Below, one piece after another: positions 1-64,000 of a stretch of DNA of 64,000 nt. The notes beneath the pieces were generated by a model. The model made no database searches. It saw only the letters and a program-made list of their open reading frames with translations, and was not told the DNA's origin. How positions within the stretch are numbered: position 1 is the first letter of the stretch; every line of letters starts with the position of its first letter. This DNA is from Blastomyces gilchristii SLH14081 (lineage: Eukaryota; Ascomycota; Eurotiomycetes; Onygenales; Ajellomycetaceae), in assembly GCF_000003855.2 (NCBI RefSeq), contig NW_003101663.1:609312-673311 (forward strand). The letters are read 5' to 3'. Both the position numbers and the translations under genes were made by a program.

Positions 1-199
1 TCACCACATCTGGGCATGCTTGCCCTGTTGGCTTGGAGCTGTTGGCATCATCGCTGCGTTATTGCACTGAACCCTCTTCCCTGCATTGTTCTAATGCGTC
101 TTTGTGGTAGGATACTTCCCCTTGATGTTTGTGACTACTAATGAGGAGACTCTGATCTCTCTTTTTACTTTTTCAGTGAGTTGCGGCGTCTATTATAAT
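1..199. other. GC-moderate edge segment, unassigned
   Basis: This stretch has a clearly higher GC content than the DNA to its right. I find no open frame with recognisable motifs in it. It abuts the 3' end of Gypsy copy A1, so it is either host DNA or the start of that element's 3' LTR; no match to another repeat in the window was seen. Confidence 0.3.
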
Positions 200-439
200 A
201 GTAGCAGTCTGCAGATTAATAATATTAATCTTTTTTATTAATTTTAAATATTTCTTTTCTCTAACTGCTTTGAAATTTTACACTTATATAGTCTCATTAA
301 ACTTCTAAAAAACTCTTTGAGAGAAAATAGAAGAAGAGTACTACAGAGCTTATAAGACATTAACTCATCACTGTGAGATTATCTTCAAAAAAACTCTTTA
401 AGAAAAATGAGAAGTCTTAAGCAGTATTTCTTACTTAAT

Positions 440-913
440 ATCTCTGATGTGTAACAGAGTAATCTCTACTAGCTGTCTCATAGATTTCAATCTCTTTCTC
501 AGTATTTTTCAAATACTCAAGCAGTTCTCATGAATTCTCTGATAATAAATAATCTTTTTATTTCACAAGGTATTGAAGCTTACTGTAATATATTCACTTA
601 TTCAATATTTTCTTCATAAGATATTCAGTATCACTCTTAATCTTAATATTATCTAGCTAAGATGACTCTGTTCTGAGATGTTACTTATAGAGCTTTAAAT
701 AGAAAATGTGAAAAACAGAATAAATTGATTTCAATTCTGTAAGTAATTTCAACTTATATATCTGCTTACTTATTACTCTTGTTACTGAGAAAGATTCTAG
801 TCATCACTTATTAAGCTTCTTACACAGTCTTATTATCTTGATATTCTTTGCTAAAAGTAGTACTTGATTCTCTATCAAGAACTTCATTGAAAGATGTTTT
901 TAATTATAGTATT
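440..913 (-). pseudogene. A1 integrase C-terminal part and chromodomain
   Basis: Read on the minus strand from 913 down, the frame encodes a basic integrase tail (FHIFYLKLYK region, the usual FHVSxL motif of Gypsy integrases) followed by a chromodomain at about 633-485. The chromodomain has the family pattern EYLxxKIL, then QYLVK, a TGA or TAG at the conserved Trp, then KDYLLSENSWE and LEYLK. In chromoviruses this module sits at the end of Pol and directs integration to heterochromatin. The stops fall at Trp, Gln and Arg positions, as expected from G-to-A or C-to-T mutation. The piece is separated from the rest of Pol by the SINE and joins it again at 2010. Confidence 0.8.
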
Positions 914-925
914 TCATCTATTACT
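914..925. repeat. Left target-site duplication of the SINE
   Basis: TCATCTATTACT here is repeated exactly at 1998-2009. The same site without an insert is seen in copy A2 around 57805-57840 (reverse strand relative to A1), so the 12 bases are a true target duplication. Confidence 0.9.
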
Positions 926-1006
926 GCCAGCGTGGCCCAGTTGGTAAGACTGGTAACCAAGGCCGCACACATTAGAGGTGCGTGGGTTCGAATCCCACCG
1001 CTGGCA
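926..1006 (+). tRNA. tRNA-like head of the SINE (not a functional tRNA by appearance)
   Basis: A perfect 7-bp acceptor stem (GCCAGCG with CGCTGGC, discriminator A) and a perfect 5-bp T-arm (GTGGG TTCGAAT CCCAC) are present. The D-stem has one mismatch that a G-to-A change would explain. The length is 81 nt. The anticodon arm is poor: the only loop with T at position 33 would give anticodon AAC on a stem with two mismatches, followed by GCAC/GTGC, which resembles a class II variable arm. I therefore read it as a tRNA-derived promoter module, not a host tRNA gene. It starts directly at the target duplication, as expected for the 5' end of a retroposed transcript. Scoring by a tRNA covariance model would settle the identity. 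Confidence 0.55.
933..995 (+). promoter_or_regulatory. Internal RNA polymerase III promoter (A box and B box)
   Basis: The A box TGGCCCAGTTGG is at 933-944 and the B box GGTTCGAATCC at 985-995. Both agree with the eukaryotic tRNA consensus; the spacing is 40 bp. They would allow Pol III to transcribe the SINE from within. A TTTT run near 1298 could act as a weak premature terminator. Confidence 0.75.
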
Positions 1007-1671
1007 CCTGCCACTTCTTACCCATGAAAGCCCCCATGTAATAGAGGCTGAGCCTAATTAGTAAGGCTTGGTGCGGGGTAGAACTCTCTACTGCAAGCCA
1101 AGCCACTAGTTAAGTGAGATCCTGCGAACACCCACCAGGGCCGGCATGAGGTGCCAATGTCCCACTATCCTACTGTGCACCCGTCAAGGTTCTAACGATA
1201 TAGAGTCAAGCCTAATGTAGTGATTATACACTACTTAAGCAAGTCCCTAACTAGGGCCGCCATCGGAGCCTAGCTCCCCCCCAAATACAGGGAATGATTT
1301 TGAAAACCGCCCGACTAGCAGGCCTAGACGCGCATCTAGGCCCTAGACAGGGCACCCTGATAGGCTAGTGCCTGCAAGCTCACTGCCAACCCCTAATACT
1401 GGCAGGGAGGACTGCAGTCATCAAGCCTATGGTTAGTCCCTAACACGGGGCGAGGCCACGACGGCTGATTGGTAGGCCTATGGGCATCTAATGGGGCCGA
1501 GATCAGCAACCGGAAGCTTGGTGTGTACACCACCAAGTGGGCGGTGGCAGCCACTAACTAACACCCCTGGAAATTAGTGGCTGGCCTGAGAGGACGGACG
1601 CGGTGGTTGGTTAATTATAGGGGGTTAAATGTAATTAGCTTAAGATGTATCCTGCAGGTGGCTAGCACCTG
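1007..1671 (+). ncRNA. GC-rich structured body of the SINE, origin unknown
   Basis: This part has normal to high GC content inside a very AT-rich region and no recognisable coding frame. It contains strong hairpins: GGCTTGG/CCAAGCC at 1065-1071 and 1098-1104 enclosing GTAGA/TCTAC; GTAGTG/CACTAC at 1217-1234; GGCCTAGA/TCTAGGCC with a 6-nt loop at 1321-1342; and CAGCCACTAA/TTAGTGGCTG at 1548-1557 and 1574-1583. These suggest a folded RNA. I do not recognise it as 7SL, RNase P RNA or rRNA. It has no second copy in this window. Either the body came from a structured host RNA or it is an old SINE core. Confidence 0.5.
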
Positions 1672-1997
1672 TAGTCTTTTTCTGTATCTTTTTCTTTCAA
1701 TTTCTTTCTATCTATCTATTTAATGTGTCTATCTTTGAGACTGTGTTCTTTCTCTCTTTTCTTTTGTCATGATATTGTCAAATGGTTTCAAAGTATTAAA
1801 AGATGTTAAAACACTGCAATTTGTAAACAGTTTTTATATTCTGGGCTGGAATTTTCTGATTTTGCATATCTGAAATTGATGAATGTACAATAGTTAACTT
1901 TACAGACATAGAAAAAACTCTGAGAACTAAAGTTCTTAGATAGATGTCATAGTCTCTGACTGTATACATCTATAATTGAAGAATAATAATAATAAAA
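1672..1997 (+). repeat. LINE-derived 3' region and AAT tail of the SINE
   Basis: About 320 bp that align, by eye at roughly 95 percent, with the reverse complement of 7560-7870 and of 41664-41990. The match starts abruptly in a pyrimidine-rich tract (TATCTTTTTCTTTCAAT) and runs to the end. Just before the tail are an imperfect CTGAGAACT...AGTTCTTAG hairpin and a region around AGTCTCTGACT; the tail is a short AAT repeat ending in AAAA. In SINEs such a shared 3' end is the recognition site for the partner LINE's reverse transcriptase. Confidence 0.85.
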
Positions 1998-2009
1998 TCA
2001 TCTATTACT

Positions 2010-5000
2010 TCTGAGTGTAGTGAATACTTTTCACTATCTTCTTATGAATTTTGTTCAAAAGTTTCAATCTCACTTTTACTTCTGATACTGAGAGATACTC
2101 TGTTCTCTGTATCTATTTAATATTCTGACTGTCTATCTCTCTTTTTAAAACATTGTTCACAATGTCACTGAGTAATAAAGAATTATATTCATAATAAGTA
2201 TAGAAAGAAGATATCTTTAAGATTGCATTCTTTACATTATTATATACAAATTTAATAGTCAGAAGATATTTGAGTCAATCATTCTGATAATATAAATAGA
2301 ACACTTGAAGATGCTGTTCTAGTATCTGATTCTAGTGTTCAGTCTGATTATCTATCTGTGAATGAAAAGTAATACTGAGAAGATATCTTATCATAAGATA
2401 ATAGTAAAAAGCTGACTAGTATTTACTGATAAAGAGAGATTCTTAATTTGTTATTAATAATTTCAGAGCACTGTGATTATAAATAATGATATCTAAAAAC
2501 AGGTCAGTTAATTCAGAGGCTTTAATCTTTTTATAAGTAGAAATATATCTAATCATCTTTATAAAGCAGTTAATAATAATTAAAATTAAGTTATATTCTT
2601 TGACTCTTGTTAACTTCAGCAGATCAACTATGAAATTTATCAATAGATTCTGTTATAAGCTCTTTGAAACAGACAGTGATATCAACTCACTGTATTACTT
2701 ATACTATGAGATCTTTATTCTTTAATAGATATTATAAGTTTTAATATACTCTTTGACATCTGCTCAGAGCTTGTCTTAAATATATTTATATTTTAGAAGC
2801 TTCTCAGTCTTCTCTAACTTAAAGTATTCTGTATGAGAATCATTATAATGAATTCTCAATAACTTCTAGTATATCACTCTACTATAAGAAATGAAGACTG
2901 AATTATTCAGCAGTAGAAGTTTATATTCTTCTAGTTATTAGTAACTTGATTTCTTAGCAGTATTACTCTGCTCAGAGTCTGTCTCTTTCAAGTTTAAACT
3001 GAATTCTTTCTTCTTTAACTTCTGAATTCAAGCTGTAGTAGAGACATCTCTCTTCTGTAACTTATTAATGAATTTCAAAAGTAGTCAGATTGAAAGATTG
3101 TAGACTATTTCATTCTTTATCAATTCAATGATAGTAAGATATGATATGAGAAGCTTATAATCTTCAGTATCAGTTCTCTACAGAGACTCAGATTTTCTTT
3201 CATCTTCTATACTGAGTTATACAGCTGCCTTATCAGTGTCATTTTCAAGTTTCAGAGAATCTCAATTCTCTGCAGTTAGCTTCTTCTGCAGTAATGACAG
3301 AGATTCTTTTGTAGAATTCTTCTTCACATCAATGATATTATAATCAGACTGTTTAGATAATGTATTAATAAGATTAAGCTGATCTGAATAATATCAGATA
3401 TAGAAATTATACTCTGAAAGCAGCTCTGCTCATCTGACTTGATATTCTATCAAGCTCTTTGTTATCAAGAAGTAATGCAGATTTATATAATCAGTGAGAA
3501 CTTGCACTGAGTACTTACTACTCTGAAGATAATATTGTCAGATTTTAAAGAATTTGACAATTATTAACATCTTCTAATTATAAGTATCATATCTTCTCTG
3601 TATAAGTGATAACTTCTTGAAGAAGAAGATCACTGATCTTTATTCATAGTATCTTATAGACTCTGTAAAAAAGTCTTCTCTCACAGACAATTCATTATCT
3701 GTTTTCTCAGAAGTGATTATTCTCTAATTCTTTCAATATTGAAAGATCTTCAGTGTCAACTATGAAAAGATTTCACAGATCTTATTCTCAGATGCATCAG
3801 TCTCATACTGACTGAGTAAGTTGAGATTAAAGTGATTCAGTATTGTGATATCTGTAAAAGCTTGTTTCAATTCTGTAAACATCTGCACAGTGTCTTGAAT
3901 AAGAGTAAATAGTCTCATTTTTCTGTCTTTCATACTTCTCTTTAACAGATCTGTAAGAGAAACAGTAATCTGTGAATATATATAGATAAATCATCTGTAG
4001 AAATTTACAAATTCTAGAAACATCTGTATCTTACAGTATATCTACAGCACTGGTCAGTTCTTAATAATAAAGACTCAGCTTCTGTTCATTGAAATGTCAT
4101 TCATCTTAATAATATAATCTAAGAAATCAATCTTCTGCATGTAGAATGAGCATTTTTCAGTGTTTACATAGAGTTAATACTGTCTTAAGTAACTCAACAC
4201 TTCTCAAATATGAGTATCATGTTCTTCCTCTGTTTTTGAGAAGATTAGAATGTTATTCAAGTATACTATATAGAAGATATTGACAAGACCTCATAGTATC
4301 TCATTTATATAGATCTGAAAGATGGCTGAAGTATTACAAAGATTAAAAGATAAAACAAGATATTCAAAATTGCTGTACTTGATATAAAAAGCTGTTTTTC
4401 AAATATCATCTTCATTAATTCTGATTCTATAATAGATATTCTGTATATCAATCTTTGAGAATATCTATACTTCAGATAATTGATTGATCATCTCATTAAT
4501 TAATAATAATAAATAGTAATTCTTAACTGTTATCTTATTGAGACCTCTGTAGTCTACATATATATATAGTCTATTATTCTTCTTGAATACAAAGAGTATA
4601 GATGTCTCTGCTGAACTCTTTGATAAATATATTCAGTTCTTTGATTGTGCTTCTTCAAGATATTTGTACAGAACATTCAATTTCTTTACAGATAAGTTGT
4701 AAAGAAGTCTGTATAGTGTTATTACATTATCTTCAAGACAAATCTTATATCATATCTTGATGTTAGAAACCTTCATCACTTCTCTTTCTGAAAAGATATT
4801 CTTAAAATCTGTAAAGAGATGTTGTGTATATCTGTCTTTAATAATGAATACTGCTGCTAATCTTGCAGTAAGAGTGATGACTTTTTCATCTATTCTCAAG
4901 TCTTAATCACCTGCTACATAGTATATTAACTCAATCTTTTTCTCAAGATTTTTCTGATGAAACTCTTCAGATTTCTCTATTACTATCTCTTCATCAGTGA

Positions 5001-5430
5001 GACAGTACTGTTATATCTAAGTGACTCAGTCAATGAGAGAATTGTTTTCTCTCAATTATAAAAGATCTAGAATGATGTTCTCATCTATAATATTAACTAT
5101 GTGAAGAAGTAGACTGCTTTTCTTGAAGATTTCTTCTGAGTCTGTGATTACATACTTTGCTTGAATTATACTAAAACAGTGATATTTTATTTCATCAGTA
5201 AATTTTATATAATCTGACAGATCTATCTTCTTTCAACTCTTCATCAAAGAAAAGAAATAGAATATGAAGTTAATATTTATCTCAGAGTTGAGTAGATATC
5301 TCACTGATATCTTCTCATTCAGAGTATACATTGTAATTGTAATATAAACTTGAAGATATGAGAATTATTAATTCTTTTCTTTCTCTTCTTTATCTTCTGT
5401 GAATATGTTTGTCAGAAGAGAAGTTAACTT
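2010..5430 (-). pseudogene. A1 pol: protease, reverse transcriptase, RNase H, integrase core
   Basis: Homologous to A2 54470-57800 in reverse. The integrase core lies around 2643-2270 (uninterrupted stretch with FIVDLLKLTRVKEYNLIL and ELTDLFLDIIIYNHSALK, corresponding to the first catalytic Asp region of Gypsy integrases). The reverse transcriptase lies around 5000-4000; its active-site box at 4252-4263 reads YLNN instead of YLDD. The conserved LCVDYRDLN region maps near 4540. Trp codons are replaced by TGA or TAG throughout. The frame is not functional. The last part continues across the SINE at 913-440. Confidence 0.8.
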
Positions 5431-5439
5431 TGAGAAGAT

Positions 5440-6393
5440 ATCTTCTCAGTTTCTTTTCTTCTTTAGCTTCTTATAATTACTGATATAGTAATTACCAGCT
5501 CTGCAGTTGAAATAGAGATCTTTATCAAATCTTTTTTAACATTTCTTTACAGTGAGTGAAGAATTAGAATACTTGAAATTCTTCTTTACTTTCTCTGCAC
5601 TGAAGCTGTTATAACACTGTTTAAATTCTATTATTAATTACTTAGAAGAGATCTTATTAATCTTTTTCTTAAAGAATTGATTATTTAAATAGATTTAGAA
5701 AGTCAGATTGACAAGCTCAGTGTAATTAATTAATAAACTCTGATATTATGATATTATTATTCACATCTTATAAGTCAGCTTTGTAAGATAAAGCTGTATT
5801 TTTAATTGATTCAAATCATCAGTTAATTTCTTCTATTATTTTTTAAATCTTGTATTGAAATTGAAAGAATTTTCATTATTTTATTAATATAATAAGTTGA
5901 ACTACTGTGCTACTGTGAAGCTGTAGTTACAGTGATCTTTGATTTAATTCAGTAGAAAGTTCTTGAATTCTTCTCAAGTTATAACAGTATTGATACACTC
6001 AAGCTCTCTCTTCTTAATAGCTTAAGTAGTCACAGAGATGTCTTTAAGAAGATTGATGATGTATATTACTTATATCTCATGAGTATTATACTGACTCAGA
6101 TTAAGGTGAAATTTCTGTTCAAGAATACAGATAAAGCTGTGAAATTCAGATAAGATATTTCTCTTATATCTTAAAGAATCTCTGATCTTAATCTCTCTAT
6201 CTTCATAATAGATGTAGGTGTGTAGAGGCCGCAGTGATAACAGAGTGATTGAAGAGCTTATGTTAAAATATGCAGTAGATTCAGAAATCTTGAATTTCTG
6301 CTGAGATAGAGATGTACACACTCTAGAAGATAGTGTAGTATTTCTCTCAGAGAATGAAATTAAGTCAGTCTCAGCATAGATGCATAAAGTCAT
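5440..6393 (-). pseudogene. A1 gag
   Basis: The first 107 codons (6393-6070) are uninterrupted and start MTLCIYAETD; the same start occurs in A2 at 53416. Downstream, near 5520-5467, is the nucleocapsid zinc knuckle. It keeps the first Cys, but the His and the last Cys have become Tyr (FNCRAGNYYISNYKK), whereas A2 keeps His and the last Cys. CAC-to-TAC and TGT-to-TAT are single transitions. Gag forms the virus-like particle in the cytoplasm. The reading frame between these two parts is broken by stops. Confidence 0.75.
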
Positions 6394-6985
6394 ATCAGTC
6401 TGTTAAAGCTCAACTAATTTAAACATATAATCAGCTCAAGTGATTTAAATTGTAATATAATAAAACTGAAACAGTGACTAGTCAGCAGTGTTATATAGAG
6501 ATAGTTGTTTAGAAAGTTATATAAGTGAGCTTGACTATCTTACTTAAATAGTGAGCTTGTAGACTACAGAGTTATTATAAGAATATCACAGATATAATAC
6601 TTAGTATACTAAGAAGATTGTATAAGATATGCAGTAACTCTTGTATATATTTCAGTAGAAGAAAAAATGAATTACTGACTTCTTTGATAGAGAGTCAGTA
6701 TCTAGCTATTCTATATAGATAATAAGTGAATACTCTTCTTTCATTTCATAAGTGAGAATAGCTGAAGTAATATCTCAGCAGTGTCTTATTATCAAGAAAG
6801 AGTAATCTGCTGATCTTATATAGAAGTGAGATTCTTATATTCATCAATCAGATCTTTCTATGATATATTCAAATAATGTCATAGAGTGATTGAAAACCAG
6901 TTCAGACAGAATGAAATCATCCGCATGAAAGTAATAAGCCGTGTGAAACCGCAACAGAGTCTTGACGCGACCGGGAGCGTGATAG
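6394..6985 (-). other. A1 5' end: putative LTR and leader
   Basis: The sequence is shared with 52835-53415 of A2 in reverse. It contains a small GC-rich patch at about 6918-6990 (CGCATGAAAG, GACGCGACCGGGAG) that stayed less mutated than in A2. It has no coding potential. The outer boundary with copia F is about 6975-6990, where similarity to A2 stops. It probably contains the 5' LTR, but the LTR edges and primer binding site could not be set. Confidence 0.5.
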
Positions 6986-6989
6986 TAAT

Positions 6990-7544
6990 ATAGACTCTGA
7001 TATCACTGCAGTATACAATCTTGTATAATAAATACTCTGCTGTTATAAGAATTCTCTAATCACTCAGTAAGCTCTAAAGTGAATAATTTCTCTCTTATTA
7101 TTAAATTTTCAATTATATATTTATTTATCTGTAAGAATATTCATTTCTGAGATCTTTTTAATAATAATATATATCTTCTTCTATTCAAATATCTTAATCT
7201 TCTTTTTCATTATTTCATATCAATAGTCTCAGTCTGAGCTTCTCTTAGCTTCTATTAGTGTAGTTGATCAGTCTGTCAGAATACTTAGAATAGAATTATT
7301 CTTATTAACAGAGTCTTCAGACTCTTTATTTATAATAAGTTGTATCTTATTATCTAGAAGATAGATTGAATTAATTACACTCTTTAAATTCTTATTAATA
7401 ATTATCTTTAAAACATCTGACTTTTTCTTTACTAGATATTATAGTAAGCAGTGCTGTCATTTCTCTCTGACATTCAGAATATTCAATTCATTAGATAATT
7501 CATTGAATTTTCTCACTGTATTTACAGATGTATTTACACTCATG
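6990..7544 (-). pseudogene. Copia F: integrase-to-RT linker and start of reverse transcriptase
   Basis: Read on the minus strand after removing the LINE, the frame follows the integrase as ALDMSVNTSVNT, then a variable linker, then the conserved entry to copia reverse transcriptase: MKKKIKIFE, ILTDKWIYNWKF, FRAYWVIREF and IYYTRLYTAVIS (W written where TGA stands; family pattern GKWVYKIK, RYKARLVARGF, GIDYxETFAPV). The frame is lost at about 6990 where A1 begins. Many stops replace Trp, Gln and Arg. Confidence 0.75.
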
Positions 7545-7559
7545 TCAAGAGCTTCATTA

Positions 7560-8749
7560 TTACTATTATTATTATTCTTCAATTATAGATGTATGCAGTC
7601 AGAGACTCTGACATCTATCTGAGAACTTTTAGTTCTCAGGGTTTTTTCTATGTCTGTAAAGTTAACTATTATACATTCATCAATTTCAGATATGCAAAAT
7701 CAGAAAATTCCAGCTCAGAATATAAAAACTGTTTACAAATTGCAGTGTTTTAATATCTTCTGATACTTTGAAATCATTTGACAGTATCATGACAAAGGAA
7801 AAGAGAAAAAGAACACAGCCTTAAAGATAGACACATTAAATAGATAGATAGAAAGGAATTGAAAGAAAAAGATAAAGAAAAAGATAAAGTAAAGAGAGAC
7901 TGTAACAAAACAAATTATTAAAAGATAGTGTATAGCTGTTTTAACAGACTATATCTGATTGATTTCCTTCTTTTCATATTCAGATAATTCTGAATTTAGT
8001 CATTTTCTTATAGCTGCTTGAGTTTCTGATAGAAAGTCTATTAAGTATTTAATTCCTGTCTCAGTTAAGAATAAGAATCTTATATTTAATTAATTTAGAT
8101 TATACTTCTCTTTCAATCTGACTCTGAGACTATTGTATAATACACAGTGCATTACAATATGCTCAGAATTCTCATTTGCATTGCAGAATGAGCATTCTAT
8201 TGAGTCAAATCTATCATTAAATCTTTATATATAAGATTTGAAATAGCCATGTCCTAGTTTCAGCTGTATTATAGATGAGAATATTTTCTTTTTACATTTA
8301 ATTGAACAAGATTTTTACTTGAGCTTTGTTTCAAATCTTGAATAATGTATACTCTTCTTTTATTTCTGCCAGCTTTCATTTCACTTGTCTAAACAAGATT
8401 CTTTTATTTTTCTCTTTATAAAAGATCAGAAGATAATTTTTTAAATAGATCTGCTTAATTCTGCACTCTTTTTTACAGCTGAATCAGCCAATTCATTGCC
8501 ATGAATATTCATATGAGCAGGAACTCAGTGCAGATGAATTATCAGCTTTGATGTTCTTCTCTTTTGAATTTTCAAAACAGAGTTTAAGATCAGTTCAAGA
8601 TTCATTTGATCATTATAAATCTGACTATTTCTAAGTCTTTTTAAAGTAGCTTGACTATCAGAGAATATTCATGCCTCTTTCAAACTATTTCCTCTTTTAT
8701 GAGATTTTATTTCTATGAGTTTGAAAGCTTTCACTATTGCAAATAGTTC
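7560..8749 (-). mobile_element. 5'-truncated copy of the Tad-like LINE
   Basis: This is the 3' terminal 1190 bp of the LINE, homologous to 41664-42835. It ends in an AAT-type repeat tail on the minus strand and is flanked by a perfect 15-bp duplication, TCAAGAGCTTCATTA, at 7545-7559 and 8750-8764. It contains the RNase H end (HMNIHGNELADSA motif near 8530-8480), the C-terminal Cys/His segment and the 3' untranslated region with two hairpins. 5' truncation with a target duplication of this size is typical of target-primed reverse transcription. It inserted into the copia F integrase/RT junction. Confidence 0.9.
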
Positions 8750-8764
8750 TCAAGAGCTTCATTA

Positions 8765-9649
8765 AATATAACATCTCATGCAATCTCAAGATAATATACA
8801 ACAGAATCTCACATATAATATTAGTATAATTCTTGATATTTAATTAGCTATTATTTCTTATCATCAGTTCTATCTGTGAGCTTATTCAATACTTTTAAAT
8901 TTTTCTTATAGATCTTACACTCTTATCTCTGTATTTAATGAATAGAAGATAGTATCTCAGTTCATACTTTAAAAGATATAAATAATGTTTCTTTCTTACA
9001 TTTAAATATCTTTATTAATGTTGAGAATGTGTTGATCATTATAATTATAACTTATATTACTTTATCTCAAAGTTCTCTTTCTAATTTACTATTAAATAGT
9101 AGACTTTATATCTTTTCTATAACTATTTAATTTGTATATTTCACTGAATCATTTAATTGTGATGTATCAGATATAGTTATTTTATATATTATTTCTTTAC
9201 TCTGACAGTAGATCTTAAGTTCTTGACTTTTAAACTCTTTTTCATTATCTCAGTATAGAGTTTCAACTCAATATTATATAATTATCTTAATACTTATAAT
9301 AATGTTTATTAATCTTACAGTAGATTCTCTCTTTCTTATTATAAGAATTACTCATCTATAACAGATTATATTATTTATTATACTTAATCAGTAGCTTGTA
9401 TTCTCTCTAGTAAGAGTGTTATTTCTGTTAAAAAGTGTTTTTTCATTCTCTGTCAGATCAATGAAGAATCTCATTATCAGCTTAATAACTTATATTATAG
9501 ATATAAAGATTGAATATATTATTTTTTATCTGAACACAGACTTTACAGAATGATAAAGCTTATTAATTAATAATTCTTATCTCTAGATATGAATCTACTA
9601 CTATTTTTATAATATCTGTAGAATTTAGATATTCTAGCTTTTAATATTA
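8765..9649 (-). pseudogene. Copia F integrase
   Basis: Minus-strand fragments match copia integrases in order: LYWDNEKEFKS near 9260-9230 (family TDNGxEFxS, with the catalytic Asp kept), QLNDSVKYTN (family QQNGxAERxN, where the catalytic Glu is Lys, a G-to-A change), SLLFNSKLERELWDKV, and at the end YYLEIA-stop-DVIFNE (family xxxRDVxFxE). The enzyme would join the element's cDNA to host DNA in the nucleus. Stops and the Glu-to-Lys change make this copy inactive. The N-terminal zinc-binding part around 9640-9540 is too decayed to read. Confidence 0.8.
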
Positions 9650-10063
9650 TTATATTATTATAAGTTCTATAATCTTTATATCATTTCTGTCAGATAGTGT
9701 TAATATTATGTCATCTTTTATCTGTAATGTATTCACAGATTTAAAATCATTATTAAGTATAGTAAACTGAATTAAGTCTCTGTATATAATCAGCCTTTTC
9801 ATCTCATAGATATTATTCTCATTTAATCTTGTTATAAATGAGAACATGCAGTTAGAAGATATAATCAATATAGTATAATTATTCTTATATATCAACTGCT
9901 TATAGATATAACTCTGATATATAAGCTTACTCATACTTATAAAATTCACTTCTAACTTTAAGACATAGCAGATATTATTTAATAGTATATTCATCTCTTT
10001 CACTGAAATCTTCATATCTTCAATAGCTGCAGTAAGAACTACTGTTTTATCTACTATTTTCAA
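9650..10063 (-). pseudogene. Copia F protease end and pre-integrase segment
   Basis: An uninterrupted 137-codon stretch. The motif ILLNNICYVLKLEVNFISMS corresponds to the copia protease tail (xxLxNVLYVPxLxxNLIS) and is followed by SKLIYQSYIY and KNNYTILIISS, as in the pre-integrase domain. The catalytic Asp-Thr/Ser-Gly lies upstream of this stretch and is not readable. Start codon use is uncertain because it is an internal part of a polyprotein. Confidence 0.75.
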
Positions 10064-10299
10064 TATTACTTTTATCTTCTGAGATTTTATTATAATAAAA
10101 TCTCTGTGAAGTGTGATATAAGCACTTAATTCAGAGTCTAGAATTCAGATATCTTTTTCTATCTAATTACTTACATAGATCTTTTCTTTGATACAAAATA
10201 CTTACTTTATAATATTATAAATAGAAGTAGTATCTGTATTCTCTACATTCTTGTCTTTATTCTTGTTTCTATTGATGTTGAAATTTAAATTCAAAGAAT

Positions 10300-11480
10300 G
10301 TTTCTCAGAGTATTTCTTTTAACAGTCAGTCTGAATATGATCAATCTTTTAATAATAATAGCAGATTCTCACATCATTATCTCTATATTCAGATTTGAAT
10401 TCAGTGTTCTTGTTCTTATCATTATCTTTCTTATTCTTATCTTGAGTGTTATTTGCAGGATTTTTCATGAATTCAGTACTACTATTTTCTACAGTAGAAA
10501 GTTATAGAAGTATATTATAGTATAATCTTATAAAGTCTTTTTCTAAAGATCTTGAATTATTCTTATCAATCTGATTCATTCTATTCTTTATAAAGAATGT
10601 TCAATCTCTATTAACTTTTATTAGTAATCTATTAAAAAACATAATATCTTTAATCTTATATCTCAGATGAATATAATCAGTTCTGATAATAATTAATTAT
10701 TTAATAAAAGCTCTGTCAGATTCTTTACTTTTAAAGATTATTTTAATAAGCTCTTTAAACAAATGAGTTCTATATATAGTAGATCTTTCAGAAAAGTTAT
10801 TCTCTATAATAGTTTATAGAGTATAAGCTGATAATTTAAACTTCTTAAGTATAGTGAAATGAGTTTTAATCTGTAAGATAATTGTAAATCATATATAATT
10901 ATATAATTAAAAATTATATTCTTTTCAGAAATATTATATATTTATAGTAATATTCTTATTAAGATTATTATCTTTAAGAATATTATCAGTTTTAGACTAC
11001 TTTACAGTTAAAAGAATTTTCTCTCTTTATATTAAGTAGTTAATAAATTCAGTGAGAACTATTAATCTTTTAATAAGTTTTACTTAACTTCTAAATTCTT
11101 TAAGAACTTTTATTATAATAAATATCTTCTCTTTTTATTAAAGATATTTTATTAGATCTACTTCTATTTTATTATCTATAGAGTTATCTCTACTAATCTT
11201 TATTTACTTAATCTTATACTGAAGTCTTGTAATTTCTAGTCTTATATAAGTCTTCTCACTTACTAAGCTATTATTATTTCAGTTATTTAAGTCTCTTATA
11301 TTATCTGATATCTCACTGATATCTTTAATTAAATCTTTATATTTATTAAACTTATCAGACTGTTTCTCTGTGATAGTTTTATCTGACTTAAACATCTCAG
11401 AAGCTGTCTTCTGATTTATTATTAATATTAACAGTAATCTGTGATCTTATGTTTACTACTCTGACATTTTCTTATTTCTT
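10300..11480 (-). pseudogene. Copia F gag with zinc knuckle
   Basis: The minus strand between 11480 and 10400 encodes a charged, Lys/Asn-rich product with many stops. At 10363-10322 it shows a zinc knuckle with one damaged ligand, CYYYxKIDHIQTDC (family CxxCxxxGHxxxxC), followed by KKYSEKHSLN. The second Cys is Tyr, a TGT-to-TAT change. This is the nucleocapsid end of a copia Gag. The plus-strand frame over the same DNA is an antisense artefact. Confidence 0.7.
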
Positions 11481-11657
11481 TATCTTGAAGACATGTATTC
11501 TTTTATTAAGTCAGATATTCTCTCAGATCTTAGATTAATCTAATTAATTAATAAATTATCTAGACACACTTGTAATAATGTGTGAAGATGTCAATTTAGC
11601 ATGTTATTGCAGTTATTCATTGCTTGTGAAGAGCTTCATAATCTCTTGAAGAATAAT

Positions 11658-11760
11658 GTTGTTGTGTTGTAATGATTACTACACCTACCCTAGTCACGTG
11701 CCACCCCAACCTATTCATTTAGGTAACTCGCGTAGTTAGATTACAACACAACACAACAAC
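11658..11760. mobile_element. Small MITE-like inverted-repeat element
   Basis: The left end GTTGTTGTGTTGTAAT (11658-11673) pairs with the right end ATTACAACAC...CAACAAC (11740-11760); the right arm has one extra GTTGT unit. The 103-bp unit has a GC-richer centre and no coding potential. No target duplication was recognised, so the superfamily is unknown. It marks the border between the AT-rich copia remnant and the gene island. Confidence 0.55.
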
Positions 11761-12336
11761 GTTATCCTCCAAGATCAATCGCCTGGTTTTGTCTGTATTT
11801 ACGTACACCTCCTCTTCCAAGGTCGGCCAATTCCCACCCGCTATTCAAGGTGGGGGGAGATCACATGTCAAAACTATTTCAGTTTATAGTCTACCAATAT
11901 CTAGGAAGAGTGAAGAAGATCATAACATAAGACAACAAGAGTGAAAATGAAGGGTCCCTGAAGCAAGGGAAAATATGTAAATCGCAGCCGGAAGCGCCAT
12001 GCTGGACCATGTTTCCCGCGTGACATCTTAGGAGCAACGGGCTGGACAAGATGGGGGAAATTAAATAAGAACATCAGTAAGCCTTTTTACGATTACACAA
12101 AGAAGTTTGTTCCCTTTTCGGTTCAGTCACATGACATGTGGCAACTTGGCGCTCAGCCGGGAACAACCTAATTCCGGACATGACGCCTGGATGACGAGTT
12201 TGCGAAACGGCGCTTCACATTCAGCATCTCACCTTCTTCCACCGGGGAAGTAACGGGGGTCATTCATTATACAGCTCCAAATGTTTTGGCAACATCTGGA
12301 ACTTACCTGGCTATCTTCGGTTTCTTACCCGCCCTC
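11761..12336. other. Upstream intergenic region of the kinase-like pseudogene
   Basis: GC-normal, apparently single-copy DNA. I see no open frame with recognisable motifs and no RNA gene. A GGTGGGGGGA purine run lies near 11850. It probably holds the old promoter of the gene starting at 12337. Confidence 0.4.
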
Positions 12337-13186
12337 ATGCCTGGGCGCACCAGTCTGCCTCGCGGCCCAGAGGGTACCATCTACGAGGCGAGCGGATTCG
12401 ACGACGATTTAAGGATTGAGATTGATCCCACAAAGATCAAGTTTATCAAAGAGCTGAAAACATCAGAGGTGTCATCAATATTCCATGTGAACTATGATGG
12501 CATGCCCCGCGTTCTGAAAGTTGTAGGTGCCTTGGTTATCAGTGCATCTCAAACGCACCAGCTCTGACCCTGTCTAGTTCCACAATGATGAAGATGCTGG
12601 GTATGCTGATGATGAGGTCCGTGACTTGAATCGCGCTCGCTGCGAAATCCGGGCTTATTGCAGCCTCAAGTGATCTGGCATATGTGACAGGGGCTATGTG
12701 CCACAGTTTTATGGATACACACTATCCTTGCACCCAACTGCCCTTGTCCCTCATCTGGATGCCTTTCAACACGACGCTGGCCTCTCAAGTGCAATTTTGA
12801 TGGAATACCTGCTGAATCCTTTGATAATGAACTGCATCACTTATAGCAAAGAGCGAATGGCCAAGGCAGTCAAAGACATTCAACAGATACATTCAGCTTT
12901 GGTTGAGCACAATGACCCTTATCCCAAAAATATTATGATTGTTCCTGACGACCCGGAAAGAGTTGTGTGGATAGATTTTGATGTTGCAATCACTTACCCT
13001 GATAGCATCTACATTGAAGATAGGGAACATGGCTGGATTGAGATTGAAACTAGGCGGGTTGAGAGTGTTGAAGTGAAACTTGTTGGTGCCTCAGACAATG
13101 TTTGCTCCTTGTTTCCTTGCCACTGACAGATTTTACAGGCAGATGATCAGAAACAGGGTCTCCCCCCGAATACAAAATATTACTAG
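12337..13186 (+). pseudogene. Small protein-kinase-like protein, broken by one in-frame TGA
   Basis: Three exons: 12337-12522, 12578-13081 and 13139-13186, with introns of 55 bp (GTAGGT...CTAG) and 57 bp (GTTGGT...ACAG), both with a CTGAC-type branch site. They join in phase to about 245 codons ending GLPPNTKYY. Kinase landmarks in order: Lys in PRVLKV (about residue 61), Glu in RARCEIRAY, the catalytic loop HNDPYPKN (about 173-180, pattern HxDxxxxN) and WIDFD (about 193-197) in place of DFG. A TGA at 12671-12673 (about codon 94, probably an old CGA) interrupts exon 2, so this copy is dead unless the stop is read through. The start at 12337 is the first ATG in frame; an ATG at 12281 is in another frame. 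The family looks like short fungal kinase-like proteins; its substrate is unknown. Confidence 0.75.
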
Positions 13187-13515
13187 GATGACGGTTCGTC
13201 CACACACGCATACAGACCGACCCCAAGAGCATCACACCCTTCCGATAGTGAGGAACCAGGAAGTATGTATCTGTCTATTGGTCAAGTCTCACGAAGACCA
13301 AGCGATTCGTGTACCAAGCTATAAATTTTTCGCATCCCTCATCTCTACACTCTTTCCATTTCAATTGTACCTACCCAAACGATCGTAGACCCAGTAGTCG
13401 GAATAGTTTAGGGAGCCGTGGTATAACAAAAAATGAGAGCGAGAGAGGAGAGGCAGGAGCTCTGGAAATTTTTAACGCCCTAGCATGTCGCACAATATAC
13501 AACCTCTGTAGTGTT
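13187..13515. other. Intergenic region between two convergent pseudogenes
   Basis: This is the 3' flank of both genes, GC-normal. Short overlapping frames here have no recognisable motif. No terminator-like element was identified. Confidence 0.4.
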
Positions 13516-14290
13516 CTATAGAAGCTGCCAGTCATCATCCACTGCACCCAACATCCCGAGATACCAAAGTCCCATAAGAACGGTCAAACGCCCAGGCCCT
13601 CCTGCTTCCCATGGTATGGCCCGTGCTACCAACAGGTTGCCATTCGCATCGAGTCTCTTAATAGGGACCAATTCAGTATCAGTTAGGGCAAAGCCGTACC
13701 GCGCGTTGTGCTGTTTCATGTAGAAGTTGATCTGTGACAGAACCTGCAAATACTCCGTGCGATCTATCTGCGACTCCGCTGCTGCCCAGTCAGATCCCCA
13801 TTTCCATGACACCTTTAGGTCTCCTGGACAGCGATTTGGGGAGGAGTTGAGAGTACTGCCGGCTCGGAAAAAGGCGATATCAGGACGGAAGTTGTTGATA
13901 ATTTGAGCTGCATCACCTATGTCAACTGTGATGAGAGTAAGATGCAGATTGGCAAGCTGAGGTGCAAGATGCTGGAAACTGCTTCGCAGCGCACGGCGTA
14001 GTCAACTTTGAACATAGGTAGTGAAACGGACTGCGAACATCGGCTCAGTGTTTATAGGCTGTGGAGGAGAGTTCGGCATTGGTTCATTCTCAATTTGCAC
14101 TTGCTGAAGCAAGGTCCCATAAAGCTGCATAATATGGGCGTAGGTGAATTCAGACCATTGACCAAACGCTGTTGATCTGCCTCCAACTATATTGGTCATT
14201 TGTCGTGTTGGACGTTTTGTTAGTTTCTTCTGTAGGGAGCCCCGGCGGTGCCACCATCAAATAGTCCAGAAGTCTCTGAGTGTTGGCCAT
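13516..14290 (-). pseudogene. PD-(D/E)XK nuclease-like protein, broken by a TGA and a frameshift
   Basis: The likely start is the ATG at 14290-14288 (MANTQRLLDYLMVAPPGLP). This frame runs to about 14165, where a one-base shift moves into the frame holding AFGQWSEFTYAHIMQLYG. After FTTYVQS comes a TGA (an Arg position) near 14003, and the same frame continues to a stop at 13516. The core RPDIAFF, then about 16 residues, then GDLKVSW fits the PD...(D/E)xK signature of restriction-endonuclease-fold nucleases, followed by a helix EYLQVLSQINFYM and ARYGFALTD. It converges on the kinase-like gene 330 bp away. Such nuclease and kinase domains are known as partners in eukaryotic Crinkler-type proteins; linking the two here is inference. 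Confidence 0.65.
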
Positions 14291-14706
14291 TATCAATTCT
14301 GCTCTCTTAGAAATAATGACCATGGAAAGCGAAACGTCTCCATCTGTGGAATATCACAGCGCTTTATCAGCCCAGCCAATGCTGGAAGCGCCGTAATTAC
14401 CCCACCTACCTTGAGCTTCGCAAGATCCGTGCATAGCCCTCAGCGAATCGATAACACTGTCATCCCTGCACTGACATGGTATCTGGCATTTCCTCCGGCC
14501 AATGGAGTTGGGACACGTGGATTGTATTGCGGTGGGTATGCGGAACTTGTGGAAGGTGTAAAGCTTGTGTGATTGAAAGGTTGCTAGCTTGGTGTATACA
14601 GAAAACTTGACCTCGCTAAGTGCGCCACTTGACCTCGTTATGTAAGCTGACCTCGCAAATGTGGCCCGTGCCACTACCTGACCTCGCTCAATACATCTTT
14701 TCTTGT
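14291..14706. repeat. Upstream region of the nuclease-like gene with four TGACCTCG repeats
   Basis: TGACCTCG occurs at 14608, 14630, 14648 and 14679, spaced 22, 18 and 31 bp, the first two in a longer TTGACCTCG context. They lie in a GC-normal strip right before the AT-rich copia LTR. They could be subterminal repeats of a lost DNA transposon or binding sites. The rest of the strip has overlapping frames on both strands (14192-14572 plus, 14354-14719 minus) with no recognisable motif. Confidence 0.5.
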
Positions 14707-15402
14707 AATTTGAAACCACTCAATTATTTACCATCAATTCTACAATCAATTCAAAATCAATTTAAAATCAATTTAAAATCAATTTAATACTGAAATTATT
14801 CTTGAATTTAATAATAAAGTAAGTATTTATATAATTTACACTGAATTGATTATTAATTGATTTTCAATCAATTGTTAATTACTTAAATATATAGATTAAA
14901 TTTATTTTTATTACTATAATTAATTAATAATCAATTCTATAATTAATTCAAAATCAATTTAAAATCAATTTAAAATTAATTTAATACTGAAATTATTCTT
15001 GAATTTAATAATAAAGTAAGTATTTATATAATTTACACTGAATTGATTATTAATTGATTTTCAATCAATTATTAATTACTTAAATATATAGATTGAATTT
15101 ATTTTTATTACTATAATTAATTAATAATTAATTCAAAATCAATTCAAAATCAATTTAAAATTAATTTAAAATCAATTATTAAATATTTTTATCTTAATAT
15201 ATTTTAAAATTCTGTAAAATATCTCTTTATATTCTATATGAATTTATCTATTTATTTAATTAATTATGAATCAGTTATACATGCTTTTTAATTAATTAAT
15301 GAGCTGAATGAATGAATAAATGAGTGAATTGAAAGATTAAAAGTCAATTACTAACTGATTATTACTGTATTATATGAGATCAGAGTTATAATTATATAAT
15401 AA
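14707..15402 (-). repeat. Copia long terminal repeat D1, left part, with internal minisatellite
   Basis: Extremely AT-rich, built of TCAATTTAAAA-type short repeats inside a tandem unit of about 200 bp (14735-14935 and 14938-15125). The same DNA occurs at 39389-39893. It is cut at 15403-15407 by chromovirus B1 and resumes at 29899. Orientation is taken from D2, where the copia coding end and a purine tract adjoin the repeat. The left edge with the gene island is near 14707. Confidence 0.65.
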
Positions 15403-15407
15403 GATTA

Positions 15408-15665
15408 TGTAAGAAATCCCGCTTCTCGCGGATTCTTTACCTCTATTTCTATCTCTTGTGTAATCAATAGGGCTAGCAGCCCTTGACTACACACAACTAT
15501 ATAGACTGAAGTTTATAAATACTATTCATAACTCAGCTTAAATACTATTATATATTTAATCTCTATATTTTATCTTTCTATCATGAATACTTTTAGTAAT
15601 TAACAGTATATATCATATTAAGCTGCAAACATCTGAATAATTATCTGTGAGTACTTATTCTTACA
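15408..15665 (+). repeat. LTR1 of family B (5' LTR of B1)
   Basis: 258 bp, beginning TGTAAGAAATCCCGC and ending CTTATTCTTACA, hence TG...CA. It keeps the GC-rich 5' motif CCCGCTTCTCGCGG but has lost the GC content of its 3' end. Confidence 0.9.
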
Positions 15666-16881
15666 TTTCAAGCTCAGTCAGTCAGTAACTGTCTATTATA
15701 ACTGAAAGAACTAGAAACTTATATACTTCAATTTCTATAAACTCTACTGCAGACACTCAGAAGCAGTCACTTAAATCATGAATAATCTCTATAAAAGAAG
15801 TCTCAGAGAACTTATTAATTACTTACAGAATATTATTCTTTATATCTGTGACAGAGAAACTCTCTGAACTCATAAATAAATCAATCTCAGTGAAGAACAT
15901 TCTTGAGCATCTTCTATGAAATCAAGCTATTTTTCTATAAGAAATGCTTACTGTCTATAAACATTCTTAAACTGAGTCTTTAGATATAATCTTCAGAGAC
16001 ATCTATGAACTGAAAAGAAACTTTCTTAAGCTGTAACTACTTAAGATTACTTATCAAATTATAATCTATAAAAGCTTTTATAAGTTTGTATTTGAAATTG
16101 ACTCACAAGCTCAGCTGTGTAATATAAAAGATAAAGAAGCTGTTATTTATATAATAATAGATCTCTATTACACTGAAGCTAAGAACTGACTGAATTATCT
16201 AGAAAATGATTATAAGAGATCTCACTGATCTGTTCTTAAGATCTATCTAAAGAATAAGTTGAGAGACTCTGTAAACTGAATAAAGAACATCTGAGCTATA
16301 ATCATCAATATTAGAAAAAGAGGTAAGAAATCTGATAAAGACTACTCACAGTGCTTTATAAAATTATGATATGAATTGAGATCTGTGAAACAGGCTCTGA
16401 ACAAGATCTGATATGATATTATAAAGAGACTGAATAAAGATATATAGAATAAGCTTATTAAGTAAGACTCTAAGTTCTTGACTCTGAAGAAACTGATAAC
16501 TCTTATTCATTACTTACAGATCACTGTGAGAGTTATAGATCTGTAGAGAGTGAATCACTAACTAGCTCTGCAAGAGTCAGAATAACAGAGAACAGATTTG
16601 CTAGAAAAAGATAATAAAACACAGAGAGATTCATGTCTGACTGCTGAGTAAAGAGAGAGAGTTTTACAAGCTCTTATAAACAGAGTATATAATAGAGAGA
16701 CTAAGAAAAAGAAACTCTGCTTTATCTGTTCTAAATCAGAATATCTTCACACAAACTGTTCAGATAAATTAAAATAGAAATTTAAGAAGTTACAGACAGA
16801 GTCAGTAACAGTCTTCTTAAGAGTCTTGAAGCTGACATCTGAATCTATTACTTTCTTAATGAAAATACTTGCTTACAGAAA
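15666..16881 (+). pseudogene. B1 gag
   Basis: A degraded Gag frame starts just after the LTR. The nucleocapsid zinc knuckle is at 16718-16759 and reads CFICSKSEYLHTNC, with the pattern CxxCxxxxHxxxxC in which the His is Tyr. The homologous box in B2 (18203-18244) lost different ligands. Upstream is an Arg/Lys/Glu-rich region with many stops. The frame is interrupted by the B2 insertion soon after the knuckle. Confidence 0.75.
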
Positions 16882-16886
16882 GAGAT

Positions 16887-17144
16887 TGTAAGAAATCCCG
16901 CTCCTCGCGGATTCTTTATCTCTATTCCTATCTCTCATGTAATCAATAGGGCTAGCGGCCCTTGGCTACACACAACTATATAGACTGAAGTTTGTGAATA
17001 CTATTTATAACTCAGCTTGAATGCTATTATATATTTAATCTCTATATTTTATCTTTCTACTGTGAATACTTCTAGTAGTTAACAGTATATATCATGTCAA
17101 GCTGCAAACACCTGAATAATTGTCTGTAAGCACTTATTCTTATA
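16887..17144 (+). repeat. LTR2 of family B (5' LTR of B2)
   Basis: 258 bp, TGTAAGAAATCCCGC...TTCTTATA; the terminal CA has become TA by one transition. Its 5' end is GC-intact; its 3' end carries changes such as CGCC to TGTC and GCGAG to GTAAG relative to LTR3. Confidence 0.9.
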
Positions 17145-18345
17145 TTTCAAGCTCAGTTAGTCAGCAACTGCCTGTTATAACTGAAAGAACTAGAAACTTA
17201 TATACTTTAATCTCTGTAAATTCTACTGCAGACACTCAGAAGCAGCTATCTGAATCATGAATAATCTCTATAAAAGAAGTCTCAGAGAACTTATTAATTA
17301 CTCACAGAACATCATTCTCTATATCTGTAACAGAGAAATTCTTCAAACTCATGAATAAATCAATCTCAGTGAAGAATATTCTTGAGCATCTCTCACAGAA
17401 TTAAGCTATTTTTCTATGAGAAATGCTTACTGTCTGTAAACACTCTTGAACTGAGTTTCTAGACATAATCTTCAGAGATATCTATGAACTGAAAAGAAAC
17501 TTTCTTAAGCTGCAACTACTTAAGACTACTTATTAAATTACAATCTATAAAAGCTTTTACAAGTTTGTATTTGAAATTGACTCACAAGCTCAGCTGTGTA
17601 ATATAAAAGATGAAGAAGCTGTTATCTATATAATAACAGACCTCTATTACACTGAAGTTAAGAACTGGCTAAATTATCTAGAAAATAATTATAAGAGATC
17701 TCACTGATCTGTTCTTAAGACTTATCTAGAGAATAAGTTAAGAGACTTTATAAGTCAGACAGAGAACATCTGAGTCATAATCACTAATATTAGAAAAAGA
17801 GATAAGAAATCTGATGAAGACTACTTACAATATTTCATGAAATTATAATATGAATTAAGATCTGTGAAAACAGAGTTCTGAAATAAGATCTGAATAATAA
17901 TATTCATGAAGAGACTGAATAAAGATATACAGAATAAACTCATTGAGTAAGACTCTAAGTTCTTAGCTCTGAAGAAACTGATAACTCTCATTCATCACTT
18001 ATAAATCACTGTGAGAGTTACAGATCTGTGAAGAGCAGATCACTGATTAGCTCTGTAAGAGTCAGAATAACAGAGAACAGATTTATCAGAAAAAGATGAT
18101 AAAATATAGAGAGATTCACATCTGACTGCTGAGCAGAGAGAAAGAGTCTTATAAGCTTCTATAAATAGAGTGTATAATAGAGAGACTAAGAAAAAGAAAC
18201 TCTGCTTTATCTATTCTAAATCAGAACATCTTTATACAAACTATTTAAACAAATTAAAATAGAAATTTGAGAAGTCACAGACAGAGTCAGTAACAGTCTT
18301 CTTAAGAGTCTTAAAGCTGATACCTGAATCTGTTACTTCTCTGAT
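17145..18345 (+). pseudogene. B2 gag
   Basis: Homologous to B1 gag. The zinc knuckle at 18203-18244 reads CFIYSKSEHLYTNY; the His is kept but the second and last Cys are Tyr. The region just after LTR2 (TTTCAAGCTCAGTTAG) should contain the primer binding site, but I could not match it to a tRNA. Stops at Trp, Gln and Arg positions interrupt the frame. Confidence 0.75.
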
Positions 18346-21300
18346 GAAAATACTTACTCATAGAGAGAGATTATACTGCAGTACTGCTGCTCTATAAGTA
18401 TGAAAAGTATTAATGAACTCAGAATCTCAGGTTACTGTAATATCTCTAAAGCTCACAGAGTGAATAAGCTGAAAGATGAAGACTGAGAATCTGCTCTTAT
18501 AATAAGCAGAGTGCAAGAACTCAGATCTGAGAATTGAGAGACTTATAAGAGTTATTTTTAAATTGCAAGATCTCTCTGAAACCTGAAGAAGATTTATAGA
18601 AACTATGATTATCATGAATATCACAGATAACATGTACTTAAGACTTGTATGACTTCAAAGACATAATTCATATATAGCTGTTTATAAGTCAGGTTTATAC
18701 TTCTGATCAGTGTTGATAGACTCACTTATAAAGATAGAATCAGTTAATACTACAGAGTTAATTAGAGAAGACAAGCTCATCTATATAATAACTTTATAAG
18801 TGTCTGAGAATCTCACAGTTATGAAAACTAAGCTTCAGATATTAGAGAAATACTGAGATCTTACAGAGATATTCAGCTCAGCTAAAACAGCTGAGCTTCT
18901 TTCTCACTGTAAAAAGAATCTGATAATAGATTTAATAGAAGAGTAGAAACTCTTCTGAGAATTAATCTATAAGCTCTCTTATTATGAGACAGAGGTCTTA
19001 TAAACCTATGTGAAGAAGAATCTGAAGAATAACTTTATTCAATCTTCACAGATCTCTGTAGAAGCCTCTGTAATATTTATAAAGAAGAAGAATAAAGATC
19101 TGAGATTGTGTGTAGACTACTGTGATCTGAACTTCAAGATAATAAAGAGCTGTTATTCTCTGTCTCTGATTGAGAATATAATCAACTGTTTTATAAGAGC
19201 TATAATATTCACACAACTGAATGTGATTAATATATATACATAACTGTGAATACAGTCTGAGAATGAATGAAAGACTGTCTTTAAAACTGCACTGAAATTA
19301 TTTAAATATCTAGTGATGTCTTTTGATCTGACTAATATCTCTATAATATTTCAGTCTTTCATTAATAAAACACTTCATGTATATCTGAATATCTTTGTAA
19401 TAATATATCTGAATGATGTGATGATGTACTTTATAAAGAAGAAAGAACACACTGAGTATGTATAAAGTATATTAAAGATCTTAGATAAGGCAGAACTGTA
19501 TATTAAGTTTATAAAGTACAACTTCAGTGCTTATTGAATTAATTTTCTAAAATATGTAATCACTGCAGATAATATTCAGATGAAATCTTTATAAGTTAAG
19601 ACTATTCTATTATGACTGAAGTTAACTAGTATTCATGAGATTCAGATCTTTCTGAGCTTTGTGAATTTCTATAGATACTTTATCTTTGTATTCATGAGAA
19701 TCTTCTTAGCTCTTACAGACATACTGAAGAATGAAAATAAGAAGAAGTCATTCTATACATAGAGAATGAAAAGATTGTTAAGAAGAAAGAACTGTGAGAA
19801 CTTTCTTATCTCAGAAGCTTACAGAGTCTTTATAAGATTAAAACAGATATTTACAGATATAGTGATACTATTTCATTTTAATCTTTTACTCTTAATCAGA
19901 TTGAAGACAGATATCTTCTTCTTTATAATTTCAGAAATAGTCTCATAACTACAGTTAAATGAGAACTGAGTTTCAGTGATCTTTTTCTTATAAAAGATAT
20001 AATCTGTGAAGATTAACTATAACATTCATAATCAGAAGCTTCTTATAATAGTGAAATTCTTTCATTACTAATATTACTACTTTGAGAATCTTATAATAGT
20101 GATTACTATTAGAACTGATCATGATAGCTTATAATAGTTTACTTCAATCAAGAAACTCTCACAGTGATAGATTCACTAAGCTCAGAGACTGAGTGAATTC
20201 TGATTCAAGATAGAACATATCAAGAGAACTAAGAACTCAGTAGATAGATTCTCTCACAGATCAGACTATATTAAGAAGATCAGAATAATAGACACAGAGA
20301 GACTAGAGAAGACAGAAAAGCTTTATAAGATACTTAAACTAAGTGTTATAAAGAGATTGACTGAAGAGTCTCTCAATTCTTTATAAGAGAAGAAGAAGAA
20401 GAAAGAAAAGAAGTCTGTATAACTACTCTCTATAACACTGAGAGTTAACACTCTGAAGATTTCTATAAGAATTCTTGAAGAGAATATCTATAATCTGAAG
20501 AGTTTATAAGCTTTGAGAAGCACTGTGAAAGACCTGATATAAGAGAAAACAGAGTATAAGTCTTTATAAGATCTTCTATTCAGATTATCTAAACTATAAC
20601 TGAAGAATGAATATGCTCAGTATATTCAGAAACTGCTTACAGCAGAGATCAATTCTACAGAAATAAAGAATTAAAGAGACTTAAATAATCTCTTATAAAG
20701 AGAGAACTGAATTTATATATCTATGAATAAGTTTCTATACATAGAACTTATTAAAAGATATTATAACTCTTCTTTAGTAAGTCATTTTATAGATACTAGA
20801 ACTTATAAGTTACTTATAAAAAAATACTTCTGATCAAAGATATGAGAACTTATGAAGAAGATAGTAAATTCTTATACTATTTATCAGAGTTTATAAGTAG
20901 TGTGATTCAGATTATATAAAGAACTTACTTCTCTACTTATCTCATAAGAATCTTGAGAATAGCTAGAAATGAATACTCTTATAAGTCTCTCTAAAAGTAA
21001 GAACATATATAATACCTGCTTTGACAGTGTACTGATGATAGTGAATCACTTTATCAAGATAACACACTTTATATTCACTTATAAGAACTTGAAGTTAAAG
21101 AATTTAACTCATATCTTTATCTGCAATGTGATCTGATTATATAAGTTATCTATAAATATTATCTCAGATAGAGAATTAATCTTCATAGAAGAGTTCTGAT
21201 CTGATCTGATAACTATATTAAAAATCTTATGAGATCTAAGCATAACTTTTCATCAATAGATAGATGATCAGATAGAATATCTAATGAGTATATTAAAACA

Positions 21301-22060
21301 GTATCTGTGATACTTTGTTAATTATAATCAGAATAACTGAGTACATTGATTATCACTTACAGAGTTTATATACAATAACTCAAAGCATGTCAGCACAGAT
21401 AAAACTCTCTTTAAGATACTTACTAAGACTTATCTGTGAATAATCTTGATAAATCTGTGAGAGTATACTATAAAGTGTAATAATATCTGTGAACAGGCTG
21501 AGAGAATTCAGAATATCTGAGAGAAAGTCTGTAAATTCTTGAGAAAGGCTCAAGAGTATTAAAAGAGATACTATGACTTCAAGTATATTATAAAGAGTTT
21601 TAAGAAAGATAATAGAGTCTGACTAAGTTTAGAAAACATTATTATATAAAGATTTAGTAAGAAGCTGAATCTCTTATAAACAGAGTCTTATAAGATTATA
21701 AAGAAAGTTAGCTTATAGTTCTATAGATTAGAACTGTTATCTGAGTTATAAATATATAATGTTTTTCATGTCTCTTTACTTTATAAATATAAGAAATTCT
21801 TAGAAGAGAATTCTGTGACTCATCACTCTATTTATAAAGTATTAGAGAGTGAAAGAGAATATCAGATTAAAGAAATTATTAACTTAGAGAAGTGAGATTA
21901 TAAGCTCTGATTCAAGATTCAGTGATAAGAGTATTCTGATAAGATGAATAAGTTCACTTGAGAATTATTCAGACAGATAAGATATCTGTAGAAGCTAAGA
22001 CATGACTTTTATACTATAAATTCTGATAAGTCAGAATAATGTGATCTTTGCTAAGAACCT
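18346..22060 (+). pseudogene. B2 pol: protease, RT, RNase H, integrase, chromodomain
   Basis: Domains in order: the protease region (about 18560-18960) is poorly readable; RT has VIFIKKKNKDLRLCVDYCDLN at 19073-19135 and the active site YLND at 19406-19417, where YLDD is needed; RNase H is about 19760-20110; the integrase zinc-binding segment is about 20755-20900 and the core near 21010-21360 (MIVNHFIKITHFI, ISDRELIF, SLTEFIYNNS); the chromodomain is about 21815-21970 (EREYQIKEIINLEK, then FKI, EYSDKMNKF with stops at Trp positions). FHVSLLYKYKKF precedes it, as in other Gypsy integrases. Many TGA, TAG and TAA codons mean no product is expected. Confidence 0.82.
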
Positions 22061-23861
22061 AGTTATGATAAAGATATTAATACTATCATTTATAAATTCT
22101 AGTCTATAAGATAATGAGTTTCTACTGAGATGAACAGTCTGCAGTGTATATAAGAGAAGAAGAAATCATATTCTTATTAAAGTTAAAAAACAAGAAAATA
22201 AACAGGGCTGTGAACACAATTTGAAGATCAATAAAGAAAAAATAAAGAAAATTCAAATTCATACTCTTAATATCTGTGACATTCAATCTCTTCATAACTA
22301 TCAATTTTCTTCTTTAAAGAAGCAGAGAGTATTATATCTGTGATACAGACAATTGTTACATTTAGTGTGAAGATTATCAGAAATGCACAGACTTCAGAGA
22401 AGCTGAATATCAGAGTGTATGCAGTTGTAGCAGAGTCTTGAAGACTGATTATCTGCATGTGTGACCAGATACTTCTTATAAAGCTGTGTTCACTTTCTCA
22501 GTTATGCTGAAGTATTCAGCCTGGAAATAATTGAGATGTGAAGAGAGGGCTCATCTGCTCAGATTAACTTCCATCATAAATTCATGGCATTCACATTGCC
22601 TTGATTACCCGGGGACTCATCTCCCATTGACAATGGGATTGCGGAAATGCGCCGCGGCGCGAGGACCATTGATAGAGAACCTAGGCATATTCATATATAC
22701 CTGGTCAGAGATTGTGTGAGCAGGGAAGGGGTAGTCATAGGCTCATGAGGCCGCAGAAGACACTGACAACACAGAGAGCTTTGTAAGAACTGTCAGCTAG
22801 AGTCTGTAAGAAATTACTTATAAGAAGACTTACAGTAAAGAAGAAAACTACACTGCTTAAAGTCAGAGACTGATCTGAGAGAGACAGAGAATTAGTCACT
22901 GGTCTGAAGATCAGATGCAGTGATGAGACTGAAGAGAGTAAAGATACAGTTATAAGCAGCAGTGTCTCTACTTCATCAGCTGATAAAAAGTAATCAGAGA
23001 AGTTATGAGAACACTCATGAGAAGCTCAGCAGCAGTCAGACATTATTTATAAAGATATTAAAATTAAAAAAATTTTTATTCTTGAGAAGTTCTTGAATTA
23101 ATATACAGATATTATCAGAAACACTCTCTTTCTATTATCTAAGTGAAAATACTTCACAGATGAATGAGAATACTCACAATTTATAAGAATAAAAACTGTT
23201 ACAGAAAAAGAGAAAAGAAGATGAGATTTCATAGACAGATCTGAGATATTTATACTACTTTAAAGAGATTTACTTACACTGTGAGTGATTCTATGAAACA
23301 GTCAGATCACTCTAGTAAATAAGAGTGATTATAAATTACAGATCTGAATCTTTCTATATAACTATAAAGAGTGATTACAGACTGTGAATATCTTGATTCT
23401 ATAATTTTATAAAGTTGATGAAAGAATGAAAAATTCCTCACAATTCTACAGTATTAAAGAACAATGATTTATAAGAATGAGTGAAAGATTAACTTATGAA
23501 TATTTCTCTTTGATAAGAGTGATCTCACAGAGAGTGATTCATCTGTGAGATGAATCTGTGTGATGATTATACAAGAATCTTGTGAAAATGATTAAGAGTT
23601 AACTGAAATTCTTCTATATAAAAGATATGAGATGAATCTGTATAATAGTCAGAGAAGAATCTGTAGATTACAAAGAATCTTATGAAATAAGAAACTGAGT
23701 GATAGACTCTTTTTTCTTTGTAATAATAAGAGATTTTTTTCTCACTGAGATTTTTTATAGATGTGAAGAGTTTTTAGTGAGTATTACTGCAGTACTGAGC
23801 TGATTCTATGAAGTTACTCAGTGAAAGACTTCATGAATGAAGTCTTAGAGAGGAAGAAATA
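22061..23861 (+). other. B2 3' region between chromodomain and LTR3
   Basis: 1.8 kb with no recognisable Pol domain. It contains a GC-rich patch at about 22530-22740 (GCGCCGCGGCGCG near 22650) whose B1 counterpart at 28300-28520 has become CATCACAGTGTG-like, a direct view of mutation. The region ends in a polypurine tract, AGAGAGGAAGAAA at about 23847-23859, directly before LTR3. The short antisense frame at 22267-22458 is judged an artefact. Confidence 0.6.
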
Positions 23862-24119
23862 TATAAGAAATTCTGCTTCTCATAGATTCTTTATCTCTAT
23901 TTCTATCTCTTGTATAATCAATAGAGCTAGCAGCTCTTGACTACACACAACTATATAGACTGAAGTTCATAAATACTATTTACAACTCAGCTTAAATACT
24001 ATTATATATTTGATCTCTACATTTTATCTTTCTATCATGAATACTTCTAGTAGTTAACAGTACATATCACGCCAAGCTGCAAACACCCGAATAATCGCCT
24101 GCGAGTACTTATTCTTACA
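23862..24119 (+). repeat. LTR3 of family B (3' LTR of B2)
   Basis: 258 bp. The first TG is TA (TATAAGAAATTCTGC), but the 3' end is nearly unmutated (AACACCCGAATAATCGCCTG) and ends CTTACA. Target duplication GAGAT follows at 24120-24124. Confidence 0.9.
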
Positions 24120-27100
24120 GAGATCACACTGTGATACTACTGTCTTACAAGTATGAAAAGTATTAATGAACTCAGAATTTCAGATCACTGTGATGTCTCT
24201 AAAGCTTGCAGAGTGAATAAGCTGAAAGATGAAGACTGAGAATCTGCTCTTATAATAAGCAGAGTATGAGAACTCAGATCTGAGAGCTGAGAAACTTATA
24301 AGAATTATCTTTAAATTACAAGATCTCTCTGAAATCTGAAGAAGATTTGCAGAAACTGTGATTATCACAGACATTGTAGATAATATGTACTTAAGACTTG
24401 TATGACTTCAAAGACACAATTCATACATAGCTGTTCATAAGTCAGGTTTATACTTTCAATCAGTGTTAACAGACTTACTTACAGAGATAGAATCAGTTGA
24501 TGCTGCAGAGTTGATTAGAGAAGATAAGTCTATTTATATAATAACTTTATAAGTGTCTGAGAACCTTGCAGTCATGAAAACTGAGCTTCAGATATCAGAG
24601 AAATACTGAGATCTTATAGAGATGTTCAGCTCAGTTAAAACAGCTGAGCTTTCTTCTTATCATGAGAAGAATCTGATAATAGATTTAATAGAAGAGTAGA
24701 AACTCTTCTGAGAATCAATCTATAAGCTCTTTTATTATAAGACAGAGATCTTGCAGATCTATGTAAAGAAGAATCTGAAGAATGACTTTATCTGACTCTC
24801 ACAGATCTCTGTGAAAGTCTCTGTGATATTTATAAAGAAGAAGAATGAAGATCTCAGATTATGTATAGACTACTATAATCTGAACTTTAAGATAATAAAG
24901 AGTCACTATTCTCTATCTCTGATTGAGAATGTGATTAACTATCTCACAGAAGCTGTCATATTCATATAACTGAATATGATTAATATATATACACAGCTGT
25001 GAATACAGTCTGAAAATGAATAAAAGACTGTCTTTAGAACTGCACTGAGATTGTTTGAATATCTAATAATGTCTTTTGATCTGACTAATATTCCTGCAGT
25101 ATTTCAGTCTTTTATCAATAAAACACTTCACATATATCTGAATGTCTTTGTGATAATATATCTGAATAATGTGATAATGTACTCTGTAAAGAAGAAAGAA
25201 CACACTGAGCATGTATAAAGTATGTTAAAGATTTTAGATAAGACAGAACTGTATGTTAAGCTCATGAAGTGCAACTTCAGTATCTACTGAATTAATTTCC
25301 TAGAATATATAATTATCACAGATGATATTCAGATGAAATCTTTATAGATTAAGACTATTCTATTATGATCAGAGCTAACTAGTATTCACAAGATTCAGAT
25401 CTTTCTGAGCTTTGTGAATTTCTATAGATGATTTATCTTTGTATTTATAAGAATCTTCTTGATTCTTACAGACATACTGAAGAATGAAAATAAGAAGAAG
25501 TTATTCTGTGAATAAAGAATGAAAAGATTATTAAGAAGAAAGAACTGTAAGAACTTTCTTACTTCAGAAGCTTACAGAGTCTTTACAAGATTGAAACAGA
25601 TATTTATGAATACAGTGATACTGTTTCACTTTGATCTCTTACTCTTAATCAGATTGAAGACAGATATCTTCTTCTTTACAATTTCAGAAATAGTCTCATA
25701 ACTACAGTTAAATGAGAACTGAGTTTCAGTAGTCTTTTTCTTATGAAAGATGCAACTCACAGAGATTAACTATGACATTTATAATCAGAAGCTTCTTATA
25801 ATAGTGAAATTCTTCTATCACTGATATCACTATTTTGAGAGTCTTGTGACAGTGATTACTGTTAGAACTGATTATAATAGCTTATAACAGTTTACTTCAA
25901 TCAAGAAACTCTCACAGCAGTAGATTCACTGAGCTCAGAGACTGAGTAAATTCTGGTTCAAGATAGAATATATTAAAGGAACTAAGAACTTAGCAGATGA
26001 ACTCTCTCACAGATCAGACTATATTAAGAAGATCAGAGTGACAGATATAGAGAGACTAGAGAAGATAGAAAAGCTTCACAGAATACTTAAACTGAGTGTT
26101 GTAAAGAGATTGACTGAAGAGTCTCTTAATTTCTTATAAAAAAAGAGAAAGAAGAAAGAGAAGAAGTCTATACAACTACTCTCTATAACACTGAGAGTTA
26201 ACACTCTGAAAATCTTCATGAGAATTCTTGAAGAGAGTATCTATAATCTGAAGAATTTACAGATTTTGAGAAGTACTGTGAAAGATCTGATATAAGAAAA
26301 AACAGAGTATAAGTCTTTATAAGATCTTCTATTCAGATTATCTGAACTGCAACTGAAGAATGAATATACTTAGTATATTCAGAAACTGCTTATAACAGAG
26401 ATTAACTCTGCAGAAATAAAGAATTGAAGAAACTTAAATAATCTCTTATAAAGAGAGAACTGAATTTATATATTTATAAATGAGTTTCTATATATAGAAC
26501 TCATTAAAAGGCATCATGACTCTTCTCTAGTAAGTCATTTTATAGATACTAGAACTCATGAGTTGCTTATAAGAAAATACTTCCAGCTGAAGATATGAGA
26601 ACTTATGAAGAAGATAGTGAATTCTTGTATTATTTATCAGAGTTCATAGATAGTATAGTTCAGATTATATAAAGAACTTACTTCTCTACTCATTTCATGA
26701 AAATCTTGAGAATAGCTAGAAATGAATACTCTTATAAGCCTCTCTGAAAGCAAGAACATATATAATACCTGCTTTAACAGTGTGTTGATGATAGTGAATT
26801 ACTTTATCAAGATAGCACACTTTATACTCACTCATAAGAACTTAAAGTTAAAGAATTTAACTTATATCTTTGTTCACAATGTGATTCAGTTGCATGAGTT
26901 ATCTGTAAACATTATCTCAGATAGAGAATTAATCTTTGCAGAAGAGTTCTAATCTGATCTGATAACTATATTAAAGATCTTATAAGATCTAAGCACAGCT
27001 TTTTATTAATAGACAGATAATCAGATAGAACATCTGATAAGTATATTAAAACAGTATCTGCAGTGCTTTATCAATTATAATCAGAATAACTGAGTGCATT

Positions 27101-27810
27101 GATTATCACTCACAGAGTTTATATATAACAACTCAAAGCATGTCAGTACAGATAAAACTCTCTTTAAGATACTTACTGAGACTTATCTGTGAATAATCTT
27201 GATAAATCTGTGAGAGTATACTATAGAGTGTGATAATGTCTGTGAATAGACTGAGAGAATTTAGAAGATTTGAGAGAAAGTCTGTAAATTCTTGAGAAAG
27301 ACTCAAGAGTATTAGAAGAGATACTATGACTCTAAGCATATTACAAAGAGTTTTAAGAAAGATGATAGAGTCTGACTGAGTCTAGAAAATATTATTATAT
27401 AAAGATCTAGTAAGAAGCTGAATCTCTTGTAGATAGAGTCTTACAAGATTATAAAGAAAATTAGCTTACAGTTCTATAGATTGAAACTGTTATCTGAGTT
27501 GTAGATATATAATATTTTTCATGTCTCTTTACTCTATGAATATAAGAAATTCTTAGAAGAGAACTCTGTAACTTATCACTCTATTTATAAAGTACTAGAG
27601 AGTGAAAGAGAATATCAGGTCAAAGAGATTATTAACTCAGAGAAGTGAGATTACAAGCTCTGATTCAAGATTCAGTGATAAGAGTATTCTGATAAGATAA
27701 ATGAGTTCACTTAAGAATTATCTGAATAGATAAGATATCTGTAGAAGCTGAGACATGACTTTCATACTGTGAATTCTGATAAGTCAGAATAATACAGTCT
27801 TCACTAAGAA
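24120..27810 (+). pseudogene. B1 pol: protease, RT, RNase H, integrase, chromodomain
   Basis: Continuation of B1 after the B2 insert, homologous to 18346-22060. The RT active-site box at 25159-25170 is YLNN, with both Asp lost, against YLND in B2. The integrase core has a clean stretch at 26722-26952 (VNYFIKIAHFIL, LSVNIISDRELIFAEEF). The chromodomain lies about 27575-27730. It is more decayed than B2, as expected for the older, outer copy. Confidence 0.82.
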
Positions 27811-29635
27811 CCTGATTATAATAAAGATATTAACACTGTCATTTATAAATTCTAGTCTATAAGATAATGAGTTTCTACTAAGATGAACAGTCTGTAGTAT
27901 ATATAAGAAAAGAAGAAATTATATTCTTATTAAAGCTAAAAAATAAGAAAATAAACAGAGTTATAAACATAATTTGAAGATTAATAAAGAAAAAATAAAG
28001 AAAATTCAAATTCACACTCTCATCATTTATAACATTTAACTCTTTCACAACTATCAATTTCTCTCTTTAAAGAAGCAGAGAGTATTATATCTGCAGTACA
28101 GACAATTATTATATTTAATACAAAGATTATCAGAAATGCACAGACTTCAGAGAAGCTGAATATCAGAATACATACAGTTGTAGCAGAGTCTTGAGAACTG
28201 ACTATCTGCATGTGTGATCAGATACTTCTTATAAAGCTGTGTCTGCTTTCTCAGTTATACTGAAGTATTCAGCCTGAAAACAATTAAGATACAGAGAGAG
28301 AGCTCATCTGTTCAGATCAACTCTCATCATGAATTCATGATATTCATATTACCTTAATTACCTGAATTTTGTGAGTATCTGAGAACTCATCTCTCATTGA
28401 TAATGAGATTGTGAAAATACATCACAGTGTGAGAACCATTGATAGAGAACCTAGACATATTTGCATATACCTGGTCAGAGATTGTGCAGGCAGAGAGAGA
28501 GTGATTATAGGCCTGCAGAGCTGTAGAAGACACTGACAATATCAGAAGCTTTACAAGAACTGTTAGCTAGAGTCTGTAAGAAATTACTTATGAGAAGACT
28601 TATAGCAAAGAGAAGAACTGCACTGCTTGAAGTCAGAGACTGGTCTGAGAAAGAGATGAAGTGAGTCACTGACCTGAAGATCAGGTGCAGTGACAGAGCT
28701 GAGAGAAGTGAAGACATAATTATGAACAGCAGTTTCTCTGCTTCATCAGCCAGTAAAAAGTGATCAGAGAAGTTGTGAGAATGCTTATAAGAAGCTCAGC
28801 AGTGATCAGATATCATTTGCAAAGATGTTGAAATTTGAAAAAAAAAATTTTTATTCTTGAGAAGTTCTTGAATTAATATATGAATATTATCAGAAACACT
28901 CTCTCTCTGTTATCTGAGTGAAAACACTTTGTGAATGAATAAGAATACTCACAGTTTGTGAGAATGAGAGCTGTTACAGAAAAAGAGAAAAGAAGATAAG
29001 ATTTCACAGACAGATCTGAGATATTTATACTACTTTAGAGAGATTTGCTTACACTGTGAGTGATTCTGCAGAACAGTCAGATCACTCTAGTAAATAAGAG
29101 TGATTATAAATTACAGGTCTGAATCTTTCTATATGACTATAAAAAGTGATTACAGACTGCAGACATCTTGATTGTACAATTCTACAGAGTTAGTGAAAGA
29201 ATGAAAAATTTCTCACAATTCTACAGTGTCAAAGAACAATAATTTATAAGAATGAGTGAAAGATCAACTTACAAATGTTTCTCTTTGATAAAAGTGATCT
29301 CACAGAGAGTGATTCATCTACAAGATGAATCTGTGTGATGATCACACAAGAATCTTATAAAAATAATTGAGAGTCAACTGAAATTCTTCTGTATAGAAGA
29401 TGTGAGATGAATCTGTATAATAGTCAGAGAAGAATCTGTAAATTATAAAGAATCTTACAGAATAAGAAACTAAGTGACAGACTCTTTTCTCTTTACAGTA
29501 ACAAGGGATTTTTCCTCACTGAGATTTTTTATAGATATGAAGAGTTTTTAGTGAGTATCACTGTAGTGCTGAGCTGATTCTATAAAGTCACTCAGTGAAA
29601 GGCTTTGTGAATGAAGTCTTAGAGAGAGAGAAGTA
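27811..29635 (+). other. B1 3' region between chromodomain and LTR4
   Basis: Counterpart of 22061-23861, more AT-rich. It has a small extra segment near 28365 (AATTTTGTGAGTATCTGA) relative to B2. A purine tract (AGAGAGAGAGAAG, about 29621-29633) precedes LTR4. No coding domain was recognised; the minus-strand frames at 28023-28211 and 28505-28717 are antisense artefacts. Confidence 0.55.
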
Positions 29636-29893
29636 TGTAAGAAATCTCACTTCTTACAGATTCTTTACCTCTATTTCTATCTCTCATGTAATTAATAGAG
29701 CTAGCAGCTCTTGACTACATACAACTATATAGACTGGAGTTCATGAATACTATTTACAACTCAGCTTGAATGCTATTATACATTTGATCTCTACATTTTA
29801 TCTTTCTACTGTGAATACTTCTAGTAGTTAACAGTACATATCACACCAAGCTGCAAACACCCGAATAATCGCCTGCGAGTACTTATTCTTACA
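29636..29893 (+). repeat. LTR4 of family B (3' LTR of B1)
   Basis: 258 bp, beginning TGTAAGAAATCTCAC (from CCCGC) and ending CTTACA with the GC-rich 3' end intact, as in LTR3. Duplication GATCA follows at 29894-29898. Confidence 0.9.
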
Positions 29894-29898
29894 GATCA

Positions 29899-30141
29899 AG
29901 TGACACACTTAGTAAGATCAAGTTTTCTACTTTCTGACTAGATTGTGAAAAGTTATATAATGAAAGAATTAGTAAGCCAGATCACATAACCTGATACATT
30001 CACTTATCAGAGTAATTATACATGATGCTATATACAAAATTCATCTTTAAATCAAGTACAGGTACAAAAAATGACTGAAAAATATAAAGTAATGAAAAAT
30101 CAGTTATAATATATATCATTTTTTATCCCTCTATTTCTAAT
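29899..30141 (-). repeat. Copia long terminal repeat D1, right part, and polypurine tract
   Basis: Continuation of D1 after the B insertion, homologous to 39894-40140. It ends, on the plus strand, in CTCTATTTCT preceded by TTTTTTATCC; on the minus strand this is the purine tract expected just upstream of a copia 3' LTR. D1's own coding part is missing: Gypsy C follows at 30142. Confidence 0.65.
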
Positions 30142-30467
30142 TGCAGTATACATCATCTGTAGTGTATGCTGATCACGTATCATACATGTAAAAAGATAAA
30201 TCTTGTCTTATTCTTCAAGATGAAGATGAGCAGATGCCTCTACATATATATATATATATATTTGTTTATTTATTGTGATTGACTTTTACAGAAGAAAGAA
30301 GCAGAAGCCTCAGAAAGAAAGAGGTGAAAGTCTCAGAAAAAAAGAGATGAAAGTCTCAGAAAGAGATGAAAGCCTCAGAAAGAGATAAAAGTCTTAGAAA
30401 GAAAAAGACAGAAGTCTCAGAAAGAAAGAGATAAAAGCTCTGAGAAGTAGTAAGAATGAATATCACA
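30142..30467 (-). repeat. 3' LTR of element C, with internal minisatellite
   Basis: 326 bp. The stretch at about 30290-30445 is a variable tandem array of a roughly 18-22 bp unit (AAGTCTCAGAAAGAAAGAGA type). The other LTR has 343 bp because its array has a different unit number. A TA-dinucleotide run (ATATATATAT) is near 30245. A purine tract, AGACAGAGAAAC on the minus strand, adjoins it internally. Confidence 0.8.
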
Positions 30468-30637
30468 GTTTCTCTGTCTGAAAAGAGATGAATGTCTGAA
30501 AATGAGATGACAGGAAAAAAAGCTAAATTTAATAAGAAATGAGTTAGGCATTTTTCAGATGCAGGTTAATATTCTCCTTATATGAGAAGTGAGTAAAGAA
30601 AGAGATTGAAACAATGAGATAATAATAACACAGTAAT

Positions 30638-31143
30638 TAGACTGGCCGCTGAGACTATGAATTTCACATTTGATCTCATTTGATCTGGTCTCATACATTT
30701 CTTGGCGTGAATCCCGCTGGGACTGGCTATCAAAAAAACAGATAAAGTGACTATATATCAGATCTTAAAATGAAACCATGACTTGAAAAAAATGAGAAAG
30801 TAGTCTCATTTGATCTCATTTAGTTTCATTCTTAGCATAAAGTTACTATTTTTAGACATTTTAAGGTTTTTTTTAGACTATTTTTAATTTTTTAAAAAGT
30901 AACACTTTTTGATAATGCTTAAATGAGATTTAAAGTCATTTAAAGTAATAAAAATAATTTAAATTGAGAAGTGAAAATCATGGTCTCATTTGGAAAATGT
31001 GACAAGAGTAGACAGTAAGTCTCACTGAGACAGTATGAGACTACTATCTAATGTTAAAACTGTGTAATGGGATCAGTCGAATTGATAATGAAACTATCAA
31101 AAAATCTGGTCCTGGTCCCAGACACGGTCACACGGTCAGTCTA
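30638..31143 (+). mobile_element. 506-bp hAT-like MITE, copy M1
   Basis: Ends TAGACTGGCCG and CGGTCAGTCTA are imperfect terminal inverted repeats. It is the same length as M2 (47667-48172) and M3 (52205-52710). It has no coding potential. A conserved GC-rich patch (GGCGTGAATCCCGCTGGGAC) lies near 30705. No 8-bp duplication is visible at this copy, unlike M2. It lies in the 3' part of element C. Confidence 0.75.
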
Positions 31144-32760
31144 TGAATAAGTTGATGAAGAAATCTGAGAACAGAAGCTTAAAAGATTCAGATATGACTG
31201 CAGAGAAGTTTAAACAGAAGTTTATTACACTATTCACTGAGTTGAAGAAGTTATAGTCTTCAAATATACATAAGTTCTCTGACAGAGATACAGATGCAGA
31301 GACAGCAACTGAAGATAAGATAAAGTTAATAGCTTAGATAGAAGTGAAAGTGAAGTCAGTGATAAAAGATATTTATAAGAAGAAAGATAAAGAGAAACCA
31401 GAGCTGACTGAAGTAGATAAACAGTAATGAAGAAATAGTTGAAAGCAATGTAGCATATTAGAGAATAATGTACTGAAGAGAATGAAATGAAAGAGAGTTA
31501 TTGAAGATGATCAGATACCTTGACTGTAAAACATAGCTTATATACACTGTCTGTATTATGATGACAAAACTGATCTATGCTTTTGAAAGAATGAGAAGCC
31601 AGCTCAGCTAAGTGTATTGATAATATGAGATTCAACTGTAGAAGAACTTGCAGATGCTGTATCAATCATTGAAAGACTTATGAAATACAGTGAGAAAATA
31701 CTGTTTATAGATTATGAATTTTTTATTCTGCTCAGTCAGTGATTGATTAAGTAGCTGAAATGAATACTCACACAATGAAAGTTGCAGTGATAAATGATAA
31801 ATAATGACTTAATTACTCTGAGAACAGTTGATCTCAAAGATTCAGCTAATCAGAATATTATCATTCTTCAAACTCATAGAGAAGTAGTTCTCATATCTGG
31901 CCAGTCTTATACAGTGAGTTATAAGTGATTTGAAGAGTATGTAATTACTTCTTCAGATAATAACTGAACTCAGCAGAGATATAATACTTATATTAACTAT
32001 CAGTAAGATAATAAGAGTGTCTGCTGTTCTTTAAATTATTATAGCTGATACAGATTTGAAAAAAACACTGATAATCTGCTATTTGAGAGAAGTGTGCTGA
32101 GATTTGAGAAGACTGTGAGTATAAACAGAGATAACATTATCAAAGATAGTGATATAAATGAAAATGATTTAATCTTTGTCTCTGCTGAGAAGACACTCAC
32201 TCTCTTGAAATAAAAGATCTTAAGTTCAGTTACTCTGAAACCTATCAAGCATGTCTGAATTAGTGAGAGAGATGCTAGTTCAACTTCTATCAGAGTGATT
32301 GAGAATATCAAGATAAGCAGCAGATGACAGTTATTAATTTTATCTTTCAAGAATTGAACTATCAACTGTATGACACAGAATCTGAAGATATTGAGACAGC
32401 TATCTAATCTTGATAAATATAATCTGAACACTGTGCAGGCTGCTTGAAAGAAGTTAGATAAGATTGAGAAATTTACTAATGTAATCTCAGCTGCAGATAA
32501 TATTATCAATGATAATTATTTCTTTAAGCTGTCTAGTGAGACCGGCTTCAGTGATCTTATAAATAACAGTCTGTTGATAGATATTGCATTCTGAGATGCA
32601 TGTCTTGCTAAACAGAAGATGAAGCTGCAACATGAGCTTGAGAATGATTGATAAGAGACTTGAGATAAATATAATGAGCAGAAGATCTCTGATTTTACTT
32701 TTCTTTATTCTATTTTCTTCTTTTTTCTTTTTCTTCTGTAGTTAGTAGTTAAAAATAGTG
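31144..32760 (+). pseudogene. Unknown coding remnant, opposite in direction to element C pol
   Basis: On the plus strand a decayed frame can be followed by treating TGA, TAG and TAA as lost Arg, Gln or Trp codons. Readable parts include VEELADAVSIIERLMKYSEK, then further on ITLRTVDLKDSANQNIIILQ, and near 32430-32640 KKLDKIEKFTNVISAADNII and SDLINNSLLIDIAF. A Cys-containing stretch (IAYIHCLYYDDKTDLCF) lies near 31530. The pattern of stops fits a real ancient protein, but I do not recognise the family. It is inside the LTRs of C, downstream of pol and antisense to it. The long open frame on the minus strand at 32039-32509 is its antisense shadow. Confidence 0.45.
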
Positions 32761-33099
32761 ATAATGAATTTTCTTTTCTTTTCTTCTTTCTCTCTTTTTT
32801 CTTATTACTTTACTCATGATCTTCTCTTTCTTACTCATCTCTCTTAGACTTGATATAATTGCTTATGAGACCTCTTGATTATAAAGGCTTTGACAAGATC
32901 TGAAGTATTCTTCATAATCACATTAAGAGATTTTCAGGTTAAATCTTTATATTCTCTTCACTTGATCTGAAGATATGTTTTTTCCCTCTCTGTGCATTTA
33001 CTGATAATCTTTTCAATTTCAAATTAAGACTAATTAATTATGATGACTGACTCTGAAGATGAATGTTCAAGGTCTGCAGAACATAGAAGTGTTTTTTTC

Positions 33100-36000
33100 A
33101 AATGAATAATAGAAATAATAGAATACATGCATCACTTGAGAGAAAGTAGTACATGAAAGACAATATCAGAGACTTTTGCAATAATCTTAAACAGGTCAGT
33201 TTGCAGAAATAAGATCTTTGAAGATTCTTGAATAGTATATTCTTTTTCATTCTTGCAGATCAGGTTAAGAAAGACAAAGTCACTTATCTTGATAATTGAT
33301 TGAGTGTGAAAGTGATTGAAGAATTTCATCATTTTAATCTTCATGAGAGTGTATAAATCTAGAGTGTTCTGTTATACAGTGTCACAGACTGTGATGAATT
33401 CAGTCATATCTATCAGAGCTTCTTTATTTCTCAGCAGCAGTTATCTTGACTTGACTTCTGTAAGTAATTCAAAGAGAAAGACTACTGCTGAGTGAGCAGT
33501 TACTGAGTTCAGAACTCTTTTCATCTGATTGAGTAGAATTCTTTAAGATGATTTATACTTGTCTATGAGAAGCACTTGTAAGATGATTTCAATAGTGAGA
33601 TTGATTCACTCACTCTGATCATTTGAATAAGAATTGTAGATAGTTATCATTCAGCTCTTAATTCTCATCTGTTGAAGAATGCTCTTTCAAAATTATAATA
33701 TAAATTTAGAATCTCTATCTGAGATAATGATCAGTGAGAGCTGTCAGTAACAGACTACTTCTCTATAGAACTCTTTCACTTATCACAGAGTATTTTATTT
33801 CTCTTATCTGATGATTAGAATGATGACTTTCAAGAATTTGTCTGTAACTGTCAGTATTGTATCACAGCTGTTGCTTATCAGCAATTCTGTAATAAAATCA
33901 ATTAATAGAATCTCAAATGATTCTTTCAGAGATGAGATGAGATGTGATTTTTCTCACTGAAAGTGATTTGATAACTTAGATAGTTAATAATTGAGACAAT
34001 GTGAGATGCAATTAAGAATCTGTTTATAAGTGTGAGATAAGAAGAAGAATTAGTACATAATGTCTTTTATTTGATGAAGATCTGAGTGTCTGATAGTATT
34101 ATGACATATACAGATGAGATCTCCTACTAAGGTCTATGTAATACAGAGACAGTTATTGACAAAGAATAAAAGACTGTCTTGAAGTGTGAATAAATGATAT
34201 TTTCCCTCTCATATCATTTTATAATAGATCTTTTTCAAGGCTGAATCAGCTGATAGATTCTTATATAATTAGTCTTTGATATTGTTTAAGAGAGTGACAT
34301 CTATATTAAATACAGTAGTAATGAACTCATTCTTGATTTTATCAGCTTACTGAGCAAGTACTTGATATATCTTTTCTTAATTATCTTGAGAAATCTCTTC
34401 AGAATTGTCTGTGAAAGTGTGTAATTAGAAGAGAGTATTAATATTGTGATATAAAGTGTCTTTACAATAGCAGATTTTCATGTACAGAATATACATACTA
34501 AGAGTCAGAACTCAATTTATCAATCAATTGCTCTGATGATCTGTGACAGATGACTGAAGAGTGAATATAAGTGCAATGTAATCAGTCACAATGATGAATT
34601 TACTGTTGAGATATTAAGAAAGCTTTTTCAGAGCTCACATCAATTCTAAGCACTCTAATTCAGTCACTTAATACTGTCTCTCTGTCAGATTCAATCATTG
34701 TGATAGAAATAGAATAAGTCTCTCAATCTTATCAGTGCTCATCTGATGCAGTGCAATTTCTATTTCATACTGTTTACTAGAATTTATATACACAATGAAC
34801 AGTCACTTGAAGTCAGAGTATACTCTTGTGAGAGTGTTCATTAAGATCTGTTTAACAGTATTGAAGAAAAGTTAAGTCTCTGTGAGTAGAACTTGAAATT
34901 GCAGAGATGCTTTAAACTTAATCAATTTAGTTCTTGCTGTATACAATGCTCTTTTCTAACCTGTTCAGAGGCTGTTATACAGCATTCTGATTTTAAGTGT
35001 TTTTAGTGCTTCTATCTTATCTGTATAGAAGTTCACAAAGTTGCAGTAGTAGTTGAAGAGACTGATAACTCTCTTCAGCTTCTCAAGAGTTATAGAGAAG
35101 ATCAGATTTATGATAGCAGCTATTTTCTTCTTCTGAGTGAATATTCTCAGTCAGTTAATATAATGACTCAGTAAATACACAGAGAAGTAGATGAAATGAT
35201 ATTTAAATAAGAATATTATTACTTCAGATATCTCAAGAGCAGTGAATACTATCTACATATGATAAAGATAGTTATTTAGCAAATATAAGAAGATGATGAT
35301 GTTATTGATATAGATTAAGATAAATTATCATAAGAATTATATTAGTATCTCTTTTATATATTACTGAAAGAATCTGAGTGAGATTATCAATCTCATTATA
35401 GCAACTGTAAAGTGTTCAAGCTCTTAGTGCAGTGTAATAAAGATGATTTTAAAGTGATCAGAATCTTCTATGAGCTGTTAAAAGAAGTCTTAACAGATAT
35501 TCATTAATAAGAATACTATGAAACTGCTCAATGACTGCAGAACATTCTGCTATATCAGTAAAGAATATATATTTGAAAGTAATTGTAGATTGATCTTCTA
35601 CAAGTTCACAATTATATACAGTTTCTCTTTATATCAGATTACAAATGTGAGAAAAGTGATAGAGTTCTTGATTTTAAGAGAAACTCTCTCAATTCTTTTA
35701 TTTTAAATATGTGAGTTCAAGATTTGATCAGCTGCTTTCTAATCTCTCTGTAAGAGAGAATATAATTACTGCTTCAGTCTGAAAAAATTATCTTCATTAA
35801 TAAACTGTAGCAGCATCTTCACATTGTCTGAAAATAATCTCAGATTAAGATTAAAAAGTTTATAATATCAGTTAATAATCTTCTGAATTATCTTATAATT
35901 ATCTGCTACTCAGTGATCTGATATCTGTGCTTTAACTCACTTAGTGAGAGTATTTATCATAAAAATCTGAAGAGAATTATCATGATCTTCTATATCTGTC

Positions 36001-36740
36001 AATAGAAATAATTTCATATATGAGATAGAAAATAGAAATAACTTCTCAATTAAATCATTATTAATAATATAGACATCTGCAGAGCAGATGATGATTTTTT
36101 TTTACTTTTATAGTGAGAGAGAGTTTCTACTTATATAGATAGTATCTCTGATGATCTTGATATTTATAGCATATTTCTTATAAAATATAATACACTTATT
36201 ATAAATATTGATGATGACTCTTGCTGATGATAATATATCATTTACTATAATTATATTATACTTAAGATATTACATTAGATGAAATTCACTCTTCAGATGA
36301 AAAAGAGTCTCATCATTCATCTTTAGAGTAAGAGCTGTTAATATAAATAGATTTGATTCATTTGTATCTGAACTAACTTCTTAAATATGCATATATCAGT
36401 CATGTGACAGAGTAGTAACTAGTATTTAAGAGAAGAATAAAGCTTACTATCACTGTATTTAATAAGCAATATACTCATGCCTGTATCAATACAAACTGAG
36501 AGATCATCTTAAAAGATATTAATAAGAATAATAAGAAAGATGTAGAATAAGTACTGCAGTCTATTAACATATTCTTAATCTCTTATAAAGACATCACACA
36601 CTGTGATAGTATATATATCAGTGTTAAACATACTCAGATAATTATCTGAGAGAGTATCTATGAATAAGACAGACTTCTCAGTATCTGACTTATTATCTAT
36701 TTTTCTAACTCACTATCAGAATCTAGACTGAGATCTAGTT
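33100..36740 (-). pseudogene. Element C pol: protease, RT, RNase H, integrase
   Basis: On the minus strand, the RT active site at 35312-35301 reads YINN followed by IIIF (YxDD family). RNase H is at about 34700-34560, with VTELECLELM, ALKKL and FIIVTDYIALIFTLQSSVTD (family VTELEALAVVWALxKL, VxTDHxAL). Integrase spans about 34100-33130, and its tail has an open stretch at 33344-33132 with ISDFVFLNLICKNEKEYTI (family GDYVFLxL). No chromodomain was seen. Both RT Asp residues are Asn and many stops are present, so it is inactive. Confidence 0.75.
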
Positions 36741-36744
36741 ATAA

Positions 36745-38450
36745 TAGATTATCATTCTCTTCTCTATTATTCTCTCATTTAACTTGATTTGCTAGATTCT
36801 CTTTTCTGAGACAGCAGTTAATGTAATAAGAGCTCTCACATATATAGTACTCTGCTGTGAGTGCTGATGATTTACTCTCTGCATATCTAATTAACAGTCT
36901 ACTCACTGCAGAGATGCTTATGAAAGAAGTCACTACAGAGTTTATAGCAGATATAGATAACTTGATAGTTTTCATATATAATCTGATTAAGAGAGTCTGA
37001 TAAGAGCAGCAGTCATTATTTTAATTAAATTATCTGAAGTCTTGTATATATTCAGTGAATTGAGTTCTTTGATCAGTTTAAGTATATTAAGTGACTGACT
37101 TATTATCTCTAATTCTTCTTCAGAAGTCATTCAGATGCTTGATAGAAATAAGAGATATAATTAGAGATAGATTCAACTTCAACTCTTCTCATAGAAGTCT
37201 CTTTATTATTGTGAAGTCAGAGATTGAGATAACTTATAGTAAGTTAATCTTCTGTGAGATATACAGTATCAATAACAGCTTATCTGACTTCTTAAAGAAG
37301 AAATACAGTTCTTAAGCTTTCACTCAGACTTCTCTCTCAGATAGCTGAAAGTCTCATCTCAGCTCACTGATTGTGATGAGAAGAAAAGTGCTTATACTCT
37401 TTCTCATTTCTGTAGACAGACTATTGTATCATTCTAATATCTGTCTCTTTAAGTATAATAAAAAGACTCAGAGTACTGTATCTTCTCTCTTCTATATAAT
37501 AATAAACTCTAGATAACTGATGAATATTATTACATCTGCTTCTGCTGAATTAAACAGTATAATATTACTCACTCTCAGTTGTGTCAGATATTCTTATTCA
37601 TTATCTTCAGTGTAATAAATCACATCACTGATCTGCTATGAGAATGAATAGAATCTATTATCTAACAGAAAGTCATTATAATTATAAATGAGACAGATCT
37701 TCTTCTTTAAGAGTACTGCAGATACTTACTCTCTACAGACTTGATTCTCTTCTATGTTATAGATAAAGTACAGAATATCTGTCTCTCATGTGAAATTAAA
37801 TATATTTCTTATTATGTTTAAGTGATGAGTTCTGTCTCTGAACATATCTCACTCAGTATTATATAGCTCTCTTGAGATTGCAGGTATTCACAGAACTCTA
37901 GAAGATAATTCAAAGTCTTTATTAAATAAGACATTCAGTCACTGAGAGAATTCAGTAAGAGAATTATCATCTTCAACTTGAATCAGTTATTTCTACTGTT
38001 GTTGATTTTCATACTGCTGCTCTTATCTCTGAGTAATAAGTACTGCTTTCTCTGTACAGAAGTTGCTTCATATCTCTATCAGTCAGCTTCTTCTATCTAT
38101 TAAATACTGAAGATTGTTCTGAAGCTTATTGATATACTTGTTAATAAGAGTGATACACTTATTCAGCTGATTCTGCTGCTGATTTAACTGATACTCATAC
38201 TCATCTAGCTTGCTTTCTCACTGAGTCAGCTGAGACTTCAGTTACTTCAACTTCTTAATTATATCTAATACAGTGACTTCATTGAAAGAAGCATGACTCT
38301 GATCATTAAACTCAATATAGCTTAAAGCTATTGATTCTCTTTCTTTTATATGCTTTATAACCTCTGTATGAAAAGTCTGTAGTTAAGAATTAATAACATT
38401 CTTTCATTCTATAATAGAAACTGAGTCAAAAGTCATTTTAACATTGTTGT
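36745..38450 (-). pseudogene. Element C gag with coiled coil and zinc knuckle
   Basis: Minus strand. Around 38310-38090 a Gln/Leu/Lys-rich heptad-like stretch (KLDEYEYQLNQQQNQLNKC) predicts a coiled coil. Downstream is a capsid-like part, and near 36870-36830 a damaged knuckle (YICESSYYINCC, family CxxCxxxxHxxxxC) is followed by RKENLANQVK. The stretch from 38451 to 39045 between gag and the 5' LTR is leader sequence with no coding motif. The Gag product would build the particle; this copy is broken by stops. Confidence 0.6.
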
Positions 38451-39045
38451 AATATCTGATGAACACTCTCATAAGAATATTCTCTGTCTTAACATGATTG
38501 TATAATGTGACTTGATTCTTGATACTATTATATTATTTATTTGCATTCTGTCAGATCTCTGTAATTATGATAGTGTGTTTCTCTGCTGTTATGTGTGAGT
38601 AGACACACTCAGTGTCAGATCTCTGAGTGAGTTTATGAGAAGCTTACTTCTCAGCAGACTCATTCAGCCTGGCAGAGCAGAGTGACTGATGAGAGCTACT
38701 TCTAGTGAGATGTTCATTCTGCTTCATTACAGTGTATAACAGATGTGTATAGAGTGAGTCTATCACAACTGAATCAATTATCAGCTGCAGTGATGAAAAA
38801 GATAGAGTAGTCAATCAGACTAATCATCAGTTGACTGAACTTTATTATCTATAACTCAGATCAATCATCAGTATTATATCTTCTCAAAGATGAAAAGAAT
38901 GTAGAGAAATCAATCAGATCAATCATCAGTTAACTGAACTTTATTATTCACAATTCAGACTAATCATCAGTGTTGTGTCTTTTGAAGATGAAGCAGAATC
39001 TAAGAGAACTGAGAATCTTATTCTTAATAAGATATGTTATCAAAT

Positions 39046-39388
39046 TGCAGCATATATTATCTGTAGTGTATACTGATTATGTATTGTACATGTAAAAAGA
39101 TAAATCTTATCTTATTCTTCAAGATGAAGATGAGCAGATGCCTCTATATATATATATACATGCTTGTTTGTTTATTGTGATTGACTTTTACAGAAGAATG
39201 AAGTGAAAGCCTCAGAAAGAAAGAGATAAAAGCCTTAGAAAGGAAAAGATAAAAGTCTCAGAAAGAGACAGAAGTCTCAGAAAGAGACAGAAGTCTCAGA
39301 AAGAGACAGAAGTCTCAGAAAGAAAGAGATGAAAGTCTTAGAAAGAAAGAAATAGAAGCTCTGAGAAGTAGTAAGAGTAAATATCACA
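39046..39388 (-). repeat. 5' LTR of element C, with internal minisatellite
   Basis: 343 bp, homologous to 30142-30467. The tandem array (GACAGAAGTCTCAGAAA units) lies at about 39195-39365. It adjoins GATTAAATTT, which is internal to the copia D repeat. The internal side (minus strand ATTTGATAACATATC) is where the primer binding site should lie. Confidence 0.8.
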
Positions 39389-40140
39389 GATTAAATTTAT
39401 TTTTATTACTATAATTAATTAATAATCAATTCTATAATTAATTCAAAATCAATTTAAAATCAATTTAAAATTAATTTAATACTGAAATTATTCTTGAATT
39501 TAATAATAAAGTAAGTATTTATATAATTTACACTGAATTGATTATTAATTGATTTTCAATCAATTATTAATTACTTAAATATATAGATTGAATTTATTTT
39601 TATTACTATAATTAATTAATAATTAATTCAAAATCAATTCAAAATCAATTTAAAATCAATTTAAAATCAATTATTAAATATTTTTATCTTAATATATTTT
39701 AAAATTCTATAAAACATCTCTTTATATTCTATATGAATTTATCTATTTATTTAATTGATTATGAATCAGTTATACATGCTTTTTAATTAATTAATGAGCT
39801 GAATGAATGAATAAATGAGTGAATTGAAAGATTGAAAGTCAATTACTAACTGATTATTACTATATTATGTGAGATCAGAGTTATAATTATATAACAAGAT
39901 TAAGTGATATACTTAGTAAGATCAAGTTTTCTACTTTCTGACTAGATTGTGAAAAGTTATATAATGAAAGAATTAGTAAGTCAGATTATATGACCTGATA
40001 CATTCACTTATCAGTGTAACTATACATGATGCTATATACAAAATTCACCTTCAAATCAAGTACAGGTACAAAAAATGACTGAAAAATGTGAAGTAATGAA
40101 AAATCAGTTATAATATACATTATTTTTTATTCCTCTATTT
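39389..40140 (-). repeat. Copia long terminal repeat D2, truncated, and polypurine tract
   Basis: Homologous to D1 (from 14892 on). It lacks the outer end because element C adjoins it. At 39893-39906 it shows the uninterrupted site where D1 received chromovirus B1. The inner end on the minus strand is GAAATAGAGGAATAAAAAA, a purine-rich tract typical of the 3' LTR border. Confidence 0.7.
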
Positions 40141-40144
40141 CTTC

Positions 40145-40959
40145 ATCTTCATAATCTTCTTTCAATGTGTATATTTCAATGTTTTAAGTGATTTAGTAAG
40201 CTCATTCATTATGTTCTCAGCAGATGAAATATATCAGATAGATATCTCATTCTTATAAATAAGATTCTGAAGAATGTGAAAATGAATCTCTATATACTTC
40301 AAGTGATATGAAATTACTTCAGAAGAGAATAGCTCTATAACAGACTTATTATCAGCATGAATTGTAGAAGTCAGATCATTAACTGTGATGAGAATGAGAT
40401 AATTATCAGCATTCAGATTGTTAAGATGAGATGAAATGAATTCAGTATCTTCTAGAAGCTCTCAGAGACAGACAGGCTTATATACAGTCTCAGAGAATGC
40501 AATATATTCAGCCTCTGTTAATGACTTAAAGACCTCTGTTTATCAGCAGCTTTGTCATGCAATGAGGTCATCTGTTATATAGATGATATAATCAGTAGTT
40601 GAACAGAATTCTGAATCTCTACTGACTCAATCAGCATCTGTGTATACTACAGATTTAATTTCAGCATCTCTGTAATACATTATACTCTTATTGATTGAAC
40701 TCTGTAGATATCAGAGTGTATACTTATATACAGCTCAGTTCTTTGATATAGACTGAGAGCTGAATTGTTCAAGAAATTCTGCAGTGAAGCTCATATCAGA
40801 ATGTGTATTAAATGTCAGATATTGCAGAGATCTGATACTGAATTAATAGAACTGTAGAATAAATTCTGCTGTGTATACAATTAATTTCTTATTATTATTT
40901 ATGAAATTGATGTTCTTCTTCATAGAAGTGAATGTAGAATGACAGTCATTCATTGAGAA
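40145..40959 (-). pseudogene. Copia D2 RNase H end of pol
   Basis: Minus-strand motifs in order: SLQYLTFNTHSDMSF (family LxYLxxTRPDIxF), VVYTDAD (GYxDADWA), STTDYIIYI (STTGYVFxL), SLTEAEYIAFSE (STAEAEYIALSE), ELLEDTEFI, IHADNKSVIEL (xDNxSAI) and YHLKYIEIHFHIL (RxKHIDIRYHFI). This is the classic end of Ty1/copia RNase H. The catalytic DAD, EAE and ADN acids are still present, but stops interrupt the frame. The upstream part is cut by MITE fragments at 40960. Confidence 0.85.
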
Positions 40960-41120
40960 TAGACTGACTGCTGAAATCATGAATTTCATGTTTAATCTCA
41001 TTTAATCTGATCTTATACATTTCTTAGCGTGAATGCCGCTGAGACTGACTATTAAAAAAACATGTAAAGTGACTAGACTGACCGTGTGACTGTGTCTGAG
41101 ACCAGGATCAAACTTTATAG
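40960..41120. mobile_element. Two abutting end fragments of the 506-bp MITE (M6, M7)
   Basis: 40960-41073 is the first 114 bp of the MITE (TAGACTGACTGCTG...). Directly joined at 41074 is TAGACTGACCGTGTGACTG, the start of the other end in reverse orientation, readable for about 45 bp. Thus two TAGACTG termini follow each other head to tail. Confidence 0.6.
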
Positions 41121-41650
41121 TTGTCACATTGCCTAAAAGCATTACTTCTGATTATGATTTGTATTCATCACATTGATTTCAAATCATGTTATTTCAAATA
41201 TTAAAGGTCTCAGATTCACTTTTCAAATAAAAATCTAGTCTCAGATAAAGAATATATTTGAATTCTTAGTCACATTTTCATTCTGATCTCATTATTGAGA
41301 ATGATATTAAATAAGACTATGAAATCACTTCTCACTTACATAATATCATAACATAGTGCTTATTTGTTGAAAATTCAATAGAGAGTATTACTAAATATCA
41401 TTACTTTTCTGAATACAGATTATAATTCATATAATTTTAAGTATAAAAAAAATATAAAATATAAAAAAAAAACAAAAAACAAAAAATAAAATAAAAACAA
41501 GAAAAAATCAGAATGAACAAAAAAAAAAAGAAAAGAAAAAGAAAAAAATAAAAAATAAAAATAAAAAAAATCAAGATCACAGAGCTGTAGCACTCTTAAA
41601 ATACTTACTTCTCAGAGTCTTTACAATGTTTATCATCAACTGTGTATCTC
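41121..41650. other. Unassigned AT-rich DNA with a poly-A-rich tract
   Basis: No coding motif was seen. 41443-41572 is strongly A-rich on the plus strand (runs of A7 to A11 broken by T, C or G). 41651-41663 is the left target duplication of the LINE. With 49825 onward this forms the pre-insertion locus. Confidence 0.45.
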
Positions 41651-41663
41651 TCACAGTGAGAGT

Positions 41664-41760
41664 TATTATTATTATTATTATTCTTCAATTATAGATGTAT
41701 GCAGTCAGAGACTATGACATCTATCTGAGAACTTTTAGTTCTCAGAGTTTTTCCTATATC
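41664..41760 (-). promoter_or_regulatory. LINE 3' terminal hairpins and AAT-repeat tail
   Basis: On the minus strand the element ends with CTGAGAACT...AGTTCTCAG (9-bp stem), then the region around AGTCTCTGACT, then CATCTATAATTGAAG and a run of AAT units. The copy at 7560 has the second stem in full (GTCAGAG/CTCTGAC). The same block ends the SINE. A repeat tail in place of poly(A) resembles the I-type LINEs. Confidence 0.7.
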
Positions 41761-41989
41761 TGTAAAGTTAACTATTATACATTCATCAATTTCAGATATA
41801 TAAAATCAGAAAATTTCATCTCAGAATACAAAAACTGTTTACAAATTGCAGTGTTTTAACATCTTCTGATACTTTGAAATCATTTGACAGTATCATAACA
41901 AAGGAAAAGAGAACACAGTCTTAAAGATAGACACATTAAATAGATAGACAGAAAGAAATTGAAAGAAAAAGATAAAGTAAAGAAAGACT

Positions 41990-44900
41990 GTAACAAAACA
42001 AATTATTAAATAATAGTATATAGCTGTTTTAACAGACTATATCTGGTTGATTTTCTTCTCTTCATATTCAGATAATTCTGAATTTAGTCATTTTCTTGTA
42101 GCTGCTTGAGTTTCTAATAGAAAGTCTATTAAGTATTTAATTCCTATCTTAGTTGAGAATAAGAATCTTATATTTAATTGATTTAGATCATACTTCTCTT
42201 TCAATCTGACTCTGAGACTATTGTATAATGCACAGTGTATTATAATATACTCAGGATTCTCATTTGTATTACAGAATGAGCATTCTATTGAGTCAAATCT
42301 ATCATCAAATCTTTGTATATAAGATTTGAAATAGCCATGTTCTAGTTTCAGCTGTATTATAGATGAGAATATTTTCTTTTTACATTTAATTGAACAAGAT
42401 TTTCACTTGGGTTTTGTTTCAAATCTTGAATAATGTATACTCTTCTTTTGTTTCTGCCAGCTTTCATTTCACTTGTCTAAATAAGATTCTTTTATTTTTC
42501 TCTTTATAAAAGATCAGGACATCATTTTTTGAATAGATCTGCTTAATTCTGCACTCTTTTTTACAGCTGAATCAGTCAATTCATTGCCATGAATATTCAT
42601 ATGAGCAGAAACTCAATGCAGATGAATTATCAGCTTTGATATTCTTCTCTTTTAAATTTTCAAAACAGAGTTTAAGATCAGTTCAAGATTCATTTGACTA
42701 TTATAAATCTGAATATTTCTAAGTCTTTTTAAAGCAGCTTGACTATCAGAGAATATTCATATCTCTTTCAAACAATTTTCTCTTTTATAAGATTTTATTT
42801 CAATGAGTTTGAAAGCTTTCACTATTACAAATAGTTCAGTATCAAAGACTTTACATTCACAGCCTAGATTTCAGAAATCTGAGATAAAATTGATATTATC
42901 TTCAGTATAAGCAATGCCTGTGTCTAATCTATTCAAGTTCTCATTTTTTGAGTCATCTGAATAAATCAGAATAGAGTCTTTTATATTGATTGTAGAAATT
43001 CTCTTCAAATACTGTTCATATTCTTTCTCTTTTGATAGTTCACTTATTTATAAGTCTATAAGAGATTCAAGCTTTTCTCTTCAGAGAGATAACTTCTCAT
43101 GATTAACTTTTTCAACATTTAAAGAAGAAAATTGATTTTTAATCAGAGAGTATAGTCTGTACAATTGAGAAGACATTTTCTTTGAAGAACTATTTTCATT
43201 TCAATCAAGAAATCTATTTCAATCCAGTTCATTTTCAGAGTTAATTAATGAAAATGAAGAAGAGACTCTTTCTCTGATTATATAATTTAAGCTCATCTTT
43301 ACAACTCTCAGAGTATAGTTTATACAGGCCTTTTCAAATCTAATAGCAGAAGAAGGAATTGAAGCTTCAATTTCCATTACTTTAATAGAAGATGATTTGA
43401 ATGCTTTCAGAATTCTTCTCAAGGCTCTGTTTTACAGACTTTGAAAGAGTTCAGTGAAATTCTCTTGATTATTTCATCAAACTTGAACTTCATAATTAGC
43501 TACTGATGTAATACAGGCTATATATAACTGTCTCATAGCCTGGAAGAATAGACCTCTCTCTGTATTTGATAGTCTGATTATGTTGTTCAATAGTCTTTCT
43601 GCCTTGACAGTTCTTTGTTGAATGTGATATTTAAAATTCAACTTAGAGTTTAATCATACTTCTAATCATTTGACATTTACACTGGGTTTAATCTCTCTAT
43701 TTAAAAGAGTTAGAGATAGTTCTTTCTCATTGAATCTAGAAAAGAAATGAATTAACTCAGTTTTATCTATATCAAATTGAATTTGATTGATATCTGCTCT
43801 AACAAAGATTTTCTTTGCAGCTTCTTCAATTACTTTCAAATTCTCTTTGATAGTTTTTAAGCTGTAGACTAGATCAATATTATTCATATAACTCAGAGAT
43901 CACACTATTCTCATATTTCTATTTTTGAATAGATATGCAGTGTATATTGTAAATAAAATGAGTGAGATTGAAGATCTCTGTGATACTTCTATTTTTATCT
44001 CAGTCTTGTCTTATTTCATTTTATCAAAGAAGAGTTATATAATTCTTTTAAATATAAAACAGTTAACTCATTTTATTAGAGAAAGTGACAGTTTTAATAT
44101 CTTCAATATCTGAATTAACTTTGACTTTGAAACATGATTAAATGCTTCTTTTATATTAATAAAAACTACAGTTGAGACCAGATTCTCATACTTTGCTATT
44201 TAAATATCATGAACAACTGAGAGAACAGTGTTAATTACAGAACACTGTTTTCTATCTCTCATTTATTCACTGAATAAAAGAGAATCATCTATAGAGCTTA
44301 TAAAAGATAGTTAAGTAGCTATTATCTTTTCTAAAACCTTTTCTAGGCAGTTCAATAGAGATATTACTCTATATGACTTAGAAATTGAAGTTTTTCTATT
44401 AGATTTTACAAGAATCACTTCAGTGGCTTCTCTTCAGCATTCAGAATGATATTCATTTTTCAAGAGATTGAAAAAGAGCTCAAAATATTCATTCTTTAAG
44501 TAGAAATATGTATTTTGAATAATCAAGTGATTAATTAAATCAGGATCTGCAGCAGTTTTAACAGAACTTGAGAAGATAGCTGACTCTAATTCATCTTGTG
44601 TAAGATCAGGTCATTCTCAGTCATTTTCATTAATATAGTTGAGAAGTGATATATTCTCTTTCTCTGAATCTGAATCTGAATCTGGTGAGTTCTGAAAGAG
44701 AATTCTCATGAAAGCTTGACATTTTTTCTTAAAAGAGTTTGCTGTACATGATTCATTCTGAAACTCATATTCTAAGACTGAAAGTTTTGCTACACTTCTT
44801 GTTTTAGTATAGTTAAAAGCTTTAAAAACTTTCTTCTCTTATGCTTCTTCAAGGAATTTATTTCAGCAGTCTGTTTTAGCTCTTTTAATATCTGAAAAGT

Positions 44901-46000
44901 ATTCATTTCTGACAGCTTTGAACTCTTCATCAGATATTACATTATTCTTTCAATCTCTTCTAGCAGTAGCTAATTCTTTTCTTTTAAATGAGATATTCTC
45001 ATTTCATCAAGATTTTGAATACTCAGAAGATTTTCTCTTTGAAATATTATCTCTAATACTTGTTAGAATAATAGATGTAATAAGCTTCACTCTATTCTCA
45101 AGTATTTCATTTGAGATATCTTGATCAGAATTTCAATATAGCTCATTCTATCTTTCAGATTTTAACAGTTTTATACTTTCTTCAACTGCTTTTCAATCAG
45201 CTTTTTCAAAGTTATACTGATTAGAGAGAAGAGGATTTTCACTCATTTGTTTTTCACTCAGTTCAATATTAAATTGAATAATCTCATGATCTGATTCTGA
45301 TGTCTCATTTGAATTAATAAATCAGTTTACAAGTCTTCTTTTCATTAAATTTTGTGATATGAAGATTAGATCTATAATAGACTTCTGTTTCATGTCTTTT
45401 CTAAAGAATGTTTATTAATCAGACTTATTAATCAAATCTATTAAATGCTCAAAAATTCATTCAACTAGATTATCAGCTCTCACTGCTCTCTTGTATTCTG
45501 AATTTCATCAGAAATGATGTGTATTGAAATCTCCTGCAATTATAGAGTTTCTTGATGAAGTTATGTTCAGAAATTCTCTATCAATTGTTCAGATATTGTT
45601 ATTTTTCTTCAATGACTTTTTATTATAGATATTTATAAGCTGTATAGTATTAAACTCATTTTCTTTATCTATAATATCATTCACCAGAATATCAGGGTCA
45701 GACATGATATTAAATCTTAGATTAAATTGATATCTTAATCTCTTTCTTTCATATATCACTACTCTTGACTTTATCTCAGACTTTTAAGATAGAAAGCAGT
45801 AGTAGCTTGAATGAGAAATAATGTAATTTTGCTCAGCATCAAAATTCAATTCCTGAAGTAGTACAAAATCAACTTTTTATTCAAATATAATTTGAAGACA
45901 AGAATAAATACAATTTGAGTTTCTATTCACATTATTTTGAATAAATGTGATTTTTGAAGAGTTTTTAAACTTTTTTTATTGTTTTTGTTGTATATTCATA
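41990..46000 (-). pseudogene. LINE ORF2: endonuclease, reverse transcriptase, RNase H
   Basis: Minus strand. The endonuclease is at about 45960-45350, with LLQELNFD, IIAGDFNTHH (45537-45512) and KSIIDLIF, the conserved acids of the exonuclease/endonuclease/phosphatase fold. RT is about 44650-43220; its active site at 43890-43879 is YMNN (family YxDD), followed by IDLVYSLKTIKENLK and the clean stretch to 43666 (FDIDKTELIHFFS). RNase H is about 42850-42560 and ends HMNIHGNEL (family HxGIxGNExAD). The Cys/His end near 42300-42220 resembles the LINE C-terminal zinc finger. It nicks the target and reverse transcribes in the nucleus; this copy has lost both RT Asp residues. Confidence 0.85.
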
Positions 46001-46029
46001 CTAAAAGAGAGTAGAGATAGAGTAGAATC

Positions 46030-47636
46030 TAGTCACTATCATCAGATAGTAGATTATAACTATTTTAAAAAGTAGGAATCTCAACTGCTTACATTATATC
46101 TAGTTTATCATCAGAGTCATTTCTCAATTCTCTAATCTTAACAGAAGTTTAAGAATTCAAATTCTGTTTACATTTAGCTGGAGAATTGAAGTTTGAAGAT
46201 TTAGATAGTTCAGAGTTTCTTCTTTTTAAGCTTGCAGTTATAAATCTACTAGCTTGACTCTTCTCTTCAGTTCTAGATTAACTTTGAGCTTCATCTTTTC
46301 TTCAGTTCTTTTGAGTTCTAGAAGTAAACATACATTCTTTTGAGCTAGATGCATGTTTTTCTTTGCAATTAGAGTACTTAAGCAGAGTATGTTAACATAT
46401 TTCATCTCTTTTTGAGCATATTTCATATTTATACTCACTAGTTTTGTGATCTCTGGCACAGAATGCACATTTTGAGTCTCTGAAATAGAAGATTGTAAAG
46501 TGTTCATATCTTTGACAGTTTGAACACTGTGTTTGAGCTTTGAGATTCATTCTTGAGTTTTTGTATTTATGAACTCTCATTTTCAAACCTGTCACTCTTA
46601 CTTCAGAGATCTTCAACTGTTCAAGTGTCTTTATATATACTAGAACAGAGGCATTTCTTCTGCTTTGTCTGAACTCAATTGAATTTAGTTATATAGGCTC
46701 TTTTCTCAGTTGAATAGAGTTGTATTCTTCTAATTCATTTTTGAGAAGTAGTATTTCTTCTTCACAGTCAAAAATTTCAACTGAAATATTATGAAGAATG
46801 AATTTGTCTCACTTTTCATCTCTCTCAGATAGAATTTTTATGTTTAACAAAGATTCTACTACTGATTTTCAGAGATTCTCATTCTGAATAAGGAATTCTG
46901 CACTGAATTCAGGCATTGTAGTCAGAATGATAGAGTTTTCAAAGAAGAATGACTCAATTGAAGCTATAACTGATTTTTGAACTTTAATATCAGTCATTAA
47001 CTGAGAAAAGAACTGCTGATTAATTTCATTTCTGATTCTGAAAATGAGATTTGAATTTAGCTTGTTTCTTTGCAAGATGTTCTGATTTGAGACTCTGAGA
47101 ATAAGTCTTCTATTTCTGAAGATTTGAAAGTTTTTCTTCTTTTGCATTTTTTTCTCTACTTTTCTATCAATAGAAGTATGAGCATTATTCTTCTCAGTTT
47201 TCTCAGGATTTTAAGCATGTTTTGAGATAGCAGGTTTAGAGACAGCAGATTCAGCTGCTTGAGTATACATTTTCTTCTGATTCAAAGAAGAAGAAGTAGA
47301 AAAGAAGAAAGAAGAGCAAGATAAGAAGTCAGTAATTGTACTAGAAATTTTCAATGTTTTTTGAACTGTGTTTGAAATTCCAAGTTTGAACTTGATCATC
47401 TTCTGTAGTTGTCTATTCTGAGTATAAAGAATTAACAGAACTTCTTCATTTATCTCACTCAGACACTGCTTTTCAAGAATCTTACTTGCTTTTTCAAGTT
47501 TCTGTATTTCAAGAACTTGTTGTTTCTCTATTTCTTCTTTCTTTCTTCTCTTCAGAATTTCAATCTCAGAAATAGTATTTGAGAAAGCATCTTTTTCCAC
47601 ATTAACTGAGTGTATTTTTGAACATATCTTTCTCAC
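46030..47636 (-). pseudogene. LINE ORF1 (Gag-like, three zinc knuckles)
   Basis: Starts at the ATG at 47636 (MRKICSKIHSVNVEKDAF). The first 141 codons are open and rich in Glu/Lys heptads (coiled coil). One frame continues through 47147-46869 and 46616-46392, with stops between. The knuckles are CSNCQRYEHFTIFYF, CAFCARDHKTSEYKYEIC and YSNCKEKHASSSKEC, typical of Tad and jockey ORF1 proteins. The protein binds LINE RNA. The ATG lies about 30 bp downstream of MITE M2 on the minus strand, so M2 separates the leader from the start. Confidence 0.8.
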
Positions 47637-47666
47637 TCAATGAAAAGTTGATCAGACTGTTTCAAT

Positions 47667-48172
47667 TAGACTGGCTGCCAGGACCATGAATTTCACATTT
47701 GGTTTCATTTGATCTGGTCCCATACATTTCTTGGCGTGAATCCCGCTGGGACTGGCTATCAAAAAAACATGCAAAGTGACTATATATCAGATTTTAAAAT
47801 GGAACCATGTCTTGAAAAAAATGAGAAAGTGGTCCCATTTGGTCCCATTTAGTCCCATTCTTGACATAAAGTTACTATTTTTAGACATTTTAAGGTTTTT
47901 TTTAGACTATTTTTAATTTTTTAAAAAGTAACGCTTTTTGGTAACGCTCAAATGAGATTTAAAGTCATTTAAAGCAATAAAAATAATTTAAATTGAGAAG
48001 TGAAAATCATGATCTCATTTGGAAAATGTGACAAGAGTAGACAGTAAGTCCCACTGAGACAGTATGAGACTACTATCTAATGTTAAAACCGTGTAATGGG
48101 ATCAGTTGAATTGGTAATGAGACTATCAAAAAATCTGATTCTGGTCTCAGACACGGTCACACGGTCAGTCTA
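47667..48172 (+). mobile_element. 506-bp hAT-like MITE, copy M2, in the LINE leader
   Basis: TAGACTGGCTG...CGGTCAGTCTA with a perfect 8-bp duplication, GTTTCAAT, at 47659-47666 and 48173-48180. An 8-bp duplication suggests the hAT superfamily. It keeps an unmutated GC-rich patch near 47730. No coding potential. It inserted after the LINE. Confidence 0.85.
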
Positions 48173-48180
48173 GTTTCAAT

Positions 48181-49811
48181 TGAGATATGTATTAAACTCT
48201 TTTAAAAAGTTGATCAGACTTTTTCAATTAAGAGGTTTCTAAGTCTGTTTTCAATTGAAAAGTTAATTAGACTGTTTCAAAAGAAGAATAAAAGACTTTT
48301 ATATATAAAATACCTGATTTTTTTCACACTAGTTCAGTAACTAGGTTAGATTTTTAAAGAGAATCTAATAAACTAAAATTGATTTTTAAGATAAATCAAT
48401 AAAATCTTTACAATCTCTTTCTTGAGATACAGTGAGAAAAAGTATGATATTAATTAATAATAAATCAGATAATATGACAGTTTTTGAGAGAAAAACTGAC
48501 AAAAAATAAATCAATTTTTTGCAGAGAAATTGATTAAAACTATTTAATTTTATTCTAAATCATTTAATTCTTCTCACACAACAAGTGTGCAACTCAAATC
48601 AGTTAATAAAGAGTGTAAAAAAGAATTAAGTATTAATGAAAGCTCTTCAGTCACTGAAAAAGTAATTCTTACTTAAAAGAATATGAAATTATAACAGAAA
48701 ACAGCTCTGTTTTTAATTCTTTATAAGAATATTGTATAAAACTCAGAGAAAAACACCTTACTTTTTCAAGAGAAGTAAAAAACTATTTCTAAGATCTTTT
48801 TTTTGCATTAACTGCTGCAGAAGAATGAGATAGAAACTGCTAAGATATACACTACTATATATTCTCTATCAAGACTTTCCCTCTTCAGAGTCTTGATATT
48901 ATAAAGAATATAAGTCTGTTTCTATATAATAATATAAATATTATCAGCAGAATGTAGAGAAACTGGTTATTTATATCTCAAAATAGAAGACTTTGTCAAT
49001 GATTATATTAATATAGAGTTAATTCTCAAATTCAATAGAAACCTAGTGTTGCTATTCTCAATCTCTTACAGAATCTATTGAATATTGAGATATTAAAACT
49101 ATATTTAATATATCTCACTGTGCAGGGATCAAAGGCTCAGTCAGATCTTGAAGTATACTGATTTTATAGTTATTGTGTCTGCTGATTATGTATCAAATAC
49201 AGTTGCTGAGGTATCTTTTTGTACTTTTCTGTCAGGGATGGGCCAGATTGAGAGGGGAGGTATGAGGGTGAGACTTGGCATTGATGTCTAGATACACTGA
49301 AGACAGACTGCAGAGATTGCACTTCAGAAGTGGCTGTTGATTATGTGCTTAATATTATCGCTGAGGTATCTTTTTGTATTTTTCTGCCGGGGATGGGCCA
49401 GATTAGGAAGGGTGGTACAAGGGTGGGACTTGGCGTTGGTGTTTTGGAACATCAAAGATGGACAGGGTTTTCGCAGAGGTCGCTCCTCAGATATCTTCAC
49501 AACTACAGATCAGGGATCTTCCAAAATCGAGAAGATTGGTGCATATGACTAGGTCTCTTCACCTTACAATTTGTATGGCAATTTGGCCCGGGGTTGTGGT
49601 GTGATAGGGGAGAATGAGGGATAATCCCACGCAGGAGTTTCGAACGCTGTCTGGTTCATGTTTGGCTGGATAACTCCACCACCACACGGGGTATGCGGTC
49701 GGCGATGGGGTCAAAATACTTGTATGATCGAGGGCTTTTCGATGAATCTATCGGCGGGTTCTTATTCGAAAAATCGAGCGAGTTCGTGATGGAGCGGTTT
49801 GACTGTTGATG
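48181..49811 (-). promoter_or_regulatory. LINE 5' leader with tandem repeats
   Basis: Noncoding. 48181-49130 is AT-rich, with repeats of AAAGTTGATCAGACT next to ORF1. 49130-49811 is GC-normal. At about 49177-49331 and 49332-49486 are two tandem copies of a 155-bp unit: the copy nearer ORF1 is strongly mutated to AT, the outer copy is not. Repeated 5' units are a known promoter design in some LINEs. The two short overlapping plus-strand frames at 49330-49552 lie antisense to the element and are not genes. Confidence 0.6.
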
Positions 49812-49824
49812 TCACAGTGAGAGT

Positions 49825-50828
49825 AACACAGTCATAATAAGTTATTATCTTAACATTATCTAATAAATAATCAGTATATATCTGTATAAATGTGAATATT
49901 TAGAAAATATACACTTAAAAAGTGTGGTCAGAGTGAACTCTGCTATCACTTGAATAATATTAAGAGTAGAATACTGAAATTGATGATTCTTCTCATTAAT
50001 TTCATAAATAAGATGAGTGAAGATGATCTTGAAAAATATAAGATTTTCTGACTTCTGATAAAAACAGATCTCACAGAGAGACTCTATTTTCATAATATCA
50101 GAGACTGAGTATTATTAAAAAGTATTACTTTCATACAATGCATATGTACTTACTGTAATAATTCATTCTCTGTATATATAACTGAGAGTTGCAGCTTTCT
50201 CACACTGCATAACTCTCTCTGAGATACTGGCATCAGTTTGTAACTCACACAGTCTCTCAGTTCAGTATACACTGCATGTATACAGCTCTGCATACTGAGA
50301 CTGTGTTGATTATTATGATCTGATGTAGTACTCACTTTTCACAGACCATGTTTCATTTAAGAGAAGAGAGAAAAGATATGACTGTGATTTTATTAAGAGA
50401 GAATAAATAATTAGTAATATTGAATATAATTTAATTCTTCTGTATTTAAAATTTGATTAGTCTATACTCTTCAATTTGAGAATTTCTAAGAGTGTTTTAA
50501 TAGTTTTCATATCAGCTTGAACTTAGTAATGAGTTAAAGAAGAAGAGAAATGAGAGAAGAAAGAAATGAGAATAACTTATCTTTATAATATAAAAACAGA
50601 GAATCACTGCAATTATTCTTTCTAGTAATAAAGATCTGTTTTCTGCATGTATCTCTGATATAGATTATATAATAACTGCATACAAAGAATATTAACACTG
50701 CATGTATTGAATGAAGATGATATTACTATACAACACTGTAGCTGTTTTCATATATCTCTGAAAGCTGTTAATATTTTCTTTATCTCTTTATATTTGATAA
50801 GTCAGTAATATATTTCAATACACTCTCT
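49825..50828. other. Unassigned AT-rich DNA right of the LINE
   Basis: It continues the locus interrupted by the LINE. Minus-strand frames at 49860-50093 and 50150-50335 have no recognisable motif. I see no RNA gene and no repeat shared with the rest of the window. Confidence 0.35.
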
Positions 50829-50957
50829 CTTTTATTATTATCATTATCATTATTATTATTATTATCATTATTATTATCATCATCATCATTATCATTATCA
50901 ATATTATCACTATTATCATCATTATTATCATTATCATTATCATCATTATTATTATAT
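50829..50957. repeat. ATT/ATC trinucleotide microsatellite
   Basis: About 130 bp of mixed TTA, TTATCA and ATCATC units on the plus strand. It is imperfect, with no coding context. Confidence 0.9.
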
Positions 50958-51039
50958 CATTTCTGACTGTCTCTTCTACCTTTACCTCTCTTTAATACTC
51001 ACTGAAATTAATTATGTTATTTCTCTTCAAATATTCTGC

Positions 51040-51840
51040 GGTTCTGCAGATTATCAAGACACGTGAGCACTGTTACAGATTGAAGAGAGAGAAGAAGAAG
51101 GTGTTTAAGTGAGAGAAAACAGATTGTAAGACATGTTATAATGTCTTAAAAAGACTTTATAAGAGAGTAGAATAATAATGATTTTAAGTAACACTTCTGA
51201 TAGATTTAGACTGAACTAAGTATAGAAATAATACAGATGACACTGCCTGTGAGAGATTGAAGAAGAAGACAGTGAAGAGTTTCATACAGTAGTAATGAAA
51301 TCAGAAGAAGTTCTGAGAATGATTTAAGTTTAAGATAAAGAGAGAGAGAGAGAAGAAGAGTATTACTGTAAATAAGCAATGACAGAAGAAGATTGAGAAA
51401 GTGTTAAAGTAGAAGATAAAGAAGTTAAAACTGATAAGTTTTTTATTTATTAAGAGATAATAATTTTTAATAATACTTCTGTTCTCTAATTGATTAGCAG
51501 AAGCTGATAGAGAAGAAGAGAATTGAGATCTTGTTCAGATCTTGAATACACTTCATGATTCAGAACATTGAGAAGACAGCTCTGCTCTCTGAGCATGTCA
51601 ATCTACTTACTGCTGAGATGAAACCCGAGGCAGCAGACTAGAAAATGCGGGATTTTAAGATGCAGATTGACCTGGCTGAGAAGAAGCAGTAAGAACTCTT
51701 CTCTGAGAAGGCAGTAGAGAGAGATTTTGAGATGATTATCATCTCAGATAAGAAGAAGAAGAAGAAGAAGAAGAATAAGAAGTGAATTGTGAAGAATGAT
51801 AAGAAGAATGAGAAAGAGAAGAAGTAGATTTTTTTCTTTT
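51040..51840 (+). pseudogene. Unknown Cys- and Lys-rich coding remnant
   Basis: Plus-strand frames read TREHCYRLKREKKKVFK, then TDCKTCYNVLKRLYKRV near 51060-51170. If mutated Tyr and stop positions were once Cys and Trp, this is a Cys-cluster of the zinc-binding kind, followed by basic stretches. At 51580-51830 a second segment reads EHVNLLTAEMKPEAAD, then RDFKMQIDLAEKKQ and a long Lys run. A GC-rich spot (CCCGAGGCAGCAGAC, near 51627) survived. It may be the end of a transposon protein; no family was recognised. Confidence 0.35.
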
Positions 51841-51957
51841 TATATTAGTTAGTTATAAGTTTAAGTTTTTAATTATTAATAATTAAAATTGATTTTAAGT
51901 TTTCAAAAATTATTGTACAAGTTGTAATCAAGTCAGGAATGATATATATATATATAT

Positions 51958-52204
51958 AAAAAATTAAAAATAGTCTAAAAAAAAATCTTAAAATGTCTAA
52001 AAATAGTAACTTTATATCAAGAATGAAACTAAATAGAATTAAATAAAATCACTTTCTCATTTTTTTCAAGTCATGATTTCATTTTATAATCTAATATATA
52101 GTTACTTTATATATTTTTTTAATAACTAGTCTCAGCAGAATTCACATCAAGAAATGTATAAAATCAGATTAAATAAAATTAAATATGAAATTCATAATTC
52201 TGAC
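51958..52204 (-). mobile_element. Truncated 506-bp MITE, copy M4
   Basis: About 247 bp homologous to one half of the MITE. It ends at 52204 some 10 bp short of the terminal repeat, directly against M3. It is very AT-rich, and its end (CATAATTCTGAC) derives from a CATGGTCCTGGC-type end as in M2. Confidence 0.6.
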
Positions 52205-52710
52205 TAGACTGACTATGTGACTGTATCTGAAATCAAAATCAGATTTTTTAATAGACTTATTATTAATTTAACTGATTTCATTACATAGTTTTAATATTAG
52301 ATAGTAGTTTTATACTATCTCAGTGAAACTTACTGTCTACTCTTATTATATTTTTCAAATGAGATTATGATTTTCACTTCTTAATTTAAATTATTTTTAT
52401 TACTTTAAATGACTTTAAATCTCATTTAAGTATTATTAAAAAGTGTTACTTTTTAAAAAATTAAAAATAGTTTAAAAAAAACCTTAAAATGTCTAAAAAT
52501 AGTAACTTTATATCAAGAATGAGACTAAATAAGATCAAATGAGACTACTTTCTCATTTTTTTCAAGTCATGATTTCATTTTAAGATCTGATATATAGTCA
52601 CTTTACATGTTTTTTTGATAACTAGTTTCAGTGAGATTCATATTAAGAAATGTATGAGATCAGATTAAATGAGATTAAATATGAAATTTATAGTCTCAGT
52701 GATCAGTCTA
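52205..52710 (-). mobile_element. 506-bp hAT-like MITE, copy M3
   Basis: Same length as M1 and M2, in reverse orientation, strongly mutated to AT (TAGACTGACTATGTG...GTGATCAGTCTA). It is followed at 52711-52728 by another isolated MITE end (GTTTCAGTGACCAGTCTA). No duplication is visible. 52729-52834 holds nothing recognised. Confidence 0.75.
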
Positions 52711-53415
52711 GTTTCAGTGACCAGTCTAAGCATCACTGTACTACAGAGGCTGAGTATTGATAGCTTGCAGATACAACATCATGATTATCACTATCTCTGA
52801 GTATGTATATGAAAAATGATTGTTAATGTCATACTTCCGGCCGCGTCAAGACTCTGTTACAGTTTCACACAGCTCATCACTTTCATGCAGATGATTTCAT
52901 TCTATCTGAACTGGTTTTCAATCACTCTATAATATCATTCAAATATATCATAGAAAGATCTGATTAATAAATATAAGAACCTCACTTCTATATAAGATTA
53001 GCAGATTACTCTTTCTTAATAATGAAATGCTGCTGAGATATCACTCTGACTATTCTCACTCATGAAATGAGAGAAGAGTATTCACTCATTGTCTATATAG
53101 AATGGCTAGATACTAACTTCTTATTAAAGAAGTCAGTAATTTGTTTTTCTTCTACTGAAATATATATAAGAGTTACTGCATGTCTTATACAATCTTCTTA
53201 GTATACTAAGTATCATATCTGTGATATTCTCACAATAACTCTGTAGTCTATAAGCTCACTATTCAAGCAAGATAGTCAAGCTCACTTATACAGCTTTTTA
53301 AATAACTATTTCTATATAACACTGCTGACTAGTCACTGCTTCAGTTTCATATATTACAATTTAAATCACTTAATCTGATTATAAGTTTGAATCAGTTGAG
53401 CTCTAACAGACTGAT

Positions 53416-54400
53416 ATGACCTTATACATCTGTGCTGAGACTGACTCAACTTCACTCTCTGAGAGAAATATCACATTATTCTCTAGAGTGTATATATCTC
53501 TATCTCAGCAGAAATTCAAGATTTCTGAACTCACTGTATATTTTAATATGAGTTCTTCAATCACTCTGTCATCACTACAGTCTCTACACATCTACATCTA
53601 TTATAAAGATAGAGAGATTAAGATTGAAGATTCTCTGAGATATAAGAGAAATATCTTATCTGAATTTCACTGCTTTATCTATACTCTTGAATGAAAATTC
53701 CACCTTAATCTGAGTCAGTATAATACTCATAAGATATAAGTAATATATATCATCAATCTTCTTGAAGGCATCTCTGCAACTACTTGAGTTATTAGAAAGA
53801 GAAAGCTTGAGTGTATCAATACTGTTATAACTTGAGAAGAATTCAAGAACTTTCTACTGAATTAAATTAAAGACTACTACAATTACAGCTTCACAGTGAT
53901 ACAGTGATTTAACTCATTATATCAATGAGATAATAAGAATTCTTCTGATTTCAATACAAGATTTAAAGAATATTAAGAGAAATTAACTGATAATTTGAAC
54001 TAATTAAAAACACAGCTTTATTTCATAAAGCTGACTTATAAGATATGAACAATAATATTATAATATCAGACTTCATCAATCAATTATACTGAGCTTGTCA
54101 ATCTGACTTTTCAGATCTATTTGAATAATTAATTCTTCAAGAAAAAGACTAATAAGACCTCTTCTAAGTAATCAATGATGTGATCTAAACAGTGCTATGA
54201 CAGCTTCAGTGTAAAGAAAGTAAAGAAGAATTTCAAGTATTCTAATTCTTCACTCACTGTAAAGAAATATTAAAAAAGATTTAATAAAGATCTCTATTTT
54301 AACTGTGAAGCTGATAATCACTATATCAGTGATTGTAAGAAGTCAAAGAAGAGAAGAAACTGAGAAGATATCTTCTCAAACTTAACTTCTCTTCTAGCAA
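53416..54400 (+). pseudogene. A2 gag
   Basis: Begins MTLYICAETDSTSLSE, open for 92 codons to 53694. The zinc knuckle is at 54291-54345 (FNCEADNHYISDCKK, pattern CxxCxxxxHxxxxC with the first Cys changed). The matching start in A1 supports the ATG at 53416. Later parts have stops. Confidence 0.75.
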
Positions 54401-54469
54401 ACATATTCATAGAAGATAAAGAAGAGAAAGAAATAAAGAATTGATAATTCTCATATCTCTGAGTTTATA

Positions 54470-57400
54470 TTATAATTATAATATATACTTTAAATAGAGA
54501 GATATCAGTGAGATGCCTACTTGACTTTAAGATAAATATTAACTTCATATTCTATTTCTTTTCTTTGATGAAGAGTTAAAAGAAGATAGATCTGTTAGAT
54601 TATATAAAATTTACTGATGAAATGAAATATCACTATTTTAACATAATTCAAGTGAAGTGTGTGATTACAGACTTAGAAGAAATCTTTAAGAAGAGCAGTC
54701 TACTTCTTCACACAGTTAATATTATAGATAAGAATATCATTCTAGATCTTTCATAATTAAGAGAAAACAATTCTCTTATTGACTGAGTTACTTAGATGTG
54801 ATGATACTGTCTCACTAATAAAGAGACAGTGATAGAGAAATCTGAAGAGTTTCATTGAAAGAATCTTGAGAAAAAGATAGAGTTAATATACTGCATAGTA
54901 GATAATTGAAACTTAAGAATAGATAAAGAAGTCATTACTCTTGCTGCAAGATTAATAGCAGTATTTATTATTGAAGATGAATATATATAACATCTCTTTA
55001 CAGATTTTAAGAATGTCTTTTTGAAAAGAAAAGTAGTAAAGTTTTCTGATATCAAGATATAATATAAAATTTGTCTTAGAGATGATATAACAGCACTGTA
55101 CAGATCTCTTTATAACTTATCTGTAAAGAAATTGAATATTCTGTATAAATATTTTAAAGAAGCATAATTAAAGAACTGAATATATTTATTAAAAAGTCTA
55201 ACAGAGACATCTATACTCTTTATACTTAAGAAGAATGATAGACTACATCTATGCATAGACTACAGAGATCTTAATAAGATGATGATTAAGAATTACTATT
55301 TATTATTATTAATTAATAAGATAATTGATTGATTATCTGAAGCAAAGATGTTCTTAAAGATTGATATATAAGATATCTATCATAGAATCAGAGTTAACAA
55401 AGATAATGTTTAAAAAATGACTTTTCATATTAAATACAGTAATTTTAAATATCTTGTTTTATCTTTTAATCTTTGTAATACTTCAGTCATCTTTCAAATC
55501 TATATAAATGAGATACTGTGAGACCTTGTTAATATCTTCTATATAATATATCTGAATGACATTCTAATCTTCTTGAAATCAGAGAAAGAACATGATACTT
55601 ATATTTAAGAAGTATTAAGTCACTTGAGATAGTATTAACTCTATACAAACACTGAAAAATACTCATTCTACATGTAGAAGATTGATTTCTTAGATTATAT
55701 TATTAAGATAAAGAGCATTTCAATGAATAGAAGCTAAGTCTTCATTATTAAGAACTGACTAATACTACAGATATATTACAAGATGCAGATATTTCTAGAA
55801 TTTACAAATTTCTATAGATAATTCATCTATATATATTCACAGATTACTGTCTCTCTTACAGATCTGTTAAAGAGAAGTGTGAAAGACAGAAAAATAAAAC
55901 TGTTTACTCTCACTTAAGACACTATACAGATGTTTATAAAATTGAAACAAGCTTTTACAGATGTTATAATACTGAATTACTTTGACTCTGACTTATTCAG
56001 TCAGTGTAAGACTGATGTATTCAGAAATAGAGTCTATGAAATCTTTTCACAGTTAATACTGAAGATCTTTCAATATTGAAAGAATCAGAAAATAATCATT
56101 TCTAAGAAAATAGATAATGAATTATCTATAAGAGAAGACTTTTTCACAGAGTCTATAAGATACTGTGAATAGAGATTAATGATCTTCTTCTTCAAGAAAT
56201 TATCACTTATACAGAGAAGATATGATATTCATAATCAGAAGATATTAGTAATTATCAAATTCTTTAAAATCTGATAACATTATCTTCAGAGTAGTAAGTA
56301 CTCAGTGTAAGTTCTTACTAATCATGCAAATCTGTATTACTTCTTGATGATAAAGAGCTTGACAGAATGTTAAGTTAGATAAGTGAAGCTGCTTTTAAAG
56401 TATAATTTCTATATCTGATACTGTTCAGATCAGCTTAATCTCACTAATACACTGTCTAGACAGTCTGATTATAATATTATTAATATAGAGAAGAATTCTA
56501 TAAAAGAATCTCTATTATCACTGCAGAAAAAGCTGACTGCAGAGAGTTAAGATTCTCTGAAGCTTAGAAACAGTACTGAAAAGACAGCTGCATGACTTAG
56601 TATAGAAGATGAAAGAAAACTCAGATTCTCACAGAGAACTGACACTGAAGATTATAAGCTTCTTATATTATATCTTACAATCATTGAATTGATAAAGAAT
56701 GAAACAGTCTATAATCATTCAATCTGACTACTTTTAAAATTCATTAATAAGTTATAGAAGAGAAATATCTCTACTACAGCTTGAATTCAGAAGTTGAAGA
56801 AGAAAGAATTCAGTTTAAACTTGAAAGAGACAGACTCTGAGTGAGACAGTGTTACTAAGAAATTAAGTCACTGATAACTAGAAGAATATGAACTTCTACT
56901 ACTGAATGATTCAGTCTTCATCTCTTATAGTAGAGTAATATATTAGAAGTTATTAAGAATTCATTATAATAATTCTCATACAGAGCACTTCAGATTAGAG
57001 AAGACTGAGAAGCTTCTAAAATATAAATATATTTAAGATAAGCTCTGAACAGATATCAAAGAGTATATTAAGACTTATAATATCTATCAAAGAATAAAGA
57101 TCTTATAATATAAGTAATACAGTGAGTTAATATCACTGTCTATTTCAAAGAGCTTATAACAGAATCTATTAATGAATTTCATAGTTAATCTGTCAAAGTT
57201 AACAAGAGTTAAAGAATATAACTTAATTTTAGTTATTATTAATCACTTTATAAAGATAATTAGATATATTTCTACTTATAAAAAGATTAAAGCCTCTGAA
57301 TTGACTGATCTGTTTTTAGATATCATTATTTATAATCACAGTGCTTTGAAATCATTGATAATAGATTGAGAATCTCTCTTCATTAGTAAGTACTGATCAG

Positions 57401-57842
57401 CTTTTTACTATCATCTTATAATAAAATATCTTCTCAGTATCACTTTTCATCTGCAGATAGATAATCAGACTGAATATTAGAATCAAACACTAGAATAGTA
57501 TCTTCAAGTATTCTATTTATATTATCAGAATGATTGACTCAAACATCTTCTAATCACTGAATTCATATATAATAATGTAAAGAATGTAATCTTAAAAATA
57601 TTTTCTTTCTATACTTATTATGAATATAATTCTTTATTACTCAGTAACATCATAAATAATATTTCAAAGAAAGAAATAGATAGTCAGAATATTAAACAGA
57701 TACAGAGAACAGAGTATCTCTCAGTATTAGAAGTAAAAGTGAGATTAAAACTTTTGAATAAAATTTATAAGAAGATAATGAAAAGTATTTACTATACTCA
57801 GAAGTAGTAGATAAAATACTATAATTAAAAATATCTTTCAAT
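54470..57842 (+). pseudogene. A2 pol: protease, RT, RNase H, integrase
   Basis: Protease is about 54510-54560 (LLDFKININ, family LLDSGAxxN). RT has LCIDYRDLN near 55245-55275 and the active site YLND at 55549-55560, followed by ILIFLKSEKEH. RNase H is about 56000-56450. The integrase core has an open stretch at 57172-57369 (FIVNLSKLTRVKEYNLILVI). The frame reaches KIYKKIMKS and stops at the truncation. Trp codons appear as TGA or TAG throughout. Confidence 0.82.
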
Positions 57843-57990
57843 TGTGGTTCGGAAGAACGTACGACCGTCGGATAATAACGCGGCCGCTTCCGAACTACTA
57901 GCTTATAAGTGTAAAGGGGCCATAGCAGCTGCTAATTAATTTAGCATATAATATTACAATATATAAGAAGCCGGTGTACATCTGTAATCA
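57843..57990. other. GC-rich orphan island with a 9-bp inverted repeat
   Basis: A sudden GC-rich stretch at the junction of A2 and E. GTTCGGAAG (57847-57855) and CTTCCGAAC (57887-57895) form a perfect inverted repeat around CGACCGTCGG and a NotI-like GCGGCCGC. It continues with GGGGCCATAGCAGCTGC. It has no coding motif and no second copy here. It could be a host remnant or the end of a DNA element. Confidence 0.45.
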
Positions 57991-58194
57991 TATACTGACT
58001 TAAGCAATCTTTGAATCACATCTGATAGCATGTCTAAAAACTGGTGAGAAGTGCAGACTTCTTCAGAGTGTGATAATTTCATCTACAAAGTGATTCATAG
58101 TTATCATGCCAGTATGATTCTAGAACATTTCAAAAGATAGTATATAAAGAGTGATGAGCAGAAGAGCATCTGATTAATACTGCTTCACTTGTTG

Positions 58195-58440
58195 AGAAAA
58201 AACTCCATGCCCAGGCAAATGCCATGTATGAAATGCAAACAGATGAGATGTGAGAAAGAAAATGAGAGCAGTGAATCAGATTCAAAGAAGTTCACTCTCT
58301 ATTTAAAAGAAGAATAAAAGAGAGAGTTGATCATCATCAGAGTTATACAATGATAATAGAAATCATATAACAACATAGTGATATAACAATATAGTGATAT
58401 AATAATACAGTGATATAATAATAGATGTCATACAATTAAT
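58195..58440 (+). other. E leader: possible Cys-motif remnant and a 16-bp minisatellite
   Basis: 58200-58320 reads MPRQMPCMKCKQMRCEKENE, a CxxCxxxxC cluster followed by an acidic Ser-rich run. It stayed relatively GC-rich and may be part of a Gag-linked or unrelated zinc-binding protein. At about 58370-58425 the unit ACAATATAGTGATATA is repeated three times with small changes. Confidence 0.35.
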
Positions 58441-58469
58441 GAGAAATCACTGAAATGAATATCTTTTCT

Positions 58470-59900
58470 AGTTAATACAAATAACACTCTTCTCTGCTAT
58501 CTGAATCAGAAGATATGCAGAACCTTCTAGAGAGTTTACTTAAAGCAGTAAGAAAAGTAATTAAGACTGCTGAACTGAAATTGAAACTCTGTATATATAC
58601 AAGAATTCTAAATAAGATCAAGACCTTGCATACACAGTGACAGACTGAGATAGAAGTTAAACAATAATTGACATTCACTGCAGATCAAGTATTCACTATG
58701 AAGAGCTTCACTGATACAATCATCATTATTAATAAGAATAGAGAAAACCAGATCTTAGATCTGCAGTGAGAGATTGAATATTTACACAGATAGATGACTA
58801 CACTGAACCTGAAGATCTCATCATAATTATTCACAATCTCTTCAGAAGTGTACATGTCATCAGAGACTGCTGTGCAGAATGAGAATCTGAGTATGAAATA
58901 TATCAAGTCAGAAGATCTGCTGAAGTCACTAAGCTTTAATAATAACTGAAAAAATAATGCTGTAATCAGCTGACTAAGTCAGATACAATCATATTATCAG
59001 ATTGAATATGAACTCACAGATAGAAAGTCAACAAAATTTTAATAAGTCTTAAGATCTGTTATATTTCTACATGAAAAAGCAAAGTTATTATGAATGACTA
59101 ATGAAAAGATGAATCTCACAGACTTGAAGTGATATTCATGCTTATAAACATGAAATGAGTTTTTCAAATGAATCTTGTACAACTTTGAGAAAGTGAATAT
59201 ATAAGATAAGTGTTATAAACACTTCACTGAGTGTAGATAAGTGAGTAATCTTACATCATACTTCACATACTTCAGTTTATACTATCTCACATTGAATGAA
59301 GAGCTTTCAACATCTTTCTATTTACAGATCTTCATTCATGGTCTTACACTCAAGTTAAGAGCAGAATGGAAATGCTTAATCTCACAGTCAGGCACAGTGA
59401 AGAAAGTATATAATATTCTTATCATACAGAAATAAGCAAGTCAATTACAACAGAAAATACTGTAATTGAGTATATCTCAGCAGAGAACAGATAATCAGAC
59501 TTCTACAACACAAGTCACACACTCAGATACAATAAATCTAGATCTGAATGTCATTACTAAAGCACTGAATTCTCTGAAAAAGAAATTCTCTGAGTGAAAA
59601 TCTTGATATTGTAAGTATTGAGCTTGCTTTAACTACAGATGTCAAAATCATGATACAAAAGATTACACTCAGTGTACACAGTCAAGAGAAGCAAGAGAGT
59701 TAAAAAACTCATAGAATCAGTGAGCTTAAAGACACTCACTGATATTCTATAAAAAGTCTTCAAAGTGAAAGAGATATCTGTGTTAGATGATTCTCTGAAT
59801 TCTGTGAATATTAAGAGAAAGCAGACTTCTGACTGAGATGCAGGTGAGAATAAAGTGAACACTCATCTCAATGTCTTAAGACCTGAAATGTTAATGTATA
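58470..59900 (+). pseudogene. E gag
   Basis: The capsid part has an open stretch at 59241-59435 (NLTSYFTYFSLYYLTLNEEL then FIHGLTLKLRAEWKC), matching the retrotransposon Gag pattern of a helix followed by GLxxxLRxE. A damaged zinc knuckle at 59607-59670 reads CKYWACFNYRCQNHDTKDY. The acidic N-terminal part has many stops. Gag would package the element RNA. Confidence 0.65.
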
Positions 59901-59929
59901 AGAAGTACTTGAATAAGAATCAAGAGATG

Positions 59930-62900
59930 ACTGTAAAAGTGTTAGCAGATATAGAAGCTTCTATATAATATATTAATAATTATATAATCTGAAGATTGAA
60001 AGAGATCTGCTGAGTGAAGAATCTCTGATATATAAGATTATCTGATAATTAATATTTAATATCATCTGTAAGAGTAAGAGTTCTCTTGCACTTTAGAAAA
60101 TGATCTTGTTATATTTAAGTGTAAGAGCTGTAGAACATGAAATATGATCTTATTCTCAGACTTAATTAATTTCAAAGCTTCAATCTGCAGATTCAATGAT
60201 ATACATGTCATATACAGTTGACTGATAGAAAGAAAACAGTTCATACAATTCTATTAAATGATATGAGAAGAACATTTCACATCTCTGATATAGAAGAATT
60301 AAATCTGCTTACACATTAATAAGTAAAGAGAACAATTTATAAGACCTCATCTGAAAGTATTCTGTATGTTATACAGAACCTGAAAGTGAAGAAAATCAAG
60401 ATAAAAGATATGTGAGAGAACAAGTGTATGAAGAAGCTTCTGAAGAAGTATAAGAAGATCTTTCAAACAGATCTTTCATCAGAATTGCTGCCAGAACAAG
60501 AATTCATACATGAGATTGACACAGAGAATGTAAAATCAGTCAATCAGAATGTATATTCTCTGTCATAAACATATCTTGAAGAACAGAAGTATCAGATCAC
60601 TGATCTTCTAGAATATAATCTCATACAACTCTTATCAAGTGTGTGAGGCTTTTCAGTTCTATTTGTGAAAAAGACAGATGAGAAGTGACAGATATATATT
60701 AATTATCAAGCACTTAACAAGCTTACAATCAAGAATGAATATTCACTGTTATGAATTCAACAACAGTTGAATACAGTCAGAAATGTCTGATATCTATCAA
60801 AGATTAATCTTCTCTCAGAATACTGACAGATTCATGTAGATGAACTGTCAGTTCTGTGAACCACATTTAATATATAATGAGAGAGTTTAAATTCCTGACA
60901 ATGTCATTCAGTCTGATAAATATACTCATCATCTTTTAAACAATGATGAATATAATTCTTTATAAACAGAATGAAACCTCATATCTTATATATCTCAATG
61001 ACATTCTAGTCTTTTCAAACTCATATAACAAATATCTGAAGCATCTTAATGAAGTGCTTATAACTCTGACAGAGTATAAGCTCTACATTAAATCAATTAA
61101 GTGTGTGTTTAAAATGAAAGAGTTGAAGTTCATAGAATATGTAGTGAGTAATGACTGTATACATCTCATTCTGAAGAAATTGAATGTTATAGTGAATTGA
61201 TCACAGCTGAGAAATGTATATTATATATAACAGTTTCTTGAGTTAGTCTCATATTACTGCAGATTCATCAAGAATTTCACATAAATATCAGCATCACTCT
61301 CAGATCTCTTAAGAGAAACAGATGCAAATCTGTGAAAGAAGAAGTTTTATTCAATTATCTGAAATGCTGTGTATGAAGAGACTTTTCTCATACTGAGAAA
61401 ATATGTAATAATATTCTCAGTGCTTATTCAATCAGATTGTAATAATTCTTTCTATATTAAGACAGATGCATCTGAATGAGCTATCAGAGACACTCTTCTA
61501 CAGATGAGTAAGAACAGCAAGCTGCACTTGATAGCATATAATGATAGAAAACTATCAGATATTGAGCTCAATTACTTAGTATATGAAAAGAAATTGCTAC
61601 CAATCAAGCATACACTGATGTTATGAGATAGATATATCAACAACAGGCATATAACAACAGTGATTATAAATTATAAAAGTTTCATCTATCTATAATTAAT
61701 AATAAAATCTTTTAAACACTTAGTACATTGAATCTCAGAGTTTTAAGTGTATAATCTTCATATCAAATACTGAAAGAAATTGAACATGATGATGTCTGAT
61801 GTAATCAGTTACAGATTTAATTTCATAGATGAGAATTCTACAAATCAGACATAAGAGACATTCATGTTAAACACACTGAGAGAATATAAGGAATCAGAAT
61901 AAGTGAATATTATCATCTCTCACTTGAAGAATGATAAGATATTGAATGATAAGTATTTTATAAGAGTAGTAGAAGAGATACTTCTGAACTTCAAGCTGAG
62001 AAAATTGAAAAATGACATTGTGCTTTACTGTAATCTAGAATACACAGAAGCTCTCTATCTAGAATCTTTATTTAGATGTGACTTGATAACTCATATGCAC
62101 AAGGAATTCAGTCACTTAGAAAGCTCTGAACTCATAAGTGTACTTAAATCAAGAGTATACTGGTCAAGCATGGCTGAAGATATCTAGATGTATACTTACA
62201 AGTGTCTGAATTATCAGGTCATGAAAGAATCTAAGAAAGAATTAGAACATGAGAAAGTATAATATCAGATAAAGTGTATAATACAATTGTTCAAACAATG
62301 AGAGATGAATCTCATAGACATATTATCACAGATGTCAAATGAAAATCAATGAATAATCACTGCTATAGATTACACTACTGACTGGTCAGTTATAAAAGCA
62401 GTTTCAGAGATGATAGAGAAGATGATGACAAAGTTTCTATATAATAAGATCTATATCAACTATGAGATGCTGTATGAGATTCTAACTGATAACAGTACAA
62501 ATCTCATAGAAGAAGTGATGAGGCATTTCATAAGTCAGTTACAGACAAGACATTGTAGAACAACATCATATCATTTATGAATGAATGAGAAGATGAAATA
62601 CTTGAATGAAATCTTGAGCAATATGCTGATAAAATATCTAGTGAGCAAGTCTATAAGACTATGAGATGAATATCTCAGACAGGTGCTATTGATCACGCAG
62701 ATTTGACAGCATGCAGTCTTCAAGTATTTATCATTCTATCTATTGTATGAATTGCATCCGCGCATCCTGAAGAATGCTTCAGAAAAGATGAGGAAGAGAA
62801 CAGCAGTTACAGACACAGCAGAAACAGCAGTTGCAGATACAGCAGAAATAGCAGTTTCAGACATAACAGTTATGAATACAGAATCAAGATTGAAAGAGAT

Positions 62901-63230
62901 CAGTCATGCATGTGCAAAAGCTAACAAGTTACTTCTGAACTGAGCAATTCAATTGAAAAGAATACAAGACTTACTAGTTAAGAAATCAAGTCTCAAGATG
63001 AGAACATGAGTTCTTATACATAATGAGAGTTCTGAGAAGTTCCAACCTAGGTAATTTGAGTCATATAAAATACTCAAATTACATTCTCTGAGAATGTACA
63101 CATTGAAAGAATCAGAGGAACAGATCTTATACAACTTAATAAATAATTCATAACTTATGAAAGTAAAGATACAAGATCTGAGTAGATTATAATTATTCAC
63201 AGCACTATCATCAGTGTTGAAAAAGAAGAG
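59930..63230 (+). pseudogene. E pol: protease, RT, RNase H, integrase
   Basis: Protease is near 59940-59985 (LADIEASI, family LxDTGAS, with Gly to Glu). RT spans 60560-61200: YQITDLLEYNLIQLL, SVLFVKKTDEK, YINYQALNKLTIKNEYSLL, and the active site YLND at 60991-61002 followed by ILVFSNSYNKYLKHL. RNase H is about 61400-61760. The integrase zinc-binding part is open at 61903-62187 (HMHKEFSHLESSELI, then CLNYQ). The tail around 63030-63180 (SSEKFQPRWFE-type, ESYKILKLHSLRMYTL) matches the Gypsy GPY/F-like end. Stops interrupt all parts. Confidence 0.78.
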
Positions 63231-64000
63231 ACTTATAATTAAAAAGTCTTACAAAGTAAGAGAAATCATAGATACTTACAAATCAGATAATCTCACTTAT
63301 TTCAATCTTTTTATAATTATAAGAAGAGAATGAGAAGAAATGAAGAAATCAGATAAATATCATACTTCAATAAGTGATGAGACTGTAGTCAGTTATATAA
63401 TAACATGCTGCAGATAGCAGATATAACATAGTAAAAAGCAGTCTCAAAGTAGCAGACTTGTATATGAGTCAGATCACAGAAGAAAAAGAAATTCAGAGTT
63501 GAATTTAACTGTTTCTATCAGTTCAATTGCAGAGATTACAGAGAATAAACTATCTGAAACATTTATAAATACATGAGACTAAGTTATCTTAACTTCTGAG
63601 AATGCTCAGAGATTGAGTGAGATTAGTTTCAATAAGCTGTTCACTGTAGTGATCTGAGTGAGTGAAGAGAGACAGTATAATGTATGAGACAGAATTACAA
63701 AAGATAAAAGCTGCTGAACCTAGTCACTGAATGCTGTATTATATAGAGATTGTGTAAGAGTAGTGACTAGCAGATAAAGAAAAAGTGTAAGAAAAGAAAA
63801 GAGATAATAGATTGATTATCAATTATAAAAGTCAGCTGTAAAAGATAAATGATTATTATATACATCTCATTCATTTTCATACATCACATATTTAATCTAT
63901 TTCCAACATCACATCATCTGAAAAACATCAAAAACAAAGAAAATCTCAAAACTTGAGATCTGCAAGAAATTCAAGAGCTGTAAGTCACTCTCACAACAAC
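63231..64000 (+). other. 3' flank of element E
   Basis: AT-rich DNA after pol with no recognised domain. It probably contains the 3' untranslated region and possibly the LTR of E, but no repeat partner is in the window. Confidence 0.35.

Follow-up and report, generated by a model that had tools for sequence, protein, structure and literature searches.

The insertion at positions 926–1997 of the window, by which we mean the whole stretch of 64,000 nt that was analysed, is very probably a bipartite retrotransposition chimera, in which the RNA of a tRNA-headed module, here called H, has been joined to a 5'-truncated LINE by recurrent template switching. The initial annotation had read the same insertion as a SINE of 1.07 kb with a tRNA head and a tail shared with its partner LINE, and as evidence for a new, unusually large fungal SINE family. 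Direct reading of the sequence placed an exact 12-bp target duplication at both ends of the insertion, and comparison with other copies gave the following features.

914–925, plus strand: target-site duplication, 5' copy, TCATCTATTACT (direct reading and flank comparison)
926–1674, plus strand: module H, 749 bp, non-coding and tRNA-headed, with a fixed 5' start and the fixed 3' end GTAG (comparison of genome copies)
926–1006, plus strand: tRNA-like head with a decayed D arm, its T arm and 7-bp acceptor stem being intact (Rfam RF00005 and fold)
933–944, plus strand: Pol III A box, TGGCCCAGTTGG (sequence against the Pol III consensus)
985–995, plus strand: Pol III B box, GGTTCGAATCC (sequence against the Pol III consensus)
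1652–1674, plus strand: 9-bp terminal hairpin, closed by an outermost base pair that coincides with the end of H, that is, the end of GTAG (fold)
1675–1997, plus strand: 5'-truncated LINE, the last 323 bp at its 3' end with the (AAT)n tail (similarity to other LINE copies)
1677–1681, plus strand: T5 run just past the junction, a possible Pol III stop as judged from the sequence
1998–2009, plus strand: target-site duplication, 3' copy (direct reading and flank comparison)
57603–57842, minus strand: homologous host repeat without insert, the empty site (alignment of the joined flanks)

Direct reading, Rfam and similarity thus bore out the duplication, both boxes, the LINE 3' end and the AAT tail that had been noticed before, and only the end of the body had to be moved, from 1671 to 1674, beyond which other copies as a rule continue into a longer LINE piece. 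The empty site that had been suspected in the same window was also recovered. When the two flanks were joined with one copy of the duplication, they aligned without a gap to 57842–57603 (90.8% over 240 bp), and the absence of any gap indicates that the empty site is real.

Head and body of H together have 54% GC, the body being GC-rich, and the longest ATG open reading frame measures 24–49 aa across the 40 genome copies compared below. The A box at 933–944 and the B box at 985–995 agree with the Pol III consensus. As a tRNA, 926–1006 scored 34.4 bits (Rfam RF00005, gathering score 29); tRNA was the only family to pass the Rfam threshold in H, where it accounts for the first 81 of 749 bases, and a U6 snRNA was not found as the 5' part at this threshold. 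No tRNA was called by ARAGORN under the bacterial code. A genome pattern search for a parent tRNA with the intact D stem GTAAGGC (up to one mismatch) led to 75 sites, all with the H type GTAAGAC, and to no parent. Folding of the whole module gave z = −3.6 (20 shuffles), and the last 101 bases folded alone were unremarkable (z −1.3). A T4 run lies inside H in 40 of 40 copies. Such a run might terminate Pol III in some organisms and is thus a mild argument against transcription of H by Pol III over its full length.

The genome assembly (74.8 Mb, 75 contigs) contains one full-length fungal SRP RNA (135.9 bits), for which 0 of 14 control genomes had a match, and this supports a fungal origin. A search of the assembly with 926–1671 led to 262 first-look candidates. 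The best 40, ranked by similarity, which favours full-length H, were scored, and all of them were near full-length (93–100%); the 39 copies other than that of the window (L009–L047) were fetched with up to 2 kb per side. All 40 begin at the same base, and the 39 fetched copies have 39 different 5' flanks. Genome-wide, the H start was detected 131 times with up to three mismatches, 59 of these being exact. The LINE 3' part lies inside the fetched range in 27 of the best 40, two of which are cut by the locus edge, and 23 of the remaining 25 with both ends in view carry an exact duplication of 11–17 bp around the whole composite. Of the other two, L037 has a 15-bp duplication with one mismatch (seen by eye), and for L040 none could be detected. 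When 5' and 3' flanks were mismatched in 702 pairs, the longest repeat was 9 bp, compared to 11–17 bp in the 23 real pairs, so the duplications around the composites are not due to chance. Copies that share head and body and have duplications of their own, as the initial annotation had asked for, do exist, and since the tRNA-headed non-coding unit is multi-copy, the one-off chimera that it had allowed for is excluded.

The best 40 copies keep H to about position 737–751 and then enter the LINE at differing places. The junction stretch was read at 87 sites, namely all 85 starts with up to one mismatch (39 from the first set and 46 new), L046 and one C27 site. L050 and L068 showed no H end within the fetched stretch; all other 85 are joined to the LINE, as a direct match shows for 84 of them and, for L052, a short remnant of the LINE cut by a later repeat. 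Subsequent reading of the 16 out of 47 exact H 3' ends that were not already covered, among them L122 as the far end of the interrupted L068 copy, led to 14 further ends joined to the LINE, one (L124) joined to another repeat and one (L125) with an unassigned partner. In total, 99 of 101 H 3' ends run into the same LINE, the ends read comparing with 128 detected genome-wide at up to two mismatches, and older H copies lying outside the set.

Among the 85 junctions, 62 distinct LINE positions were found, with up to seven junctions at one of them; merging positions within 3 bp leaves 57, of which 56 fall on the LINE copy used as a ruler (see below) and one is that of L052. The LINE part that follows H measures 307 to 1977 bp in the 25 complete composites and, by the ruler, about 4.6 kb in L011. 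The 3' part is hence a 5'-truncated LINE with a varying truncation point, fused directly and in the same orientation to H, with one pair of direct repeats around both, an architecture that corresponds to the MINE-type chimeras discussed below. The scatter of the junctions calls for many independent switches, as in MINE.

A classical tRNA-derived SINE of 1.07 kb, amplified as one unit together with its LINE-derived 3' tail, would account for the head, the boxes, the tail and the duplications, and the composites do share with such SINEs their non-coding status, the flanking target duplications and a tRNA-derived head with A and B boxes (as judged by the consensus). The window copy and L009 moreover have the same junction and the same LINE variant. 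Nevertheless, no single head-body-tail structure is common to the copies. A search with up to two mismatches found the window's own junction, 1674|1675, in these two copies only, other junctions differ from it, and the T5 run that immediately follows H could terminate Pol III transcription short of the tail. With the junctions scattered in this way the SINE reading is largely refuted, and we regard it as very unlikely. From the proposed SINE family there remains a multi-copy, tRNA-headed, non-coding unit with LINE-type duplications, but neither the fixed length of 1.07 kb nor the shared tail could be upheld, as the LINE pieces in the best 40 copies vary in length between about 0.3 kb and, by the ruler, about 4.6 kb. 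Rather than an inherited SINE tail, the most fitting reading of the LINE part is a LINE that was truncated at its 5' end and joined to H by template switching.

Sorting of H by transversions and indels distinguished seven patterns among the 40 copies. Different H patterns occur at the same LINE junction in L010 and L024 and also in L029, L032 and L037, so the same LINE point was used independently. From this reuse and from the scattered junctions, chimera formation happened many times independently. Some of the groups at one site, for example the seven copies at ruler position 6007, may include re-amplified chimeras. For the window copy and L009, whose LINE parts differ mainly at decay-type sites, one re-amplified chimera and two jumps at one point are both compatible with the data.

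On the LINE side, a motif AAA|TC became apparent (A 54, A 38, A 41 | T 49, C 35 over 62 sites), which was built from decayed LINE copies by taking the majority of one or more other rows per site. TC directly after GTAG is present at 33 of the 62 sites (background 0.071, p 6e-22), and GTAG|TC was read in 57 of the 85 chimeras. In four of these the LINE majority has no TC, which is explainable by decay in two cases, the letters perhaps coming from H in the other two (L053 and L059). The TC may thus reflect a preference on the LINE side or pairing with the end of H. At −3 upstream of the junction there is a strong A (54/62), for which pairing with the H end gives no explanation. None of five usable 5' ends of LINEs without H begins with TC; four of them have duplications of 13, 10, 9 and 15 bp, L112 has no convincing one, and L106, with masked letters beside the end, and L107, which has no duplication, do not enter this control. 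A fixed donor end and variable acceptor points would also be expected if H RNA were trans-spliced to LINE RNA before reverse transcription. Splicing needs AG at the acceptor, however, and the LINE side is mostly AAA|TC with no AG, which leaves trans-splicing with an almost negligible probability.

The tail of the element matches two other copies in the window, with 91% (7884–7535, minus strand) and 90% (41981–41655, minus strand). Weak RVT_1 hits below the Pfam cut-off (E 5e-05, 1e-04 and 9e-04) were obtained in three of seven stop-free pieces of related copies, and together with the AAT tail, the 5' truncation and the target duplications they are the grounds for reading the partner as a LINE. 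Two copies in the window served for comparison.

41663–48303, minus strand: long partner-LINE copy used as ruler, 5' limit uncertain, holding a 508-bp repeat near 47667–48173 (junction mapping)
7557–8749, minus strand: 5'-truncated LINE copy without H, with its own 15-bp target duplication (sequence comparison)

The repeat of about 508 bp occurs three times in the window, at 47667–48173 inside the ruler LINE, at 30635–31143 and at 52203–52695, and is missing from the LINE piece nested in L014.

H always stands 5' of the LINE part and in the same orientation in the junctions read, as would be the case if the LINE had H as its native 5' UTR and had given rise to the copies by internal deletion. 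Against this stands that the 5' break is constant and the 3' break variable, that 131 H starts (up to three mismatches) face 2041 LINE 3' ends detected genome-wide (up to two mismatches), and that H junctions also lie at several places close to the 5' region of the LINE (ruler 354–451), so that we consider a native 5' UTR extremely unlikely. When LINEs were collected without H as bait (18 sampled LINE 3' ends and one window copy), H was seen in none of the 19 within the stretch covered, although 12 of the 18 reached the stretch edge, so that H could lie further upstream. As H was the bait in every chimera search, the chimera counts carry no information on its share among all chimeras of this LINE. 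Insertion of H into standing LINEs was also considered and rejected: five of the 39 fetched copies have LINE sequence in their 5' flank, and in none of the five does it continue into the copy's own LINE part.

The two Pol III boxes, the fixed ends and the hairpin lead us to infer that H RNA is presumably a Pol III product with its 3' end at the base of the terminal hairpin. The LINE protein would start target-primed reverse transcription at the 3' end of the LINE RNA and, during first-strand synthesis, would leave this template part-way, preferentially at A-A-A|T-C, to jump to the 3' end of the structured, tRNA-headed H RNA of about 750 nt. Copying would proceed as far as the first nucleotide of H, and integration of the composite would leave one target duplication, usually of 11–17 bp. 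Target-primed reverse transcription with a template switch has been proposed in this form for MINE (PMC2104539) and for U6/L1 (PMC4476161).

The fixed start in the best 40 copies and the fixed end in all 101 ends read would imply full-length copies of one RNA. A free-standing source was looked for among these ends, which cover 83 of the 85 starts with up to one mismatch directly and L068 via L122, L050 being the one left unread. No undecayed free-standing H was present among the 101 H 3' ends of the 75-contig assembly. L052 and L095, where GTAG is followed by TTTT with no ruler hit, at first resembled free-standing copies but were rejected, as their first 24–38 bp match the LINE parts of other chimeras (82–87% in L012 and L030), and from base 24–25 onwards a later, high-copy repeat follows. 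In L124, GTAG|TC is joined to another repeat with 933 first-look candidates, and no duplication longer than 9 bp was found within 3.7 kb; this copy (C18:340480-341580) enters its partner, a different high-copy repeat also seen at window positions 49350–48919, at an internal point and is possibly a chimera with another RNA. L125 continues for 5–6 bp past H and then meets a repeat boundary. Both are decayed (83% and 82% to L009) and could be old free-standing H copies.

Within the template-switch model, H may be an ordinary host non-coding RNA gene that often served as second template and is absent from the assembly or decayed, a proposal we hold to be nearly as probable as not. The fixed full-length ends would fit, with parallels in U6/L1 and WEIRD/MGL, and L124 and L125 would fit as well if they are old free-standing copies. 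Since young H copies show next to no decay, there is or was some protected source. A tree computed from the H copies was poorly resolved (0 of 37 inner branches reached the support mark), and near-undecayed members occur in at least two H lineages, L009/L012 with 2 and 4 differences from the group majority and L021 with 4. Two such lineages side by side fit several sources better than one housekeeping gene and count, with the lack of an undecayed free-standing H among the ends read, against the host-gene reading; an unassembled H gene family is a possible source. Alternatively, and more tentatively, H could be a retro-parasite and not a host gene, consisting of a Pol III promoter and a structured RNA without a LINE recognition end, which would be copied only as the second template of the LINE in mid-transcription and whose chimeras would be its genes. 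This reading we consider possible but less likely than not. If it were true, WEIRD, for which likewise no gene has been found, would belong to this kind of element too.

The nearest known system is MINE of Magnaporthe grisea, composed of WEIRD RNA and the MGL LINE (Gogvadze et al., 2007; PMC2104539). As described there, a full-length non-coding 5' unit (WEIRD, 1.1 kb) is fused directly and in the same orientation to variable 5'-truncated LINE pieces, junctions cluster at hot spots with a motif, duplications measure 10–20 bp and no solo WEIRD was found, which the authors attributed to the incomplete genome, WEIRD being thought of as an ordinary host non-coding RNA gene. H-LINE shares the architecture, the junction hot spots with a motif and the lack of a solo 5' unit, and is a chimera of the template-switch kind that works like MINE; as the likeness is one of architecture, we do not assign it to MINE proper. 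The two differ in that H begins with a tRNA-like Pol III head, whereas the main text of PMC2104539 nowhere uses the words tRNA, polymerase III or promoter, in the junction motif (AAA|TC compared to the GCC*A/U given for MINE), in the number of events (85 junctions mapped compared to the 33 chimeras with 28 junction sites reported there) and in the several donor lineages of H-LINE. The tRNA/Pol III head on the donor, the AAA|TC motif on the LINE side, the several donor lineages and the lack of an undecayed free-standing donor among the ends read set H-LINE apart from MINE.

In U6/L1 and other mammalian RNA-LINE-1 chimeras a structural RNA is likewise copied as second template in the same orientation (PMC4476161, PMC13174262), and duplications flank the U6/L1 chimera (PMC4476161). 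The donor in these reports is a known host gene, in contrast to H, which passes the Rfam threshold as tRNA only. AfuSINE2-1a from Aspergillus fumigatus is, like H-LINE, fungal and tRNA-headed with a LINE-related 3' end, which in its case resembles the 3' end of a Tad-clade LINE, but it is a short unit with the LINE-like end at positions 210–335, and no LINE fragment of variable length is mentioned in the passages on it (PMC5063351). No other paper on a fungal LINE chimera with a tRNA-headed donor was found among the entries listed in searches of the open-licence literature of PubMed Central.

The usual explanation for template-switch chimeras is that host RNAs chance to lie close to the LINE machinery. 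Here one tRNA-headed RNA, represented by several lineages, precedes this LINE at 99 read sites, and the ends read include no undecayed free-standing gene. The H-LINE case makes testable what WEIRD left open, namely whether such 5' units belong to the host as genes or are mobile and spread by way of their 5' side, and its junctions are a large natural data set on the jump points of a LINE reverse transcriptase.

Differences between the H copies (window 926–1674 and L009–L047) are mostly C>T or G>A (693/891). By context, decay affects 13% of CpG and 5–7% of CpC/GpG, whereas CpA (0.6%) and CpT (0.1%) are spared. For RIP, PMC2621366 gives CpA as the preferred context in most fungi, and with CpA spared in H the decay looks like an unusual process of the RIP or methylation type. 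In the window as a whole, CG and CC are depleted (0.17 and 0.38 of expected) and CA and CT are kept. In this otherwise AT-rich window, positions 12001–15000 have 38–48% GC, short open frames and one weak protein-kinase match, and are probably host genes.
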